Source: Candidatus Obscuribacter phosphatis
GTDB lineage: Bacteria; Cyanobacteriota; Vampirovibrionia; Obscuribacterales; Obscuribacteraceae
Assembly: GCA_001899315.1 (NCBI GenBank)
Contig: MOYA01000001.1
Coordinates: forward strand, 2,901,556 to 2,965,555
Direction of reading: 5' to 3'
DNA length: 64,000 nt
The translations under genes and the position numbers were made by a program. Of the stretch, positions 1 through 64,000 are shown piece after piece (the stretch's first letter is position 1; each line of letters opens with the position of its first letter). Under the pieces are notes generated by a model. That model ran no database searches. It was not told the origin of the DNA and saw only the letters and a program-made list of their open reading frames with translations.

Positions 1-354
1 CTCACTCATTATTGGCACACAGGGGACTCCTCTGTTGTTTGCCAGATAAAAGATGCAGAGCTTTATGCCTTCCTCCCGTAACTCTGGGATTACAGTCCCA
101 ATAAACTCATCTATCTCAATAGGCTTCGGTGTGCAATCAGGCCAGGTTGATGCTCTGCAGAGTTCGGCGTACTCTAGTGCAGGCCACACCGGAAACACGG
201 TAAGGTTCTCGTCATTTGTGGCTGCTAGCGCCCATCCGTTGTTATAGAGTCCCCAGACCTTCTCTTGGTCTGCAACTACCTTGACAAAGTGCCTGTATCT
301 TTTAGGACCGGGTAATGCAGTGACTGCTTCCAATTGCTTCTGGCTAATCTTCAT
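1..354 (-). CDS. DUF2750 domain protein, 3' part beyond window
   Basis: Reading leftward from an ATG at 354-352, the frame stays open to the window edge (118 codons, no stop), so the C-terminus lies outside. The N-terminus begins MKISQKQLEAV and continues with KRYRHFVKVVAD, EKVWGLYNNGWALAA and VFPVWPALEYAELC. This is the characteristic pattern of DUF2750 proteins, usually about 110-130 residues, so nearly the whole protein is present. The function of the family is unknown; it is a small soluble domain with no catalytic motif that I recognise. A purine-rich GAGGGATGGAG lies just upstream of the start. It is transcribed away from the MarR-GNAT gene across a gap of about 550 bases. Confidence 0.8.
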   Translation of the reverse strand, partial: MKISQKQLEAVTALPGPKRYRHFVKVVADQEKVWGLYNNGWALAATNDENLTVFPVWPALEYAELCRASTWPDCTPKPIEIDEFIGTVIPELREEGIKLCIFYLANNRGVPCVPIMSE

Positions 355-359
355 CTACT

Positions 360-836
360 CCATCCCTCACTGACAATTACTAAACAGAGCGCTCCCTATC
401 AAAGTCGCAATACTTCAGGACAAACCCTCCAAATCGCGCTGAGACAAACTCAGTAAATCGTACTTTGTAATAGCACAATATCTGTTCATACTCGACACGC
501 ACCAAATCTGGTTCTCTGTTAAACCTGCATTTCCAATCAAAGCACAACCTATGATAGCTCTAGGCAGCGCCATGACCAATTGGCAGCAAGTTTTCAACAA
601 GGCACTTCAGATATATCACTTCATCCATCTTGATTCTTTGTACTAAACCTGGCTATCCCTCAGTTGCATTATGCCCCAACTAGCTACTGCCTCTACCGCC
701 AGAGTATTTGGCAGACCAGGCAACTCACACAACATGAATCACCAAAACTCAATTCGCGTCGCCAAGCAACCCTCAGAGAAGCCTTACCTTGAAGAACTTT
801 ATTGACAAGCCTAAAGGGTTTGTAATCTTCCAACAC
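360..836. other. non-coding gap, nothing recognised
   Basis: No convincing gene in this stretch. A 61-codon leftward frame (415-600) reads like protein (ALIGNAGLTENQIWCVSS, NRYCAITKYDLLSL) and could be the remnant of a lost gene, but it has no clear ribosome site and I recognise no family. A 23-codon rightward frame at 734-805 also lacks a ribosome site. Confidence 0.4.
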
Positions 837-864
837 TTGACAGAATAGGCGATCTGGCTAGAAT
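837..864 (+). promoter_or_regulatory. sigma70-type promoter of the MarR-GNAT gene
   Basis: TTGACA at 837-842 and TAGAAT at 859-864 are separated by 16 bases, giving a predicted start near 871, about 40 bases before the ATG at 912. A second possible pair, TTGACA at 802-807 and TAATCT at 823-828 (15-base spacer), lies just upstream. Many MarR proteins bind their own promoter; I see no perfect palindrome here, so autoregulation is only a guess. Confidence 0.65.
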
Positions 865-911
865 ATGTAAGCACCTACGTAATTCCTTTCCAAACTCGAC
901 CGGGTGACACA

Positions 912-1874
912 ATGGACCATATTCGAACCCTTGGAAGTCTGGCGATGAGCAGCCGCCTTAAACGACTCTCGGAAAAATTCTTTCAGGATGTTCAAGAAAT
1001 CTATGAAATGCATGATATAGACTTCGAGTCTAAGTGGTTTCCGATTTTTCATCTATTAATGATTGAGGGAACACTATCAGTTACTGAAATTGCATCCCAA
1101 CTTGGAATTACGCATCCAGCCGTCAACTTGACGGTCAAGGAACTCGAAAAGAAACGGTTGGTGGCGTCGGCAGCCGATAAGCGCGATGGTCGCAAACGTT
1201 TAATTTCTTTGACGGCAAAAGGCAAACGCCTGGCTGAAAATCTTGAACCAATCTGGCAAGACATACGCGCCGCTGTTGATCACCTCATAGAGGAAGCCGG
1301 CGGAAAATTCTTACAAGAGATTGAGTCGATAGAAGAGAAGTATTCATCAAAGTCTGTGAGGCAAAGAATGTTAGAAATCAAAGCAGCAAACAAGGCACCA
1401 AGAGCAGAGATAGTCCCCTTTGCGCCGGAGTACAAAGCTGACTTCGTTCGCTTGAATAAAGCCTGGATCGAAAAGTTTTTCAAAATGGAAGAAGCAGATC
1501 TTCGTATCCTAGAAAACACCGATGCAATCCTCAACGTAGGCGGAGCAATCTTCTTTGCCAAGATAGACGGAAAAGTTGTCGGGACATGCGCAATCCTCAA
1601 TATGGGCAATGGCGTATTCGAACTAGCGAAGATGGGCGTAGACGAGTCATATCAAGGCCGCGGCATTGGGCGTGACCTAGTCACCGCATGCATCGACTAT
1701 GCAAAACGCTGCAAAGCCAGCCTAGTTACACTGGAAACGAACTCTTCACTTAAGGCAGCTATTGCACTTTACAAGAAGCTCGGCTTTGTTCAAGTCGACA
1801 AACTAGACCATGAAACAGAGTATGATCGAGCAGATACTTTTATGCGCCTCGATCTTGCCGCCGCAGTGAGATAA
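912..1874 (+). CDS. MarR-family regulator fused to GNAT acetyltransferase
   Basis: Of 320 residues, the first 140 or so form a MarR winged helix: LMIEGTLSVTEIASQLGITHPAVN carries the helix-turn-helix and DKRDGRKRLISLTAKG is the typical wing. Residues about 165-315 form a GNAT fold, with the acetyl-CoA loop YQGRGIGRDL near residue 246 and the closing NSSLKAAIALYKKLGFVQV. Fusions of this kind are known in many bacteria. They are thought to couple DNA binding to acetyl-transfer on a small molecule, but the substrate cannot be read from sequence. A strong promoter lies about 50 bases upstream, and the next gene begins 5 bases after the stop, so the two are probably co-transcribed. The protein is cytoplasmic, with no signal peptide. 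Confidence 0.88.
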   Translation: MDHIRTLGSLAMSSRLKRLSEKFFQDVQEIYEMHDIDFESKWFPIFHLLMIEGTLSVTEIASQLGITHPAVNLTVKELEKKRLVASAADKRDGRKRLISLTAKGKRLAENLEPIWQDIRAAVDHLIEEAGGKFLQEIESIEEKYSSKSVRQRMLEIKAANKAPRAEIVPFAPEYKADFVRLNKAWIEKFFKMEEADLRILENTDAILNVGGAIFFAKIDGKVVGTCAILNMGNGVFELAKMGVDESYQGRGIGRDLVTACIDYAKRCKASLVTLETNSSLKAAIALYKKLGFVQVDKLDHETEYDRADTFMRLDLAAAVR

Positions 1875-1879
1875 AGCCA

Positions 1880-2377
1880 ATGAATAGTCAAATATCAGAA
1901 CTCGATGCTTCTGTCACCGAATGCCTAAAGAAATACGACATCAAGCATGAGGTATTGCAATGCGAACCAGACCTAGCCGACACTGCCGTGTTTTGTGAGC
2001 ACTACGGCTATCAGTTGCAGCACGCAGCCAATGCCATTATCGTCGCGACCAAAGCAGAACCAATTCAGTTTGCATGCTGCATCGTGCTGGCAACGACAAA
2101 GTTGGACGTCAACAAAAAGGTCCGTCAGATAATGGACGGCAAGAAGGTCTCCTTCGCAACCCCTGAGCAAACGCGGGAACTAACGGGCATGCTGATTGGC
2201 GGAGTCACTCCCTTTGGGCTACAACAAATACCTCTATACATCGACTCTTCTGTCATGCAGCAGCCTCATGTCATCGCCGGTGGTGGCAACCGCTCAACGA
2301 AAGTTTTGCTAAATCCTAATGAGTATCTAAAACTGCCTAATGCCCAAGTCATAGAAGGTCTGGCAATTCCAAAGTAA
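1880..2377 (+). CDS. YbaK/EbsC-family aminoacyl-tRNA deacylase
   Basis: A 165-residue single-domain protein resembling the YbaK/ProX editing family, which hydrolyses mischarged aminoacyl-tRNA (for example Cys-tRNA-Pro or Ala-tRNA-Pro). Visible family features are the N-terminal strand-helix unit, AANAIIVATKAEPIQFACCIVLATTKLDVNKKVRQIM with the lysine-containing segment of the active-site cleft, and the C-terminal GGVTPFGL followed by IYIDSSVM and VIAGGGNRSTKVLLNPNEYL. Length is normal for the family. It follows the MarR-GNAT gene by 5 bases, which suggests co-expression. Which tRNA it edits cannot be told. Confidence 0.85.
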   Translation: MNSQISELDASVTECLKKYDIKHEVLQCEPDLADTAVFCEHYGYQLQHAANAIIVATKAEPIQFACCIVLATTKLDVNKKVRQIMDGKKVSFATPEQTRELTGMLIGGVTPFGLQQIPLYIDSSVMQQPHVIAGGGNRSTKVLLNPNEYLKLPNAQVIEGLAIPK

Positions 2378-2449
2378 ATCGAATTTCGAGGTCCCGCAGC
2401 CTGTTTGAGCACCAGCGTGACTTTGGATTTATGTTAGTAAGAGGCGGGA

Positions 2450-2470
2450 GTTCCGCGTTAGTTGCGGAAC
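2450..2470. terminator. hairpin between convergent genes
   Basis: GTTCCGC at 2450-2456 and GCGGAAC at 2464-2470 form a perfect 7-bp stem with a 7-base loop. It sits between the end of the deacylase gene and the end of the leftward TPR gene, where a shared terminator would be expected, but neither side has a clear T-run. Confidence 0.35.
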
Positions 2471-2473
2471 CAA

Positions 2474-3541
2474 TCAGTTAAGCGTTGGCATTCCGCCAGC
2501 TCGTATCTCATTCAGCCACTTATTGAGAAGATTCTGTTTCTGAGCGATAAAGGAAACATCCTCGGCACTCAACTTGACTAAAGAATTCTCGGTCGATTTG
2601 GCTCTGAGCCTATTGATGAAAAACTCAATATACTCGCACACAATCTGCGTTTCACCGATCTGGAGCAGTGCATTAGCAAGACTCCAATCAGAATGCTTGC
2701 CCACGGGAAGTTGCATCATCAATACTAACCTTTCCTTAGCAGCATTGATATAGCCGTAAGCTAACTCAACCCGACCTAGAATAGAATGCCCCAAACACTC
2801 TGAGAGTGAATAAATGTCAGCATTAGACCCAGTTTCATTCAACCGCCCTTCATTTATTGACCGATGCTTTTGTAATAGCTCGCCTAGACTGCGTGCATCT
2901 TCCAACAAGTCAAATTGCATAACCAATTCCGCAATATGGGAAAGCTCATACGGAAAATAAGGCAAAAAGTAGGAATCAAGTGTGCTCGGAAGCATATAAA
3001 GTTCAACGGCTATAATCATTTGCTGCGCAGCCATGCGCGCGAAGGATTCGTTCTCAGCGGTCGAACCGCGTCCTACCATGCTCGCATATAAGTGGGATAA
3101 CTTACGAGGGAATTCCTCATTGGTTGGGTCCAGTTCCGCAGCTCTCTCGAAGAGTCTCAGAGAGTCTTTAGGAGCCAAGATTGAAAAGAAAATAGCGGCG
3201 TGACATACAACTGCGACATCGTCAAAACAACTATCTAATTGACGAAGCCAATGCTGGCGAGCTTCGTTGTATGTTGACGATACGGTGTGTAAAACTATGA
3301 ACTCATGGGCGCAATGCCTTGGATGATTGTCAATTAACCATAGCAAGTGCTTTCGAGCGGAAGCTGCCCCGCGCCCAAGAAGATAACCTAATAGAGCAAG
3401 ACGAGCATCCACGTCCTCTGGAGTGTCTGAAACTTTCTGCTTTAGTTGATCTAATATGGCACTACCGACTCCGCCACCCGCTTGCGTCGCAAAGAAAGCA
3501 TCTGCAGAACCTTCGGGTACATAGTTATGCACAAAATACAC
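2474..3541 (-). CDS. TPR-like helical repeat protein, function unknown
   Basis: A 355-residue protein of helical repeats. The clearest tetratricopeptide units are DVDARLALLGYLLGRGA, DSLRLFERAAELDPTNEEFPRKLSHLYA and, towards the C-terminus, GRVELAYGYINAAKERLVLMM. No signal peptide, membrane segment or enzymatic motif is visible, so it is probably a cytoplasmic scaffold. The start is uncertain: GTG at 3541 directly follows an in-frame TGA, and no good ribosome site is seen. It lies downstream of, and on the same strand as, the secreted TPR genes at 3678-7831, across a gap of about 135 bases. Confidence 0.6.
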   Translation of the reverse strand: MYFVHNYVPEGSADAFFATQAGGGVGSAILDQLKQKVSDTPEDVDARLALLGYLLGRGAASARKHLLWLIDNHPRHCAHEFIVLHTVSSTYNEARQHWLRQLDSCFDDVAVVCHAAIFFSILAPKDSLRLFERAAELDPTNEEFPRKLSHLYASMVGRGSTAENESFARMAAQQMIIAVELYMLPSTLDSYFLPYFPYELSHIAELVMQFDLLEDARSLGELLQKHRSINEGRLNETGSNADIYSLSECLGHSILGRVELAYGYINAAKERLVLMMQLPVGKHSDWSLANALLQIGETQIVCEYIEFFINRLRAKSTENSLVKLSAEDVSFIAQKQNLLNKWLNEIRAGGMPTLN

Positions 3542-3677
3542 TCATAGCACTCATCGTTCTATTCTCGCACATAAGCTATCCGATAATTCTCATTGTGCAG
3601 GTACCGATTTGCAATCCTAAAACTGGTGCAGAACCGGCAATAGCGCGCTTTTTATTCTTCATTTGACTTCAAAGATA

Positions 3678-5471
3678 TCAGTGAGTGAATTGAACAATTC
3701 TGAGTGCCTCATCCATAGACAAGGCATGCAGTGACCGACCAGGAAGCGCTTCTAAAGCTTGACTCTTGAGCAAGTTGATTCTCGCTCGTAAATCCTTGCA
3801 AAGTCTAGAACACTCTTGAGTATTTCCGCAAAGTTCTAGAAGTTTCGCCTTTCCCAACATTGCTGGTATATTCTCGCCGTCTAGAGCAAGTGCTTTGTCA
3901 AAATGAATACTTGCGGTTTGCAAATCACCTTTCTCTATAAAGATCAAACCGCACCGAGCGTGAGCCTTAGCCCTGGAGGTCTCACTGCGCTCCATTACTT
4001 GCGTTAAAGCGGCTACCGCCGAATCTAAGCAGCGATTGCGGAGTGCCTTGCAGGAAGACGTACTAGCGAGTCTACGATAAGCAGCAGCCTTTATGTAAAG
4101 AGGTTCAAAAGACTTAGTTATGCGAGAAACAGCATCTAATAGCTCGATTGTCATCCGCGGGCAGTAGTCACCACACTTAATGCTTGCACACATTAGTTTA
4201 TCTTGGCCCTTTGCTTTGTACAGATCAATCAAGCCATCTACCTCGCTACCCAATTCAAAGTTGCATAGGGCTCTGTTTTCTAGGCAGTATTTATTTGCAG
4301 GACTTCTTTGAACCGCTAGGTTCAATGTCTCTTTAGCTAGCTTATAGTCTTTCCTTTTTATAAATATATTTGCCTTGGTAATTAGCGCTTCAAGTTCAAG
4401 TTCTTCTACGTCCATCAAATCGAGAACCTTGGCTTTTCGAAGAACTGTATCGCACTCCGCCAAGCTTTCTTTCAATTGGTCTGTGTTTAGATAGCACCTA
4501 GCTAAATAGTAATTGGACAATATGGTGCTAGCCGATGAAGTTTTAGTTATCCGAAATAGTTTGGCAGCTTCTTTGAAATTCTCTTGCTTATAGAGACTCG
4601 CTGCTCGCATAAAGACTCTATTTCGTTCAATCCGAGCTTTGTCCGGGTACAGCAAGCCGCCGAACCACTCAGATGAGAATTTAGTGAAGTCCTCTTCTGA
4701 CAGTTTTGATAACTTCTCACTTATCTCTTCAGCAAGCAGTTCTCTGAAATTAATCGTGGCGTAAAGAGTTGGCAACTCACTTACTTCAGGTAGTGTTTTT
4801 GAAAAGCGCCTGCACTCATCTTCTGTCAAGAACTGAACTATCAATTTGCTTTTCCACATTAGGGGCAACATTCTCTCTACCCATCGTCGATCATAGGCTT
4901 GCTCACCGTAGCCATCAATTAGATGCACTAGTTCATGCATCAAGGCGTGTTGCTTATTCTGTGCCAGAAAAAATTTGTCGGAGATAAGAATGTATCCTGG
5001 TCCACTGACAAGGTAGGGCTCAGTACTTATTACCTTAGACAGCAACTTTCTGACTCGAAATATCGAGATAGGCCCAAGTGTCTTGGCTGCTCGGGTCAAT
5101 ACAGAGAATCGTCGCTCAATCTCCGTCATTATTTCGAGTAGCTCTTCTCTTTCCGAAAGATTCCATTTCAGAAACTCATACTTACTCCTCAAGAGGCTGT
5201 CCTCTGCCAAATTCGAAGGATCTTCTATAACAAAAGTTGAAACCCGCTTGTTTGAATCTGCATTCTTGTCCTTAATTGCAGCAGGGCATGAAGAATAATT
5301 AGCACGCATTTCACGAGGAGCAGAGTCTGAGCCATAGATAGCCTGTGCGCTAGCACCGGCCGCGAAGAGACTCAAGAAAACAAAGAGACCAAAAGAAAGC
5401 AAAACAAAATCAGTTAGCCCTAAGGACTTGCACCAATCTCTCATATTCGGCTCCATGTACCGCCGACACAA
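3678..5471 (-). CDS. exported HExxH metalloprotease-like protein with TPR repeats
   Basis: 597 residues. The N-terminus has a hydrophobic segment (FVLLSFGLFVFLSLFAAGASAQA) that looks like a signal peptide cleaved after ASA. Residues about 175-185 read ALMHELVHLIDGYGE, an HExxH zinc-binding motif. ELLAEEISEKL about 60 residues later could supply the third, glutamate ligand of a gluzincin; that is inference. The C-terminal half is a TPR array (for example KEAAKLFRITKTSS, YYLARCYLNTDQLKESLAECDTVL, SIHFDKALALDGENIPAMLGKAKLLE). Start candidates are 5471, 5456 and 5444. The last gives a conventional signal peptide beginning MRDWCKSLG. It follows the 272-residue exported protein by 19 bases, so they probably share an operon. 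Substrate unknown. Confidence 0.7.
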   Translation of the reverse strand: MCRRYMEPNMRDWCKSLGLTDFVLLSFGLFVFLSLFAAGASAQAIYGSDSAPREMRANYSSCPAAIKDKNADSNKRVSTFVIEDPSNLAEDSLLRSKYEFLKWNLSEREELLEIMTEIERRFSVLTRAAKTLGPISIFRVRKLLSKVISTEPYLVSGPGYILISDKFFLAQNKQHALMHELVHLIDGYGEQAYDRRWVERMLPLMWKSKLIVQFLTEDECRRFSKTLPEVSELPTLYATINFRELLAEEISEKLSKLSEEDFTKFSSEWFGGLLYPDKARIERNRVFMRAASLYKQENFKEAAKLFRITKTSSASTILSNYYLARCYLNTDQLKESLAECDTVLRKAKVLDLMDVEELELEALITKANIFIKRKDYKLAKETLNLAVQRSPANKYCLENRALCNFELGSEVDGLIDLYKAKGQDKLMCASIKCGDYCPRMTIELLDAVSRITKSFEPLYIKAAAYRRLASTSSCKALRNRCLDSAVAALTQVMERSETSRAKAHARCGLIFIEKGDLQTASIHFDKALALDGENIPAMLGKAKLLELCGNTQECSRLCKDLRARINLLKSQALEALPGRSLHALSMDEALRIVQFTH

Positions 5472-5490
5472 CCGTCAACAGCCCCAAACT

Positions 5491-6309
5491 TTAAGGACGC
5501 TTCTTAATTGACGAAAAGCTTGGGGGTTCTTCACCGCCGGCGCCCATCATCAAATCGATCTCACTGCCGACCTCTGTATAACCCTTGGGCGGCTCAAAGA
5601 GGCTGGAGGGCAGTTTCTGCTTTGTAATAGAGAGTGTTTCAAATGCCGACTTATAGTCTTGGTAAGAACCAGGTCGCAACACCGACGCCTTTAGCACAAC
5701 CCCTTTATCGACCTTGACCCGGGTCAATTGCTTCATTAGTTCGGTCACTTGCTTGGGGGCCGGAAACTCATCAGAGATCCAGACATAGCCTGCCGGGTTG
5801 GGATTGACTGGACGCTTGGCTTTTGGCCCGGCCTTAGCCGCAACGGCTTTCTTAGAGCCAGGCTCTAGCTGTCTGACGATTGCCATTTTGCGACAGAGAT
5901 AACCACTTACCTTTTCTTTCTGCCCAGTAGACTTGAGGGTGAACTCAGCCATCATCATGCGTTTCTTGCTTGATCCGGGCATGCGAATCAAGTTCTCTTT
6001 CCATTCGCCATAGTCACGACTGATGATGCACTTGGTCTCGGGGTTGAAGGCATAACTTTGCCATTTGGGTGCCCTTGCAATCCAGTTTATTCCCATCTTC
6101 TCGATGTCCATACGCATCGCTGTTTTGCTGACGCTCATCACCAGGGGGCCAAGTTCGCTGTTCTGCTGCAACACATAGCCGTCCATCTTTTCTTCGGCAG
6201 AGGCAATCGGCACTGCCACCATCGACAGAGCCAATACTGTTAACGATGTTAGAGCTGCGCGAGCCGGAGCAGTAAATAGAGATTTTGTATCGAACATCTT
6301 ATCGAACAT
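5491..6309 (-). CDS. exported protein of unknown function
   Basis: 272 residues with a signal peptide (AALTSLTVLALSMVAVPIASAEE, cleavage after ASA). The mature part contains YVLQQNSELGPLVMSVSKTAMRMDI, SYAFNPETKCIISRDYGEW and, near the C-terminus, LKASVLRPGSYQDYKSAFETLSITKQKLPSSLFEPPKGY. That layout resembles periplasmic beta-rich proteins that are measured against a 'threshold' loop, but I recognise no named family. Two cysteines in the mature part (CII, YLCRK) could form a disulfide. The start is one base after the TAA of the upstream 506-residue TPR gene, so translation is probably coupled. An alternative ATG lies four codons downstream (6297). Confidence 0.65.
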   Translation of the reverse strand: MFDKMFDTKSLFTAPARAALTSLTVLALSMVAVPIASAEEKMDGYVLQQNSELGPLVMSVSKTAMRMDIEKMGINWIARAPKWQSYAFNPETKCIISRDYGEWKENLIRMPGSSKKRMMMAEFTLKSTGQKEKVSGYLCRKMAIVRQLEPGSKKAVAAKAGPKAKRPVNPNPAGYVWISDEFPAPKQVTELMKQLTRVKVDKGVVLKASVLRPGSYQDYKSAFETLSITKQKLPSSLFEPPKGYTEVGSEIDLMMGAGGEEPPSFSSIKKRP

Positions 6310-6310
6310 T

Positions 6311-7831
6311 TTAAGGTAGCTCCATGGGTGGTGGCTCGAAAGACCAAATAGAAAATATATGCTTGTCTTCTTTGTCTGCAGCCTTCTGCACTAAGTGAAT
6401 TAGGTCGGGTAAAGATTTTATAGGATCGTCCGAAAGAACTTCAAAGACATCGTCGTCTCTTTTGGCAGTTTGCACTATCGCCTCGGGCTTGAGGGCACGT
6501 GTGTCATAAACAACAGTCAAGGGCGGCTCTTTCATATCGAGCAGGTTGGCAAATATTACGCCGTTCAACATGCGCAACTTGAATTCTATAACCGAAATAC
6601 GACAACCGCAATTGATGCGATGATAGACCGCTCTCATAATATGGTAAGGCGACTCGCCTTTCTCATCCAAAATCTGAGAAGCCATCTTGAGGGCTTGGGC
6701 AAAGGGGTCTCGATAGATTCGTTCTTTTTTCTCCGGCAGGGCTGAGACCACCTGCCCGTTGAAGCGCGTCAAATACTCGCGAGCCCCGGCATCATCTGCG
6801 GCAAGCAGACGATTGCCCACAAGCGCCAGTTTATAGCAACTGCTCTGCGGTGCCGACTTCATGGCTTCTTCATAGGCTTTGCGCGCCAAATCAAATTGCT
6901 TTTGTTGTTCGAGAACTCTTCCCAGCTGATAGAAAGTCTGGTCGGCGCCGACAAAGTTGAGCGCACAAGTGGAGAGCAGTTTCTCTTTGTCGGCAGGCGA
7001 TAGCGCCGACTGCGACATAAGCAAAACAGCCAGCTCGTGATCGGCAAAGGCAGCCCCCACGACAGCCGGGAAAAGCTCCGCGAGCTTGCTTTGGTCTTTA
7101 TTTAGCAATAGGGCCTTGAGATAAAGAGTGTTGACCTGTTGGTCAGACTTTTGCCCTAAGGGGTTACTCTTGAGGGCAGAGGCAAAAGCTTCCACCGCCT
7201 CTTTGTACATACGCAAGGTCAGATAGGCAGAGCCAAGCAAGAGCCATTTCTCACGCGAGTTCTGCCCTGCTGAGACCGCCAGCTTCAGCTCTTTCTCGGC
7301 GATAACCCGACCATCGACACCATCGACCGAAAGACATTGAGCAATACCAAGATGAGGGCGCCAATCGTTTGTGCTGAGCGAAATCGCCTTACGATACTGT
7401 TCGACAGCTTGAGATCTTTCACCATTGCGCTGATAAAGAATGCCTAGATTGGTTCGCAAATTGGCATCGCCCGGCTTGGCTTTCACAGCCTTTTTAGCTT
7501 CAGGCAAACTATATAGTAAGGTCTTCTTGCCAAGATAGAGAACAGACAGCGAAGCAGGAATCAAATATTCCTCTTCGGGAGAGAGCAACTTCTCTTTCAG
7601 CTTGGCTTCCAGGTAATCAATAGCTTCGCTGACTTTGCCTTCTTGGGCCATATCGCGCACAGACTGCCGCAGCTTGCGGCCGTTATCTTTCACTTCACCC
7701 TTGGCTGACTGCAAGGCCGGGCTGGCGCTGGGGGCGCTGTCTTTCTGATTTAGAGCCCAAGCTGAGCTGGTAGAGGCAACAAATGAAGCACCTAAAACAG
7801 CTGCCAATATTTTCTCTCTAAAGTGGTCCAC
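6311..7831 (-). CDS. exported TPR-repeat protein
   Basis: 506 residues with a signal peptide (KILAAVLGASFVASTSSAWA). Several TPR units follow: NLRTNLGILYQRNGERSQAVEQYRKAISLS, WLLLGSAYLTLRMYKEAVEAFASALKSNP and TFYQLGRVLEQQKQFDLARKAYEEAMKSAP. The last 130 residues (YHIMRAVYHRINCGCRISVIEFKLRMLNGVIFANLLDM onward) are a separate, non-TPR domain with a CGC motif, which I do not recognise. It is the first gene of a leftward set (6311-7831, 5491-6309, 3678-5471) of three exported proteins with 1-base and 19-base spacings. This suggests a periplasmic complex built on TPR scaffolding. Confidence 0.7.
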   Translation of the reverse strand: MDHFREKILAAVLGASFVASTSSAWALNQKDSAPSASPALQSAKGEVKDNGRKLRQSVRDMAQEGKVSEAIDYLEAKLKEKLLSPEEEYLIPASLSVLYLGKKTLLYSLPEAKKAVKAKPGDANLRTNLGILYQRNGERSQAVEQYRKAISLSTNDWRPHLGIAQCLSVDGVDGRVIAEKELKLAVSAGQNSREKWLLLGSAYLTLRMYKEAVEAFASALKSNPLGQKSDQQVNTLYLKALLLNKDQSKLAELFPAVVGAAFADHELAVLLMSQSALSPADKEKLLSTCALNFVGADQTFYQLGRVLEQQKQFDLARKAYEEAMKSAPQSSCYKLALVGNRLLAADDAGAREYLTRFNGQVVSALPEKKERIYRDPFAQALKMASQILDEKGESPYHIMRAVYHRINCGCRISVIEFKLRMLNGVIFANLLDMKEPPLTVVYDTRALKPEAIVQTAKRDDDVFEVLSDDPIKSLPDLIHLVQKAADKEDKHIFSIWSFEPPPMELP

Positions 7832-7889
7832 CGATAGCCTGTCTTGAGCCTGTTCTTTGCCTGACTTACAATTCTACCGGCTTGGTCGA

Positions 7890-8048
7890 CTAATTGTCCG
7901 AGAGATAGGCAGATTTAAGAGTCTTGTAGGCAATAAAGCCATAGACCAGAAAAAGAATGATAAAGCCGATGAAGTAGAACTTGAAGCTAAACCGCAGTAG
8001 CGGTCTCAAGACAAAGTCAATAATTACAAGACCGGTGGCTGCGCCCAT
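7890..8048 (-). CDS. small single-span membrane protein (52 aa)
   Basis: Start ATG at 8048-8046, stop TAG at 7892-7890. The product begins MGAATGLVIIDFVLRPLLRF and contains the hydrophobic run FYFIGFIILFLVYGFIAY, a likely single transmembrane helix, with a short polar tail. A good ribosome site (GAGGTGA) lies 6 bases before the ATG. It is divergent from the solute-binding-protein operon, with the CRP-like site in the shared intergenic region. No family recognised. Confidence 0.6.
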   Translation of the reverse strand: MGAATGLVIIDFVLRPLLRFSFKFYFIGFIILFLVYGFIAYKTLKSAYLSDN

Positions 8049-8113
8049 AACCGTCACCTCGGCTGCTGTCTACAAGTCAGCGACTGACTTTGTGATAATC
8101 GTAACTCTTTGTT

Positions 8114-8129
8114 TGTGATTTTCATCACA
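8114..8129. promoter_or_regulatory. CRP/FNR-type operator palindrome
   Basis: TGTGATTTTCATCACA matches TGTGA-N6-TCACA exactly in both half-sites. This is the consensus of E. coli CRP and of the cyanobacterial cAMP receptor protein SyCRP1. Its centre (about 8121.5) lies roughly 60 bases upstream of the predicted start of the transporter operon, the usual class I activator position. It could equally serve the divergent small membrane protein. A further TGTGATAA half-site lies about 25 bases to the left. Confidence 0.6.
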
Positions 8130-8145
8130 TCGGCAACCTTAATTC

Positions 8146-8175
8146 TTGCCCTTGACATGCTCTCATACCTATTAT
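8146..8175 (+). promoter_or_regulatory. probable promoter of transporter operon
   Basis: TTGCCC at 8146-8151 and TATTAT at 8170-8175 are separated by 18 bases, predicting a start near 8182. The -35 is weak, as expected for an activator-dependent promoter. A perfect TTGACA at 8153-8158 has no -10 at normal distance, so I prefer the first pair. Confidence 0.4.
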
Positions 8176-8288
8176 CGATTAGAATTCAGGAGAGTAAACG
8201 CACCTCTCTTGGAAACGAACCGATTGAGTTGCTTAGAAACTCGCATTCAAAGTAGAACTAGAGTTACCTGAAAGTTTAAGGACGGCGC

Positions 8289-10211
8289 ATGACAGTCAAT
8301 GAAAGTCTCAAGGCAAAACTAAGAGATACCCGCTTATTCACTCTCGCTTCAGCCCTTTTACTAACTTGCTCGCTTAGCTCTTGCAAAACAGCAGAAACAA
8401 CTGGAACAGACGGCAGCAAGCCGGACAAATCTGCCACCACTGGCAATGCCGGACCAATAGTCAAATGCGCCAATACCGCCTTACCTGCCACCAAAGAAAT
8501 TTTAGACGGCGAGCGGGAAGTTCTAGCTAGTCCCTATCCGGCTGGGCAATTCGGCGGCATGCTGCGCCGCTCTATCGTCATGGCAGATCCTAAAACCTTC
8601 AACTATTGGGCGGCAGCCGACAGCACCTCGCGCGAACTGGCAAGCCTGCTTTTCTCTCCGCTCTTCGACTCAGACCCCAACACCGGAGACTTGGTGCCGG
8701 CGCTGGCCAAAAGCTGGAAAATGGACGAAGACAAAATGACCTATACAGTGGTCTTGCGCAAAGGCGTAAAATGGTCTGACGGTAAGCCCTTTACAGCAGA
8801 CGACGTTGTTTATACCTGGAACAAGATAATCAAAGAAGGTTACGGCAATTCATCTTTGCGCGATGTTTCCAGCATCGAGGGTAAATCTCCGGAAGTAACC
8901 AAGATTGACGATTACACAGTCCAATTCAAAACAGCTATTCCTTTTGTGCCCTTCTTCCGGGTGATGGGTTTTCCTGTCGCCCCCAAACATATAGTCGAAC
9001 CTGTGATTTCAGGGAAAGACGGCAGAAAAGCCTTCGACAGCCTTTTTGGCGTCAATAGCAAAGAAAAATTCGTCACCAACGGACCCTATGTGCTCGAGTC
9101 TTACGTACCGGGGCAGAGGGTCGTCTTTAAGCGTGCCGAAAACTATTACATGCTTGATGAAAACAAAAAATCTCTGCCTTATATCGAGACCCAAGTATTT
9201 TCTATTGTGCAAGATGTGCAAAGCAACCTGCTCAAATTTAAGGGCGGCGAAATTGATATCACCCCTGTGCGTTGCCGCGATGCCGGCGACTTAGTGAAAG
9301 AAGCTGAAAAGCTCAATTTCAAACTTTATGACTTTGGGGCAAACTATGGCAGCACTTTCATCACCTTCAATCTAAATCAGCGCAAAGACCCTAAATCGGG
9401 CAAGCTCTATGTTGACCCGATCAAGTCAGCCTGGTTCAACGATGTCAATTTTAGACAGGCAATCAACCATGCCATTGACAGAAAAAATGTGGTCAATAAC
9501 TATTTCAAAGGTCTCGGCGCCCCAGCTTTTACCGCAGCCACAGCCGGTGCCCCTTTCACAAACGACGAGCTGAAACCCTTTGAGCGAAATGTTGAAGAAG
9601 CGAAGGCAATGCTGGCCAAGTCTGGCTTTACCTGGAAAGATGGCAAATGTTTCGACAAAGATGGTCATGCTGTTGAATTTGACTTGCTCAGTTCGGCAGG
9701 TGGAACTTTCTATGGCTTCGTCGGTGTTGCGTTCAAAAAAGATATGGAAGCGCTGGGCATCAAAGTCAACTATCAAGAAATCGACGGCAATCTCTTGCAA
9801 AACAGAGTTCTAAACTCGCTAGACTGGCAGGCTGTGCTCTTTTCACTCACGGGTGATCCGCTTGAGCCGAACGACTCGGTAAACGTCTATAAAAGCTCGG
9901 GACGTCTGCATCTCTTTGATCAAAGACAGCAAGATAAAGACGGCACCATCAAAGTATCTGATGCCCGCCCCTGGGAAAAAGAAATAGATGATTTGTTGGA
10001 TAAAGGCGCTAAGACCTTCGATAAAGCAGAACGCAAGAAAATCTATGACAGAGTGCAGGCGGTTTTCTACGAGCAAGTGCCCTTCATATATATAGCGTCG
10101 CCCAAGCAGATTGTCGGTGTGCGCAATACACTGCGCAACTATGACCCGACACCGCTCACCCAACTGGGGCTTGGACTGCACAACCTGCCTGAGCTTTGGA
10201 TTAGCAAATAA
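8289..10211 (+). CDS. ABC transporter solute-binding lipoprotein, family 5 (peptide type), copy 1
   Basis: 640 residues. The N-terminal signal ends in LTCSLSSCK, a lipobox, so the protein should be anchored by lipid at Cys. The body is a family 5 extracellular solute-binding protein (OppA/DppA class): LVPALAKSWKMDEDKMTYTVVLRKGVKWSDGKPFTADDVVYTWNK is the family signature, followed by RQAINHAIDRKNVVNNYF. The usual C-terminal lobe is present. Ligands of the class are oligopeptides, but some bind sugars or metal chelates. The ATG has AAGGA 7 bases upstream. It is the first gene of an operon with a paralogous binding protein and two permeases; its stop overlaps the next start (TAATG). Confidence 0.9.
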   Translation: MTVNESLKAKLRDTRLFTLASALLLTCSLSSCKTAETTGTDGSKPDKSATTGNAGPIVKCANTALPATKEILDGEREVLASPYPAGQFGGMLRRSIVMADPKTFNYWAAADSTSRELASLLFSPLFDSDPNTGDLVPALAKSWKMDEDKMTYTVVLRKGVKWSDGKPFTADDVVYTWNKIIKEGYGNSSLRDVSSIEGKSPEVTKIDDYTVQFKTAIPFVPFFRVMGFPVAPKHIVEPVISGKDGRKAFDSLFGVNSKEKFVTNGPYVLESYVPGQRVVFKRAENYYMLDENKKSLPYIETQVFSIVQDVQSNLLKFKGGEIDITPVRCRDAGDLVKEAEKLNFKLYDFGANYGSTFITFNLNQRKDPKSGKLYVDPIKSAWFNDVNFRQAINHAIDRKNVVNNYFKGLGAPAFTAATAGAPFTNDELKPFERNVEEAKAMLAKSGFTWKDGKCFDKDGHAVEFDLLSSAGGTFYGFVGVAFKKDMEALGIKVNYQEIDGNLLQNRVLNSLDWQAVLFSLTGDPLEPNDSVNVYKSSGRLHLFDQRQQDKDGTIKVSDARPWEKEIDDLLDKGAKTFDKAERKKIYDRVQAVFYEQVPFIYIASPKQIVGVRNTLRNYDPTPLTQLGLGLHNLPELWISK

Positions 10212-12223
10212 TGGCTCAAATGGCTCATCGATGTAAGTCGCTTTACACTGTCTTTTGGGCAGCAAGCTCTTTGTTTTTGAGCTTGAGTTTGAGCGGCTGC
10301 ATCATGCCGCCGCCCAAGCCGGGCAGCAAAATATCTGATGTTTTGAAAGTAGCCGAGCTGAAAGAGTCAAGCAAGAACTCGCAAGAAAGCCCACAAAGCC
10401 AAAGCAAAGAACCAAGCAAGAGCGATGACAAACCGGCTCCGGGGCTAAGCGAGTTGCCTGCCGATCCTGGACCTTTCAATCTGATAGTCGACAAAGAAGG
10501 TCGCGAGCTGTGGCAGGCTCGCGGCGAACTGGGCAAGTTTGGAGGCACGCTTAGACTATCGTCTTTCGGCGATGGTCCCAAGACTTTCAATGCCTGGGAT
10601 GCCAGCGACGTAGAGAGCCACGGCATTGGTCTCATGCAATTTGATTCGCTGGTGGATATTGACCCATGGACCGGCAAAACCACACCCAAGCTATGCAAAG
10701 AAGTAACCGTCAGCCCCGATGGCAAAGTAGTGACCTTCAGATTGCGCAAAGGCTTGCAGTGGTCGGACGGCAAACCTATAACCGCCGATGATATCGTCTT
10801 TACTTTCGACAAATTGGTGAAGGACAATTGGGGTGAGGGTAGCAATAGAGACACAATCAGCATACCCAGCGATTATCCGACCATTGCCAAAGTGGACGAT
10901 CTCACCGCCACATTTACTTTCAAGAAACCATTTTCACCGCTCTTGCTCAACCTAAATGCGCTTATGCTTGCTCCCAAGCATGTCATGGAACCGGTGACCA
11001 AGAAAGGTAAAGCGGCTTTCCGCCCCTTCTGGAACATCAACTGCGATCCTAAAACAATTGTTGGTTCCGGACCCTTTATTTTGTCTTCTTATATTCCATC
11101 GCAAAGGGTCGAATTTAGACGCAACCCTAATTACCATATGGTGGACAGCCAGGGGCGCAGACTGCCTTATCTAGACAAGATTGTCATTTCGATTGTAAAA
11201 GAGCAACCGCAGATGATACTAAAGTTTTTGGGCAAAGAAGTAGACTTGCTTGATATACGCTCGGTGCGCGGTATGGATGCCGCGGTCTTGAGAAACAAAG
11301 AAAAAGAGCTGGGCTTTACCCTGCGAAATCTTGGTCCTGATGACGGCACAGTCTTTCTTATGTTCAACATGAATCAAAGAAAAAATCCCAAGACAGGCAA
11401 ATATTATGTTGACCCAATTAAGCAAGAGTGGTTCAACAGCACTAAGTTTAGATGGGCGGTCAGCCACGCCATCGATCGCAATTCGGTGGTCAACAATATT
11501 TTGCGCTCGGTCGGCTTTCCGCTCTCGACTTGCCAGACCACAGCCTCGGCTTATCACAATAGCGAACTCAAACCAATAGAATGCGACCTCGAAAAATCAA
11601 AAGCTCTTTTGAAAGAAGACGGCTTTGTGCTAAAGAACAACGAACTTTTTGACAAAAAGGGCAACCGGGTCGAATTTGATTTGATGACCAATGCCGGCAA
11701 TACAATTCGAGATGCTGTCTGTATTCATATAAAGGAACAGCTGAGACAGCTTGGCATAAAGGTCAACTATCAGCCAGTAGAATTCAATGCCATGCTCAAT
11801 CGTACCCATACTTCTCTTGATTGGCAGGCAATTATGCTTGGTCTATCGGGCAGCAGGCTAGAACCATACAGTGGTGCCAATATTTGGAAATCGGATGGTC
11901 GTATGCACGAGTTTGACCAGCGCACAGGCGATGAAAGCGGCAACATCAAGGTCACCGACGCCCGTCCCTGGGAACTGGAAATTGACAAATGCCTGGACCA
12001 GGCAGCCGGCTCTTATGATGAAAAAGTGCGCACTGAAAATTATAGGAAAGCCGAGACCTTGGCATATGAGAACCAACCCTTTATCTATATTTATTCTGGG
12101 GCTTTGCTGACGGCGGCCTCTAACAAGATAGGCAATTATAAGCCTACGCCTCTTGGTACTTATTACACCCCGAAAGGCACCATGCACAACCTTGAAGAAA
12201 TCTATCTCAAGGAGGGTCAGTAA
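10211..12223 (+). CDS. ABC transporter solute-binding lipoprotein, family 5 (peptide type), copy 2
   Basis: 670 residues, clearly paralogous to the preceding gene along its whole length: VVTFRLRKGLQWSDGKPITADDIVFTFDKLV, FRWAVSHAIDRNSVVNNIL, and a shared ending with ARPWELEIDK. The signal ends LSLSLSGCIMPPP, a lipobox. A Ser/Lys/Gln-rich linker (about residues 45-75) separates the lipid anchor from the binding domain. The start overlaps the previous stop in TAATG, and the next gene starts directly at its stop, so it sits mid-operon. The tandem pair suggests duplication followed by a change in ligand preference. Confidence 0.9.
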   Translation: MAQMAHRCKSLYTVFWAASSLFLSLSLSGCIMPPPKPGSKISDVLKVAELKESSKNSQESPQSQSKEPSKSDDKPAPGLSELPADPGPFNLIVDKEGRELWQARGELGKFGGTLRLSSFGDGPKTFNAWDASDVESHGIGLMQFDSLVDIDPWTGKTTPKLCKEVTVSPDGKVVTFRLRKGLQWSDGKPITADDIVFTFDKLVKDNWGEGSNRDTISIPSDYPTIAKVDDLTATFTFKKPFSPLLLNLNALMLAPKHVMEPVTKKGKAAFRPFWNINCDPKTIVGSGPFILSSYIPSQRVEFRRNPNYHMVDSQGRRLPYLDKIVISIVKEQPQMILKFLGKEVDLLDIRSVRGMDAAVLRNKEKELGFTLRNLGPDDGTVFLMFNMNQRKNPKTGKYYVDPIKQEWFNSTKFRWAVSHAIDRNSVVNNILRSVGFPLSTCQTTASAYHNSELKPIECDLEKSKALLKEDGFVLKNNELFDKKGNRVEFDLMTNAGNTIRDAVCIHIKEQLRQLGIKVNYQPVEFNAMLNRTHTSLDWQAIMLGLSGSRLEPYSGANIWKSDGRMHEFDQRTGDESGNIKVTDARPWELEIDKCLDQAAGSYDEKVRTENYRKAETLAYENQPFIYIYSGALLTAASNKIGNYKPTPLGTYYTPKGTMHNLEEIYLKEGQ

Positions 12224-13192
12224 ATGTCCACACTGGGCTTTATTTTAAAGCGAGCCTTGCAGGCGGCACCACTGATGGTGATTATCTCTCTTATCGCTTT
12301 CACCCTTTTGAAGATGACTCCGATAGACCCTCTAGCCAGTATGCGGGCGAACCCGGCGGTATCGGCTTCAGCCATAGCCCAAGAAGAAGAAAGACTGGGC
12401 TTGAACAAACCGGCACCGGTGCAGTATGTGCTTTGGGCTAGCAATGCCGCCATGGGCAATCTAGGTTTGTCGAGCACCGGCTCGAAAGTAATCGATAGGT
12501 TGACGGCGCATGCCGGCAACACCCTTATGCTCAACATTTTGGTGCTGCTCTGCACTTGGACTATTGCCTTACCCGCAGGCATTTATGCCGCTGTGCATCG
12601 GGGCAAATTTATAGACAAACTGTTTGGCATCTTAAGCGCTATCGGTATGTCTATGCCGGCTTTCCTTTTGGCATTTATGCTCATGGTGGTGGCACTGGCC
12701 ACCAAGCTCTTACCAATTGGCGGCTTGACCAGCGCCGACTTTAGCGAAAGAGACGCGCTTGGACAATTCTTAGATATAGCCCACCATCTGATTATTCCAG
12801 TCACTGTTTTGACCTGCATTTCGCTTGCCGGTATTCAAAGACAGGTGCGCTCTAATCTGCTCGATGTGCTTAGAGCCGATTATGTGCGGACAGCCCGAGC
12901 CAAAGGGCTGCCTGAAAACAAGGTGATTTACAAACATGCTCTGCGCAATGCGATTAATCCACTGATTACTATTCTCGGCTTTGAATTTTCATCACTGCTG
13001 AGCGGTGCCGCCCTCACCGAGATGGTTCTTTCTTATCCGGGGCTGGGCAAACTCACCCTCGACGCCATGCTCACCAAAGATATGAATATGGTCATGGCCT
13101 CTGTAATGATGGGCGCCTTTATGCTCGTCACCGGCAATATGCTTGCCGATATCTTGCTTAAATATACCGACCCTCGCATTAGAAACGACTGA
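12224..13192 (+). CDS. ABC transporter permease, OppB/DppB type
   Basis: 322 residues, six predicted membrane helices. The N-terminal part is MSTLGFILKRALQAAPLMVIISLIAFTLLKMTP followed by a periplasmic loop. The permease EAA loop reads RADYVRTARAKGLPENKVIYKHALRNAINPLIT, the standard coupling motif for the ATPase, and the C-terminus AALTEMVLSYPGLGKLTLDAML is typical of OppB. The strong ribosome site AAGGAGGGTCAGTAAATG overlaps the previous stop. It pairs with the next gene to form the channel. No ATPase gene lies in the operon. Confidence 0.93.
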   Translation: MSTLGFILKRALQAAPLMVIISLIAFTLLKMTPIDPLASMRANPAVSASAIAQEEERLGLNKPAPVQYVLWASNAAMGNLGLSSTGSKVIDRLTAHAGNTLMLNILVLLCTWTIALPAGIYAAVHRGKFIDKLFGILSAIGMSMPAFLLAFMLMVVALATKLLPIGGLTSADFSERDALGQFLDIAHHLIIPVTVLTCISLAGIQRQVRSNLLDVLRADYVRTARAKGLPENKVIYKHALRNAINPLITILGFEFSSLLSGAALTEMVLSYPGLGKLTLDAMLTKDMNMVMASVMMGAFMLVTGNMLADILLKYTDPRIRND

Positions 13193-13196
13193 AGAT

Positions 13197-14309
13197 ATGG
13201 CAACGGCACAGGCACCAGTAATAAACACAAGAGTAAGCCGCAAGACGGTGGTAAGAGGGCTTTGGAAAGACAGAGTCTCACGCAGCGCCTTGCTTGTACT
13301 TTTCTGCTTTTATTTTGCCGCCGCTTTTGCCGATTTCCTTACCCCTTATGGCATGGAATTCAACGACCCATCTTATGGTAACGCTCCGGCTACACCGATT
13401 CATATACAAGACGAAAGCGGCAATTTTTGCGCCCCTTATGTCTATCGTATGACCCAAGAGAATGATCCCGAAACTTACAAGCAAATATTTGTCTTGCAGC
13501 CTGATACAAAATATCCCATCAAGCTTTTTGTCAAAGGCGATGAATACACGATGCTGGGCTTCATTCCCGGCAACCTGCATTTATTTGGAGTAGATTCCCC
13601 TTGCAGGCTCTATCTGCTCGGCGCCGACATGAACGGCAGAGATAATTTTTCAAGATTGTTCTTTGGGGCGCAGAAATCACTCACCATTGGTTTCCTTGGT
13701 CTACTAATTGCTTTTCCAATTGGCATTGTCTATGGTGGCATCTCAGGTTATTGCGGTGGGCTTATAGATGTTTTCATGATGCGCTTTGCCGAAGCGATTA
13801 TGTCAATTCCCAGTCTTTATTTGCTCATTGGTCTAGCGGCGATATTGCCGGTCGGCATGTCTAGTTCGCAGCGCTTTGCTCTCATTACAGTCATTCTTTC
13901 TTTCATTAGCTGGGCGGGGCTTGCCAGAGTAATTCGCGGCATGGTGCTCTCGATAAGAGAAGAAGAATTTGTCCAGGCGGCAAAGTCCATCGGTATGCCT
14001 GACTTTCAAAACATTGTTAAACACGTCATTCCACAAACATCGAGCTATTTGATTATTGCCGCCACCCTGCAAGTGCCAAGCTTTATTTTGGCGGAAAGCG
14101 GACTTTCACTAATCGGTCTAGGTATTCAGCAGCCAGATGCCAGTTGGGGCAATATGCTCAAGGCGGCGATGGATCAACCAAACGAACTACTGAACCAACC
14201 CTGGTTGCTTGCACCTGGTTTTCTTATCTTTATTACTATTTTGTGCTTCAACTGTATTGGTGATGTGCTGCGAGATGTGCTCGATCCCAAACTTTCGGGA
14301 GGGCGCTAG
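13197..14309 (+). CDS. ABC transporter permease, OppC/DppC type
   Basis: 370 residues from ATG 13197, four bases after the OppB stop. A TTG at 13143 would extend it 18 residues into the OppB gene and is less likely. The N-terminal helix LLVLFCFYFAAAFADFLTPYG is followed by an unusually long periplasmic segment (about residues 45-150) containing YRMTQENDPETYKQIFVLQPDTKYPIK. The usual LGADMNGRDNFSRLFFGAQKSLTIGFLG follows. The EAA loop is EEEFVQAAKSIGMPDFQNIVKHVIPQ, and the end is LNQPWLLAPGFLIFITILCFNCIGDVLRDVLDPK. All family hallmarks are present. Confidence 0.92.
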   Translation: MATAQAPVINTRVSRKTVVRGLWKDRVSRSALLVLFCFYFAAAFADFLTPYGMEFNDPSYGNAPATPIHIQDESGNFCAPYVYRMTQENDPETYKQIFVLQPDTKYPIKLFVKGDEYTMLGFIPGNLHLFGVDSPCRLYLLGADMNGRDNFSRLFFGAQKSLTIGFLGLLIAFPIGIVYGGISGYCGGLIDVFMMRFAEAIMSIPSLYLLIGLAAILPVGMSSSQRFALITVILSFISWAGLARVIRGMVLSIREEEFVQAAKSIGMPDFQNIVKHVIPQTSSYLIIAATLQVPSFILAESGLSLIGLGIQQPDASWGNMLKAAMDQPNELLNQPWLLAPGFLIFITILCFNCIGDVLRDVLDPKLSGGR

Positions 14310-14519
14310 TTGAGTCTTCTTATCGCCAATATCGCAATAGTCTTGGTTGCCAGTTATCTTGCCCTGCGCTTTCTAAAGGAAAGCCCCGGAGAGAAAGCTT
14401 ATCTTTGCCAAGATTGTCGCTTTAATAGAGCCGATCTTTGTCTCAAGCCGGAGAGACCAGAGGCGCTAGAATGCACCAGCTATCGCAGCGGCCAACCTGA
14501 AGAGAGCCCAAAAGAATAG
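14310..14519 (+). CDS. small membrane-anchored protein with four cysteines
   Basis: 69 residues from TTG 14310, directly after the OppC stop codon. One hydrophobic helix (LLIANIAIVLVASYLALRFL) is followed by a soluble tail with YLCQDCRFNRADLC and ALECTSY. The CxxC plus two further cysteines could form a zinc or iron site or disulfides. No family recognised. Its position at the end of the transporter operon suggests a role connected with it, for example as an accessory subunit; that is inference only. Confidence 0.6.
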   Translation: MSLLIANIAIVLVASYLALRFLKESPGEKAYLCQDCRFNRADLCLKPERPEALECTSYRSGQPEESPKE

Positions 14520-14566
14520 GCTTTAGCCTTGCAAAAAGACTTAGAGAGTCGACTTAGGAAGTTGAA

Positions 14567-15844
14567 TTAGGGAGTCGGCTTATTGCGGGTGGCGAGGCTG
14601 CCTGTATGAGCATCAAGGGCAGCTGTTAGTGGTTCGTTTGCAGCGATGATTGAGGCAATGGCGGAAGCCAACTTACCGCCGCCATCGGCATTGAGGTGCA
14701 CGGTATCACAAAAGTCGCCACGACCAAACTGGGGTGCTTCCACCAAACTAACATAGACAGCTTTGTTCTGGTTGCAGACCTCGGCCACTTTCTTGCCATA
14801 AGCAGCAAAAAACTTCTCGCCCAAGATGGCTCTATTTTCTGGTGTTAGAGGCATACCCAAGACAAGTACAGTGCTGCCTTCGCCTTTAAGGTAAGAAAGA
14901 AAGTCGGACAAATAGTCAAACTGCACATCATAGGTATCGGGATGGGTATTTTTATAGCGCCTTTTATAATCGCGGCTATTGTCTACGAACAACTTAGGCA
15001 GATTGGGTGTGAGCACGGCTTGCCCCGGCTTGATATTGCCCTCATAACCACCCATGACAAATTTGACCTGGTCGGCAACTAATTTGGCATTGGCAGAATC
15101 TGAGGCGGCAGTTAACTTAGTATCACTAGGTTGGGCAGCAATTTTAGACTCACCACCGGCAATACCACAAGCCAAGAAAGTTTCTACAAAAGATCTGGTG
15201 CCGTCTTTTAGAGGAGCCTCAAGCCGTCTAGTTGGAATTTCCTGCCCGGCAAAATACTCAAGTCTCGACCAGGGACGGTTGAAGGCTCTATTAACATAAG
15301 CGCTCATGTCGCTAAATTTGGAGAAATAGCGATATGGCTCGGTAGCCCCGGCACAGGGCAGTGAATTGTCGATAAAGTCGCGGGGAGAAATAGTCAACAC
15401 CACTAGCGGTGGCGCCCCTTTGGTCTTATACAAAGCTTTGGCGATGGCAAAGTGATCAGAGATCATGGCGCCGGGCAGAGCCGAAAGAAAGACATAGCGC
15501 TCAGGCTCACGGCGAGTCTTTGCCAGAGCTCTTTCGATAGTGGGGCAGTGATGGTTATCGACAAAGTCTATAGACCGACCGGTCAGATTAGCATCGGCTG
15601 CCTGCAAACCACCTATCTGCGAACTACCGAGCACGGCCACATCGGGGCGGGCACCGGTCAAATAAGCACGGGCCAACCACCAACTGGAGGGCTTGCCTTC
15701 CTGCTTGACCTTGTCGGTGAGTTCAAAGTTTTCATCAGTCAAAATGTTGGCGGTTTGTTTTTGCCCGGCAGGCAAAGCAGCGATGACACCGTTTAGCACG
15801 GCGAAACAAACTGATGCGGCTACAAATCGGGAGAGATTCAACAA
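14567..15844 (-). CDS. exported SGNH/GDSL-like hydrolase
   Basis: 425 residues with an N-terminal hydrophobic signal or anchor (FVAASVCFAVLNGVIAALPAG). VAVLGSSQIGGLQ near residue 70 fits block I of SGNH hydrolases (Ser nucleophile). The C-terminal RGDFCDTVHLNADGGGKLASAI supplies the Asp and His of block V (DxxH). Between them are FLSALPGAMISDHFAIAKALYKTKG and VLVLGMPLTPENR. This arrangement is found in DltD/AlgX-like envelope proteins that acylate or deacylate polysaccharides, but the substrate cannot be read. The start is a TTG (15844), with no strong ribosome site. A structured RNA that ends in a terminator lies immediately upstream on the same strand, which may be its leader. Confidence 0.65.
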   Translation of the reverse strand: MLNLSRFVAASVCFAVLNGVIAALPAGQKQTANILTDENFELTDKVKQEGKPSSWWLARAYLTGARPDVAVLGSSQIGGLQAADANLTGRSIDFVDNHHCPTIERALAKTRREPERYVFLSALPGAMISDHFAIAKALYKTKGAPPLVVLTISPRDFIDNSLPCAGATEPYRYFSKFSDMSAYVNRAFNRPWSRLEYFAGQEIPTRRLEAPLKDGTRSFVETFLACGIAGGESKIAAQPSDTKLTAASDSANAKLVADQVKFVMGGYEGNIKPGQAVLTPNLPKLFVDNSRDYKRRYKNTHPDTYDVQFDYLSDFLSYLKGEGSTVLVLGMPLTPENRAILGEKFFAAYGKKVAEVCNQNKAVYVSLVEAPQFGRGDFCDTVHLNADGGGKLASAIASIIAANEPLTAALDAHTGSLATRNKPTP

Positions 15845-15954
15845 AGCATGGCCCGGTAAACAAAGTCATTTTAATTGACAAGCTATAAGATAAACCTATC
15901 TCTTGTTTACTGCCTGAGTGCTTTCTCAGAGCCGCGAGATCAAAAACATGCCGA

Positions 15955-16147
15955 CAAAAAACCAGGTCCCTGTGCCGGTTCACCCACCGGGCCCACAGGG
16001 ACCTGCTCCTAGTAGACTGATCACGAGATCAGAACTTTTCAATTATCGCTCCAACGGCGCTCCGTAGAATTGCTTAATCCGGGAACACGTCCAGTGACTG
16101 GAAATGCTTGCCCCGCTTGACTGTGAGCCCTCCGTCCTTGGTTCGAT
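15955..16147 (-). ncRNA. structured RNA of about 193 nt with own promoter and terminator
   Basis: Read leftward, a near-consensus promoter (TTGTCA, 16 bases, TATAAT) is followed by about 190 non-coding bases ending in a strong hairpin plus T6. Hairpins visible inside include TCCAG-TCA-CTGGA and CTGATC-TCGT-GATCAG. The 5' segment GGGCTCACAG (16130-16121) can pair over 10 bp (one G-U) with CTGTGGGCCC (15998-15989). The latter lies inside the 5' arm and loop of the terminator hairpin, so the two structures exclude each other. This fits either a leader that controls the SGNH gene by attenuation or a stand-alone RNA; the length is close to that of 6S RNA. I could not match it to a known family. 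Confidence 0.6.
15956..16005 (-). terminator. intrinsic terminator of the structured RNA
   Basis: CAGGTCCCTGTG and its exact reverse complement (15963-15974 and 15994-16005) form a 12-bp stem, with an inner CCGGT/ACCGG stem in the loop. On the minus strand it is followed by six T residues (complement of 15956-15961). There is no T-run in the other direction, so it acts leftward. Confidence 0.8.
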
Positions 16148-16153
16148 GTTTTT

Positions 16154-16181
16154 ATTATAGCAAGCTCATTGGGGTTGACAA
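16154..16181 (-). promoter_or_regulatory. strong sigma70-type promoter of the structured RNA
   Basis: On the minus strand TTGTCA (16181-16176) and a perfect TATAAT (16159-16154) are separated by 16 bases. Predicted start near 16147. It is among the best promoter matches in the window. Confidence 0.75.
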
Positions 16182-16235
16182 GAGGATCTGATAATCATTA
16201 TTTTCTTGTAAGGATCGTTTGTATATACAAGCCCT

Positions 16236-19200
16236 CTATTCAGCCGCCTCAGCCTTTTCGCCGGCTTCAGGCTCTTTGCTCAGTATAGAGAAGAATATCT
16301 TGACAATTCGAGGGTCCCACTCTTTGCCTGAGCCCTCTTGAATCAATTTAATCGCTTCTTCTTTAGAGAAAGCTTCGCGATAGGGTCTTTCACTGGTCAT
16401 GGCAGTATAGGCATCAACTAGTGAGACAATGCGCGACTCGATTGGAATAACATCGCCCTTCAAACCATTGGGATAGCCGCTGCCGTCCCAGTGCTCCTGA
16501 TACGCTTCCACCACCGGCGAAATCTTGGATAAGAGCCTGGCCGGCTCAAGAAACTTAGCACCGGCATGGGGCACTTGATTGATATAGACGCGGTCTTCTT
16601 CGTTGAGATTGTCGGCTTTCTTGAGAATGTCTTCTGGTACCACCATTTTGCCGATATTGCACATGACTGCGGCCAGTGACACCACTTCGGTGTGGTCCTT
16701 GGCTAAGTGCAGACTCTGAGCTATGCGCGAAGCATAAGAATAAGCGCGCTTGGAACGCTCCGGCGTATAAGCCGAATGCTCTTCCACCTGGCGCACCAAT
16801 TGGGCAAGCAATCCAAGTAAGCCCTTTTCTTTCACTACTTCGACATCTAAGCCGCTGGACAAATCTATCGAGCCGCCTTTGGCGCCGACTTTCTCGATTG
16901 TCTTGCCGGCACCATCTTTGTCGGCTGCTTCAGATGCGTCCAGCACAGCAGCTGGTCCCATACGAATATCTTGCTTCATCGCATGCTTGAACTTCTCTTC
17001 GCCGCCATCGGCCAATGTAGGCAATAAGTCTTCGGTGACGGTGCAAACTTGGTTGCGCCCGCGGTGCTTAGCCAAAAATAGAGCTTGGTCGGCCAACTCA
17101 AACAAGCGAGTCTTATCTTGAGCATCGTTGGGGAAAGTAGCGACACCGATAGAACCAGTGACGGTGCCGGCACCTTCTACAGGTTTCTCACGAATAGCGG
17201 CGCAGATGCGCTCTGCCACCATCTTGGCCCATTTCAGATCGGTCTCTGGCAAAAGAATGACAAACTCTTCACCGCCAAAACGACCGACGGTATCAATTTC
17301 ACGCACCGATCTTTTTATGACATTACCAATATGTATGATGGCGGCGTCACCGACATGGTGACCAAGATTGTCGTTTATTTTCTTGAGATAATCGAGGTCG
17401 ACGATAATGAATGAGAAGGGGTGACCAAATCGCTGGAAACGGTCAATTTCTTTTGATAGCTGTTCTTCGAAATAACGGCGGTTGAACAAGCCGGTCATCG
17501 GGTCGGTAACAGCTTGCCTTTCCACTGTGGCAAACAGTTCGGCGTGCGAGATAACGACCCCGACCCTGTCGGCGAGGTCAATAACCATTCTCATGTCTTT
17601 GTCGGGCAAGGGCTTGCCGCTGTCTTTAGAAATCAGCATGAGGGCGGCTTTGAAAGTACTGCCCTGACCAAGCGGCACGAGGATGGTGCGACGGGTATCG
17701 AAAGAGTCGGTCCATAGGTCGTCAGACAAAGTTTCTTTCAAACCTTGGGCGTCGATAATTACAGTCTGCCCTTCCAATAAAGCATCTAGATTTTTAGAGA
17801 CGATGGCATCGGCAATGCTTTGAGCGGCAGAAATCACCGGGTCTTCCTCAAGCATAGGCATGCCGGGCATAGCCGGAGGCAAGGGCGGCGGAAACTCATC
17901 TTCGTCCCCGGCAAACTTGCATTTCACCGCCTTGAGAGGGGCGCTTTGACCTTCTATATAGTCGTACAAAGAGACCACACAAAGGTCGAGATCAAAGTAC
18001 TCTTGCAAAGACTTAACCAGAGTATCCATAATCTGGTCGGCTTCTTTGAGCGAACGTTTGATCTCGAGTGATACTTTGTTGATTAGAGACTCACGCAATT
18101 GGTCGGCTCTAATTTGTTGCACCGCCATATCGGCGCGAATAACGTTGGACAAGTGACCGGCGATGGTCAAGCCCAGTTCTCGGTCTTGTGGTCTAAATTG
18201 GGGGCGTTTCGGCTGTCTTTGCCAAAGTCCGATCACACCCATGCGGTGACCTTCCGACACCAAGGGTAGTACCAAGGCCATATCATGACCAAAGAAAGGA
18301 TCCCCTTTGCGGGAATATTCCATATTTACGACTTTGCCGCGTCCTGACTCGAACACGGCAACAAATGGATTCTCTTTATTGGAAAGGTCCATAGACCCTT
18401 CTTCGCTCTCTCTTATCTGGGGCTCAAGCAAGTTAAGGTCTTGATTGAAGAGATAAATCTGAGAGTGAATAAAGCCCATGTGATCAGCAACAAGCATAAC
18501 CGACTTAACAAGCGAATCACGGCTGCTCTCGCCTTTAGAGTCGCGAAACAGCGAAGCTATCTCGTTGATGAGCTTCATTTCTTGCGCGTCCATTTCGATC
18601 TTGCTTTGGTCGAAAGACTGCTGCACAACAACCGAAAGCATTTCGGCGACTTTCTGCAAGACCACGGCGTCTTCGGTGCTCCACTCACGTGGACGTCCGC
18701 ACTGTTGCAACTCTAGAAAGCCCGAGAAAATACCACGAGAACGCAACTGCACCATAAGGCGTCCGCGCACATCACCCAGTTCTAAGAGTGAGGAAAGAGT
18801 GCGGGACATTTTGTGCAAATCGGTATCTTGGGCAGTATCTGGAATACTGATAACACCAGCCCCCGATTCATCAGGAAAGCGCGAGAGAAATTCGAGCACG
18901 ATGGACATCGACTCTTGCGAATTGAGCTGGTTATCGACAAAGCAAGTATTGCCGCCGATTGAATATTCGTTTGTCACCGCCAACTGATCCCCGACCACTT
19001 TCCACATAAGCCCTCGATCGGCACCGAGTATGGTGGTAAGTGTTTCGATGGCGTATTGCAAAATAGAATTAAGATCGCTCGAATGTCTGAGCTGACCGAT
19101 GATCTCACTGATAATAGACTGGGCGGAAGGGGGAATGAGATTTTTGCCATGGGTAACACCCATGGTTAGTTCAGAACCAGGGTCGATGGCCATCAAGCCC

Positions 19201-20333
19201 GATGAAGTACGAGAAGCTTGACCTTTGCGGGACTTAGCCGGAACCAGATTGGCTTCGGCACCGGCCAGCGGATCTGGTTCGAGAACATCGCCATAAATCG
19301 AACCTTCTGCATTTATGCCGGCTGAGTTCATACTGGCAAGCGAACTGTGACTGCGTCTAGCTGAACGCGCGCCGCTCAACTTATCGCCGCCGGCTTTCTC
19401 GGCAGCTCTATCAGGGGCGTTGATTTCAGAATTAGGCAAAGGAGGATGGGGACTGAAATCTGAAGCATCGGTGGGCGAACCGGGAGAAATAGCAGAGACC
19501 GGTTCGGCATAGTTACCGGCCAGCTTATTCATCTGCACAGTGGGCGAAGGTGCCGAAATAGCTGGATTGGGAACAGTTGGCACGCCGCTGTCGGCAACAC
19601 TATAGCGGCCGCCGCGATAGTCCATGGCGATAGGCTGGATTTTGTTTGGACCGGTAATGGTCTGAGCGGCTTGCGAACTTGGCGAAACGCCAGGGGGAGT
19701 GAGCTGAAATACTGTTTCGCCCGAATCTTCTTGATTGCCGGTGCCGTCAATTATCAGACTCTGCTGGATCGGACCTTTGAGCACAGGCCAAAGCCCCTTC
19801 ACTTGCTGCACAAAGCGAGGATCACAACCACCGGGTCCCAGTGAAATGCGGGCATCTTCGATACGATTGCTGTCGGCTAGAGCAAGTGATTGCCAAACCG
19901 GCAAAAGTCTATTGAAAGCCTCTCTGACAATACCCGGGTCGATTGAACCGGCGCACTGATATTTGTGATTTTCGGATGACTCGGTGGCTTGCTGACCATA
20001 GACCACCATGGAAAGCCGCGGGCTCTCGACAATGACGCTCCATTCATCAGGGCCTTCGGCGCGCTCATCAGAAAAACAAGCGACATAGGTCGATTCTCTC
20101 AGCAAAAGTCCAAAGTCTTTGCCCGAAGGCAGCAAATCGCCAGCCCCGTGGCGGCGCCAATAAACTATGACAGGGTTAATTTTTTCAGCCAGGATAAGCT
20201 GTTCGACCTGTCTGATAAAAGGCAGAAAACCATCGGGAGCCAAGATGCTCAAAGGCAGCGCGCCTGGACCGGCCTGCTGCACCAGCATCATCAGAAGTTG
20301 TAAAGGACCCGACCGTCCTGAATCTTCTAGCAA
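16236..20333 (-). CDS. GAF-GGDEF-HD-GYP-like signalling protein, HD site degenerate
   Basis: 1365 residues, TTG start with GAGG 12 bases upstream. After a 190-residue N-terminal domain that I do not recognise comes a Pro/Ser-rich linker (about 220-400). GAF-like domains follow, near 410-575 (SILQYAIETLTTILGADRGLMWK), 605-735 and 765-925. A diguanylate cyclase domain lies at about 925-1095, with DPMTGLFNRRYF and an intact active-site motif GRFGGEEF near 1021. The last 190 residues have an HD-GYP fold with GSGYP intact, but the metal motif HDIGK is replaced by CNIGK and the HHE segment by YQE, so phosphodiesterase activity is unlikely. It probably makes cyclic di-GMP in response to ligands bound by the GAF domains. 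No membrane segments. Confidence 0.85.
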   Translation of the reverse strand: MLEDSGRSGPLQLLMMLVQQAGPGALPLSILAPDGFLPFIRQVEQLILAEKINPVIVYWRRHGAGDLLPSGKDFGLLLRESTYVACFSDERAEGPDEWSVIVESPRLSMVVYGQQATESSENHKYQCAGSIDPGIVREAFNRLLPVWQSLALADSNRIEDARISLGPGGCDPRFVQQVKGLWPVLKGPIQQSLIIDGTGNQEDSGETVFQLTPPGVSPSSQAAQTITGPNKIQPIAMDYRGGRYSVADSGVPTVPNPAISAPSPTVQMNKLAGNYAEPVSAISPGSPTDASDFSPHPPLPNSEINAPDRAAEKAGGDKLSGARSARRSHSSLASMNSAGINAEGSIYGDVLEPDPLAGAEANLVPAKSRKGQASRTSSGLMAIDPGSELTMGVTHGKNLIPPSAQSIISEIIGQLRHSSDLNSILQYAIETLTTILGADRGLMWKVVGDQLAVTNEYSIGGNTCFVDNQLNSQESMSIVLEFLSRFPDESGAGVISIPDTAQDTDLHKMSRTLSSLLELGDVRGRLMVQLRSRGIFSGFLELQQCGRPREWSTEDAVVLQKVAEMLSVVVQQSFDQSKIEMDAQEMKLINEIASLFRDSKGESSRDSLVKSVMLVADHMGFIHSQIYLFNQDLNLLEPQIRESEEGSMDLSNKENPFVAVFESGRGKVVNMEYSRKGDPFFGHDMALVLPLVSEGHRMGVIGLWQRQPKRPQFRPQDRELGLTIAGHLSNVIRADMAVQQIRADQLRESLINKVSLEIKRSLKEADQIMDTLVKSLQEYFDLDLCVVSLYDYIEGQSAPLKAVKCKFAGDEDEFPPPLPPAMPGMPMLEEDPVISAAQSIADAIVSKNLDALLEGQTVIIDAQGLKETLSDDLWTDSFDTRRTILVPLGQGSTFKAALMLISKDSGKPLPDKDMRMVIDLADRVGVVISHAELFATVERQAVTDPMTGLFNRRYFEEQLSKEIDRFQRFGHPFSFIIVDLDYLKKINDNLGHHVGDAAIIHIGNVIKRSVREIDTVGRFGGEEFVILLPETDLKWAKMVAERICAAIREKPVEGAGTVTGSIGVATFPNDAQDKTRLFELADQALFLAKHRGRNQVCTVTEDLLPTLADGGEEKFKHAMKQDIRMGPAAVLDASEAADKDGAGKTIEKVGAKGGSIDLSSGLDVEVVKEKGLLGLLAQLVRQVEEHSAYTPERSKRAYSYASRIAQSLHLAKDHTEVVSLAAVMCNIGKMVVPEDILKKADNLNEEDRVYINQVPHAGAKFLEPARLLSKISPVVEAYQEHWDGSGYPNGLKGDVIPIESRIVSLVDAYTAMTSERPYREAFSKEEAIKLIQEGSGKEWDPRIVKIFFSILSKEPEAGEKAEAAE

Positions 20334-20508
20334 GTTAACCCGCTAATCCTCATAAACAAAGGCCTTATAAGACCTGCTCCCCAGAGATTAATACCACCCC
20401 GAAATGACCGTTAAGCGAACTTATAAGTACTGTATCTTCTTGTGATCAGATATATATGCATTTTCGTGGTCATGCTAGCATTAACTGACCCAGTCAAGTG
20501 GAAAGTTA

Positions 20509-21192
20509 ATGGTAAATATCGTGGCGCAAAGGCAAACGGCAGTGGAATTAGACTTAAGCTCGGAAATCTACAGGGAGAACCTGGCCTTCTGGGAAAAAGC
20601 CTGGAGCGGCGTCACCCGTCCCTATAAACAACTGCCCCAGCTTTCTTATGTGCCGCGCATTCCCGCCGACTTGAAAGAAAGAGGCGTAAACAAGGTGCTC
20701 GACCTAGGTTGCGGTTCCGGCTGGCTGTCGATTTATCTTTGCCGTGAAGGTTTTCAGGTCACCGGCGTGGATGTATCAGCCCAAGCCATAAAATTGGGCA
20801 AAATATGGGCCAGAGAAGACGGTCACTCTATTGATTTTCAAGTAAGCGACATCGAAACAATGGAGTTCGAAGTAGAGTCCTTCGACGCCGTCGTTGCCAA
20901 TTCAATCTTCGAACATTTCCCTCTCAATATGAGCCGCGACATAGCCGATCGCATCTTCAAGATGCTCAAACCAGGCGGAGTCTTCATCGGGTGTTTCGAT
21001 AATGTGGGCGGTGGACCCGGCGAATATTTCGAGCTCGAAGACGGCACCCATGTCTATACCGATCCGATGCGCAAAGGCATGCTCTTGAGACGTTATCAGA
21101 ACCAAGAATTGCACGATCTTTTCAAAGACTTTAGCAATATCACAATCGAAGAAGTAGACGCCGGTTCGAACTATCTTACCGCCGTCAAATAA
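20509..21192 (+). CDS. class I SAM-dependent methyltransferase
   Basis: 227 residues. VNKVLDLGCGSGWLSIYLCREGFQVTGVDVSAQAI contains motif I (DLGCGSG) and the acidic end of strand 2 (GVDVS). VESFDAVVANSIFEHF matches motif IV and KMLKPGGVFIG motif post-V/VI of small-molecule methyltransferases of the UbiG/Methyltransf_11 type. The N-terminal segment FWEKAWSGVTRPYKQLPQL is a likely substrate cap. GGAAAG precedes the ATG. The gene ends flush against the end of the leftward PotD gene, with no room for a terminator. Substrate unknown. Confidence 0.85.
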   Translation: MVNIVAQRQTAVELDLSSEIYRENLAFWEKAWSGVTRPYKQLPQLSYVPRIPADLKERGVNKVLDLGCGSGWLSIYLCREGFQVTGVDVSAQAIKLGKIWAREDGHSIDFQVSDIETMEFEVESFDAVVANSIFEHFPLNMSRDIADRIFKMLKPGGVFIGCFDNVGGGPGEYFELEDGTHVYTDPMRKGMLLRRYQNQELHDLFKDFSNITIEEVDAGSNYLTAVK

Positions 21193-22326
21193 TCAAGCAC
21201 ATTTGATTTCAGTCCAAAGGCGGTCATAGAGAAAAACCGCCTTGCCAATATCATGCAACTCTTCGCAGCTCTGCAAAACACTCTCGGGCGGATACAAATT
21301 TGGGTCTTGCTTTAGTTCGGGGTCGACACCCTTGAAAGCAAGATAATTAGCCGTAGCATAATGGGTAAAATTGGCGCAGGCAGCCGAGACTTCAGGCTCA
21401 AGCATGTAATTGATCCACTTATAGGCATTCTCTTTGTGAGGCGCCTGCCTCGGTATGCAAAAATTATCAGTCCAAATCGATGCCCCTTCGGCGGGAATGA
21501 CATAGCGCACGTCTTTGTTCTCGCGCCGGGCTTGGTAGGCATCGCCGCTATAGACCTGAGACAATAGCGAGTCCCCGGAGGAGAGCGCGACAATCACCTG
21601 GTCTGAGGAATAGCACATGATTAGCTTCTTCTGCTCTTTGAGCGACTGCGCCGCTATTTCTAGTTCGGCGACATTGACAGTGTTATAAGAGTAACCACTG
21701 CGCTTCAAAGACATGCCAATCGCCTCGCGGGCGTCGTCCAACAAAGTTATGCGATTGGCAAAACGTTGGTCAAAAAAGAGATTCCAGGAAAGACGCTGCT
21801 TGTCGCCAGCAGCTAAAGAGGGGCTACCGCCCGATTTGTCTAATATCTTTTGGTTGTAGCCGATACCGGTGGTGCCCCAGGTGTAGGGCATGCAATAACG
21901 CAAACCCGGATCAAACTGAGCATTGAGAAAGCGCGGCATCAGCCCTTTCATACCGGTTATCCGATCATGCTCCAGCTCGGCAAGCAAAGCAAGCTTTTTG
22001 AGATTTTTGACCATATAGCTGGAAGGCACAATAATATCGTATTTGGTACCACCAGCCTGCAGCTTGGCCAAGAGAGCTTCGTTGGAAGCGAAAGTATCGT
22101 AAACCACTTCGATGCCGTAGCGCTTTTGAAACTCGGGTATGGCGTCTGGATGCAGATAATCGGCCCAGTTGAGAATATTCAGTTGCTTTTCGTTCTGCCG
22201 ACTGGGCTCGGCGCAGCCGAAAAGCTGCAAAGCCTGAAAAGCAGCTAAAGCCTGCGCCCCACCTTTGAGAAAGCGGCGCCGACTGAGAGGCTCAGTCAAA
22301 TGTCTATCTGCCTCAAGATCATTCAT
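21193..22326 (-). CDS. potD: polyamine-type ABC solute-binding lipoprotein, Tat-exported
   Basis: 377 residues. The N-terminus carries a twin-arginine motif (SRRRFLKGGAQ) and then a lipobox (ALQLFGCAEP), so it is probably exported folded and lipid-anchored. The body matches the PotD/PotF binding-protein class: LNILNWADYLHPDAIPEFQKRYGIEVVYDTFASNEALLAKLQAG, YDIIVPSSYMVKNL, YTWGTTGIGYNQKIL and, near the end, ASIWTDNFCIPRQAPHKENAYKWINYMLEPEVSA. The class binds putrescine or spermidine in the periplasm. It overlaps the end of the PotA-like ATPase gene by 8 bases, and the expected PotB and PotC permeases are not nearby. The symbol is a family assignment; specificity is unproven. Confidence 0.82.
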   Translation of the reverse strand: MNDLEADRHLTEPLSRRRFLKGGAQALAAFQALQLFGCAEPSRQNEKQLNILNWADYLHPDAIPEFQKRYGIEVVYDTFASNEALLAKLQAGGTKYDIIVPSSYMVKNLKKLALLAELEHDRITGMKGLMPRFLNAQFDPGLRYCMPYTWGTTGIGYNQKILDKSGGSPSLAAGDKQRLSWNLFFDQRFANRITLLDDAREAIGMSLKRSGYSYNTVNVAELEIAAQSLKEQKKLIMCYSSDQVIVALSSGDSLLSQVYSGDAYQARRENKDVRYVIPAEGASIWTDNFCIPRQAPHKENAYKWINYMLEPEVSAACANFTHYATANYLAFKGVDPELKQDPNLYPPESVLQSCEELHDIGKAVFLYDRLWTEIKCA

Positions 22327-23431
22327 CAGCCAGCACTCTCACTTCGCCCTTGATTGCAAACAAGAGAGTTTCGCCGACCTTGGACCCTTTCACTTCTGAC
22401 GAGGGCAGGGTGGCTTTAAATTCAAAACCCTGGCTGCTCAGCACAAGATCGGTAAAGCTGCCTTGATAGGAAAGATGCTTGACGATCGCCCTAAGCTGAT
22501 TTTCGCCAGCACCTGCAGCCGAAGCAATATGCAGAGCCTCTGGTTTGAAGATGAGGCGGGCTTGCTTAGGCAAAGCATCTGAAACTTCAGCTCTGACATA
22601 AATCTTCTGGCCGTCGCCAAGCATATAAGCGCGCCTGCCCAAAGCAGAGGCAGCACCCGACTGGCTATCTTGGTCACTTTCAACAAGAGTAGCGGCTAAG
22701 ACATTTGAATCACCAATAAATGAGGCAACGAACAAAGTCTCGGGATTTTCATAGACCTGAGTGGGGCTGCCAATTTGCTCGATATTGCCATGATTGAAGA
22801 CGGCGATGCGGCTGCTTAAGGCAAGAGCCTCAGACTGATCGTGCGTGACCATGACAAAGGTCATATTCAACTCTTTCTGCAAACGCGAAAGTTCAACCTG
22901 CATTTCTTCTCTAATTTGCACATCGAGAGCTGAGAGAGGCTCATCTAAAAGCAATACCAGCGGGCGCACAGCCAAAGCACGAGCTAAAGCGACACGCTGC
23001 TGCTGTCCGCCTGAAAGTTTGTCGGGTTTACGATCTTTGAACTGCTTGAGACGCACTATATCGAGCGCTTTTTCTACTTCAGAGACTATATCTAAATTGG
23101 CGATGTTACGCCCGGCGCCATATTTCAGCCCAAAGGCGATATTTTCAAAGACACTAAGATGGGGAAAGAGGGCATAACTTTGAAAGACCATATTGACCGG
23201 TCTTTTGTGGGCAGGCAAAGCATTCATCACCTTACCGTCGATGAGTACGCTGCCGGCATTGGCATCTTCAAAACCAGCGATGATTCTAAGTAAAGTGGTT
23301 TTGCCGCAACCGCTTGGCCCAAGAAAACTATAAAACTCGCCGCTTTCCACTTGCAGTGAAACACCGTTCAGGGCATTGACCGAAGCACCGTCATAGCGCT
23401 TCACCACTTGTTGAGCGGCAAGCAAAGTCAC
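22319..23431 (-). CDS. potA: ABC transporter ATPase, PotA type
   Basis: 370 residues. Motifs in order: Walker A GPSGCGKTT, Q-loop VFQSYALFPHLSVFENIAFGL, signature LSGGQQQRVALARAL, Walker B PLVLLLDEPLSALD, H-loop MVTHDQSEAL. The segment FASFIGDSNVLAATL leads into a C-terminal TOBE-type domain (about 235-370). This is the PotA/CysA/MalK subfamily, which drives import. The start is overlapped by the end of the PucR-type regulator gene and the end by the PotD gene, so all three are one operon. Alone it cannot transport; the permeases must come from elsewhere. Confidence 0.85.
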   Translation of the reverse strand: MTLLAAQQVVKRYDGASVNALNGVSLQVESGEFYSFLGPSGCGKTTLLRIIAGFEDANAGSVLIDGKVMNALPAHKRPVNMVFQSYALFPHLSVFENIAFGLKYGAGRNIANLDIVSEVEKALDIVRLKQFKDRKPDKLSGGQQQRVALARALAVRPLVLLLDEPLSALDVQIREEMQVELSRLQKELNMTFVMVTHDQSEALALSSRIAVFNHGNIEQIGSPTQVYENPETLFVASFIGDSNVLAATLVESDQDSQSGAASALGRRAYMLGDGQKIYVRAEVSDALPKQARLIFKPEALHIASAAGAGENQLRAIVKHLSYQGSFTDLVLSSQGFEFKATLPSSEVKGSKVGETLLFAIKGEVRVLADE

Positions 23432-25122
23432 TGTTTCTTCTTCCCGCCTTCTTTCATATCTTTTATTAGAAAGGCAATCTGCAAATTGAGCAGCACTTCT
23501 TGCGAGTCAATATCGACCTTGAGAATATCGGCAATTTGCTCAAGGCGATAACGCAGAGTATGTCTGTGAATAAAGAGGGCTCGCGCCGTCGAATTGAGGT
23601 TGGCGCCTTGTTCTAGATAAACCTTTAGAGTATCGACCAGCTCTGACTCCCATTCCTCGTCATAACTGGCCAGTGGGCTCAAGGTCTCTTCCAGAAAGCG
23701 CTCCACCTCTGGGTGATCAAAGATAAGATAAAGCAGACGGCGCACCCCGAGTTCACCGTACTCGAGCAAAAACTCACCCTCGCCGTGCATCATCGAACCA
23801 ATAACCAAAGCTTGTCTGGCTTCGCCATAGGCATCTGCAATTTCAGGCATGGTCTCGACCAAGCGACCGGCACCGAGCCTTACGGCTACTTTATTGCCGT
23901 CGCCTTTGTTGAGATCTCTAATGGCGGCAATTATGTCTTCGGCATGTTTGCGCCAGGTTTCGGCGTTTTTAGCAAAATGCGGAACAACAAAAGCTCGCAT
24001 CCCTTCAAGATCGCATGAAATAAATTTGTCGTCGGGAAACTGCACCACTATTGGTGCTTCACTCTTGCCTTTTTCTTTGCTTATTTGAACATCCACGGCA
24101 AAGACATGAAAGCCGTCGCAAAGATCAAAGCCGAAACTGCGCTCAAGACGCTCTTGGTCGGCACTGGCCAAACCCCGCCCCGAGATGAGATCTTTCAAGA
24201 GTGTGCGCTGGGTGGCGGCAAAAGAAGGTGAATCTTTCAAGCGATGAGAAAAGTCGACCTTGCAGGCAAGAGCCAAAGGCTGCATATATTCGGCAATCTG
24301 ATTGAGGTCGTCCTGGGGGCGCACCATCACAGAAACATAGCCAGCAATCAGCTCGCTGAAAGGCACAGGAAAGACTAGACGGCGTCCGAGGCGTACCGGT
24401 GCTATATGAAGATCGGCTTGGCCATCTAACAAGGGACCGACCTTAGGAGAGAGCGCCTCGAGATTTTTCTTGTAAATCCTGAGACATTTCATGCTCTCGT
24501 CCGACAAATGTCTTTGCTGACTGGCCGGAGTGGCGCCCATATTGCGCGCCGCCAACACCTTAAAGTCTGCCGTTTCCACCGAAAGGGGGCGGTTCAACCA
24601 ACCGGAGACAACTTCGATGAGACCATCGAGACCTTCTTCTAATGCGATAGAGAGCATGACGCTATAAAGCCTGGCCGAAGAAAGTTTTAGTTCTCGCAAG
24701 AAGACATAACGAACGTCTTCGAGCACCTGCACGGGATCGCCGTAGCTGGGCACCACCAGTAGGGGAATGTCTGCGTCTTTGCAGCGCTTGACCAGGCGTT
24801 TGAGAGCGGCATCGTTGAAAGCCCCCAGGGCAGCTTCGCCCTCCCCCTTGGCAGCGCCGACCGCAATAGATTCGGGAGTAGCCGGGGTGGAGCGCACGAT
24901 AACTAAGGCTGATAATTTTGCCAAAACAGCCACTTCAGTATTGAACACCGACTCGGACTGAGTGACCACCAAGCTGCCGGGACGAGGAGACTCGCCCAAT
25001 GTCGATATGACCTGACTAATGGGACGCTCTAGCTCGCCGCAGAGAACCTGAGCCTCGGACAGGGCGTCCGTGGCGAGAAGTTGCTTGATCGTAGGCTGCA
25101 CCGAAGTGGCAAGCTGGCTCAT
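23428..25122 (-). CDS. PucR/CdaR-type transcriptional regulator
   Basis: About 564 residues from ATG 25122 (a TTG at 25140 is possible). The N-terminal 130 residues fit the PucR ligand-binding domain (VLCGELERPISQVISTLGESPRPGSLVVT and VAVLAKLSALVIVRS). The middle is a GAF/GGDEF-like region. The C-terminus is the PucR HTH: LKVYLEQGANLNSTARALFIHRHTLRYRLEQIADIL, the family's most conserved stretch. PucR-type proteins control purine, polyamine or sugar-acid catabolism. As the first gene of an operon with PotA and PotD it probably regulates them in response to their substrate. A TATAAT 12-20 bases before the ATG suggests a very short leader. Confidence 0.82.
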   Translation of the reverse strand: MSQLATSVQPTIKQLLATDALSEAQVLCGELERPISQVISTLGESPRPGSLVVTQSESVFNTEVAVLAKLSALVIVRSTPATPESIAVGAAKGEGEAALGAFNDAALKRLVKRCKDADIPLLVVPSYGDPVQVLEDVRYVFLRELKLSSARLYSVMLSIALEEGLDGLIEVVSGWLNRPLSVETADFKVLAARNMGATPASQQRHLSDESMKCLRIYKKNLEALSPKVGPLLDGQADLHIAPVRLGRRLVFPVPFSELIAGYVSVMVRPQDDLNQIAEYMQPLALACKVDFSHRLKDSPSFAATQRTLLKDLISGRGLASADQERLERSFGFDLCDGFHVFAVDVQISKEKGKSEAPIVVQFPDDKFISCDLEGMRAFVVPHFAKNAETWRKHAEDIIAAIRDLNKGDGNKVAVRLGAGRLVETMPEIADAYGEARQALVIGSMMHGEGEFLLEYGELGVRRLLYLIFDHPEVERFLEETLSPLASYDEEWESELVDTLKVYLEQGANLNSTARALFIHRHTLRYRLEQIADILKVDIDSQEVLLNLQIAFLIKDMKEGGKKKQ

Positions 25123-25228
25123 AACATCATCATAGTACAAATTATAAACAAAGCATATACCGCACCACCGGCGACACTACCGCAAAAATAAAATCTAGAC
25201 TTTTCAGGAGATTTCCAGCCTTTATCTA

Positions 25229-25256
25229 TTGCGGTTTTTGCTCTTTTGAGTAAAAT
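25229..25256 (+). promoter_or_regulatory. possible promoter of a small gene
   Basis: TTGCGG (25229-25234), 16 bases, TAAAAT (25251-25256). It lies about 58 bases before the ATG of the 57-codon gene at 25314. The -35 is weak. Confidence 0.35.
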
Positions 25257-25313
25257 TTAACTATTCTCTCTTTTACTTGCCAATATCAATCAAACTAGAA
25301 AGCTTCAAACAAA

Positions 25314-25487
25314 ATGCAGATCATTCACAACGAGCATGCAAAAGCCCTAGACAAGCGACTTCTCGGTCTATTCGAGACCAAGGCTCGCGAATTCACGCGC
25401 TTTTCAGAAGAAAACCCTAAAACGGCCATGATTACCATGCTTATTGCCGGTCTTTATGAAGAGTTAGCCGGTTTAGTTAAGCATTAA
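25314..25487 (+). CDS. small soluble helical protein (57 aa)
   Basis: ATG at 25314, TAA at 25485-25487. The product starts MQIIHNEHAKALDKRLLGLF and contains ETKAREFTRFSEENPKTAMI and ITMLIAGLYEELAGLVKH, with amphipathic helix composition. No named family. A hairpin that could terminate it follows 37 bases later. It stands alone between the regulator gene and a small membrane protein. Confidence 0.5.
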   Translation: MQIIHNEHAKALDKRLLGLFETKAREFTRFSEENPKTAMITMLIAGLYEELAGLVKH

Positions 25488-25523
25488 TGCATCTGCATTA
25501 GTTCTTATTTCAGGTCCAAAGCA

Positions 25524-25552
25524 AAGCCCTGTCGGTATTTCCGGCAGGGCTT
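25524..25552 (+). terminator. terminator-like hairpin
   Basis: AAGCCCTG (25524-25531) pairs with CAGGGCTT (25545-25552), extended by CGG/CCG around the loop TATTT. It follows the 57-codon gene. There is no T-run directly after it, only TATTTT about 15 bases later. Confidence 0.45.
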
Positions 25553-25632
25553 CGGCTATATGAGTATTTTCCCCATTTACAACCGATTTCGCCCTGATTT
25601 AATCTAGCTTGGTCGGCAATGGAGGACATGCA

Positions 25633-25896
25633 GTGGATATTCCATTTTACCTGGCGAGCGCACTACTGGCGGGAGCCCTTCTTTATTGCATTGCTGAATC
25701 AGATCGCCTTTTGCACAAGATAAAGCCGAAGAGCAAGAAGCTAAGCTCTGGATCTTGGGGCGTCTATGACGGAGTAACCGTGGAAGAGTCGGTGGGCGAA
25801 GTTGAAGTCAAACCACTGGGCGGCAGACAAAAGGTAATAGGCGGCAGCGCCACCTATGCAGCCGGTCGCGGTGTGAGAATGAACGGCTTGGGTTAG
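25633..25896 (+). CDS. small membrane-anchored protein
   Basis: 87 residues from GTG 25633, chosen because GGAGG lies 7 bases upstream; an earlier TTG (25609) in the same frame has no such site. The product has one N-terminal helix (FYLASALLAGALLYCIAES), then a basic patch (KIKPKSKKL) and a short soluble tail ending GRGVRMNGLG. No family recognised. The basic patch after the helix suggests the tail is cytoplasmic. Confidence 0.5.
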   Translation: MDIPFYLASALLAGALLYCIAESDRLLHKIKPKSKKLSSGSWGVYDGVTVEESVGEVEVKPLGGRQKVIGGSATYAAGRGVRMNGLG

Positions 25897-25945
25897 GCTA
25901 AAATAGAAGCCGTTCTCAAAACCAATATGACTAGATTGAGCTAAA

Positions 25946-26704
25946 TTGCAGAAAATCAGCAGATTTAAATTGAATACCACCGCCGGTAAGGCATTCGCCT
26001 TAGGCCTGGGACTATTATTAACCCAGTCTTTCTGGACCCAGTCTTTCTTGACAGATGCTCTGTCGGCGCCAGCCTGGGCGGCGGTCAAAGACGAAACCAC
26101 AAAAGAGACCGAAAGTGCCGATGAGCTAAAGAACGGTCTTAAATACTCACATTCAGCCGGCTATCAAAAAGAGTTCAGCGCCGCCGTCAAGAAAGGGCGC
26201 GACTTTATTGAAAAGTACCTCAAAGAAAACAAGAACATAGACCCAAGCAGCCTAGCAGTTGTCTCAGACATAGACGAAACCATCCTCGATAACCGCGCCT
26301 ACATGGAAGAAAAAGCCAAAGCAGCGGTGAAAGCAGTTGATTGGTCGGGCTGGGAAGATTGGATGGCCAAAGCCGAAGCCAAGCCGCTGCCTCAATCAAT
26401 AGCCTTGCTCAAATTCGCTCGCTCTAAAGGCATTGCAGTTTTTTTGATCACAGGCAGACAGGAGCACATGCGCAGGGCCACTATCGCCAATCTCATCAAG
26501 GCCGGCATAGTCTACGACGGACTCTATATGCGCAAAGACCACGACCGCACTGCCGCATCACAGATCAAGCCGGAATATCGCAAACAGATAGAAGATATGG
26601 GCTACAAAATTTTGGTCAATATAGGCGACCAGGAGTCTGACCTTTCTGGCGGCTATAGTCTTTCAGCCGAAAAATTGCCCAACAAGATGTACACAATAAA
26701 ATAG
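25946..26704 (+). CDS. exported HAD-family acid phosphatase (class B/IIIB type)
   Basis: 252 residues, TTG start. The signal peptide (TTAGKAFALGLGLLLTQSFW to APAWAA) precedes a HAD fold of the HAD subfamily IIIB acid phosphatases, related to outer-membrane lipoprotein e(P4). VVSDIDETILDN carries the nucleophile Asp108 and the acid/base Asp110. GIAVFLITGRQEHMRRA carries motif II. KPEYRKQIED contributes the motif III lysine and NIGDQESDLSGG contains the metal-binding aspartates. It probably dephosphorylates nucleotides or other phosphomonoesters in the periplasm. The ribosome site is weak. Confidence 0.82.
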   Translation: MQKISRFKLNTTAGKAFALGLGLLLTQSFWTQSFLTDALSAPAWAAVKDETTKETESADELKNGLKYSHSAGYQKEFSAAVKKGRDFIEKYLKENKNIDPSSLAVVSDIDETILDNRAYMEEKAKAAVKAVDWSGWEDWMAKAEAKPLPQSIALLKFARSKGIAVFLITGRQEHMRRATIANLIKAGIVYDGLYMRKDHDRTAASQIKPEYRKQIEDMGYKILVNIGDQESDLSGGYSLSAEKLPNKMYTIK

Positions 26705-26739
26705 AGTGCCTCTTAGACAACTGGCAGCGCTTTGTCTTT

Positions 26740-28737
26740 CTATTTGACCAGACGCCCGGAAGTGAGATTGTCGGCGCTGATGATGCCTATATCGCGCAAG
26801 AGTTGGGCTTGCTGAATATTGAATTCGATGATGGCGGAAGCCTTTCGCACCAAAGCCTGGGTAAAGTCGCGCTGGGCATTGATGACATCGATGTTTGTGC
26901 CGACGCCATTTGCCAAACGCACCCTAGAGAGACGCAGTTCTTCCGCCGAAGAAAGCACTTCCTTGGTGGCCACTTCTATCTGTCTTTCGGCTGTCTGGCT
27001 CTGCAGATAGCTCTGCCTCACCTGTTGGTAGACATCCATAATGGTTTGGTTGACGCGCAGATTGGCTTGTCTAGCCTGGGCCCGCGCTGCCTGCACATTA
27101 GCTAAATCAGGCACGCCGAGCGATGGATAGTTCCAATCGACTTGAAAACCAATCTGCACCGATTCTCTGATTTTTCTATTAATCACTGAGCCGGGGCTGT
27201 AAGACATGCCGGCGGGCACCACCGTGTTAGCGGTGGTGATGCGAGCAAAGTCATTGACATTAGTGAGAATAGATTGGGCGCTTGCCGGCTGCGCCAGAGG
27301 CACAGCGGTATAAGAAGGCGCCGTGGTCGTATAGGAAGTGCCGAGGGTTTGGCCGTTACCGGCTACCGACCCAAAAAACTGAAACTGAGGATAAAGAGGA
27401 GCGGCTTGCACCTGAATATTGCGCTTGGCGGCAATGCGCAACTCTTCGAATTGCCGCAACTCAGGACGATTGTCGATGGCAATGCCAATCAATCGATTGA
27501 TGTCCAGCCCGGGATCAACCAGTCTTACTTTTCGTACTTCTGATTCTACCGAGAGCAAGTTGACTGTGGCATTGAGGTTGAGGGCTGTAGCCAGGTTGAT
27601 GGCAGCGTTACGCAGTCCCACTTCTTGGGTGAGCAAACCTTGTTCATCACGGGCTAGCTGTGTTTCAGACTGCAAAACCTGAAAGCGGGTGCCGGTGCCG
27701 GCCTTTTCTAGTTGTCTGTTTAGGTCGACCTGGGCCTTTGATACATCGACTGCTCTCGACTGAATCTGCAAAAGGGCCTGATTGCGCACAAGTTCATAAT
27801 AATTGCGGGTGATATTGAGCAAGGTATCGTTGATGGTGGCACGGTATTGCGCCCGACTGGCTCTAAAATTGTGCAAACTTGATAGAGAGCCGAATAGAAC
27901 ACTGCCGCCTCTAAAGCCAAAAAATCTATAACCGGCCTGAGCAGTGACAAAAGGGTTGGCAAACGTAATTGGAATGGTACCGCCGATGAGAGTAGTACCC
28001 TGTTGGTATTGCGAGCGGTAGCTCATTAGAGCATCGGGAAGGAAGCGCCCAAAAGCACCGACGCTAAGCCATTTATTCTGGGTCATCACTTCGCGCTGAA
28101 TGCGAATGGCCAGATTATTGTCGAGACTATAAAGAACCGCTTCCTTGAGAGAAATCGGCTGGGTATAACTGGCTTCCAGTCTAATTGGCGGCAGAATGGG
28201 TGAAAGCGGCATAAGCTCGCCGCCCATGGGCAGACGCAATTCAATCGCTTCACCCTGTAAGAACTTCTGCCTGAAGCTCTCAGCCTGCGTATTGATTACT
28301 TCATAGTCTTCCTGCCTCTTACCGGTGTTCAAGCCGGAAGTCTGCCCGGAGACATTGGCCGGATCTTGCGCCTGTCGCCCCGAAAGCCCGGTGGTGGTGG
28401 TGGCGCTGTCAGGTAAGGGCTGAGCAGGCGAGGGGGCATCTACCTGGTCGAGGGGATCTCTAAAGACTTGACCACCCTGTCTGGCCTGATCTGAAAAGTT
28501 ATTAGTAGAGTTATTAGGAGAGTTATTTTCGGCTGAATTAACCGGGCTGTTCTTAGATTGTTCGCCCTGACTGACGGCTCCACCTTGACTCTGGTCGACA
28601 GCCAGGGGCTCAGTTTTCGCACTTTCTTGCGCCCAGACCGGTGAGGTAAACAGTGCAAGGCTTAGAGCCATGGCAAGCCTGGTCCATTTAGTATTAATGT
28701 TATTGTCGCTAAACTTACTGTACTTAACCATAATCAT
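26740..28737 (-). CDS. TolC-family outer membrane efflux protein
   Basis: 665 residues with a signal peptide (LAMALSLALFTSPVWAQES). A Ser/Asn/Gln-rich linker (about 40-150) precedes two outer-membrane efflux repeats. The first has ISLKEAVLYSLDNNLAIRIQREVM and ITRNYYELVRNQALLQIQSRAVDVSKAQVDLNRQLEKAGTGT. The second has QVRQSYLQSQTAERQIEVATKEVLSSAEELRLSRVRLANGVGTNIDVINAQRDFTQALV. This is the outer-membrane duct of a tripartite exporter or type I secretion system; inner-membrane and adaptor partners are not adjacent. The start overlaps the end of the isochorismatase-like gene by 4 bases. Confidence 0.9.
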   Translation of the reverse strand: MIMVKYSKFSDNNINTKWTRLAMALSLALFTSPVWAQESAKTEPLAVDQSQGGAVSQGEQSKNSPVNSAENNSPNNSTNNFSDQARQGGQVFRDPLDQVDAPSPAQPLPDSATTTTGLSGRQAQDPANVSGQTSGLNTGKRQEDYEVINTQAESFRQKFLQGEAIELRLPMGGELMPLSPILPPIRLEASYTQPISLKEAVLYSLDNNLAIRIQREVMTQNKWLSVGAFGRFLPDALMSYRSQYQQGTTLIGGTIPITFANPFVTAQAGYRFFGFRGGSVLFGSLSSLHNFRASRAQYRATINDTLLNITRNYYELVRNQALLQIQSRAVDVSKAQVDLNRQLEKAGTGTRFQVLQSETQLARDEQGLLTQEVGLRNAAINLATALNLNATVNLLSVESEVRKVRLVDPGLDINRLIGIAIDNRPELRQFEELRIAAKRNIQVQAAPLYPQFQFFGSVAGNGQTLGTSYTTTAPSYTAVPLAQPASAQSILTNVNDFARITTANTVVPAGMSYSPGSVINRKIRESVQIGFQVDWNYPSLGVPDLANVQAARAQARQANLRVNQTIMDVYQQVRQSYLQSQTAERQIEVATKEVLSSAEELRLSRVRLANGVGTNIDVINAQRDFTQALVRKASAIIEFNIQQAQLLRDIGIISADNLTSGRLVK

Positions 28738-29288
28738 TTAACCAGCGCTTGCACTTCTTTGAACCGAGCCGTGCCAGCCTCTTTCAACATCTCAAAGAGG
28801 GCTGTCTCGGTGGATGAAATAATCGCCCCCGCCCTCTCCATTTTCTTCAGCCCCACACTACGGTGCAAAGCTTCACGGCTACCCACCGCGTCTTCGATGA
28901 CATGCACCTGATAGGAATGGCGCAAGAGTTCATGCACCGATTGATTAACACAGACATGGGTTTCGATACCGGTGACAATCACCTGCTTACGCCCAAGACT
29001 TTCTAGATGCGCAAGAAATGTATCAGTAGTCACGGGAAAGCAATTCTTTTCGAAATACTGGGCGCCGAGACAAGCATCTTTAATAGGTTGAACTGTGGGA
29101 CCGAGACCTTTGACATATTGCTCGGTGACAATTATGGGCAAGTTTAAGATGGCTGCCCCTTTAGCCATAGTGACAATTTTTGAGACGAGTTGCTCGAAAT
29201 TTTCGATATGTGGGGCAAAGCGCTCTTGCACATCAATGACAAGCAGGCAAGCCGAACTGTCGTCTAATAAGTTTTCATGTCTGAGCAC
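28734..29288 (-). CDS. isochorismatase-like cysteine hydrolase (YcaC type)
   Basis: 184 residues, GTG start. The fold of the isochorismatase superfamily is visible, with the catalytic triad Asp19 (LLVIDVQERF), Lys81 (YFEKNCF) and Cys113 (GIETHVCVNQSVHELL). ETHVCV preceded by VTG is typical of YcaC/nicotinamidase-like members. The family hydrolyses amides or esters; the substrate is unknown. It is the upstream partner of the TolC gene, with a 4-base overlap. A GGAGG lies 13 bases before the GTG, so the start is not certain. Confidence 0.85.
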   Translation of the reverse strand: MLRHENLLDDSSACLLVIDVQERFAPHIENFEQLVSKIVTMAKGAAILNLPIIVTEQYVKGLGPTVQPIKDACLGAQYFEKNCFPVTTDTFLAHLESLGRKQVIVTGIETHVCVNQSVHELLRHSYQVHVIEDAVGSREALHRSVGLKKMERAGAIISSTETALFEMLKEAGTARFKEVQALVK

Positions 29289-29442
29289 CGGTATTCAAGA
29301 ACCTCCGGGGCTGAAGGATACCATTGGTAATTATTGGCGATCTTGAACAATTCTGAGCGGTTCGGGCAGTTAGGAAATGTTCAGGAACGGGTCAAATATA
29401 GAAGCTTTGTGTAAACAAGCCTAAATGCAAGGCAATCGGGCT

Positions 29443-29472
29443 TTGCTTTGTCCGCCGAATCTGTGATATAAA
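29443..29472 (+). promoter_or_regulatory. promoter of tRNA-Ala
   Basis: TTGCTT (29443-29448), 18 bases, TATAAA (29467-29472), predicting a start a few bases before the mature tRNA at 29483. Confidence 0.45.
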
Positions 29473-29482
29473 TCCACATGTC

Positions 29483-29558
29483 GGGGCGTTAGCGCAGTTG
29501 GTAGCGCGCTTCAATGGCATTGAAGAGGTCACGAGTTCGACTCTCGTACGCTCCACCA
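29483..29558 (+). tRNA. tRNA-Ala (anticodon GGC)
   Basis: 76 bases with CCA encoded. The acceptor stem GGGGCGT pairs with ACGCTCC (one G-U). The D-arm is GCGC-AGTTGGTA-GCGC. The anticodon stem CTTCA/TGAAG holds the loop ATGGCAT, so the anticodon is GGC (reads GCC and GCU). The T-arm reads CGAGTTCGACTCTCG. All conserved positions are in place. Confidence 0.95.
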
Positions 29559-29564
29559 TTTATT

Positions 29565-29598
29565 AAAAGCCTCCGGGTCAGCCGGGGGCTTTTATTTT
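29565..29598 (+). terminator. intrinsic terminator after tRNA-Ala
   Basis: AAAAGCCTCCGG (29565-29576) and CCGGGGGCTTTT (29582-29593) form a 12-bp stem (one G-T) with a 5-base loop, followed by ATTTTTG. Confidence 0.85.
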
Positions 29599-29676
29599 TG
29601 TGCTTATTTAGTCTGTTTTTCTTGAAAACCTGGCTTTTTCTTTGCATTATTCGCCAGATCTTTCTAAACTTTAGAT

Positions 29677-30522
29677 ATGGGCATAAAGTCAAACAATCTG
29701 GTCCTTGTAACTCCTTTCGTCATGCTCTTCTTTGGAGTTTTGGCCATGGGCGTTACCGCCTTCAATCGCACGGTTGAATCGGTGCAGACCTGGTTTGTCA
29801 GGGTGGAACACCCGGCCAAACCGAGTTTTGAAAGCTATGACAAGCTTTTGAAAGAAGTGGTGGTCAAAGTAGGAGAGCGCCGACTGGTTGATTATGACGC
29901 AGTCAAGAAGAGCCCCAATTTAGGTAAAGCCCTGGCTCAATTAGCCAGCCAAAGCAGTGACAAGTTCGAAGACGAAGACGATAAGCTGGCCTATTGGATA
30001 AACGCATACAACTTACTAGCCCTGAAATGCACAGCCGACCATTACCCGGCCAAGACAGCCAAAGTTGTCAGTCTCGATTTGCACCGCCACCGCTTTGTGG
30101 TCGGAGGCAAATCTTTGAGCGCCGAAGAGATATTGCGCAATCATATTTATCCCGACTTAGTTGATACTTTTTCCAGCAGCTATGACAAAGATGCCATTCC
30201 ATTTTTGCTTTGCCGAGGCACCCGCGGCGAGCCCGATCTTTTGGACCATGCGATCACCGGCGCATCATTAAATGCAGACAGCCTGGCTAACCGCCTCGCT
30301 TTCATAACCAACAAAGAAAATGTCTTTGTCTCACCGGACGGCAGGAAATTTATGCTCTCCACCTGGTTCCAATGGCATAATCGCATTTTTTCAACACGCC
30401 ATCGCAATCTGCACAAATATATCTATAGTCTTTTGCCCGAAGGCAAGCCAGCCATCGACCAGGTATTCAGCCTCGATGAATACGATACGAGATACAACTG
30501 GGCAATGAACAGCAGCAAATAA
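29677..30522 (+). CDS. DUF547 protein, membrane-anchored or exported
   Basis: 281 residues, one N-terminal hydrophobic segment (LVLVTPFVMLFFGVLAMGVTAF). The rest matches DUF547: DYDAVKKSPNLGKALAQL, KLAYWINAYNLLALKCTADHYP, FVVGGKSLSAEEILRNHIY and DAIPFLLCRGTRGEPDLLDHAITG. The next segment, LAFITNKENVFVSPDGRKFMLSTWFQWHNRIF, closes the domain. The function of DUF547 is unknown; the family is widespread in environmental bacteria and usually periplasmic. It ends flush with the start of the amidase gene, so the two are one operon. Confidence 0.85.
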   Translation: MGIKSNNLVLVTPFVMLFFGVLAMGVTAFNRTVESVQTWFVRVEHPAKPSFESYDKLLKEVVVKVGERRLVDYDAVKKSPNLGKALAQLASQSSDKFEDEDDKLAYWINAYNLLALKCTADHYPAKTAKVVSLDLHRHRFVVGGKSLSAEEILRNHIYPDLVDTFSSSYDKDAIPFLLCRGTRGEPDLLDHAITGASLNADSLANRLAFITNKENVFVSPDGRKFMLSTWFQWHNRIFSTRHRNLHKYIYSLLPEGKPAIDQVFSLDEYDTRYNWAMNSSK

Positions 30523-32499
30523 ATGAAGACAAGCAAAGTTTCCAGGCTCTCAGCCATTTCTTTAACCGCCGGTCTATTCTTAGCTTTAAGCTTAAACGCT
30601 TGCAGCAATGCCCAAGAAAATACAGAAAGTGGCAGAGAGAGCAGCAGCAAAGAGCCGGAAAAACCGCTCAAACAGTCCAGACAGTTCAGCCTGAGCAAAG
30701 ATAATCCAATCATAGTGGTCTATCCCAGGTCGACTGAAGCAATCGCCGCCCCTTCATCTTTTATCATCGGCGCTGTTTTGCCCGGGGGCAGCCTCACCCT
30801 TAGCGACGGCAAAACAAGCAAGCCGGTCACACTCAATAAAGATGGATACTTTGCCCAGGTGATACCGCTTAGCCGAGGTGAGAACAACTTTGAGCTGCAA
30901 TATAAAGAGGCAGCCAGCGGTCAGATCTTTGCCAAGCAACTAAAGGTCAATAGAGAGAAGTTGAAACCCGGCATACCAAGCCAGATTCTTTTGATTTCGC
31001 CTGACAATCTAGAGCCCAAAGAAGACAGGGCTCTCACCACCGGCGATATCATAGAGTTTTCCTGTCGGGCCACCCCGGATGCAGCCGTTAGTGTTGAACT
31101 AGCCGGCAAGAAAATCAAGCTTTCCACCTTGAGCAGCTTAAAGGCCCAGGTTAAAGGCGGCGTTGCACCGACCATTAATCGCGGCATGGAAGCGGCTTAT
31201 GGCGAACTATTCCAGCGCTATCCCCAACAAGCTTCTGATCTTTATATAGGTCTTTATCGCATTGAAGCAAGCGATAACTTCGTCAATGCTCAGCCCCGCT
31301 ACCTGCTTTCCAAAGACGGTAAATCAACCAGCCTTGCCTCTGCCGTCAACCTGTCAGTGGTTAGACAACCACTGACGGCTTTTACCTTGCACGACGATAC
31401 AATTGTGAGAGTGGCTCCGGAACTAGCCAGACTGACACCTTTACCGGCAGGCGTGAGAGTGCTTACCGATGGCTACCAGAAAGACAATATCAGATGCCTT
31501 TATAGGCCAGGCAAGCATGTTTGGATCAAAAGAGAAGACTTGCAATTCGAACCGCTCGGGGCGCCAATTCCAAGAGCCGTTTGCCGCACCCTGCAAGTGG
31601 GCAAAGACGCCTATGGCGAGGTGGTAAGTATTCCAATGAGCCAGAGACTGCCATTTATTGTGGAACAACAAACCAAACCAAATAGGCTGGTACTAAAAAT
31701 ATTTGGGGCCCAGGCCGACACCGACTGGGTCTATCAAGCACCGCCAGACGAGAGAGAAGCAAAGCTTATTGAAGACATAAGTTGGAAGCAACCAGACGAC
31801 CACACTTATGAAATAGATGTGGCTCTGAAAGCCAATAGACAATGGGGCTACTATCTCGACTACAGCGATAACACCCTTAATTTGCATATCAAATATGCGC
31901 CCACCTTGGCCAAAGGCGACAAAAGACTGAGCGGTCTCAAAGTCTGCGTCGACCCTGGGCATGGCGGCAATGAATCTGGTGCTTTAGGACCTTCGGGCAT
32001 TAATGAAGCCACTATAAATCTAGCCATCGCCCTGGAATTCAAGAAAGAATTGGAAAGATTGGGGGCGACGGTCTATATGACTAGAGAAAGAGACGTCGAT
32101 GTCAGTCTCGCCGATAGAGTCAAATTTGCAGTGGACAAGAAAGTCGATGTCTTGGTTTCGGTACACGGCAACGCTTTGCCCGACGGCAGAGATCCAATGA
32201 AAGAGCATGGCACTTCCACCTATCGTTATCACCCTCAGTCGATAGAACTGGCTAGATTTATCAAGAATGCCATGGTGCGAGATCTAAATTTGCCCGACTT
32301 AGGCGAGCGTTATCAAAACCTTGCCCTGTGCCGACCAACAGCGATGCCGGCGGTGCTGGCTGAAGTAGCTTTTGTGGTCAATCCGGACGAATACAGCAAT
32401 ATGATCAATCCCGATTGGCAAGCCAAAGCCGGCAAATCTCTAGCTCGAGGCCTGGCGGATTATTTCGCGCCAAAGCCTGTGGAAACGAATCAAAATTAG
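30523..32499 (+). CDS. lipoprotein N-acetylmuramoyl-L-alanine amidase
   Basis: 658 residues. The signal ends LSLNACSN, a lipobox. Residues about 50-130 look like an Ig-like fold. An SH3-like segment (LPAGVRVLTDGYQKDNIRCLYRPGKHVWIKREDL) and an AMIN-like beta domain (about 370-460) follow. The C-terminal amidase (Amidase_3) has all zinc ligands: His in VDPGHGG (about 479), Glu in GINEATINLA, and His in LVSVHGNAL. The catalytic Glu is in VLAEVAFVVN. It cleaves peptide stems from murein during cell separation or remodelling. The ATG directly follows the DUF547 stop. Confidence 0.9.
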   Translation: MKTSKVSRLSAISLTAGLFLALSLNACSNAQENTESGRESSSKEPEKPLKQSRQFSLSKDNPIIVVYPRSTEAIAAPSSFIIGAVLPGGSLTLSDGKTSKPVTLNKDGYFAQVIPLSRGENNFELQYKEAASGQIFAKQLKVNREKLKPGIPSQILLISPDNLEPKEDRALTTGDIIEFSCRATPDAAVSVELAGKKIKLSTLSSLKAQVKGGVAPTINRGMEAAYGELFQRYPQQASDLYIGLYRIEASDNFVNAQPRYLLSKDGKSTSLASAVNLSVVRQPLTAFTLHDDTIVRVAPELARLTPLPAGVRVLTDGYQKDNIRCLYRPGKHVWIKREDLQFEPLGAPIPRAVCRTLQVGKDAYGEVVSIPMSQRLPFIVEQQTKPNRLVLKIFGAQADTDWVYQAPPDEREAKLIEDISWKQPDDHTYEIDVALKANRQWGYYLDYSDNTLNLHIKYAPTLAKGDKRLSGLKVCVDPGHGGNESGALGPSGINEATINLAIALEFKKELERLGATVYMTRERDVDVSLADRVKFAVDKKVDVLVSVHGNALPDGRDPMKEHGTSTYRYHPQSIELARFIKNAMVRDLNLPDLGERYQNLALCRPTAMPAVLAEVAFVVNPDEYSNMINPDWQAKAGKSLARGLADYFAPKPVETNQN

Positions 32500-32577
32500 A
32501 GGTGCAAAAGAAAAGCGCCCTGAGCTTGCCGCACCACTTGCGGTATCATCAGAAATCAGTCTGATAATTAACCAAAC

Positions 32578-32608
32578 AAAAAAGACCCGAATAAATTCGG
32601 ATCTTTTT
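32578..32608. terminator. bidirectional intrinsic terminator
   Basis: AAAAAAGA and TCTTTTT flank CCGAA-TAAA-TTCGG, with a single C-A mismatch. A-run and T-run make it work in both directions: for the amidase operon from the left and the 62-codon gene from the right. Confidence 0.75.
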
Positions 32609-32635
32609 GCCTAGCTAATTTAGTGATTGAGAGAT

Positions 32636-32824
32636 TTAGAAGCCCTGTCTTGGCGGCAAGGCGCCTAGTGGATCAAGACTAAAGGATCTTTCTAATTCTT
32701 GCCTGTAAGCCATATTGGTAAGAGCTTCTACTGAGTACATCTCGTCGTGCCAGTAACTATCTTCCCTTTCCTTTAGCTCCTCTAGGCGTTTACGTAGATT
32801 TGCGGGAATGAGATCTTCTTGCAT
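32636..32824 (-). CDS. small acidic protein (62 aa)
   Basis: ATG at 32824-32822 with GAGG 6 bases upstream. The product is highly charged: LRKRLEELKEREDSYWHDEMYSVEAL is probably one long helix, and the tail ends LGALPPRQGF. No family recognised. The shared terminator follows 27 bases after the stop, which supports it as a real transcription unit. Confidence 0.6.
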   Translation of the reverse strand: MQEDLIPANLRKRLEELKEREDSYWHDEMYSVEALTNMAYRQELERSFSLDPLGALPPRQGF

Positions 32825-32876
32825 TAATCGCCTCGAATCTAGTTTGCTTTATATATTTCTGCCATCTTATCTGGTG

Positions 32877-32899
32877 GCGCGAATCAAATTTGATTGCGC
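32877..32899. promoter_or_regulatory. operator-like palindrome
   Basis: AATCAAATTTGATT (32882-32895) is a perfect 14-base palindrome, flanked by GCGC on both sides (one extra G on the left). It lies 53 bases upstream of the 62-codon leftward gene and 170 bases upstream of the rightward gene at 33070. The regulator is unknown. Confidence 0.35.
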
Positions 32900-33069
32900 T
32901 TGTTAAGGTTCATTCTAGAGAATCCAAATAGAGAAGCAATTCTTGACTTCTCGCTATATCTAATAGAAACCGGCACCAATTGTCACTTTCCAAATTGTCT
33001 ACTTAAAATCTTGCCTTAGACTTTGACAATATATATTTCAGGCAAAAATCAGTACGAAACGATTTAGCA

Positions 33070-33432
33070 ATGCAAATAGATCGAATATACGCCCAAGAAA
33101 GGCTAACGTCTTATAATGAGAATATGAATTTAAGACTGCGACTAGAGAAATTATGTGATTCAAGAGGCTGGACACGCCTCGGCTTCGCCGATGGCACTGC
33201 CATCATCGGCAGACTCTTGCGCATCGGGCAAGATTATGTGGAATTAGAGACATACGGCGACCCTGATAAAGGGGGCGTCTCCGAATCTGAATATTCAAGA
33301 CATCTCATTCCCTTGGGTCTGATAAAGATAGTGACAGTTGAGTCGCCCATCTTTGCCGAATGCGAAAGACGCAGGCTCAACTATCTTTCTCGCCTAGATT
33401 CCAATCAAGACGCCCCAGAAATGGAACTCTAA
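33070..33432 (+). CDS. small protein with Sm-like beta segment
   Basis: 120 residues. After a helical N-terminus (NLRLRLEKLCDSRGW) comes GFADGTAIIGRLLRIGQDYVELETYG, then IPLGLIKIVTVES. The order (Gly-rich strand, 'GRLL-IG-DYVEL' strand, 'IPL-I-V' strand) resembles an LSm/Hfq-like fold, but the match is only by pattern and no family is asserted. Start: ATG 33070 or ATG 33124; neither has a strong ribosome site. A TTGACA at 33023-33028 is a possible -35. Confidence 0.55.
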   Translation: MQIDRIYAQERLTSYNENMNLRLRLEKLCDSRGWTRLGFADGTAIIGRLLRIGQDYVELETYGDPDKGGVSESEYSRHLIPLGLIKIVTVESPIFAECERRRLNYLSRLDSNQDAPEMEL

Positions 33433-33470
33433 ATCTAGAGCTGGAACTCTAAATCTAGACCTGAAACTCC
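33424..33470. repeat. 20-bp tandem duplication at a gene end
   Basis: GGAACTCTAAATCTAGAGCT at 33424 is followed by a copy with one change (CCT for GCT) and then a partial third (GAAACTC). The first copy contains the stop codon of the 120-residue gene. Probably slippage. Confidence 0.6.
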
Positions 33471-33485
33471 AATTTGCTCATTGCT

Positions 33486-34919
33486 TTAGCTGGTCTTAAC
33501 TTTGGCTTTGCGTTTTTTCGCCCAGCCTTCGATATTCTCTTGGCGCGAACGGGCCACAGCCAAGGCGCCTGAAGGCACATTCTTGGTCACCACTGAACCA
33601 GCGCCCACCACTGCTTCGGCTTCCAGCTCCACTGGTGCAACCAGTACAGAGTTGGAACCGGTCGAAGCACCGTCACCAAGAATGGTGCGTTCTTTCTTTT
33701 TGGTTATGTGATCGTAGTTGGCTGTAATTGTGCCGGCGCCTATATTGACATTGTTGCCCAAGGCGGCATCGCCGACATAGGAAAGATGGGAAACATTGGT
33801 ATGCTCGCCCACTGTAGTTTTCTTTAGCTCGACAAAATTGCCCACTTTCGAGGCATCGCCGACGCTATTGCCTTCTCGAAGATGAGCAAATGGACCTATT
33901 TTAGCCTTTGCACCAATGACCGAATCATTGACATGGGAATGATTAACACTGGTGCCATCCCCGATTCGCACCCGTCCCTTGATCACCGAATAGGGTCCGA
34001 TCTGACAGCCGGAGCCAATCTCGACATCACCAAGTATGATACAGCCAGGCATAACCAAAGTCTCCTGTCCAATTCTCACCTCTGGAGAAATCCAAGTAGA
34101 CTGGGGATCGATAATGGTGACACCGCTTTCGAGAGAGAGGCGGCTAAGCTTTATGTCGCGCAAATATTTCATTGCTTCGGCAAGTTCAATTCGAGAATTG
34201 ATACCGGCCATTTCGCGCCAGTCTTCCAGAACCTGGGTTTCAGCCCCCAGACCCGCTCTATGAGCCCAGCCCACCAAATCGGTCAGATAATATTCTTTCT
34301 GTTTGTTCTCGCATTTCAAGTCTTTCAGCCCGTTCTGCACAGCCGGCCAGCTCAAGCAATAAATGCCGGTGTTTACCTCTTTGATTTTCTTTTCATCGGC
34401 GCTGGCATCTTTGTCTTCAACAACAGCCTTGACCGCCCCATTTTGATCGCGAACAATACGTCCGTAGTTTTTGGGATCATCAACAATGGCAGTGAGAGCA
34501 GTCACAGCCGCGCCGCTAAGCACATGCTTATCTAAAAGCGCTCTCAGAGTCTCGGCCTGAATCACCGGGGCGTCACCAACAGTGACGATCAAATAGCCTT
34601 TGAAATTATCGGCAAGCAAGGCCGGCTCCACTTGCAAAACAGCGTGACCAGTGCCCAGCTGCGGCTCTTGCAAATGGGTGCTGGAGGACTGGGCAAATTC
34701 ACTATCGCTGACATAGCGCCCGACCAAGTCGGCTTGATGCCCAACTACCACGTGCATTTTTTCGCAGCCGAGGCGGGCGCATTGCCCCAAAACCCTCCCC
34801 AGTATGGGCTTGCCTAAGACATCATGCAAGACCTTGGGCAAAGCCGATTTCATGCGCTTGCCCTGGCCTGCCGCCAACACCACTGCTCTCAAACGATGAC
34901 CGTGATCAGCTAAAATCAT
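33486..34919 (-). CDS. glmU: bifunctional GlmU (GlcNAc-1-P uridyltransferase / GlcN-1-P acetyltransferase)
   Basis: 477 residues from ATG 34919 (a TTG at 34964 would add 15). The N-terminal pyrophosphorylase domain has LRAVVLAAGQGKRMKSALPKVLHDVLGKP, QEPQLGTGHAVLQ, VTVGDAPVI and EVNTGIYCL. The C-terminal half is a left-handed beta-helix of hexapeptide repeats (for example GCIILGDVEIGSGCQIGP, SKVGNFVELKKTTVG). It includes YVGDAALGNNVNIGAGTITANYD, the acetyltransferase site. It makes UDP-GlcNAc from glucosamine-1-phosphate for murein and LPS. Size is close to the usual 456. A structured RNA with a terminator lies 80-220 bases upstream on the same strand, which may regulate it. Confidence 0.95.
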   Translation of the reverse strand: MILADHGHRLRAVVLAAGQGKRMKSALPKVLHDVLGKPILGRVLGQCARLGCEKMHVVVGHQADLVGRYVSDSEFAQSSSTHLQEPQLGTGHAVLQVEPALLADNFKGYLIVTVGDAPVIQAETLRALLDKHVLSGAAVTALTAIVDDPKNYGRIVRDQNGAVKAVVEDKDASADEKKIKEVNTGIYCLSWPAVQNGLKDLKCENKQKEYYLTDLVGWAHRAGLGAETQVLEDWREMAGINSRIELAEAMKYLRDIKLSRLSLESGVTIIDPQSTWISPEVRIGQETLVMPGCIILGDVEIGSGCQIGPYSVIKGRVRIGDGTSVNHSHVNDSVIGAKAKIGPFAHLREGNSVGDASKVGNFVELKKTTVGEHTNVSHLSYVGDAALGNNVNIGAGTITANYDHITKKKERTILGDGASTGSNSVLVAPVELEAEAVVGAGSVVTKNVPSGALAVARSRQENIEGWAKKRKAKVKTS

Positions 34920-34999
34920 AGACACACCCGCTCCAGGAGTACGATTCGCGAAATATTCAGGCAATTAGGTTAGCACGAATGCCACTCTAATAATTGCTA

Positions 35000-35135
35000 A
35001 AAGAAGAGGCTCCTGACTGGAGCCTCTTCTTGTTTTATTGTTCGCAGGGTTGGTGCTGCCCCAACAGGCTCAATCCCTTGTGCCTCTCTACTGGAGTTTC
35101 TGCGATAGTTGCCGAAAAAACTCGGACAGGTGTTA
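35000..35135 (-). ncRNA. structured leader or stand-alone RNA upstream of glmU
   Basis: Read leftward from about 35135. A TATACT -10 lies at 35147-35142, with a poor -35. A hairpin CCGA-TCGG comes first. A junction closed by TCGCAG/CTGCGA (35105-35100 with 35047-35042) encloses a short CTC/GAG hairpin, an AGGC/GCCT stem and a GTTGG/CCAAC stem (35065-35061 with 35053-35049). A 13-bp terminator follows at 35001-35031. GAGCCT within the junction can pair with AGGCTC in the terminator arm, so two exclusive folds exist, as in riboswitches and attenuators. It lies directly upstream of glmU on the same strand. I could not match it to a known class. Confidence 0.5.
35001..35031. terminator. intrinsic terminator, 13-bp stem
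   Basis: AAGAAGAGGCTCC and GGAGCCTCTTCTT form a perfect 13-bp stem with loop TGACT. T-rich sequence follows on both strands. No rightward gene precedes it, so it most likely stops leftward transcription from the leader region before glmU. Confidence 0.8.
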
Positions 35136-35304
35136 GCTGTAAGTATATTTTTTACCGAAAACCGCGGTTCAGCAATGGTTTTAACCTTTCGTTTATTTTG
35201 CCTGTAAAGATTCGAGCAAGAAAGTCTAAAGAACATTATCATCTACCAATAGATATAGCCTATTTGCACATTCGTGGCATATATCTTTAGTGACGGGAGC
35301 TGAA

Positions 35305-36132
35305 ATGAAACATAGAGCGCGCCTGACAATTTGTATTATCGGACTGTTGTTGGTCATGCTGGGACTTAGCGTAGGCCAGGCTTTGGCCCAGAGACAGGCA
35401 CAGAGACCAGTCCAACAAAACCCGGGTGCAGTTCGAGTCTATCCTGAATTCAAAAGTCAGTTCGGCGTTATTCGCTGGCTCAAAGAGCAAATGCCCTTGC
35501 GAGTCTTTATCAGCCGCGGACTTAGTCTTGATTCGGTAATAGATCCACAACTGGGAGCACCGGTAGCCAATGTAGACAACCTTTCGGCCTGGCCGGGGCT
35601 AGTGGCTCAGCTTATTGAAAACCCGCAACAATGGAACAGCCTAGGCATTGCCGAAGGCTATGTCGACGGGCATTACCAGGCAGCCTACGAAGGTATAGCC
35701 TCATGGAAAGTTTTCGAGAAAGAAGGTTTTCTTTCCTATCAATTCACCAATGACCCAAGCGAAGCCGATATCTACGTTTTCTTTACCAAACAATTTGTCA
35801 ACAAAATGGGCATGGCGCTCTTCGCCAATGACATTCGCGGCTATACATCTAAAACAAATTTTCCATACAAAGCCATTCTCGCCGGCGGCCAAGCCAATTT
35901 TAAACCGGTGGTGATTGTGCTTAGAACCACCGAAGGCAGAGGCGGTTCGATGCCTTTAGGCAAAATGAAAGCCGCCGCCACCCACGAATTTGGTCATGCC
36001 CTGGGCATTGAGGGACATAGCACTAATGCCTCAGACTTGATGAGTGTCTATTATGGACGCGGTGTCATCTCACCGAGTGACGCCGCCACTCTTCGCTATC
36101 TATACCGGCTGCAGCCCGACCTCATTCCCTAA
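35305..36132 (+). CDS. exported matrixin-like zinc metalloprotease
   Basis: 275 residues from ATG 35305, with GGGAG upstream. A signal peptide (LTICIIGLLLVMLGLSVGQALA) precedes a domain with AATHEFGHALGIEGHSTNASDLMSVYYG near residues 223-250. This is the metzincin zinc site HExxHxxGxxH followed by the Met-turn, as in matrixins. The N-terminal RWLKEQMPLRVFIS is the typical first strand. No propeptide cysteine switch is visible. It is probably a secreted or periplasmic peptidase. The following gene starts 2 bases after its stop. Confidence 0.85.
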   Translation: MKHRARLTICIIGLLLVMLGLSVGQALAQRQAQRPVQQNPGAVRVYPEFKSQFGVIRWLKEQMPLRVFISRGLSLDSVIDPQLGAPVANVDNLSAWPGLVAQLIENPQQWNSLGIAEGYVDGHYQAAYEGIASWKVFEKEGFLSYQFTNDPSEADIYVFFTKQFVNKMGMALFANDIRGYTSKTNFPYKAILAGGQANFKPVVIVLRTTEGRGGSMPLGKMKAAATHEFGHALGIEGHSTNASDLMSVYYGRGVISPSDAATLRYLYRLQPDLIP

Positions 36133-36134
36133 CT

Positions 36135-37160
36135 ATGCGCGACAGAGACGATCGCTACGACCGAAGCAGGGCAAGGCGCCCACCAAACCGAGGCGATAAA
36201 GCGGCGGCGGAACGTTTCAGGGAATTGGACAGACGAGCCAAAGAAGAAGAGGCTTTCGAAAAGAAAGAAAAGAAACGCAAACGCAAAAGACTGATCAATC
36301 TAATCAGCAATGAAGCGCTTTGCTTGCTTGTGATCTTTGCCTTGATAGGCTTGTGGAACTACATCGCCGGTGACTTTGCCGGCGAATATGTGGCGCACGA
36401 TCGCAGCCTTGGGTTGGTGAAAATATCACTCGTGCGCAATGGCGACAAACTGAACGGCGAACTGGTCTATGCCGGTTCGCCCTGTCTATACTTGCAAGGC
36501 GACTTTGATCAACAAAAGCCAAAGCAAAGACTAGTTTTCGAAACCGACCCCGAATTGAGATTGCAAGGCAAAGCCATGAAAGCGGTTTTCCTGGGTACAG
36601 TGACCAGCTCAGAAGCTAAAGGTACCTTGGTTGATGCCCAGGGCAAATACAAGCTCAAGCTGGAAAAGAATCTGCTGGCCTCACTCTTTCGCCTAATTCA
36701 AAATAGCGTGCCGGTGGTGCCGGCTTTCCGTCCGCCATCTTGGGTTAATGACGAAAAGCCGAAAAGCTTCCTAGAGGGAAAACCGGCAAGCACAGCCAGT
36801 TCTCCTCAAAGCGAAAAAATGCGCATTCAGAGACTGCGAAGAGAAGCCGAAATCAAGGCGCTCAATCTAGGCGCCCTGAAAAAACAGATTGAGCAAGAAA
36901 AACAATACAGCCAAAGGTTGACTCAAGAAGATCGCAAACGCTTTTATGAGATGGGCTCTGAATACAACAAGTCAATCAGCAAAGAAAGCTCACTGGCTAG
37001 GTGGCGCAGCCTGGTGAAAGAAGGCGAAGGCAAGAGCGCCAGTGAGTTATATAAGACACCACAAATCAACCAACAGCCTCAGCTTGACGGCTCATCTAAC
37101 TCGGGCTTGGGTGCAAGCGATAGTAATACTAAACGTATAGACCGTGACGCAGCTCGATAA
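36135..37160 (+). CDS. membrane protein of unknown function, highly charged
   Basis: 341 residues. The first 55 are extremely rich in Arg, Lys, Asp and Glu (RDRDDRYDRSRARRPPNR, EKKEKKRKRKRL), probably cytoplasmic. One transmembrane helix (ALCLLVIFALIGLWNYIAG) and a beta-rich extracytoplasmic part (GEYVAHDRSLGLVKISLVRNGDKLNGELVY, then LRLQGKAMKAVFLGTVTSSEAKGTLVD) follow. The C-terminal third is a charged coiled coil (MRIQRLRREAEIKALNLGAL) and low-complexity tail. It is co-transcribed with the matrixin gene, and its last 32 bases overlap the end of the convergent phosphoesterase gene. No family recognised. Confidence 0.65.
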   Translation: MRDRDDRYDRSRARRPPNRGDKAAAERFRELDRRAKEEEAFEKKEKKRKRKRLINLISNEALCLLVIFALIGLWNYIAGDFAGEYVAHDRSLGLVKISLVRNGDKLNGELVYAGSPCLYLQGDFDQQKPKQRLVFETDPELRLQGKAMKAVFLGTVTSSEAKGTLVDAQGKYKLKLEKNLLASLFRLIQNSVPVVPAFRPPSWVNDEKPKSFLEGKPASTASSPQSEKMRIQRLRREAEIKALNLGALKKQIEQEKQYSQRLTQEDRKRFYEMGSEYNKSISKESSLARWRSLVKEGEGKSASELYKTPQINQQPQLDGSSNSGLGASDSNTKRIDRDAAR

Positions 37161-38205
37161 CAGTGGCAGCCGGCGGGCAAAACAATCTGATATTGCTGCG
37201 CGGGTCGGCGCCTAGTCCGCGTGATATGTGGAAGGTGGTAGAGCCTCGCTTGATCAAGCCGCTTGCCTCATGACGCTCCAGTTCAGAATCGGTAACCAAG
37301 GCACCGAAGCCCGGCAGACGCACCTGTCCCCCATGGGTATGACCGCCAAAAGCCAGATGAAACCCCGCTTGCGCCAACATGTCTAGTTTCTTAGGCAGGT
37401 GAAACAGACCCAGCTTGAGAGCCGCAGCCGGAGCCCTGTCCATAATAGTCTGCAAATGCTCGGGGGCAATTCCAGGATAATCGATGCCGACAATAAAGAT
37501 ATTTTCGTCGGCTAAATGCACCGACTCATTAACAAGGGGGACAAAGCCGCCTTTTCGCAGAGCCTGAGCATGGGGCGTAACATCTTTTTTCTTGGGCGGG
37601 TGGCGCAGTTTTCGCACCACGCGACCGAGGGTTTTATTGAGAATGGAGTAATCGTAATAGTCGTGGTTGCCGAAAACGGCATAGGCACCCAGCCTCGGCT
37701 TGCGACTCAAGAGATGTTCGCCGTACTTGAGCCCATGTTCAAATTCAAAGACATCGCCAGTCAAGACAACTAGGTCATAGTCATCATCGGTGATACCACG
37801 AATAAATTCCACTTTGTGATCATCCTGTCCACTCAAGTGCAGGTCAGAAAGATGCAAAATCTTGAGATTCTGGTAGCGGCGCCCAGGTCTTCCGCCCTTG
37901 GCGGTGGCATCCTCGGCATTGACGGCGGCAATCAGAGGCATGAGCGACTCTTCTTCGGTCTCCACTGCAAGATTCTCTAGCCGATATCTGCGAGTCTCTA
38001 TTTTGGTGCCGTAATAAAAGAGAGCCAGCCCAGCCAGCGAGAGTCCAGAAAAGGCGAATAATCCTAAACCAATCAGCTTGCCGTTCAAAGCCGGCTTTGC
38101 TTTATTCTGCTTTCCCATATTCTGCTTTGAATCAGCAGGCAAATTCTTTTTGCGCCTTTGCTTCCATAGAAGCATAATCAGATACCAGATGATCTTGCCT
38201 TGCAT
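37129..38205 (-). CDS. membrane-anchored metallophosphoesterase
   Basis: 358 residues. An N-terminal basic stretch and a helix (LIGLGLFAFSGLSLAGLALFYYG) are followed by the calcineurin-like fold. Its motifs are ILHLSDLHLSG, VVLTGDVFEFEHG, YAVFGNHDYYD, LFHLPKKLDMLA and AFGGHTHGGQVRLPG. These supply the metal-binding Asp, His and Asn residues of the YaeI-type family, whose members act on lipid-linked phosphates at the membrane; the substrate here is unknown. The ATG overlaps the TGA of bioY by one base (TGATG), so they are translationally coupled. Confidence 0.88.
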   Translation of the reverse strand: MQGKIIWYLIMLLWKQRRKKNLPADSKQNMGKQNKAKPALNGKLIGLGLFAFSGLSLAGLALFYYGTKIETRRYRLENLAVETEEESLMPLIAAVNAEDATAKGGRPGRRYQNLKILHLSDLHLSGQDDHKVEFIRGITDDDYDLVVLTGDVFEFEHGLKYGEHLLSRKPRLGAYAVFGNHDYYDYSILNKTLGRVVRKLRHPPKKKDVTPHAQALRKGGFVPLVNESVHLADENIFIVGIDYPGIAPEHLQTIMDRAPAAALKLGLFHLPKKLDMLAQAGFHLAFGGHTHGGQVRLPGFGALVTDSELERHEASGLIKRGSTTFHISRGLGADPRSNIRLFCPPAATVIELRHGLYV

Positions 38206-39050
38206 CAGACGTACTCGATGCTCTCAAGGCGCTCGGCGGCAAAGGGCACGGCATCGCTGGGTTCTGCGGCAGAAGCGGCGCGGGCAATATCGGGAGCGCT
38301 CAAAGTGGAAGCCAGCCAGCGGAATGGAAAACCGATACCAATGAGGGCGATAGCGGCAATAACATCGAAAGGCAAGGGATACCAGGTCATATTGCGCGCC
38401 AGTTCGAAAACCCAGGGCTGCCAGGAAAGCGCGGCTGAATTACCGTTGATGAGATATGAAACCAGCACCGAACCAAAGAGATACATTAGACCGCATAAAT
38501 GAGTAACAGTGAGACCACCGGCAACACCGAGCAGTTGCGAAAGACTGGTGCGTTTGCCGCGAGTAATCATGCCGGCGACAAAGGCTGTAGGAATGAGTGC
38601 CAGTAGATACCCAAAGCCGGGCTCGTAACAATAAGAAAGTCCGCCACCACCGGCGAAGGCATGCACGCCAAAGAAAGGACCAGCCAGACCAAGAAACAAG
38701 AAAATGCCAACGGCCAAAGCTGAAAGAGCCGGTCCCAAGATATAACCGACCACAACCGCAGCCGGCGCTAGTGGACAATAATAGTGGTTGCGATAGGCTG
38801 GGGGAGCCGACTTGAGCTCGGGGTAGATTTTAAAGACTTTCTCTTGCGCCTTGACCGGAAGCGCCTGGGCACCAACTCTGACGCGGTTATCAACAAAATT
38901 GACCAGATTGCGCTGGGTGGGAACAGGCACAGCTAGGGCGGTGAAAGCAGCCAAAAACATAATCAAGACAGAAAGCATGGTCATCACCACCTGGCCAACT
39001 GTCGACTTACGTTTTATGCGAGCTACTTGTTGAGTTCTACGCAAAGACAC
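38205..39050 (-). CDS. bioY: BioY-type biotin transporter substrate-binding component
   Basis: 281 residues, GTG start, about six hydrophobic helices. GPALSALAVGIFLFLGLAGPFFGVHAFAGGGGLSYCYEPGFGYLLALIPTAFVAGMITRG matches the core of BioY, the S component of ECF-type biotin importers. The length is above the usual 190 because of an N-terminal extension (about 85 residues) with a membrane anchor and a conserved-looking loop AYRNHYYCPLAP. The ECF ATPase and transmembrane partners are not adjacent; they are often shared between S components. It precedes the phosphoesterase gene with one base of overlap. Confidence 0.78.
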   Translation of the reverse strand: MSLRRTQQVARIKRKSTVGQVVMTMLSVLIMFLAAFTALAVPVPTQRNLVNFVDNRVRVGAQALPVKAQEKVFKIYPELKSAPPAYRNHYYCPLAPAAVVVGYILGPALSALAVGIFLFLGLAGPFFGVHAFAGGGGLSYCYEPGFGYLLALIPTAFVAGMITRGKRTSLSQLLGVAGGLTVTHLCGLMYLFGSVLVSYLINGNSAALSWQPWVFELARNMTWYPLPFDVIAAIALIGIGFPFRWLASTLSAPDIARAASAAEPSDAVPFAAERLESIEYV

Positions 39051-39189
39051 CTACCCTGAACTTGGCCCTAGCTTTAATGCAAAGCTATTGTCTAAGGGAT
39101 GCTCACCACTAGTCAAGCCCTGAAGATATCCATTGTATTTACATTACGACTAAAAAATGAGGAAATTCTCGGTTTTTCTTAAAAGCCCC

Positions 39190-39777
39190 TTAACCGCCCG
39201 CGATTCCAAAGAGTTCATGCAACGACTCGATACTGATATTGTGCTGCTCCAGCCAGCCATTTTCTCTTAACCGCTCTTCAAACAGGGTCATGAAAGCAGG
39301 CGAATTGAGCCTATCAGTCCAGAGGATCATGGCGTCTTCATCATTGTCCAGATAATAGTTAGGTCTGATGCCTAAAGACTTGAAGCCGAAACGTTCATAA
39401 AGCTTCTGAGCCGCCTGGTTTGAGACCCGCACCTCGAGGGTGAGCCAATCGGCAAGAAGTTTGCGGGCTTGAATAATATCGTTTATGAGGAGTTTCTCAC
39501 CCACTTTCTGCCGCCTAAAATCTGGATGCACAGCCAAAGTGGTTATATGAGCCTCATCTTCTACCCGCCAAAAGCCGGAATAGCCCAAAACCCTGTCTGA
39601 ATCTGCAAGACGGGCGGCATAATAAAAACCTTTGGGATTAGCCAGTTCGTTGATAAAGGACTGCCTGGTCCAGTGATGCGAACCAAAGGCAACCGGGTCT
39701 ATCTCCATCACCTGATCAAGGTCGGCGACTGTGAGCGGGCTTATGTCAATGACTCTCGACTCTTTGTACAACACCAT
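39190..39777 (-). CDS. rimI: ribosomal-protein-alanine N-acetyltransferase RimI type
   Basis: 195 residues, GNAT fold. MEIDPVAFGSHHWTRQSFINEL is the conserved start of RimI. AHITTLAVHPDFRRQKVGEKLLINDI holds the acetyl-CoA loop, and WLTLEVRVSNQAAQKLYERFGFKSLGIRPNYY is the substrate-side signature of the family. In RimI it acetylates the N-terminal alanine of ribosomal protein S18. It overlaps the end of tsaB by 32 bases. The tsaB-rimI pairing is a common bacterial arrangement and supports the call. Confidence 0.88.
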   Translation of the reverse strand: MVLYKESRVIDISPLTVADLDQVMEIDPVAFGSHHWTRQSFINELANPKGFYYAARLADSDRVLGYSGFWRVEDEAHITTLAVHPDFRRQKVGEKLLINDIIQARKLLADWLTLEVRVSNQAAQKLYERFGFKSLGIRPNYYLDNDEDAMILWTDRLNSPAFMTLFEERLRENGWLEQHNISIESLHELFGIAGG

Positions 39778-40612
39778 CTTTTTTGAGCGTCACCGACGCC
39801 CCTCTTAAATACAAGGGCTCCACCTTCATATAGTCTAAGAAAGACTCTTTTGACAAAGATAACCTAAGAATGCCCAGTTTAGCCTGGGTGACGGCCATAT
39901 TCTTTACGGGATGCAATGGGTCGTCGATGATTCGCACAGGCGCCAAGCAAGATTCATATGATTCATAAGACTCATAAGATTCATGGGCAAACTGCCTTAG
40001 CTTGGTCAAGGCTCCGGCATCGGCATAGACTGCACCGCCGAGCTTGCCGTCCTGCAACTCTTCCAGTTCTTTTAGAAAAGTCAGAGTCTCGCTAAGGGTC
40101 CAATAAGAAGGCTCTAAATCACCCGTAGCGATCTTGAGATCAAGCAGAGCCCCAGCCCTCTCTATAGAATAAAGAGCGGCATAACAATGGGTCTTAGAGG
40201 CTTCTTTGATGATGCAAAGCCGCAAATTACCGCCCGGCTGCATTAGACTGTCGGCGTGATCACGCTCTGCCATCTGCAGCGCCGAGCCCTCCAAAGAATT
40301 AATGCCAATCAAGGGCAGAGCCATAACCTGGGCGAGAGTGCGAGCAGTCACCAATAAAACCCGCACCGCGGTAAAGCCACCAGGGCCGGTGCCGACTATA
40401 AGAGCCTGCAACTGCGACTTGCTTCTTCCAGCTTCTTTGAAAAGCTTATCTATAGTCGGTATCAGAGAAGAAACAGTACCTTGCCGCTCCGAGGTCATGC
40501 CCGCAAAATCAAGGCGCTCTTCGCTCAAAACCTGTGGTTCAGACTGGGCGTCCCCCTCGATGAGAGCTACAGCCAGATCATGACCGACACCGGCACAAGA
40601 GAGGAAAAGCAT
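39746..40612 (-). CDS. tsaB: tRNA t6A biosynthesis protein TsaB
   Basis: 288 residues, beginning FLSCAGVGHDLAVALIEGD and with GTGPGGFTAVRVLLVTARTLAQVMALPLIGINSLEG, the ASKHA-fold core of TsaB (YeaZ). TsaB pairs with TsaD and TsaE to make N6-threonylcarbamoyl-adenosine in ANN-decoding tRNAs. It has a Tyr-Glu-Ser repeat (HESYESYESYES) encoded by four 9-base units at 39951-39986, which is not part of the family core. The start overlaps the secA stop (TAATG). Confidence 0.88.
   Translation of the reverse strand: MLFLSCAGVGHDLAVALIEGDAQSEPQVLSEERLDFAGMTSERQGTVSSLIPTIDKLFKEAGRSKSQLQALIVGTGPGGFTAVRVLLVTARTLAQVMALPLIGINSLEGSALQMAERDHADSLMQPGGNLRLCIIKEASKTHCYAALYSIERAGALLDLKIATGDLEPSYWTLSETLTFLKELEELQDGKLGGAVYADAGALTKLRQFAHESYESYESYESCLAPVRIIDDPLHPVKNMAVTQAKLGILRLSLSKESFLDYMKVEPLYLRGASVTLKKDGVVQRVESH
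39951..39986. repeat. four 9-bp tandem units inside tsaB
   Basis: GATTCATAT, GATTCATAA, GACTCATAA and GATTCATGG follow each other without spacing. They keep the reading frame and encode a Tyr/His-Glu-Ser run. Copy number may vary by slippage without breaking the gene. Confidence 0.85.
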
Positions 40613-43600
40613 TAGCTTTCTTTGCCGGCAGCCGTATCAGAGTGCATCTCTAAAGCAGGCTCTAAAACTGCTTCTAAAGGCGCTTCTAAATCCGCTTCAG
40701 ACTCTTGAGCCTGGTGGGCTTCCGCCACAGCTTCAGTACCGTCCTGAATGGCTCGATTCAAAGCTTCTTCGCCCTCGGCAACAATTTCGATATTACCGCT
40801 TTCGATCATCTCTTCCAACATCTCGGGCGTGAGACCTTGCTGCCTCAAAACTTCCATCTGCAAAATGTTGAGAAACTCTTCGGCGCTAACGCCTTCCGGC
40901 AGTTGGCTGGGGTCGAGCATCTCGGGTGTAATCTGCGAAATATCGAAGATTTCCATGGGCTCAGGTTGAGGCTGAGCTCTGAAAATTTGCTGAATCGATT
41001 CGGCCTGTATAGAGCGCAAGAGTTGATTGAACATATTGAAAGCTTCACGCTTGTACTCTTGCAGCGGGTCTTTCTGGGCATAGGCTCTAAGTTGAATGCC
41101 TTCCCGCAAAAGATCGATATTGTGCAGATAATCGACCCACTTACTATCTATGTTGTGCAACAAGACTTGACGCTCAAACTCACGCATCTCCTCCAGACCA
41201 ACATGCTCTTCTCTCACTTTGTAGGCTAGTTCTACGGCATCCCATAGCTTCTCACGCATGTCTTCGTAAGAGAGACCTTTCAGTTCTTCCACTTTTACAT
41301 CGTGCATCATGGGAATGTCGAGAGACAGTGCCTGAAGGGCCTGAGGCAAGCCGGTCTCTTCGAAGAGATCGGGCGGCGAATCAGGATCTAGATGCGCTTC
41401 CAAAACCAAGTCGAGGTGCTCTTTCAGCATGTCGAGCATGCCTTCGCGCAGGTCGGCTTTCTCTAAAATTCTTCTGCGTTCGCGATAGATAACTTCACGC
41501 TGGGTGCTGAGCACATCGTCATATTGCAAAACGTGCTTACGCATGTCGAAGTGGTGCGCTTCTACTTTCTTTTGCGCCCCTTCGATGGAATTAGTGACCA
41601 TGCCCGATTCGATAGGCATGTCTTCGTCGGCTTTGATCAGATCCATCAAACGAGAAATGGCTTGCCCGCCGAAGATACGCATGAGTTGGTCTTCTAGGGA
41701 AAGGAAGAAACGGGTGGAACCAGGGTCGCCCTGACGACCGGCACGACCCCTGAGCTGGTTGTCGATACGGCGGGCTTCGTGTCGCTCAGTACCGATGATG
41801 TGCAAGCCACCAAGTTTGGTGACTTCTTCATGCTCTTTATCGGTCAGCTGTTTCATTTCTTTGGTTAGATCTTTTAGGCGAGCCTCATACTCAGCCGCCT
41901 TCTCAGGGTCTGAGTGCAGATCTTCGGGGCTATAGTCTTTAGCCAGCTTTTCTTTGGCAAGATATTCGGCATTACCGCCAAGCAAGATATCGGTACCGCG
42001 ACCCGCCATGTTGGTGGCAATGGTGACAGCGCCCTTACGACCGGCTTGGGCGACAATCATCGCTTCTTTTTCGTGCAACTTAGCATTCAAAACCGAATGC
42101 GGGATGCCCTTTCTAATTGCCGAAACCACTTTAGCAGTGCGCAAGGTAGAGAACAAGCGATCGAGGAACTCTTCTTCTTTAGAGAGTTCGCCTTCCAGCT
42201 TCTTCACCACTTCTTCAAATTTTTCGGCATCTATCTGCCCGGGGCGCTCTAATATTTTGCTCAAAGCCGCTGTTCTGTCGCCCTCCAAGCCGCGCCTCTT
42301 CATGATCTCTTCCAGGCGCTTAACTTTCCAGAGCAGAAACTCATTCATCGGGCCCGGCTTAGAGAGCATTTCATCGATAAGCTCAGATCTTTCGATTGAA
42401 ACTGTACCGACCAGTACCGGACGCCCAGACTGATGCAGGTCGACAATTTCTTCCACCACCGAAATATATTTCATGCGCTCGTTTTTATAGATGACGTCGG
42501 GATGATCGACGCGGCGAGACTCTTTATTGGTCGGTATTGAAACAACGTCGAGGTTGTAAATCTTGGCGAATTCAGGCGCTTCGGTCATGGCTGTACCGGT
42601 CATACCCGAGAGTTTGGGGTAGAGCCTGAACAAGTTCTGATAGGTGATGGAAGCGAAAGTCATTGTCTCTTCTTGAATCGGCACTCTTTCTTTCGCTTCG
42701 ATTGCCTGGTGCAGACCATCACTCCAACGGCGTCCCTGCATCATACGACCGGTAAATTCGTCTACGATAGTGACTTCGGGCTTGCCCTCTTCGTTGGGAA
42801 CTATGACATAGTCGGTGTTGAGCTTGTAGATTTCTTTTGCTCTCAGCGCCTGTGTCAGGTGATGGGCATAGTTATGATGCATGTCAAAAAGATCGTCGAC
42901 GCCGAGCATTTTCTCTGCATTGACTATGCCTCTTTCTGTCAGCAAAACGTTGCGTTGTTTTTCATCGACATAATAGTCGCAGTCTTCGTCGTCTTTGTCT
43001 TTGCCCCGCTCAAGCAAGGGCGAAACTTGCGACATGCGAACATAAAGCTCGATGAAAGACTCGCGGGGATAACCCGAAATAATTAGAGGAGTACGAGCTT
43101 CGTCGATGAGGATATTATCGACTTCGTCAACGATGGCAAAGTAATAAGGTCTCTGCACAAGCTCATCGAGCGATTTGCGCATATTGTCGCGCAGATAATC
43201 GAAACCGTATTCGTGGTTGGTACCATAGGTGATATCAGCCTGATAAGCCGTCGCCTTTTCCCAGTCGGGTTGATGAGAATAGACCAAACCAGTAGAAAGA
43301 CCGAGATAGCCATATAGACGACCCATCCACTCAGAGTCGCGGCGGGCTAGATAGTCGTTGACCGTGACCACGTGGGCGCCTCGACCAGCCAAAGCATTGA
43401 GATAAGTGGGCAAGGTAGCCACCAGGGTTTTACCTTCACCGGTGCGCATCTCGGCGATTTTATTGAAGTGCAGCGCGGCGCCGCCCATAAACTGCACATC
43501 AAAGTGCCGCATATTGAGCACACGCGAACCGGCTTCACGGCAAACGGCAAAAGCTTCAGGCAAGATGCTTTCCAAAACTTCAGCCAAGGCCTTGTCTTTC

Positions 43601-43860
43601 ATGGTACGAATTTGCCCAGGCATTTTCGGCACATCATCGGCTAAAAGTTTGACGTCGGGCACATCTTTCAGAGCATTATCAATTCTCTGCTTAAATTCGG
43701 CTGTCTTGCCCTTAAGCTCGTCGTCGCTGAGCTTAACAAAGGCATCGGCAAAAGAATTAGCCCTGACAACGTAAGGCTTGAGCGCTTTCACACGCTTCTC
43801 ATTGGTGTCGCCAAATAGCTTCTTGACGAAGTTCTTGACGCCGTCGTCCCAATTACTCAT
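40612..43860 (-). CDS. secA: preprotein translocase ATPase SecA
   Basis: 1082 residues from ATG 43860, chosen because AGGTGA lies 5 bases upstream and the protein then starts MSNWDDGVKNFVKKLFGD. Motifs: Walker A MRTGEGKTLVATLP (about 138-151), VTVNDYLARRDSEWMG, and the DEAD-like box VDEVDNILIDEARTPLIISG. GIPHSVLNAKLHEKE, TNMAGRGTDILLGGN and GRAGRQGDPGSTRFFLSLEDQLMRIFG follow. It powers Sec export. It is longer than the common 840-900: extra segments lie near residues 60-100 and 497-580 (the latter reads RRGLEGDRTAALSKILERPG). The C-terminus is acidic and lacks the usual cysteine zinc motif. First gene of secA-tsaB-rimI. Confidence 0.97.
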   Translation of the reverse strand: MSNWDDGVKNFVKKLFGDTNEKRVKALKPYVVRANSFADAFVKLSDDELKGKTAEFKQRIDNALKDVPDVKLLADDVPKMPGQIRTMKDKALAEVLESILPEAFAVCREAGSRVLNMRHFDVQFMGGAALHFNKIAEMRTGEGKTLVATLPTYLNALAGRGAHVVTVNDYLARRDSEWMGRLYGYLGLSTGLVYSHQPDWEKATAYQADITYGTNHEYGFDYLRDNMRKSLDELVQRPYYFAIVDEVDNILIDEARTPLIISGYPRESFIELYVRMSQVSPLLERGKDKDDEDCDYYVDEKQRNVLLTERGIVNAEKMLGVDDLFDMHHNYAHHLTQALRAKEIYKLNTDYVIVPNEEGKPEVTIVDEFTGRMMQGRRWSDGLHQAIEAKERVPIQEETMTFASITYQNLFRLYPKLSGMTGTAMTEAPEFAKIYNLDVVSIPTNKESRRVDHPDVIYKNERMKYISVVEEIVDLHQSGRPVLVGTVSIERSELIDEMLSKPGPMNEFLLWKVKRLEEIMKRRGLEGDRTAALSKILERPGQIDAEKFEEVVKKLEGELSKEEEFLDRLFSTLRTAKVVSAIRKGIPHSVLNAKLHEKEAMIVAQAGRKGAVTIATNMAGRGTDILLGGNAEYLAKEKLAKDYSPEDLHSDPEKAAEYEARLKDLTKEMKQLTDKEHEEVTKLGGLHIIGTERHEARRIDNQLRGRAGRQGDPGSTRFFLSLEDQLMRIFGGQAISRLMDLIKADEDMPIESGMVTNSIEGAQKKVEAHHFDMRKHVLQYDDVLSTQREVIYRERRRILEKADLREGMLDMLKEHLDLVLEAHLDPDSPPDLFEETGLPQALQALSLDIPMMHDVKVEELKGLSYEDMREKLWDAVELAYKVREEHVGLEEMREFERQVLLHNIDSKWVDYLHNIDLLREGIQLRAYAQKDPLQEYKREAFNMFNQLLRSIQAESIQQIFRAQPQPEPMEIFDISQITPEMLDPSQLPEGVSAEEFLNILQMEVLRQQGLTPEMLEEMIESGNIEIVAEGEEALNRAIQDGTEAVAEAHQAQESEADLEAPLEAVLEPALEMHSDTAAGKES

Positions 43861-43910
43861 TCTTTCACCTAACTCCTGCCCGAAGGCACAAAACACGCAG
43901 AACAATTGCC

Positions 43911-43934
43911 AAAGGAGTAGTTTAACCCTCCTTT
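43911..43934. promoter_or_regulatory. hairpin in secA leader
   Basis: AAAGGAG (43911-43917) and CTCCTTT (43928-43934) form a 7-bp stem with a 10-base loop about 50-75 bases before the secA ATG. The secA frame stays open through this region and would encode the hydrophobic LLLWQLFCVFCAFG. Confidence 0.35.
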
Positions 43935-43991
43935 CGCCACAATACTCTTGCAACAAAGCCTATTTTAACATCTTGGTAGAATCCCCTTGAT

Positions 43992-44117
43992 ATGTCACCC
44001 TTAGCAGCAGCCGGGCTGCTATTATCGGAGGGACAAGAAAGCAGGGGCGGCAAGCCCAGGCAAGAAGAAGACGTCAAGAAGCAAAATGACGCCGCAAGTT
44101 TGAAAAAACGGGAGTAA
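43992..44117 (+). CDS. possible 41-codon upstream reading frame before rlmN
   Basis: ATG 43992 to TAA 44115-44117, product starting MSPLAAAGLLLSEGQ with a Lys/Glu-rich remainder. The stop overlaps the spacer after the rlmN ribosome site (GGGAG), so translation could be coupled. An extended -10 (TGGTAGAAT, ending 43982) would place the transcript start about 3 bases before this ATG, so it would be nearly leaderless. No known family; it may be non-coding. Confidence 0.3.
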   Translation: MSPLAAAGLLLSEGQESRGGKPRQEEDVKKQNDAASLKKRE

Positions 44118-44120
44118 AAG

Positions 44121-45200
44121 TTGGATAAGGAAACTTCATCAGAACAATCTAAGACAAGCAAGAAGGTGCTGTCTGGTCTGACCCTGGCCGAACTGACCGA
44201 ATTCACAGATAGTCTCGGATTACCAAAATTTAGAGCCAAACAGATACATAGTTGGATTTATGCAAAATGGGCTAAGTCTTTCGACGAAATGACCGATCTT
44301 GGGCAAGAGTTGCGAACTAAGCTTAAGGAAGTAGCCGAAATTCAACTTTTAAAACTGGCTCACCTAGAGGTCAGTAAAGACGGCACTCGCAAATATTTAT
44401 TCGAATTGCCCGACGGTCAATTGATTGAATCGGTCTTAATCGCCTTCGATGATCGAGACAGCCTCTCGGCTTGCTTGTCTTCGCAAGTGGGTTGTGCAGT
44501 TGGTTGTACCTTCTGCGCCACAGGTTATTTAGGCTTTAAGCGCAATCTCAACCACCAAGAAATAGTTGATCAGGTAATGAGCATTCAGCGCGAAAGCGGC
44601 AAACGTGTAGCCAATATAGTCTATATGGGGCAAGGCGAGCCCTTGCTCAACACCGACACAGTAATTGAATCGATTAAAACTCTTATGAACTCGGTCGGGA
44701 TCGGGGCAAGACATATTACAGTCTCGACCTCGGGCATCGTACCGGGCATCAACCAGTTGGCCGCCGCCAACCTACCCATCACCCTGGCTCTTTCGCTGCA
44801 CGCACCCGACCGCGTCACCCGCGAAGAAATCGTACCTATTACAACCAAGTACCCCATTCATAAAGTTATGGAAGCGGTGCACGACTATGTCAACACGACA
44901 AGACGCCGAGTAACCATCGAATATGTTCTCTTAGAAGGCATAAACGACTCTGAAAGCCAAGCCCGGCAGCTGGCCGAATTGGTCGGCGACTTGCACTGCA
45001 ATATCAATCTCATCCCTTTCAACCCCACCAGAAATAAAGAAGGTGTAGTGCTCTACGGTCGCCCCGATATTTCTACACAAAAACGCTTTAGAGACATTGC
45101 CGGACGTTCGGGCAAGACAGTCACCATCAGATTAGAGCGCGGTACCGATATAGATGCTGCCTGCGGACAGCTGCACAATAAATTTATTGAAGCCAGGTAA
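44121..45200 (+). CDS. rlmN: 23S rRNA (adenine2503-C2)/tRNA methyltransferase RlmN
   Basis: 359 residues, TTG start with GGGAG 7 bases before. The radical SAM motif CAVGCTFC (Cys125, 129, 132) sits in SQVGCAVGCTFCATGYLGFKR. YMGQGEPLLN is the GxGEP-type SAM motif, and ITVSTSGIVPGI, LALSLHAPD and LIPFNPTRN follow the family order. A C-terminal Cys348 in IDAACGQL is the likely methyl-carrying cysteine. It methylates A2503 of 23S rRNA and A37 of some tRNAs. The next gene starts 6 bases after its stop. Confidence 0.95.
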   Translation: MDKETSSEQSKTSKKVLSGLTLAELTEFTDSLGLPKFRAKQIHSWIYAKWAKSFDEMTDLGQELRTKLKEVAEIQLLKLAHLEVSKDGTRKYLFELPDGQLIESVLIAFDDRDSLSACLSSQVGCAVGCTFCATGYLGFKRNLNHQEIVDQVMSIQRESGKRVANIVYMGQGEPLLNTDTVIESIKTLMNSVGIGARHITVSTSGIVPGINQLAAANLPITLALSLHAPDRVTREEIVPITTKYPIHKVMEAVHDYVNTTRRRVTIEYVLLEGINDSESQARQLAELVGDLHCNINLIPFNPTRNKEGVVLYGRPDISTQKRFRDIAGRSGKTVTIRLERGTDIDAACGQLHNKFIEAR

Positions 45201-45206
45201 TACAAA

Positions 45207-46784
45207 GTGTTCGATAATCTTTTTCTGGACTATGAAGACATCAGAGAAATTCGCAATAGCTTCAAGACCGGACCCTCTCCCCTTTTAGAGCAATATCGCC
45301 TGGAAGAAGCCCTCAACAGAGAGCGTTTCGACCAGTGGATGAAAGAAACTTTCTTTGCCGAAAGCGATTATTCCAAATTTTCCACGGTACTGCGGGCGAT
45401 ACTAAACCACCAAGCCTGGCATATCGCCCTCGACCATAGCGGCAAGCCGCTTTTGACCACAGCTATTCCCGACAATTTCGAATACCTGCCCTTCACCGAC
45501 GCAAGTGGTCGTATCGTTCCCGAGATTACAGAGGCAGAAGCCGGGAAAATCAAAAAGCACAAAGCCAAGAAAAACCAGCAATCTCCGAAACCGCTTATCG
45601 ACACAGCGCGCCCTCTTTTGACGCTATATGAAAAACCGCTTGAGCAGGGCAGTACTGCCCAAATAAACGGACTAGAACTCTTTAACTTCATACAAGAAAA
45701 CGCCGCTCAGATTGACGGAATGCTTATCGTTCCGGCGAGCAGAAGCGCCGATGAACCGCTCTATCTAAGCTCAAAATATTTCTTTCGCCTTGACGAATTG
45801 AGCCAAGCCATGCGGCTTGAGCGCGCCTTGGTCAAACCTTCCGCAGCAGAGGAACAAGTTAGTCTACTCTTGAATGCTCGCTTTTGGGTGGAAGGACGAG
45901 ACGGTAAGGCAAGCTTAAACAGAGCCCTTCATTCAGAGGCAGCCCTGATTGACGCCATCACCTCGCAAGAAAAGTGCGGCATGCAAGTTTGTTTTGAAAT
46001 GAGCGGACGCGAGCTTTTTCAATATGTCAAAGACAATCCAAGTGTGGACGGCATTCGCATCAACTGTATCGGTGGGCTGGATGCTGATGGCAAACGGCTT
46101 AACCAAATGGTCTTATCACTGGCTCAGATTCACGCTCTTTTAGAGGGAAAAGATATAAGACCAGGTGTGCGTCCCCTCAAAGCTCGTTCGATCAAAGAAT
46201 TAGAGTTTTATCTCACGCAAATGGCTTTTCCCCACAAAGAGCGAAAATTGATTGAAGCCGAAACACCAAGCTTGAAAGCCGAGAACAAAATGCTTGTCAG
46301 AGCCATGGTGCCTTATATAAGTGTTTGGCGCCAGCAAGAAACAGTAGCCGGACAATTTGAAGAAGGCGACGAAGGCATAACTTGGAGCCCAGTTTTTGAA
46401 GTGCCCTGCAACTATAAAGAAGTTGAGGGCTTTGGCCAAGGAAAGTCTGAAATACTCTGCCCAGGGCATTTGGTGCGCGAACTAAATGCGCTAGCAATGG
46501 GAGCGAAAGACACCGATTCAAATTTCAAGCCGGGCAAGAACATTTTTATTGGCAGAGTTCTAGATGATTATGATCGCAAGCAAGCACGCTATCGCATCGA
46601 TGTGGCCAAACAGCTTTTGCAGCTCATGAATGCTAATCAAGACGAGCTGCCCCGCCAGTCAGTGCAGACAGTTTCGGGTGCTAGTGTCTTTAGAAAAGCA
46701 CCATTTTCGGTTAAGAGAGATTGGATCGAAGCCAGTCTCAAGCGTGCTGAAAAGTATCAGAAAGCATTTGTCTGGGGCGGTTAG
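45207..46784 (+). CDS. unknown protein with two SseB-like repeats
   Basis: 525 residues, no signal peptide. Two similar units are visible: STAQINGLELFNFIQENAAQIDGMLIVPAS (about 150-190) and QVCFEMSGRELFQYVKDNPSVDGIRINCIGG (about 255-300). The pattern 'G-ELF-x-N-P-IDG-INP' resembles the N-terminal domain of SseB. The N-terminus is helical and acidic (YEDIREIRNSFKTGPSPLLEQYRL). The C-terminal 150 residues are a distinct domain (VPYISVWRQQETVAGQFEEGDEGITWSPVFEVPCN) ending in a helical YRIDVAKQLLQLMNANQDELPRQ. The SseB match is by eye and uncertain; no function is assigned. It probably shares an operon with rlmN. Confidence 0.65.
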   Translation: MFDNLFLDYEDIREIRNSFKTGPSPLLEQYRLEEALNRERFDQWMKETFFAESDYSKFSTVLRAILNHQAWHIALDHSGKPLLTTAIPDNFEYLPFTDASGRIVPEITEAEAGKIKKHKAKKNQQSPKPLIDTARPLLTLYEKPLEQGSTAQINGLELFNFIQENAAQIDGMLIVPASRSADEPLYLSSKYFFRLDELSQAMRLERALVKPSAAEEQVSLLLNARFWVEGRDGKASLNRALHSEAALIDAITSQEKCGMQVCFEMSGRELFQYVKDNPSVDGIRINCIGGLDADGKRLNQMVLSLAQIHALLEGKDIRPGVRPLKARSIKELEFYLTQMAFPHKERKLIEAETPSLKAENKMLVRAMVPYISVWRQQETVAGQFEEGDEGITWSPVFEVPCNYKEVEGFGQGKSEILCPGHLVRELNALAMGAKDTDSNFKPGKNIFIGRVLDDYDRKQARYRIDVAKQLLQLMNANQDELPRQSVQTVSGASVFRKAPFSVKRDWIEASLKRAEKYQKAFVWGG

Positions 46785-46798
46785 CCAGTTATCTAGCT

Positions 46799-47668
46799 TT
46801 ATTTAGTCGTTAAGCTGGCGGGCAACAGTGAATTTTCGGGCAGGGCTTCAAACTCGAACTTTTCACCCTTGAGCTTAACCCGTCCCCATGGCACGCCCGG
46901 CTCATGGTCAAAGATAACGAGATAATTTTGGCTGGCACAAGCAGCCAACCACTGCGACTTAACATCACAACTGGCCAGAGGATAATGGTCGTAACCCATG
47001 ACCCAAGGCGGTGAAAGATGACTGCGGGTAGGTAGAATATCGGCAAAGTAGACAGCCTGCTCAGCACCAGACTGCAGATAGACAACTTGATGGTGCGAAG
47101 TATGACCGCCGGTTACCTTCACATGCACACCCGGGCAAACTTCATAGTCGCCATCGACGAGCTCTAACTGTCCGGCTTCTTGCAAAGGTACAAAATCATC
47201 GGGGCGATAGCTGGCTTTCGCTCTAGCATTGGCCTTAAAGGCAAATTCCCATTCACCCTTTTGCACAATATAGCGAGCCTTTGGATAAGTGGCATTGAGC
47301 TTGCCGTCTCTCAAAATAGTAGCGCCGCCGGCATGATCAAAATGCAGGTGCGAGATAATTACATAATCTATGTCAGAGGGGGTCAGCCCCAGATCAGACA
47401 GCACCATATCTGGTGCTTTTAGGGTATGCAGATCATAGCGTTGTCTTTCTTTATCGCTCCATCTATCACCCATACCGGTTTCGACTAAGACCTTCTTGCT
47501 GCCGGTATCGACAAGCAAAAGATTGCAAGCTAAGAGCACACGATTGGCTTCGTCGACATCGGTCAACTTGCCCCACATTGTCTTTGGCACAACGCCAAAC
47601 ATGGCGCCGCCATCTAAGCGAAAAGTACACTCTCTAATAATGTGCAAGTCAAAGTCGCCGAATTTCAT
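46799..47668 (-). CDS. MBL-fold metallohydrolase (AHL-lactonase-like subgroup)
   Basis: 289 residues. VIISHLHFDHAGGATILRDG holds the HxHxDH metal site. VTGGHTSHHQVVYLQSG supplies a further His, DILPTRSHLSPPWVMGYDHYP the bridging Asp, and VIFDHEPGVPWGRV the last His. The N-terminal FGVVPKTMWGK and LLLVDTGSKKVLVETGMGDRWSDKE are typical of the quorum-quenching-lactonase-like subgroup, but that subgroup has many substrates. Cytoplasmic. Stand-alone leftward gene with an isolated start. Confidence 0.88.
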   Translation of the reverse strand: MKFGDFDLHIIRECTFRLDGGAMFGVVPKTMWGKLTDVDEANRVLLACNLLLVDTGSKKVLVETGMGDRWSDKERQRYDLHTLKAPDMVLSDLGLTPSDIDYVIISHLHFDHAGGATILRDGKLNATYPKARYIVQKGEWEFAFKANARAKASYRPDDFVPLQEAGQLELVDGDYEVCPGVHVKVTGGHTSHHQVVYLQSGAEQAVYFADILPTRSHLSPPWVMGYDHYPLASCDVKSQWLAACASQNYLVIFDHEPGVPWGRVKLKGEKFEFEALPENSLLPASLTTK

Positions 47669-47723
47669 AGCCGCTCCAGTGCCGCCTAATCTATAGATTG
47701 ATATTCTACAGTTATCTAGCCGG

Positions 47724-48443
47724 TCAATTGACTTGATAGTCTAAATCAATAAGCGCCTGGCGGGCGCGTTCTTTAATTTGCTTACCGGCATTACTATTAA
47801 AAACAGCCAACCATAAAGCGATAAGCTGCTCCTTGGCTCGGTTGCGCACTTTCTCCGGTTCGTTGGAGCGGTAAATTGCATCCCAGGTGCGAATCTTCTT
47901 AACTATAGACGGGATACCGCTCTCTAATATTTTTGCCTGCCCAGCCAGCCAGCGCGGAGCCTCTGGAAAGCGAGCAGCCATGCGGTAGTACTTTGCCGCT
48001 TTGGCCTCATCATGCCAGTTCAAATAGGCATTCAGCCCGGCAATATAAGGCAAGTACCAGTTATTTGGATTTCTCTCTATACCAGCTTGCAGAATCGCAT
48101 CAGCCAAGTCGGGACGTTTTTGGTCGGCTCCCACGCTGAAAGAAGCAAACCAATAAGCCTGGGCGAAGCGAGGATCGAGCCCGGTGATTAGCTCAAGATA
48201 AGCTGAGGCTGAAGCATAACCATCCAAAAGCCTGGCTCTGCTATCACCTTCATAGCTTATAAATTTGAGCCAATATAGATCGGCAAGCAGTTGGTCATAG
48301 CCCAGAGATACCAGCTTTAGGTCGGCGGCTCGGGGCAAGCGACTGCCGGTTTCAATAGGCGCCCCGGCATATGCGGTCAGGCAATGCTGCCGGGCAAAGA
48401 AACAGGTAAAAAGGGCGCAAACAAGCAGAACTAGCCTAAACAA
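47724..48443 (-). CDS. membrane-anchored TPR-like protein
   Basis: 239 residues. An N-terminal hydrophobic stretch (FRLVLLVCALFTCFFARQHCL) is a signal or anchor. The rest is helical: YLELITGLDPRFAQAYWFASFSVGA, ILQAGIERNPNNWYLPYIAGLNAYLNWHDEAKAAKYYRMAARFPEAPRWLA. These are TPR-like units. The final RARQALIDLDYQVN is also helical. It lies directly downstream of the pilin gene on the same strand (24-base gap), so it may assist pilin export or assembly; that is inference. Confidence 0.6.
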   Translation of the reverse strand: MFRLVLLVCALFTCFFARQHCLTAYAGAPIETGSRLPRAADLKLVSLGYDQLLADLYWLKFISYEGDSRARLLDGYASASAYLELITGLDPRFAQAYWFASFSVGADQKRPDLADAILQAGIERNPNNWYLPYIAGLNAYLNWHDEAKAAKYYRMAARFPEAPRWLAGQAKILESGIPSIVKKIRTWDAIYRSNEPEKVRNRAKEQLIALWLAVFNSNAGKQIKERARQALIDLDYQVN

Positions 48444-48467
48444 AATCTCTACTGTCGCTTTTAGCTA

Positions 48468-49061
48468 TTACTGGTTTGAGAGAACAAGGGTGGTGCCGGG
48501 GGCAGTTCCAGCCAGAGCAACACCGGTTTTGTTGCCGCCGCGAATAGCATAAGAGGTGGGACCACTGGAGGGACCGATGGCGCTGTATTCGATTTGACCC
48601 GGTGACCCGATAGAAGCTGGAGGAGCGATACGAGCAGCAGCTACATCGGTGACACTGCCGGCTGTGGGCCACGCGGAGGCGTTAGAAAATGGATTGACAG
48701 GCGGGTTGCCAGGAGCACCGTCCTTGGCACTGGAGCCGCCAGGGAAATAAGGCTTGAAGTTGTCGACACTGCCAGGATAAGAACCACCCGAATCGGTGGC
48801 ATAAGACTCGGCGGCAATTTGAGCGGTTCTCATATTGGCTTTGACCGAAGCTTCACGGGCTTTGTCCTGGGCGCCAATGAAGTTCGGCAGGGCAATGGCA
48901 GCCAAGATACCAATAATGATTACGACCACAAGAAGCTCAATCAAGGTAAAGCCTTGATTGGACCGCTTTGTCTTTCTCTTTGGTCCAGTACCTCGACCCG
49001 AACCTGTACCCGCACCTATATAAGTAGTTCGGTGAAGATTCCGGTTGCGCTCGTCCAACAT
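48468..49061 (-). CDS. type IV pilin / pseudopilin with long leader
   Basis: 197 residues from ATG 49061 (GAGGGG 7 bases upstream; a TTG at 49076 is less likely). The prepilin signature reads KRSNQGFTLIELLVVVIIIGILAAIALPNFIGAQDKAREASV: cleavage is expected after Gly37, with mature Phe1 and Glu5. The leader is long for the class and Gly/Arg/Lys-rich. The C-terminal part (DSGGSYPGSVDNFKPYF and SIGSPGQIEYSAIGP) is small and fits a major pilin or type II secretion pseudopilin. No assembly ATPase or peptidase gene is adjacent. Confidence 0.85.
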   Translation of the reverse strand: MLDERNRNLHRTTYIGAGTGSGRGTGPKRKTKRSNQGFTLIELLVVVIIIGILAAIALPNFIGAQDKAREASVKANMRTAQIAAESYATDSGGSYPGSVDNFKPYFPGGSSAKDGAPGNPPVNPFSNASAWPTAGSVTDVAAARIAPPASIGSPGQIEYSAIGPSSGPTSYAIRGGNKTGVALAGTAPGTTLVLSNQ

Positions 49062-49090
49062 ATCTAAGCCCCTCAAATGTGACCAAACTC

Positions 49091-49120
49091 ATATTAGCCG
49101 GTTTTAGTAAGAGTTTGCAA
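49091..49120 (-). promoter_or_regulatory. promoter of pilin gene
   Basis: On the minus strand TTGCAA (49120-49115), 18 bases, TAATAT (49096-49091), about 30 bases before the ATG at 49061. Confidence 0.5.
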
Positions 49121-49220
49121 AAGATGAAACTCTATCTGAAAAAACAGGAAAGACATCCCGCCATGCCCTAAAGATGCCCAGTATGGAGAGAGAAATAACA
49201 AAAACAGAGAGAATGGCGCC

Positions 49221-49254
49221 AAAAGAAAAGCCGCCCGGTTGAATGGGGCGGCTT
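49221..49254 (-). terminator. intrinsic terminator of the 81-residue gene
   Basis: AAGCCGCCC (49228-49236) pairs with GGGCGGCTT (49246-49254), with a 9-base loop. On the minus strand it is followed by TTCTTTT. It lies 50 bases after the stop of the leftward 81-residue gene. Confidence 0.75.
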
Positions 49255-49306
49255 AACATTGATTTACACTAGACCTGGTCTAATTAGTTCGAAGACTTCG
49301 AAGAGT

Positions 49307-49552
49307 TTAAACAGTAGCCAGTTCTTTCTCGACTACTTTGGTCTCGGTCTTATGACGATCGTGCTGTACTTTGCGCGGACGTCTCAGGTGCTCCATAAAT
49401 CTGCGATGAGCCAGGGTATCGATTTGAGCTTGTGATGTCTTTTCCGGTACCGAAAGAATGAACTCGGTGTTGCCCTCAACTTTGGGCTGTTGGTTGTATT
49501 TGCCTACCAAATAGAGGTAGCCGCCGCGTGTCGAATATACATAATGAATCAT
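49307..49552 (-). CDS. small protein of unknown function (81 aa)
   Basis: ATG at 49552. The product has TRGGYLYLVGKYNQQPKVEGNTEFILSVPEK, which looks like a small beta unit, followed by the basic helix TLAHRRFMEHLRRPRKVQHDRHK. It has its own terminator downstream, so it is probably a real gene. The basic C-terminal half could bind nucleic acid; no family recognised. Confidence 0.55.
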   Translation of the reverse strand: MIHYVYSTRGGYLYLVGKYNQQPKVEGNTEFILSVPEKTSQAQIDTLAHRRFMEHLRRPRKVQHDRHKTETKVVEKELATV

Positions 49553-49711
49553 GCCGCCTGCCTTTTCTAGATTGCTCTAGGATGCCTTGAAGTAACGCCT
49601 GGAAGAAAAGAGTTTGTCTGAGAGAGTTCTAAGATTGCCTCACCAAGGAGTGTAATGGCAATCGCCTCAAATGTACACCACTGAAATACTAAGTGCGGAG
49701 CCATGTTTCAA

Positions 49712-49750
49712 AGTGAAAAATAATATTGTCTGAACAATTCACTTTTCACT
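49712..49750. repeat. inverted repeat downstream of LCP gene
   Basis: AGTGAAAA (49712-49719) and TTTTCACT (49743-49750) flank ATTGT-CTGA-ACAAT, an inner stem. It lies between the end of the LCP gene and the 81-residue gene and could be a weak terminator or protein site. Confidence 0.35.
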
Positions 49751-49775
49751 GTGTTACAGAGCCCTTTACAGTCCA

Positions 49776-51044
49776 CTAAGGACTGGCTCCTGATGCGCTT
49801 TTCGACCCTCCTTCCCGGGTCGATGAGTCAGCTTCTATTGTGAGAATTTTCTCTACAAGGTCATCACCGATCATTATGGTGACCGAGCTTTCTATATCTC
49901 CAACAGATGCATTAACCACATCTCCTATATTACCCAGGTCGGACTTCACTAAACTTGCATCTTCAGGATTGGCTTTCTGAGCCACAATTCTCGTGCGTTT
50001 CAAGGAGTCTGATAACTCAAGCATTCGCTTCTGGACAATGACATTTTTATAGCCCTTAGAACCCAGTATTTTAGCCAGTTTGAAGCCCATACCCTCAGTA
50101 GAACTACAGTTGCCAATAGCAACTCTGATACTATCCCTGGTGGTCTCAATAAAGTTGGCGCCCATCAGCCGAGCCACCATCCTTCTGACATCGCTTCTTT
50201 CCACGGCCCAGTCTCCGCCTGGAGAGAAATTGCCTGGCATCATCGTTAAGAGTTGGTTAGATTTTGGAACACCACGCACAAAATTAGCCATCTCAAGAAT
50301 TTCTTGAGCACTAAGGTCGGTGCTTATATAGTTCTGTGCAATTTCGATGAGCTTGGGAATATGCTTCCAAGACTCGGGTTTGAGCGCCTTGTCCAGCACG
50401 GCTCTAAGAAAAATTTCCTGTCTTTGCACGCGCCCGATGTCACCGAGAGCATCATGGCGAAAGCGAACAAAGCCCATGGCCTGATTGCCCGTAAGGGTAT
50501 GCACGCCCGGCTCCAGATCAATCTTGAGCTTGGCGGTCCAGTCCATATATTGCATGCGCTTAGGCACTTCCACAGTGATGCCGCCTAGCTCGTTCACCAA
50601 GTCGACCAAGCCATGTACGTTCAGGACAACATAGTGCTCAATTGGCGTGTCTAGAAAATTGCTGATGGTTGCTTTTGCCAAATCAGGCCCACCGATGGCA
50701 TTGGCGGCGTTGATCTTCTGCGTGCCGTTGCCTGGAATATCTACGAGGGTATCGCGCGGTATCGAAATCACCCGCAATGTATTTGCAAGAGGATCCAAGC
50801 GACCAACCATGATCGTATCGGAGCGCCCTGTGAAGGCGTCTTTATCGGCTTTGAGGCGGCGACCCGAATCGGAATAGACCACGTCGGTACCAAGCATCAA
50901 TATAGTGGTCGGCTTGCGCAGAGTGGCTATGCGCAGCTGCGGCGGCATGAGCTGTGGTTTCGAAACCGATACATAAACATAAGCCCCGAGCACTCCCATA
51001 AGCGCGCAGGCAAGAAAAATGAAAAGCCAGTTGGATAGTTTCAA
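49776..51044 (-). CDS. LytR-CpsA-Psr family protein
   Basis: 422 residues with one N-terminal helix (LFIFLACALMGVLGAYVYVSV). The LCP domain is clear: ILMLGTDVVYSDSGRRL, AFTGRSDTIMVGRLDP, VISIPRDTLVDIPGNGTQKINAANAIGGPDLAKATI, LVNELGGITVEVPKRM and GFVRFRHDALGDIGRVQRQEIFL (Arg and Asp residues that bind the pyrophosphate). A LytR_C-type domain (SIRVAIGNCSSTEGMGFKLAKILGSKGYKNV) follows. LCP enzymes transfer polymers from lipid carriers to the cell wall. Presence in a Gram-negative-type genome fits cyanobacterial relatives. It is a leftward gene, divergent from a GT9 gene. Confidence 0.92.
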   Translation of the reverse strand: MKLSNWLFIFLACALMGVLGAYVYVSVSKPQLMPPQLRIATLRKPTTILMLGTDVVYSDSGRRLKADKDAFTGRSDTIMVGRLDPLANTLRVISIPRDTLVDIPGNGTQKINAANAIGGPDLAKATISNFLDTPIEHYVVLNVHGLVDLVNELGGITVEVPKRMQYMDWTAKLKIDLEPGVHTLTGNQAMGFVRFRHDALGDIGRVQRQEIFLRAVLDKALKPESWKHIPKLIEIAQNYISTDLSAQEILEMANFVRGVPKSNQLLTMMPGNFSPGGDWAVERSDVRRMVARLMGANFIETTRDSIRVAIGNCSSTEGMGFKLAKILGSKGYKNVIVQKRMLELSDSLKRTRIVAQKANPEDASLVKSDLGNIGDVVNASVGDIESSVTIMIGDDLVEKILTIEADSSTREGGSKSASGASP

Positions 51045-51179
51045 GCTATCTTCGGATCCCTAAACACTGGGATATTATACGTGCTGTCCTTTTTTAATTA
51101 TGAAACGATTGGAAAATGACAAAATTTCTTGCCCTCTTTTAAAGCTGCACCCACTGGAAAATAAATAAAGGCGCCAATA

Positions 51180-52361
51180 ATGCCAGCCTCTCAAAGCAAA
51201 GCTCTACCGCAAAAAATTCTCACCATAAATTTCGGCGGCATTGGAGATGAAATTTTATTTCTTCCCACCCTCAAGGAAGTGAAGCGGCTCTTGCCCTCTT
51301 GCCGCATTTCTCTGATTTTAGAGCCGCGCTCAAAGTCGGTGAAAGAAGTAAGCAACCTAGTCGACGAAGTCTTGCTCTTCGATATCAAGAAAAAACCGCT
51401 AAAGCCCGGTGATTATCTTGAACTTCTCAATCTCACCCGCTCAGGCAAATATGACTTAGTCATATCATCTGGGTCTTCACCCATGGTGGCAATGCTGCTC
51501 TTTGCCTCAGGCATACCAATACGCATTGGTTATGGCACAAGCGCGCTTTCCAGGCTGCTTCTCACCCATCCGGTACCACTCAATAAAGAGCAATATGCCG
51601 GCAATATGTATCACGATTTAAGTGGCGGACTGGCGAGATATCTTGGTCAAGAAGAGTCTTCACAGCAAAAGTCAAGACAGGCTGCAGTCATACAAATTCC
51701 AGAAGTTTATGTACAAGAATCGAGCCGAGAGCGCATGAAAGCGGCTCTTGCCGAAGAGGAAGCGCAGCTGGAAGCAAGACTGAAAGATTTAAGTAGTGCC
51801 ACCGCCACTAATGCTGATATTGGCACTGACACTACCAGCGGTGCGGCAGCAAAAGCAAAAAAGAGACTACTCTTGCATCCGGGTACGAGCCGACTGGCGG
51901 TACAGAAAGGCATCATCAAGACCTGGGAAAGCAAGCATTGGCTGGACTTGATACGCAAACTGCTCAAGCTTGATAACACCGAGGTGATCTTGGCAGGCGG
52001 ACCCGACGATGAAGAGGTCATGAAGGACCTGCAAGCCGAGCTTGGCGAAGAAGCAAAGCGCATAATTAATTTCTATGGCAAAACCAAAAGCCTGGCTGAT
52101 CTAGCTGCCCTAATTGAGATGACCGACCTTTTCATCTGTGTAGACTCGGCACCGATGCACGTGGCAGTCGGACTAAATAAGAAAGTAGTGGCTCTATTTG
52201 GTCCCACCGAACCAGCCAAGCTGATTCCTCAGACCAAAAACTTCTGCGCCCTCACCGATGCTTCAGAGCAAGTGGTCAGGAGTTTGCTAGACGGGCTCGG
52301 CGTTCGGCTTCTTCCCGATACTGTTTTCCAGTCTTCGCTGGATCTACTGAAGCAAGAGTGA
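51180..52361 (+). CDS. family 9 glycosyltransferase (heptosyltransferase-like)
   Basis: 393 residues. ILTINFGGIGDEILFLPTLKEVKRLLPSCRISLILEP is the typical N-terminal GT9 nucleotide fold. KYDLVISSGSSPMVAMLLFASGIPIRIGYG, LLLHPGTSR and VILAGGPDDEEVMKDL follow, then DLFICVDSAPMHVAVGLNKKVVALFGPTEPAKLIP, the ADP-heptose site. A charged insertion (EEAQLEARLKDLSSATATNA) lies mid-protein. Such enzymes add heptose in LPS core synthesis. The last 86 bases overlap the end of the convergent response-regulator gene. The start at 51180 is an ATG. Confidence 0.88.
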   Translation: MPASQSKALPQKILTINFGGIGDEILFLPTLKEVKRLLPSCRISLILEPRSKSVKEVSNLVDEVLLFDIKKKPLKPGDYLELLNLTRSGKYDLVISSGSSPMVAMLLFASGIPIRIGYGTSALSRLLLTHPVPLNKEQYAGNMYHDLSGGLARYLGQEESSQQKSRQAAVIQIPEVYVQESSRERMKAALAEEEAQLEARLKDLSSATATNADIGTDTTSGAAAKAKKRLLLHPGTSRLAVQKGIIKTWESKHWLDLIRKLLKLDNTEVILAGGPDDEEVMKDLQAELGEEAKRIINFYGKTKSLADLAALIEMTDLFICVDSAPMHVAVGLNKKVVALFGPTEPAKLIPQTKNFCALTDASEQVVRSLLDGLGVRLLPDTVFQSSLDLLKQE

Positions 52362-53400
52362 GACCGATGAAGCTTTCATCGAACTGCTCTTTGATCACTT
52401 TGTCCATTTCCTTACCGCCGTCTTCGGTGAGCGCCAGCAAGGCATCGACCACATTCGGGTCAAATTGAGTATCTCTCAGTTTGCGCAATTCTTGGATGGC
52501 TCTTTCATGCCCGATGGCTTTGCGATAAGGGCGGTCGGTGGTCATGGCATCGTAAGCATCAGAAACGAGAATAATGCGGGCACCAATCGGGATGTCTTCA
52601 CCCTTTAGACCATCGGGATAGCCGGAACCGTCAAAATACTCATGATGGTGCTTGACATATTCACGAGCCCTGACGAGGCCCTTCAAATCGCCGATGATTT
52701 CAGCCGACTTGACCGGGTGCCTGGACATAATCGACCTTTCTTCCGGGGTAAGCTTGTCGGGCTTCCACAAGATAGACTCGGGCACACCAATCTTGCCGAT
52801 ATCGTGCAAAATGCCGCCCAGCTCAACGTCGCGCAGCATATCGTCGGGCAAAGCCAGCTGGCGGCCAATCAGCACCGCAATACGACTGACTCTCAGGCTA
52901 TGACCGGCAGTATAGTCGCACTTAGCATCGAGGGCATCGGCTAAGGCTCGAATGGTTCCCACCGAAAGACTCTCAAGCTCGGACAGGGCAGCACGCAGCT
53001 CCACCACCAGATTGTCATTATTTTCTTTCAGCTCATAAGCTTCCAGGGCTCGGCGCACAGTCAGCTTTAGTTCGTCGGCATCCCAAGGCTTGGGAATATA
53101 TTTGTAGACATGCCCGGCATTGATGGCATCGATTAAGGCTTGCACATCGGTATAGCCGGTGAGAAGAATCTTGATGGCGTCCGGTCGGAGAGTGAGGGAC
53201 TGCTCCAAAAGCTGCACCCCGGTCATCGAAGGCATGCGCTGGTCGGTGATGATCAGCGAAATTGACTCCTTCTCCAGAATCTCTAGACCTTCTTTACCGC
53301 CTGTGGCTTCGAAAATGTCATGGTCTTCCGAAAGCACTCTTCTCAAGAGCCTCAAATTGGGCACTTCATCATCAACAACCAGAATTTTGTGTCGGCGCAT
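52276..53400 (-). CDS. response regulator with HD-GYP phosphodiesterase domain
   Basis: 374 residues. The receiver domain starts HKILVVDDEVPNLRLLRRVL and has its phospho-acceptor Asp53 in LIITDQRMPSMTG and Lys in PKPWDADEL. After a short linker comes the HD-GYP domain with intact motifs: ILHDIGKIGVPESILWKPDKLTPEE, MSRHPVKSAEIIG, KHHHEYFDGSGYPDGLKGEDIP and DRPYRKA. It probably degrades cyclic di-GMP when phosphorylated. It is preceded 42 bases upstream by the histidine kinase gene, its likely partner. Confidence 0.93.
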   Translation of the reverse strand: MRRHKILVVDDEVPNLRLLRRVLSEDHDIFEATGGKEGLEILEKESISLIITDQRMPSMTGVQLLEQSLTLRPDAIKILLTGYTDVQALIDAINAGHVYKYIPKPWDADELKLTVRRALEAYELKENNDNLVVELRAALSELESLSVGTIRALADALDAKCDYTAGHSLRVSRIAVLIGRQLALPDDMLRDVELGGILHDIGKIGVPESILWKPDKLTPEERSIMSRHPVKSAEIIGDLKGLVRAREYVKHHHEYFDGSGYPDGLKGEDIPIGARIILVSDAYDAMTTDRPYRKAIGHERAIQELRKLRDTQFDPNVVDALLALTEDGGKEMDKVIKEQFDESFIGLTLASVDPAKTGKQYREEAERRARLANS

Positions 53401-53442
53401 TCTGAAAAAGTTACCTCGGAGAATCTCTAAAAATCTGCTTTC

Positions 53443-55629
53443 TCAATCAGGCTCACTGATTTGAGACAATTCACCCGGCAAGTTCGGGCTTTGTCGCTTG
53501 GCGGTCAAGGGGATCCTGACAAAGAAGGTTGTGCCCTTTCCCAGCTCGCTGCTAAACCAAATCTGCCCGCCATGTCTTTCGATTATGGAATGACAAATTG
53601 ATAGGCCAAGCCCGGTACCCTGCCCGACCGGCTTGGTCGTGAAGAAGGGATCAAAGATTTTACTCTGAACCTCCTGCTTAATACCAGGCCCATTGTCCGA
53701 AATTTGAACCAGAACACTCTCTCCCTCCAGTTCAGCCTGAATATTGAGGCGGGCTTCAGCCTGCCCCTGCATGGCTTGAGCAGCATTAGAAAGCAAATTC
53801 ATCCAGACCTGGTTGAGCTGACCAGGGTAACAAAGCACCTGGGGCATAGAGGCAAAGCCTGGGCTGAAATGCACCGGTATCTTGTCGTTGCCGTAATACT
53901 GCGAAAGTATCTTCAAGGTCGATTCGATACCTTCGCATATGGAAGCCTCTTTCAGCTCGGCTTCATCAAGACGCGAAAAACTGCGCAGGTTGCGAATAAT
54001 ATGGCGGATGCGCTCAGAGCCTTCATTGAGGTCGGCGATGATGTTATCGAGGTCGCTTATCAAGAAATCATATTTGATCTTGCGCTTGAGCTCATCAAAG
54101 TCGCGGCGATGCTCTTCTTCGATTTCAGAGGCTTTATCGACCAATTTCTTTAGTTCATCGGCATATTGCTTTAGGTACGGCAAATTGCCGTGCACAAAGT
54201 TAATCGGATTATTCAGTTCATGGGCGATGCCTGCTACCAAACGACCTAGAGAAGCCATTTTCTCATGGTGAATCAGCTGCGATTGCATTGTCTTTAGTTC
54301 GAGGTTCTTAGCATCAAGGTTGAGGTTTTTGCCGACCAGGTCACGGTTTTTGCTGGAAAGTTCACCCACCAGGTTGGCATGCTCAATTGCCACAGCCACC
54401 TGCCCGGCCACCACCTTGGTCAAGACCAGCTCCGATTCTTCAAAGACCTTGTCTTTGCGACGGTCGGCAAGAATGATCACACCGCGCGAAATCTCGCCGT
54501 ACATCATGGGCTGCAAGACGATAGAGCGAAAACCCGAGCTTTCAATCTCTTCTTTTACATCGGCAAAAAACTGATCGGCAGGAGCATCTGTAAAGACAAA
54601 GGTCTTTATCTTTCTGCCTGCATCATCTTTTAGATAGGAAGAGCGCCTGCTTAAAATAAAGCTCTGCAGCCTAGCCGAAATCGAGCCTACAGGCTGATTC
54701 GCAACGCCTGAGACACTTTCTTTATCTAAGGCAGCGGTCGAGGGCTCTGAAGCTTGCACATAAATATTGGTGGACTCGCCGGTGGTAGGCGGGCAGAGAA
54801 TAGCGACAAGATCGGCAGAGACAGCCTGGCTTAGTTGATTGACGGCTGAGCGCAAGATCGAATCGAGTTCGAGTGTACTGCGCACGCCTTTATTGATAGA
54901 GTTAATCAGTCGCTCTCGTTTTGCTCTTTCTTCCGACTCAGCGATGAGCTTTTCGTTGGCTTCCAACTGTTCGAGCAAACGTTCATTGCTGCGCCGGCTA
55001 ACCCGGCTTAGATAGTCACAAAAACGGGCCCAAAGAAAAGCCACCGAAGTAAAGAAAAAGGCACGGGCGAAAATACGACGCCAGAGCTTGAAGGCAAAGG
55101 CGCTAGCTAAACCGCGCGGATTGGTCGATTGCAAGAGATAAGGCAAAAGAGGCGAACTTTCATAGACCAATAAACCGATATAGCAAAGCGCCACAAAGGC
55201 AGCGACAAGATAGATGCCGCGCCGCCCGAAAGTATAGCTGGAGAGCATGATCGGCAAGAGATAAAGCACATAGAGATCTGATTCGATGCCATGGGTAAAA
55301 TGCACCAGACCGGTAAGAGCAAGCGCATCGAGTACAAGCAAAATGGCATTGAAGCTCTGCAGCTTGGCCCGCGAGCTACGCAGAGCTTTAACCACAAAGG
55401 CAAGCCCGATAAAAGAATAGATACTGACACTACAGATGATACCGGTAGCGCGATAGAACTCAAACTCGACACCGGCAAAACTATAGATGCCGACGCAAAG
55501 ACACAAACTGACAAGCGAAAAAGCGATACGAAATCTGAGCAATTGCTCGCTTTTCAAATAGAGTTCACTAGTCAGTTCACGGCTCTTCGACCTATCGATA
55601 TTAGGCTCACGGGCAATGCTCTGGGTCAT
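53443..55629 (-). CDS. membrane histidine kinase with GAF domain
   Basis: 728 residues from ATG 55629, one base after the TPR gene's stop. About six helices (residues about 30-205) form the N-terminal sensor; a GAF domain follows (about 235-430: STLELDSILRSAVNQLSQAVSADLVAIL). The dimerisation helix holds the phospho-accepting His in LGRLVAGIAHELNNPINFVHG. The ATPase domain has MNLLSNAAQAM (N box), ISDNGPGIKQEV (G1), FDPFFTTKPVGQGTGLGLSIC (F and G2) and GGQIWFSS. It probably controls the HD-GYP response regulator downstream. Ligand unknown. Confidence 0.9.
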   Translation of the reverse strand: MTQSIAREPNIDRSKSRELTSELYLKSEQLLRFRIAFSLVSLCLCVGIYSFAGVEFEFYRATGIICSVSIYSFIGLAFVVKALRSSRAKLQSFNAILLVLDALALTGLVHFTHGIESDLYVLYLLPIMLSSYTFGRRGIYLVAAFVALCYIGLLVYESSPLLPYLLQSTNPRGLASAFAFKLWRRIFARAFFFTSVAFLWARFCDYLSRVSRRSNERLLEQLEANEKLIAESEERAKRERLINSINKGVRSTLELDSILRSAVNQLSQAVSADLVAILCPPTTGESTNIYVQASEPSTAALDKESVSGVANQPVGSISARLQSFILSRRSSYLKDDAGRKIKTFVFTDAPADQFFADVKEEIESSGFRSIVLQPMMYGEISRGVIILADRRKDKVFEESELVLTKVVAGQVAVAIEHANLVGELSSKNRDLVGKNLNLDAKNLELKTMQSQLIHHEKMASLGRLVAGIAHELNNPINFVHGNLPYLKQYADELKKLVDKASEIEEEHRRDFDELKRKIKYDFLISDLDNIIADLNEGSERIRHIIRNLRSFSRLDEAELKEASICEGIESTLKILSQYYGNDKIPVHFSPGFASMPQVLCYPGQLNQVWMNLLSNAAQAMQGQAEARLNIQAELEGESVLVQISDNGPGIKQEVQSKIFDPFFTTKPVGQGTGLGLSICHSIIERHGGQIWFSSELGKGTTFFVRIPLTAKRQSPNLPGELSQISEPD

Positions 55630-55630
55630 T

Positions 55631-57487
55631 TTAGAGATACTCAGCCGCTCGTTTATAGACTTCCGCCGCCTCGGCAAAACGGCCAAGCGCCTTCAAAGCA
55701 TTACCCCAAGCGTCATAGACATCGGCATCATAAGGGTCAAGCTCGCAGGCTTTTTCATATTTTTCTAGGGCAAGTTCGGTCAAACCAAGCAAAGAGAGGG
55801 TCTTGCCCCAGGCATAAAAGAGTGAATGGTCACCATCGGTGGTTTCAGAAGCAATGCGGAAACTTTCATCGGCTTCGACAAAACGCCCCTGCAAAAGATA
55901 GACCTGCCCCGACACCACTCGCGCTTCAGCATTGGTGGGGTCTTCAGCTAAAACCGATTCGACGGCGGCCAGGGCTTCATCAAGACGATTCTGCTCTTTA
56001 TACGAGCGGGCTAGAGAGACTCTGATATCGGCATCTTTCGGGGTAGCAGCCAAAAGCTTGAGAGCCTGTGCTTCCACGAGTTCATAGTTGGCGGCTTTCA
56101 ACATTTTGTCCAAGGCTTCTTTTTGATGCACCAGACATTCGGGATCATAGAGCACGGCTTCTTTCAGATGCTCGCGGGCGAGATTGGCATCACCTATCTG
56201 ATCTAGCGCCCTCGATAAGTGCAGATGACCGAGGGCATAATCTTGCCGCAGACTAATGGCAGTCTTAAATTTTTCGATGGCATCTTGATAGTTGCCTGAG
56301 AGCAAAAGGGCACAGCCTAAGCCATCTACGGCCTGATAATTAGCCGGGGTCTCTTGAATCACCATGGCAAAATGCCTGGCCGCCTGGTCATAGCTGCCGG
56401 CACCCAGATGAGCATGACCCAGCCAAAAATCATACTGCCCCGGATTATCTGGAGCCTTCTCCATCATGCGTTCAATGGCCAGCTCGAACTGCCCGAGCAA
56501 GATCAGGGTGACCGCCAAATAGACCCGCAAATCTCGGGAATCAGGCTCTAGAACAAGGGTCTTTTCAAAGGCATCGGCGGCGCGTTCGTACTCAGCCAGC
56601 TGTACACAGACCAAGCCGAGATTCATGGTCGGCTCCACCGAGGTGGAATCCATATCTGATGCTTCCATGAGCTTTTCAGAAGCTTCTTCGGTGCGCCCAA
56701 CCCGGAAGAGCGCCACGCCCCAGTCGTTATATATGAGAGCCCTTTCTCTAGCATTGAGACCGCGATGCCCAAGATTGACCGCCTCTTGGAAAAGACGCAC
56801 GGCATCGTCTATCTGACCTATGAAAGCCATCGCCGAAGCGGCATGGCGCAAAACTGTGACATTGCGCCCGTCCAGTTGCCAAGCCCGCAAAAAACATTTA
56901 CCGGCATCAACTTCATTGCCGAGCTGAGAAAGGGCCAAACCTAGAGAAACTAGAGGCTGCGGTAGTTCAGGCTCAAGGTTGACCGCCGACTGAAAATACT
57001 GAGCCGCTTCCATAAACTGACCCTGTTGAAAACAGATAAGACCGCCCTGAATATAGGCTGCGGTCATATTGGCATCGATCTTGAGGCATTGATTGAACTG
57101 CCCGAGCGCCCCACGCCAATTGCCCATCTGCCCAAGCGCTATGCCCCAGTGCAAGTGACCAACGGCATAGTCGGTGCGACGTTCGCAGGCTTCTCTAAAC
57201 TCGGGGACGGCCTCATCGGGTCGCTCGTCTTTGAGCAAAACCAAGCCTAGCTGGTAATGCGAATCAGGATTGTCCGAATCGATGGAGAGCGAGGTCTTGA
57301 GATGTCTTTCGGCTTCAGCCAGCTTGCCCGAGTTAAAGGCCAATACACCCAATTGAAACTGCACAGCCGGATCGTTGGTGGCTGCCACAGGATTCTGTTG
57401 TGTGTATTGCACAAGGCCGGAGTAAGCTTCTTCCCACTTGCCCTGTGAAACCAGGTCGGAAACAACCTGGGCGTACGGGGTCTGCAT
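55631..57487 (-). CDS. large cytoplasmic TPR-repeat protein
   Basis: 618 residues made almost entirely of TPR units, about 16. Examples: VQFQLGVLAFNSGKLAEAERHLKTSLSIDSDNPDSHYQLGLVLL, AAYIQGGLICFQQGQFMEAAQYFQSAVNLEPE, PTMNLGLVCVQLAEYERAADAFEKTLVLEPDS, and DVYDAWGNALKALGRFAEAAEVYKRAAEYL at the end. No signal or membrane segment. It is translationally coupled to the histidine kinase gene (one base between stop and start), so it is a likely interaction partner or input protein of that two-component system. Confidence 0.85.
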   Translation of the reverse strand: MQTPYAQVVSDLVSQGKWEEAYSGLVQYTQQNPVAATNDPAVQFQLGVLAFNSGKLAEAERHLKTSLSIDSDNPDSHYQLGLVLLKDERPDEAVPEFREACERRTDYAVGHLHWGIALGQMGNWRGALGQFNQCLKIDANMTAAYIQGGLICFQQGQFMEAAQYFQSAVNLEPELPQPLVSLGLALSQLGNEVDAGKCFLRAWQLDGRNVTVLRHAASAMAFIGQIDDAVRLFQEAVNLGHRGLNARERALIYNDWGVALFRVGRTEEASEKLMEASDMDSTSVEPTMNLGLVCVQLAEYERAADAFEKTLVLEPDSRDLRVYLAVTLILLGQFELAIERMMEKAPDNPGQYDFWLGHAHLGAGSYDQAARHFAMVIQETPANYQAVDGLGCALLLSGNYQDAIEKFKTAISLRQDYALGHLHLSRALDQIGDANLAREHLKEAVLYDPECLVHQKEALDKMLKAANYELVEAQALKLLAATPKDADIRVSLARSYKEQNRLDEALAAVESVLAEDPTNAEARVVSGQVYLLQGRFVEADESFRIASETTDGDHSLFYAWGKTLSLLGLTELALEKYEKACELDPYDADVYDAWGNALKALGRFAEAAEVYKRAAEYL

Positions 57488-57548
57488 TGCGGACCTTTCA
57501 CTTCAAGACTATTTCTGATGATTTGCTGACTTTCTCAAATCAGCTTGC

Positions 57549-58778
57549 CTATTCTAGCCGAAAAACCGAACAGGGCAAAGAAGCTCTTAGCCACTCAAAG
57601 CCGACCAAAACAATCAGACAAAGCAAAAACTGTACAGCCCAAAACGCCGCCACCACTTGCCATTCGCTCACGCCCTTTTCGCTGTAGACCGCCTCATAGT
57701 GGTGATGCAGGGGGGCCATGCGGAAAAGACGCTTGCCTTCGCCGGGTAGCTTCTTAGTAAGTTTGAGCTTGATCAAAGCCAGCTTACTCATGGCCTTTTC
57801 GGGAGTATAAGGCTTGGTCAGCTTGAAATAGACGACCTGGATCATCACCGACAGGGTTTCAGCTATATAAATTGCCGCAAGAGGCACGAACCAGATAAGC
57901 AAGCCGCCCGCTAGAACCAAACAAGACATCAAGCCGCCGATAAAGAGACTGCCTGTATCGCCCATGAATATCTTGGCCGGGTTTTTATTGAAAAATAGAA
58001 AGCCGAGCAGAGCACCGGCGGCGGTAGCAGCTATGGTGGCAAGTTCGCTTTGTCCGGTTTCGTAGAGCAAGACCGAAAGCAAGGCAAAGACTTGGCAGGA
58101 GGTGCCGGCTGCTAGTCCGTCCATGCCGTCGTGCAAGTTGACGGCATTGGTGGTGGCGGCGGCCAAAAAGGCACCGAGAGGCACCAAGAGAAGCAAAGGC
58201 AGAGCAACAAAACCGAAGGGGGTGCCTGTATGGGAGGCCAATGCCGGAAATGACTGCAAGAGAAACTCGGGCAAGACCAAGGCGCCATGACCCTGCCAGG
58301 CAATGATGCAAGCAAGCAGTGCACCGAGTATGGTTTCGATGAGCAAACGCAACTGCCCCGGTATGCCCTTATTGGCTTTGTTGATTACTTTGGCTGAATC
58401 ATCTAGAACACCAACCACACCACAAAGGGCGCCGGTAATGACAACTGCGATTGCCGTCAGACTGAGCGGCTTGAAAAAACTGACGGCTAGACAAACCACA
58501 GTGGTGGCAAAGATAAAGGTAAGTCCGCCCATGGTCGGAGTCTTCGCCTTGTGGGCGTGACTTTTAGGGCCTTCTTCGCGCAAGAACTGATTGATCTGCA
58601 GATCTTTCAAGCGCTTTATATAGAACGGCAAAATCGCAGCAGTGAGCGCCATCGAGCAGAAAGCCGGTAAAAATATTGCAACCGGCGCCGGCATCATGGC
58701 ATAAGCACATTCAGGCACTACAGCAAGATCTATGCCGCAGCTCTGGGTCAGACCGGAAATTTCCGAGACAGCTTTCAA
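57549..58778 (-). CDS. mraY: phospho-N-acetylmuramoyl-pentapeptide transferase MraY
   Basis: About ten membrane helices. Motifs: GPKSHAHKAKTPTMGGLTF, the DDxxK catalytic site in GVLDDSAKV, NAVNLHDGMDGLAAG, KIFMGDTGSLFIGG and FRMAPLHHHYE. MraY links UDP-MurNAc-pentapeptide to undecaprenyl phosphate to make lipid I. The 409-residue product from TTG 58778 is longer than the usual 320-360. An ATG pair at 58697 gives a more normal N-terminus (MMPAPVAIFLPAF). It stands outside any division/cell-wall cluster and is followed 61 bases on by the TPR-kinase-regulator genes. Confidence 0.93.
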   Translation of the reverse strand: MKAVSEISGLTQSCGIDLAVVPECAYAMMPAPVAIFLPAFCSMALTAAILPFYIKRLKDLQINQFLREEGPKSHAHKAKTPTMGGLTFIFATTVVCLAVSFFKPLSLTAIAVVITGALCGVVGVLDDSAKVINKANKGIPGQLRLLIETILGALLACIIAWQGHGALVLPEFLLQSFPALASHTGTPFGFVALPLLLLVPLGAFLAAATTNAVNLHDGMDGLAAGTSCQVFALLSVLLYETGQSELATIAATAAGALLGFLFFNKNPAKIFMGDTGSLFIGGLMSCLVLAGGLLIWFVPLAAIYIAETLSVMIQVVYFKLTKPYTPEKAMSKLALIKLKLTKKLPGEGKRLFRMAPLHHHYEAVYSEKGVSEWQVVAAFWAVQFLLCLIVLVGFEWLRASLPCSVFRLE

Positions 58779-58806
58779 ATTAGATTTAAGTTTGTTCCGC
58801 CGACAA

Positions 58807-59322
58807 CTAGTCTAGGTAAAAGCTAGTAACTATCTTGCGATGTTCTTTAGCGTAATTTACCGACTCTAATAGTGTATGACTTGTGTGGTAGAGAAAACAA
58901 ATTATTTGTTGGCAGCGATCGATTATTTCGTGGTTGCAAATGCGGCTGGCATCAGCCAGAGTCATGGTACGTCTTTCAGGATACTCAACGATATTCTTTA
59001 TACCGATTAAGAGATCCTGCACTTCGCCTGGTTGCTGACTGATTGTCTGCGGCAAAATAATGTTGAGGCGGTCTGGATTAGCACGCTGGGCGCCTCTAAT
59101 CACAGCCATATTGGTACCGTTTGCACCACCACTGGTGACGACCTGGTTGCCCGAGAGCACCAGAGCATATGAAAGCATCTCTACCAATTGCTGGTGAGTG
59201 AGGGGGAGGTTACGGGTACCGATGATTGCCACTTTCCTCGGGCCTGATTGCTGAATAAGCAAAAGTTCTTGGGCCAGTTCATCGACGGTGGGAATTGTGG
59301 CGGCAGTCGGTTCTAACGGCAT
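58807..59322 (-). CDS. small SLOG/DprA-like protein
   Basis: 171 residues. RKVAIIGTRNLPLTHQQLVEMLSYALVLSGNQVVTSGGANGTNMAVIRGAQRA is a DprA/SLOG-type Rossmann fold, with the GTR start and SGGANGTN nucleotide loop. The C-terminus ICFLYHTSHTLLESVNYAKEHRKIVTSFYLD also fits. Cyanobacteria carry short homologues annotated as DNA recombination-mediator protein A, which this resembles in size; full DprA is about twice as long. It could bind single-stranded DNA or a nucleotide; no activity is proven. Leftward, just upstream of mraY (28 bases). Confidence 0.75.
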   Translation of the reverse strand: MPLEPTAATIPTVDELAQELLLIQQSGPRKVAIIGTRNLPLTHQQLVEMLSYALVLSGNQVVTSGGANGTNMAVIRGAQRANPDRLNIILPQTISQQPGEVQDLLIGIKNIVEYPERRTMTLADASRICNHEIIDRCQQIICFLYHTSHTLLESVNYAKEHRKIVTSFYLD

Positions 59323-59649
59323 ATACTTCTCGATCCCTTTTATATATCTGGTTTTCGTTCTTGCTAGTTTCCGGGTTGCTTATCTAAATTTCTAAAATTT
59401 TGAAGCCCGGGGAAACTTATGGCAAGCTTAAGATTACAAGCCTTGTGAGCGCTTTGGCAAAAGCAAGGGCTTTGCTGTTTACAAGTTTTAATTAACGATA
59501 AGCCAGGTTATTGAGGAAAATAAGGGAGATGAGCGCCTCTGTCCCGGTCTCAAGGGATTAACAAAGAGAGTCCATCGCATAGCAAAGATATATCCGCCCA
59601 AGGCGGAGCTTCTTGGCAATTCAGTTAAACTTAAGTTTGGAGACTGGCT
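59323..59649. other. intergenic region before uvrD
   Basis: No gene seen. It holds the divergent upstream regions of the SLOG gene and uvrD. A short hairpin TCCGCC-CAA-GGCGGA (59593-59607) lies in the presumed uvrD leader. No clear promoter or operator stands out. Confidence 0.4.
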
Positions 59650-62517
59650 GTGGCTATAGATATTTCGGCGGAAGCCAAGAGCGTTATGGAAAATCCAGGA
59701 AATTACGGCTCGGCTCACCAGCCAGGCGCCTTGAAACACCCCGAGCTGCTTGACAGGCTCAATGCCGAGCAAGCTTCGGCGGTCGTACAGCGCTGGGGTC
59801 CGTCGCTGGTTATTGCCGGAGCCGGCAGCGGTAAGACGACGGTTCTGACCAAACGTATAGCTTTTCTAATCTCTGAATTGAATCAAGATCCCGAATCGAT
59901 TCTTTCAGTCACCTTCACCAACAAAGCCGCCGCCGAAATGCGACACCGCATCGAAGCCATTGTCGGCCCCCAGGTAGCCAGACGCATCACTATAGGTACT
60001 TTCCACAGCATCTGCGCCCGCCTCTTGCGCTTAGAAATCGCCAGCTACAAAACTGCCGACGGTCTCACCTGGGACAAAAACTTCGTTATATATGATGAGA
60101 GCGACAGTCAAAGTCTAATCAAAGCCCAGATTGTCAAACTCAATCTCGATGACAAGGTCTTTGTCCCTAAAGAAATAAAGCACACAATCTCGGCCCTCAA
60201 GAACGACGGCTACACCCATGAAGTCTATGCCCAAGAAGCAAAGAACTATAGAGAAAATCGTCTAGCTGAAATTTTCACAGCCTACCAAGGCGAGCTTTCA
60301 CGCAACAATGCTCTCGACTTTGACGATCTAATCTTGATGTTCACCGACTTGATGCAAAAAAATCAACAGGTGAGAGAGCGCACCCAAAGAAGATTCCGCC
60401 ATGTCTTGGTGGACGAGTTTCAAGATACAAATAAATCGCAATACGATCTAATCTCGCTTATATCGCGGGTAGACAGCCCTGAGCACTACCTCAAGCGCGA
60501 CAATCCCAGCCTGCTGACCAGCGAAGAAGGGCTCTGGAACGAGCGCTCCATCATGGTGGTCGGCGACGTAGACCAATCTATTTATTCTTGGCGTAAAGCT
60601 GATTTCCGCATCATCCTCGGCCTGCAAAAAGATTATGAAGGCTGCCGCATGATCAAATTAGAAGAGAACTACAGATCAACTTCTACTATCTTGGAAGCAG
60701 CCAACAGCATCATCGCCAATAACACCGAGCGCATCGACAAAGTATTGCGCTGCAACCGCGGCAAGGGCGGCAAAATCAACTGCTATGAAGCCCAAGACGA
60801 AATAGACGAAGCTTTTTATATTGCCGAAGAACTGAAGAGATCGCGGGCTCGGGGTAGAAAACTCTCCGAATGCGTCATTCTCTACCGCACCAACTCGCAG
60901 TCTAGGGCCATAGAAGAAGTCCTGGTGCGAAGCCACATTCCTTATGTAGTGGTGGGCGGCACCAGATTCTACGACCGGCAAGAAATCAAAGACATGATTG
61001 CTTACCTCAAGCTGGTCTACAACACCAAAGACGGACAAGCCTTCAACCGCGTAGTCAATGTGCCTAAGCGAGGACTGGGCAAAACCACCCTGGAAAGAGT
61101 GGAAGCCTATGCCGAACTGAAGAATATGAGTTCGATAGAAGCCTGTTTGGAAGCCGAAAGAATCTCGGAACTCTCTGCCAAGACTGTGCAAACACTGAAA
61201 ACCTTTGCCAGCCAAGTGGTGACCTGGCAGAAGATGTCGGAAACAGTAGCCGTGTCCGAACTGCTCGAAAAGATTCTCATCGACACAGGCTATATGGATA
61301 AGCTGGAAGACGAAGCCAATAACGCCAAAGACGAAACCGCGCTCTCTCGTATGGAAAACATACGCGAATTTGTTTTGGTGGCTAAAGAATTCGAAAGCAT
61401 GGCAGACGAGCCGGACCTAGACTCATTCTTGACTCGCATTTCACTGGTGAGCGATCTCGATTCGGTGAAAGATTCGGAAGACACAGTCAAGCTCATGACC
61501 ATTCACTCATCCAAAGGTCTTGAGTTTCCCACCGCCTTCATCATGGGTCTAGAAGAAGGTCTCTTCCCCCACGTGCGTTCCCTCGATAATCCCAGCCAAA
61601 TGGAAGAAGAGCGGCGACTGATGTACGTGGCCGTCACTAGAGCAGGCGACACACTCTATATCACCCTGGCAAGAAAACGCTCCATGATCGGACGTGGCTT
61701 CAGCGGTGGTTTCTCATCCAGTTTCACCATTCCCAGTCGCTTCTTGAAAGAGATACAACCGGGTCTAATTTCGGGCTACTATCCCACCGGTGAAGACGGC
61801 TTTGCCAAACATGTCGAAAGACAGGCCGGCACTTGGGGACAAAGTCAGGGACAAAGCAAGAGCTACGAAACCGGCGGCGGTTACGAAAGAGAACGTATTC
61901 CCGATGAGGAGTCGTCCTTCAATCGCGACGGGGCTCAAGACCGTAAACGAAACCGAGAGTACTCGGGCTTCGAAAGCAAGTACGGCAACGACTATCAGCG
62001 CAAAAACAGCTCTGGTTCGGGCTCAAATTCTATTTATGGTTCCGGTTATGGCTCAGGCTCAGGCTATGGACAGTCTAGATCTGGTTCTGGTTCGGGATCT
62101 GGTTCTGGTTCGGGATATGGTTCCGGTTCGAGATCAGGCTCTAATTATGGTTCTAGTTCTGGATATGGTTCTAGTTCTGGATATGGTTCGGGTTCTGGAT
62201 ATGGCTCCAGTTCTAGACCAGGCAATAAGCCAGGCAGCAATGCCGGCAGCCGACCGGCTAGCTCCGGCTCGCCCTATCAATCGCAATCACAGCCCAAACC
62301 ACGGGTAATGCGTAAAGAAGCCGAAAGCGAAGCGACTCCCCCGCCAACCTATGAAAAGCTGACCGTAGGGGACCGGGTCAACCATGTTAAGTTTGGTATT
62401 GGCACGATGATAGAAGTTATCGGCGATGAAGATAAAGAACTTTATGTGGTCAAATTCGCCGAATGGGGCGAAAAACGGCTAGATCCCAGATACGCCAAGC
62501 TAGTCAAGATTTCCTGA
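59650..62517 (+). CDS. UvrD/PcrA-type DNA helicase with Gly/Ser/Tyr-rich tail
   Basis: 955 residues, GTG start with GGAG 8 bases upstream. Helicase motifs: Q motif LNAEQASAVV, Walker A AGAGSGKTT (56-64), Ia SVTFTNKAAAEM, II VLVDEFQDTNKSQYD, III GDVDQSIYSWRKADF, IV ENYRSTSTIL, V TIHSSKGLEFPTAF, VI RRLMYVAVTRA. The core is PcrA/UvrD (3'-5' helicase in nucleotide excision and replication repair). Residues about 730-890 are low-complexity, with a run of GSGYGSGSGYGQSRSGSG-type repeats (about 787-857). The last 55 residues, LTVGDRVNHVKFGIGTMIEVIGDEDKELYVVKFAEWGEKRL, are the PcrA Tudor-like C-terminal domain that binds RNA polymerase. Confidence 0.92.
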   Translation: MAIDISAEAKSVMENPGNYGSAHQPGALKHPELLDRLNAEQASAVVQRWGPSLVIAGAGSGKTTVLTKRIAFLISELNQDPESILSVTFTNKAAAEMRHRIEAIVGPQVARRITIGTFHSICARLLRLEIASYKTADGLTWDKNFVIYDESDSQSLIKAQIVKLNLDDKVFVPKEIKHTISALKNDGYTHEVYAQEAKNYRENRLAEIFTAYQGELSRNNALDFDDLILMFTDLMQKNQQVRERTQRRFRHVLVDEFQDTNKSQYDLISLISRVDSPEHYLKRDNPSLLTSEEGLWNERSIMVVGDVDQSIYSWRKADFRIILGLQKDYEGCRMIKLEENYRSTSTILEAANSIIANNTERIDKVLRCNRGKGGKINCYEAQDEIDEAFYIAEELKRSRARGRKLSECVILYRTNSQSRAIEEVLVRSHIPYVVVGGTRFYDRQEIKDMIAYLKLVYNTKDGQAFNRVVNVPKRGLGKTTLERVEAYAELKNMSSIEACLEAERISELSAKTVQTLKTFASQVVTWQKMSETVAVSELLEKILIDTGYMDKLEDEANNAKDETALSRMENIREFVLVAKEFESMADEPDLDSFLTRISLVSDLDSVKDSEDTVKLMTIHSSKGLEFPTAFIMGLEEGLFPHVRSLDNPSQMEEERRLMYVAVTRAGDTLYITLARKRSMIGRGFSGGFSSSFTIPSRFLKEIQPGLISGYYPTGEDGFAKHVERQAGTWGQSQGQSKSYETGGGYERERIPDEESSFNRDGAQDRKRNREYSGFESKYGNDYQRKNSSGSGSNSIYGSGYGSGSGYGQSRSGSGSGSGSGSGYGSGSRSGSNYGSSSGYGSSSGYGSGSGYGSSSRPGNKPGSNAGSRPASSGSPYQSQSQPKPRVMRKEAESEATPPPTYEKLTVGDRVNHVKFGIGTMIEVIGDEDKELYVVKFAEWGEKRLDPRYAKLVKIS
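62008..62220 (+). repeat. degenerate repeats encoding Gly/Ser/Tyr-rich tract
   Basis: Repeats such as GGTTCTGGTTCGGGAT and GGATATGGTTCTAGTTCT recur within uvrD and encode Gly-Ser-Gly-Tyr-Gly-Ser units. Codon choice varies between copies, so the tract is not a fresh slippage product throughout. Confidence 0.8.
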
Positions 62518-62610
62518 CATGAGGTCCGTCAAATCTCTGCCGGGCGCCCGCCATTTAATATATTTGGTGGGCTTAAGCCCATGTCGGAAAATTTGTCAGG
62601 GGGTATAGCG

Positions 62611-63069
62611 GTGTCTCAAGAGAGAACCTTTGTGGCTGTTAAGCCAGACGGCGTAGAACGCGGTTACGTCGGCGAAATCATTTCACGCTTTGAGCGTAGA
62701 GGACTGAAACTGGTCGGACTAAAGCAGATGCAAGTGCCGGTGGAACTGGCCGAGCGTCACTATGGCGAGCACAAAGGCAAACCATTCTTTGACGGTCTGG
62801 TGAAATTCATCACATCTGGTCCGATTGTTGCCATGGTTTGGGAAGGCAAAGGAGCCATCACCCTAGCTCGCAACGTCATCGGCGCCACCAACCCGGCTCA
62901 ATCGGCCCCCGGCACCATCAGAGGTGACTTGGCCGTCGAAATCGGTCGCAATATGGTGCATGGTTCGGACGGTCCCGAATCGGCAGCTCGCGAAATCGGT
63001 CTCTTCTTCAAAGACGAAGAACTAATCAAAGACTGGAACCGCGCCGTCGATAAATGGGTCTGCGAATAA
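62611..63069 (+). CDS. ndk: nucleoside-diphosphate kinase
   Basis: 152 residues from GTG 62611 (AGGGGG just upstream; an ATG at 62581 would add 10). [58 protein letters not shown] and [20 protein letters not shown] contain the family hallmarks, including the catalytic His in VHGSD. It balances NTP pools by phosphate transfer. The preferred start gives a length within 3 residues of the usual 149-151. A hairpin for termination lies in the end of the convergent gene. Confidence 0.94.
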
Positions 63070-64000
63070 TCAGCCCAACATTGTCATAGCCATTTGAAAG
63101 ACCTTCTCGCTGGGAAGGTCTTTCATGCATGCAATGGTGCCTAAACTGCATTTCTTTGAGAAACAAGGCTGGCAGGAGAGATCCAAGTGACAGGCAGCCA
63201 CCTGCTCTGGCGCACCATAGGGACCATTGCGTCCCCAAGGCGAACTACCATGCAGGGCAAGCACTCTTGTTGCCTTTTCAGCACAGCTGCCCGCCCCGAC
63301 CGCACAAGCTAAATGCAGGGGACCGGTATCGGCGCCGATGACCAAATCGAGCTTGGCAAAAAGTGCCACCAGATCTATGAGATTGGTTTCACCAGTGATA
63401 TCAGCCACATGGCCTCCACCCCCGGTGCCCGAAGCCAATCCTTTATATATGTATTGATTTGTGGTCCGGTCAGAGGGACCACCCAGCAAAAAAATCCGAC
63501 AATCTAAATCTCCCTCTTCCAAAAGGCGCTTACCAAGCTCGATCCAGTGGTCTGACGGCCAAATCTTGGTGTCCCAGGTGGTGCCGGCGAAAAAGCCGAT
63601 ATTCTTGGTCGCCGTATTTGGTGCCCCCGTCATACCAAAGAGCGCAGCAACCTTAGCCTCAGATTGAGGTGGGGGCGAGGGCAAGGGAAAACAGACTAAT
63701 GTATGGCTATCTTGTTCTGAGCTCGCTTGAGCAGGTGGTGCGGCACCCCGGGCGGTACTGATGACAAAGTCGGCGAGAGCTAGATTGAGATCGACCACAT
63801 GCCTGGAAACCCCGAAATAGTCGCCAATATCCAGCTTGTCGCTAAGCAAATACTCGGCCATTTCCCTGGTGCCCTTGAAGCCAAAGACTCTTTTTGCTCC
63901 TGACTGCCTGGCCAAAAAGGCACTCTTAAACAAACCCTGGGCATCTATAGCATAGTCGAATTGATAAGACCGAAGCTCTGAAACGAAGGCCCGCAAAGCG
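63070..64000 (-). CDS. family 9 glycosyltransferase, 5' part beyond window
   Basis: At least 308 residues; the N-terminal nucleotide-fold strand of GT9 enzymes is missing, so the gene continues past the right edge. Visible: YAIDAQGLFKSAFLARQSGAKRVFGFKG, NIGFFAGTTWDTKIWPSDHWIELGKRL, IFLLGGPSDRTTNQYIYKG, LVIGADTGPLHLACAVG and RVLALHGSSPWGRNGPYG. This is an ADP-heptose:LPS heptosyltransferase-type enzyme (WaaC/WaaF class). The cysteine-rich end (CHLDLSCQPCFSKKCSLGTIACMKDL) is also typical of that class. It converges on ndk with no gap. Confidence 0.85.
   Translation of the reverse strand, partial: ALRAFVSELRSYQFDYAIDAQGLFKSAFLARQSGAKRVFGFKGTREMAEYLLSDKLDIGDYFGVSRHVVDLNLALADFVISTARGAAPPAQASSEQDSHTLVCFPLPSPPPQSEAKVAALFGMTGAPNTATKNIGFFAGTTWDTKIWPSDHWIELGKRLLEEGDLDCRIFLLGGPSDRTTNQYIYKGLASGTGGGGHVADITGETNLIDLVALFAKLDLVIGADTGPLHLACAVGAGSCAEKATRVLALHGSSPWGRNGPYGAPEQVAACHLDLSCQPCFSKKCSLGTIACMKDLPSEKVFQMAMTMLG
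63095..63125. terminator. hairpin at ndk end inside convergent gene
   Basis: TGAAAGACCTTC (63095-63106) and GAAGGTCTTTCA (63114-63125) form a perfect 12-bp stem with a 7-base loop, 25 bases after the ndk stop. It lies within the last codons of the GT9 gene. No long T-run follows. Confidence 0.55.

Follow-up and report, generated by a model that had tools for sequence, protein, structure and literature searches.

The window analyzed here, a 64,000-nucleotide stretch of a Candidatus Obscuribacter phosphatis contig, carries on its minus strand a structured RNA of about 190 nucleotides (nt), delimited by folding and homology from its predicted start at position 16147 to the end of a T tract (15956 to 16147). 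The host family, the Obscuribacteraceae, comprises non-photosynthetic relatives of the cyanobacteria. Upstream of the RNA and on the same strand lies a gene for a GAF-GGDEF-HD signaling protein (16236 to 20333), identified by Pfam (GGDEF, 3.2e-45; HD_5, 8.2e-34; GAF, 1e-15) and by synteny as the usual upstream neighbor. Downstream, a 425-amino-acid (aa) SGNH-like open reading frame (ORF; 14567 to 15844, minus strand) starts 110 bp from the RNA and has no Pfam match at an E value of ≤0.001. It is followed by a gene on the plus strand for a small cysteine-containing protein (14310 to 14519; 60 to 90 aa, with a CDDCRFN-type motif in relatives), also without a Pfam match; in many genomes this gene and the RNA converge.

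A preliminary description of this stretch, based on the sequence alone, had reported a strong promoter, about 190 noncoding bases, and a 12-bp terminator hairpin followed by T6, and all of these were recovered. The promoter, TTGTCA-16-TATAAT on the minus strand (16154 to 16181; TTGTCA at 16181 to 16176, TATAAT at 16159 to 16154), matches 11 of 12 consensus positions and has an extended −10 (TGC before TATAAT), from which transcription is predicted to start at about 16147. Three promoter-like sites were found in the region, versus a mean of 0.6 in shuffles of it. Of 34 homologous loci, nearly all have a discernible −10 and many have a TTG-type −35. The 190 bases contain no conserved ORF, and those present in homologs vary in position, length, and sequence; a small-protein mRNA or leaderless peptide was thus rejected.

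The minimum free energy (MFE) of the 193-nt RNA is −74.7 kcal/mol, whereas shuffles average −62.2 (z = −3.1; 1 of 200 shuffles was equally good). Its 5′ domain (16045 to 16147, minus strand), defined by the window MFE together with homology and covariation in relatives, consists of helices P1 (16147-16144/16048-16045), P1b (16141-16138/16054-16051), P2 (16128-16125/16062-16059), and P3 (16115-16112/16083-16080). P1 and P3 are in the window MFE, P1b is partly so, and P2 was assigned by homology; the P3 arm of the window is longer than usual. A linker hairpin, P4 (CTGATC-TCGT-GATCAG; 16017 to 16032), is predicted next, and linker hairpins of other sequence were judged by eye to occupy its place in most relatives. 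The 3′ element, P5 (15963 to 16009), comprises GGAGCA and a hairpin in which the 12-bp outer stem (16005 to 15994 with 15974 to 15963) is followed by a 3-nt bulge (15993 to 15991) and a 5-bp inner stem (15990 to 15986 with 15979 to 15975) closed by the loop GGGTGA. The T6 tract (15956 to 15961) forms the tail of an intrinsic terminator. P5 is absent from the list of a simple terminator scan, apparently because of its bulge.

Alignment of the locus in relatives, which had been proposed as a check, revealed conservation within the family and covarying base pairs. In 25 aligned sequences, all 425 of 425 P5 pair cells are standard, while slid versions of the pairing reach at most 53%. Two-sided changes occur in 7 of the 12 outer pairs (shuffled mean, 4.2). 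A single base excepted, the inner stem CCGGT/ACCGG and the loop GNGTGA do not vary, and GGAGCA shows little or no variation; more divergent members have a few changes in these parts. Twelve cells hold G-U pairs, whereas A-C mismatches are absent; the selected molecule is therefore the minus-strand transcript. The T tract is poorly conserved: the 8 bases that follow the stem include 2 to 8 T, the longest uninterrupted run measuring 2 to 8. As the loop and the 5′ flank are better kept than the T tract, P5 is more than a terminator. In two loci (L018 and L019), P5 is followed directly on its 3′ side by another inverted repeat (GGTATCG-TATA-CGATACC type), and similar repeats are found in L031, L033, L066, and L067; these may be extra terminators or DNA sites.

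The 5′ helices (P1, GAUCG/CGAUC, as well as P1b, P2, and P3) were derived by hand inspection of folds. RNAalifold on whole-length MAFFT alignments detected nothing beyond the 3′ hairpin because the P1 strands were misaligned, and a model from a trimmed subset resolved the 5′ domain. This model, R2, was built from 7 sequences and finds 28 of 39 loci, 21 of them outside the seed and all at the expected place. Over 53 genomes it matched 20, always adjoining the 3′ element and nowhere else. It gave no match in the window's own genome, a divergent copy that is missed because of its longer P3 arm. Of 472 cells in the 5′-domain pairs, 93.6% are standard; the alignment was fitted to its model, which inflates this count, but slid controls are still far lower (≤55%). 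Two-sided changes affect 14 of 19 pairs (6.2 when shuffled), and the covariation score is 0.34 versus ≤0.053 when slid. Changes in P1 and P2 are also visible in the raw sequences (ACCG/CGGU in L032 and AGAACUGC/GCAGUUUU in L018), and the P3 pairs hardly vary at all. A conserved single-stranded segment of the AAGUCUCAC type is altered in several genera, including that of the window. A pseudoknot between the loop GUGA and a conserved UCAC was considered and rejected, as the UCAC segment varies by eye while the loop is constant.

A DNA search retrieved homologs from 27 of 60 relatives, all of them members of the family to which the window belongs. R1, a covariance model that was built for the 56-nt 3′ element from the 25 sequences, detects a single copy in each of 39 of 50 family genomes, representing 21 of 24 family genera; the sole second match (genome G015) arises from the palindrome being matched on its opposite strand as well. 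Its conservation in 39 family genomes shows that the hairpin is not a chance feature. Outside the family, R1 had no match in any of 239 further genomes of the class. An R1 match is also lacking from some good-quality family genomes (e.g., G020, G025, and G064), so these data do not show the RNA to be essential. Across 84,980 species, the exact core GGAGCA-N13-CCGGTGNGTGAACCGG was present in 31 stretches, 30 of which were assigned to this group, with named records belonging to Candidatus Obscuribacterales or Melainabacteria; the remaining one, from Kitasatospora, is probably a chance occurrence. No match to the RNA was found in viral contigs. Three contigs of metagenome-assembled genomes labeled Chloroflexi, Actinobacteria, and Proteobacteria (L082, L093, and L097) carry the RNA, and their labels are probably wrong.

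The GAF-GGDEF-HD gene is upstream at about 19 of 24 evaluable loci, and loci with another upstream gene (L011, L012, L013, L015, L016, and L032) also keep the RNA. In most relatives, the downstream region contains the convergent gene for the small cysteine-rich protein and peptide-transporter-like genes. A co-directional ORF resembling the SGNH-like gene of the window is found only in genera g1 (that of the window), g5, and g10; in the other genera, the gene that follows is in most cases convergent or unrelated. As the RNA persists under changed neighbors, it behaves as an independent gene and not as a leader. The preliminary description had left open whether the RNA regulates the SGNH-like gene or stands alone; the second option is supported, with a single-copy, family-wide, covarying RNA under its own promoter, and the first is not supported. 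In some genera only, the SGNH-like ORF lies between the RNA and the transporter genes. A repeated ATGCACCCGAGACGGGTGCG element was also observed beside the RNA in one genome (G031, flank of L016).

Comparison with Rfam, including the 6S and riboswitch models suggested earlier, gave no match to any known family. Searches of Rfam 15 with the window and six homologs, at gathering and permissive thresholds, returned only chance matches to eukaryotic and archaeal families, and neither transfer-messenger RNA nor RNase P RNA was matched at the locus. The bacterial signal recognition particle RNA (RF00169) was rejected likewise, as it was found elsewhere in the genome (56.3 bits) and not at the locus. 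6S RNA (RF00013) was rejected because it gave no match at the locus even at an E value of ≤10 and a candidate is present on another contig (G000:C4:192762-192962; 28 bits, under the Rfam cutoff of 46.4). Comparable subthreshold 6S matches occur in most family genomes, suggesting that the Rfam 6S model underdetects this group. CsrB/RsmZ-type small RNAs (sRNAs), which sequester CsrA, resemble the window copy in standing alone and in their repeated GGA motifs. However, this reading was dropped, as CsrA (PF02599) had no match in the 95% complete genome, in which controls were detected. A search for Hfq yielded one subthreshold match (16.7 bits; cutoff, 27). With CsrA not found and Hfq below threshold, no known partner is proposed. 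A literature search found no small or regulatory RNA described for this group.

The nearest kind is that of the lineage-restricted, non-cis structured RNA motifs such as Flavo-1, Gut-1, Clostridiales-1, and Cyano-1 (Weinberg et al. 2010, PMC2864571). Like these, the RNA of the window has a covarying structure, is confined to one lineage, and lacks a cis-regulated gene. In contrast to them, it has no Rfam match, belongs to another taxon with another structure, is single copy, and has a highly conserved 3′ hairpin. As read from the sequences, a covarying structure, an own promoter, and the lack of a dependent gene place it among stand-alone structured RNAs, and a lineage-specific RNA of this type, about 190 nt long, is very probably what the locus encodes. 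Kept as a single copy in 21 of 24 genera and absent from Rfam, it constitutes a new RNA family for which an annotation model is ready.

The best overall explanation, to which we give about even odds, is that this stand-alone, lineage-specific RNA acts in trans by binding protein. As the comparison of relatives shows, the RNA has a conserved promoter of its own, in many cases preceded by an upstream box, and it folds into stacked P1-P2-P3 with an invariant P3 core, then the variable P4, and then P5 preceded by GGAGCA. We infer that it would act as an RNA-protein particle or as a protein-binding regulator, with the conserved P3 core, the GGAGCA-P5 element, or both being recognized by a protein or the ribosome; in copies that have a U tract, P5 would also end transcription. 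The paired core (P3 and the inner P5 stem) is invariant along with the loops, while the U tract varies, which points to a recognized structure and not to a simple terminator or the seed of an antisense RNA. A protein-binding mode, taken by itself, might equally well prove right or wrong. The more specific proposal that the ribosome or a protein devoted to this task recognizes P3 and GGAGCA-P5 in an Obscuribacteraceae-specific RNA-protein particle, with a function unlike that of any known bacterial RNA, is tentative and has somewhat poorer prospects. As the 3′ hairpin is conserved beyond a role in termination, its partner becomes a defined and testable question.

The strongest alternative is a trans-acting antisense sRNA, in which AAGUCUCACAAC after P3, GGAG before P5, and the P5 loop would pair with mRNAs and P5 would serve as the terminator. 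The own promoter, the size, and the 3′ hairpin are typical of such sRNAs, conserved unpaired segments exist, and a candidate regulator box lies upstream. However, the loops are no more invariant than the paired positions of P3 and the inner P5 stem, the AAGUCUCAC segment is not maintained even in the genus of the window, Hfq was not confidently identified, and the U tail is not conserved. We therefore regard antisense action as rather unlikely, if still deserving of consideration beside protein binding.

Like the RNA of the window, riboswitch and attenuator leaders combine a structured 5′ domain with a subsequent hairpin and T tract, but they have a conserved downstream gene and a conserved switching pairing, neither of which was found here. 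A ligand-sensing 5′ domain that governs the formation of its own stand-alone transcript would fit the layout of the RNA, in which a linker joins a compact 5′ domain with variable outer helices and an invariant core to a terminator-like hairpin. However, no conserved alternative structure was found between the two domains, no gene family is linked to the RNA, and Rfam gave no match, which makes this reading improbable.

Slightly less credible still, and very doubtful, is a cis-acting leader with a terminator/anti-terminator switch for the SGNH-like gene, as envisaged in the preliminary description. The 10-bp pairing on which it was based does exist in the window: GGGCTCACAG (16130 to 16121, minus strand), its 5′ half, pairs with CTGTGGGCCC (15998 to 15989) over 10 bp including one U-G, and this duplex and the terminator are mutually exclusive. 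It is the MFE structure of the nascent RNA until the 3′ arm of the terminator has been made, and the window has a co-directional ORF 110 bp downstream. However, once the 3′ arm is made, the terminator fold is better by 9.2 kcal/mol. Among 27 homologs, the duplex is better than in shuffles only in L001 and L002 (p of ~0.05), which are the species pair of the window, and is marginal in L007 (0.07). Its 5′ strand is that of P2, which covaries with its local partner and not with the terminator arm. As a similar co-directional gene is restricted to three genera, control of the SGNH-like gene is not supported either. Thus, a switch that was plausible when read from one sequence fails after the alignment of relatives.

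In most genomes the element lies on the 3′ side of the GGDEF gene, as would also be expected of a mere terminator or DNA inverted repeat without a functional RNA. This is highly improbable, as a sequence-specific loop and the 5′ GGAGCA are kept and the U tract is not, G-U pairs occur without A-C mismatches, the RNA has a separate covarying 5′ domain and its own promoter, and the element persists beside different upstream genes. A second, RNA polymerase-binding 6S-type RNA has the least chance of all: 6S RNA is similar in length (~200 nt), copy number (one), own promoter, and the internal loop between P2 and P3, but its architecture differs, P3 has 4 core pairs plus 3 only, the 3′ end is a hairpin and not a closing stem, and the 6S candidates lie elsewhere in this and other genomes.

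Expression of the stand-alone RNA is probably conditional, via a box upstream of its promoter. In the window, this candidate regulator site is the 17-nt CCTTACAAGAAAATAAT (16197 to 16213, minus strand), 5′ of the −35 and identical in genera g1 and g5, between which its position relative to the −10 differs by about one helical turn. No second site was found genome-wide at ≤2 mismatches that would define a regulon for CCTTACAAGAAAATAAT. A Gibbs motif search upstream of the homologs gave a modest signal (8.6 versus ~7.1 bits), and a simpler CTTA(C/A)A-type box is clearer. A large subset of relatives has this box near −54, counted from the −10, and others have it near −43 or −65; these positions are spaced by about one helical turn. 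At 3 loci a perfect repeat with a 10-bp period occurs (expected, 0.08). From the sequences, this arrangement suggests a candidate site for an OmpR/PhoB-type regulator. The phylum of the cyanobacteria that carry the sRNA PsrR1 is related to that of the window's group. PsrR1-type regulated sRNAs (PMC6202907) likewise have their own promoter and a possible response-regulator-type upstream box, a likeness in promoter and box features, for which no sequence relation was seen.
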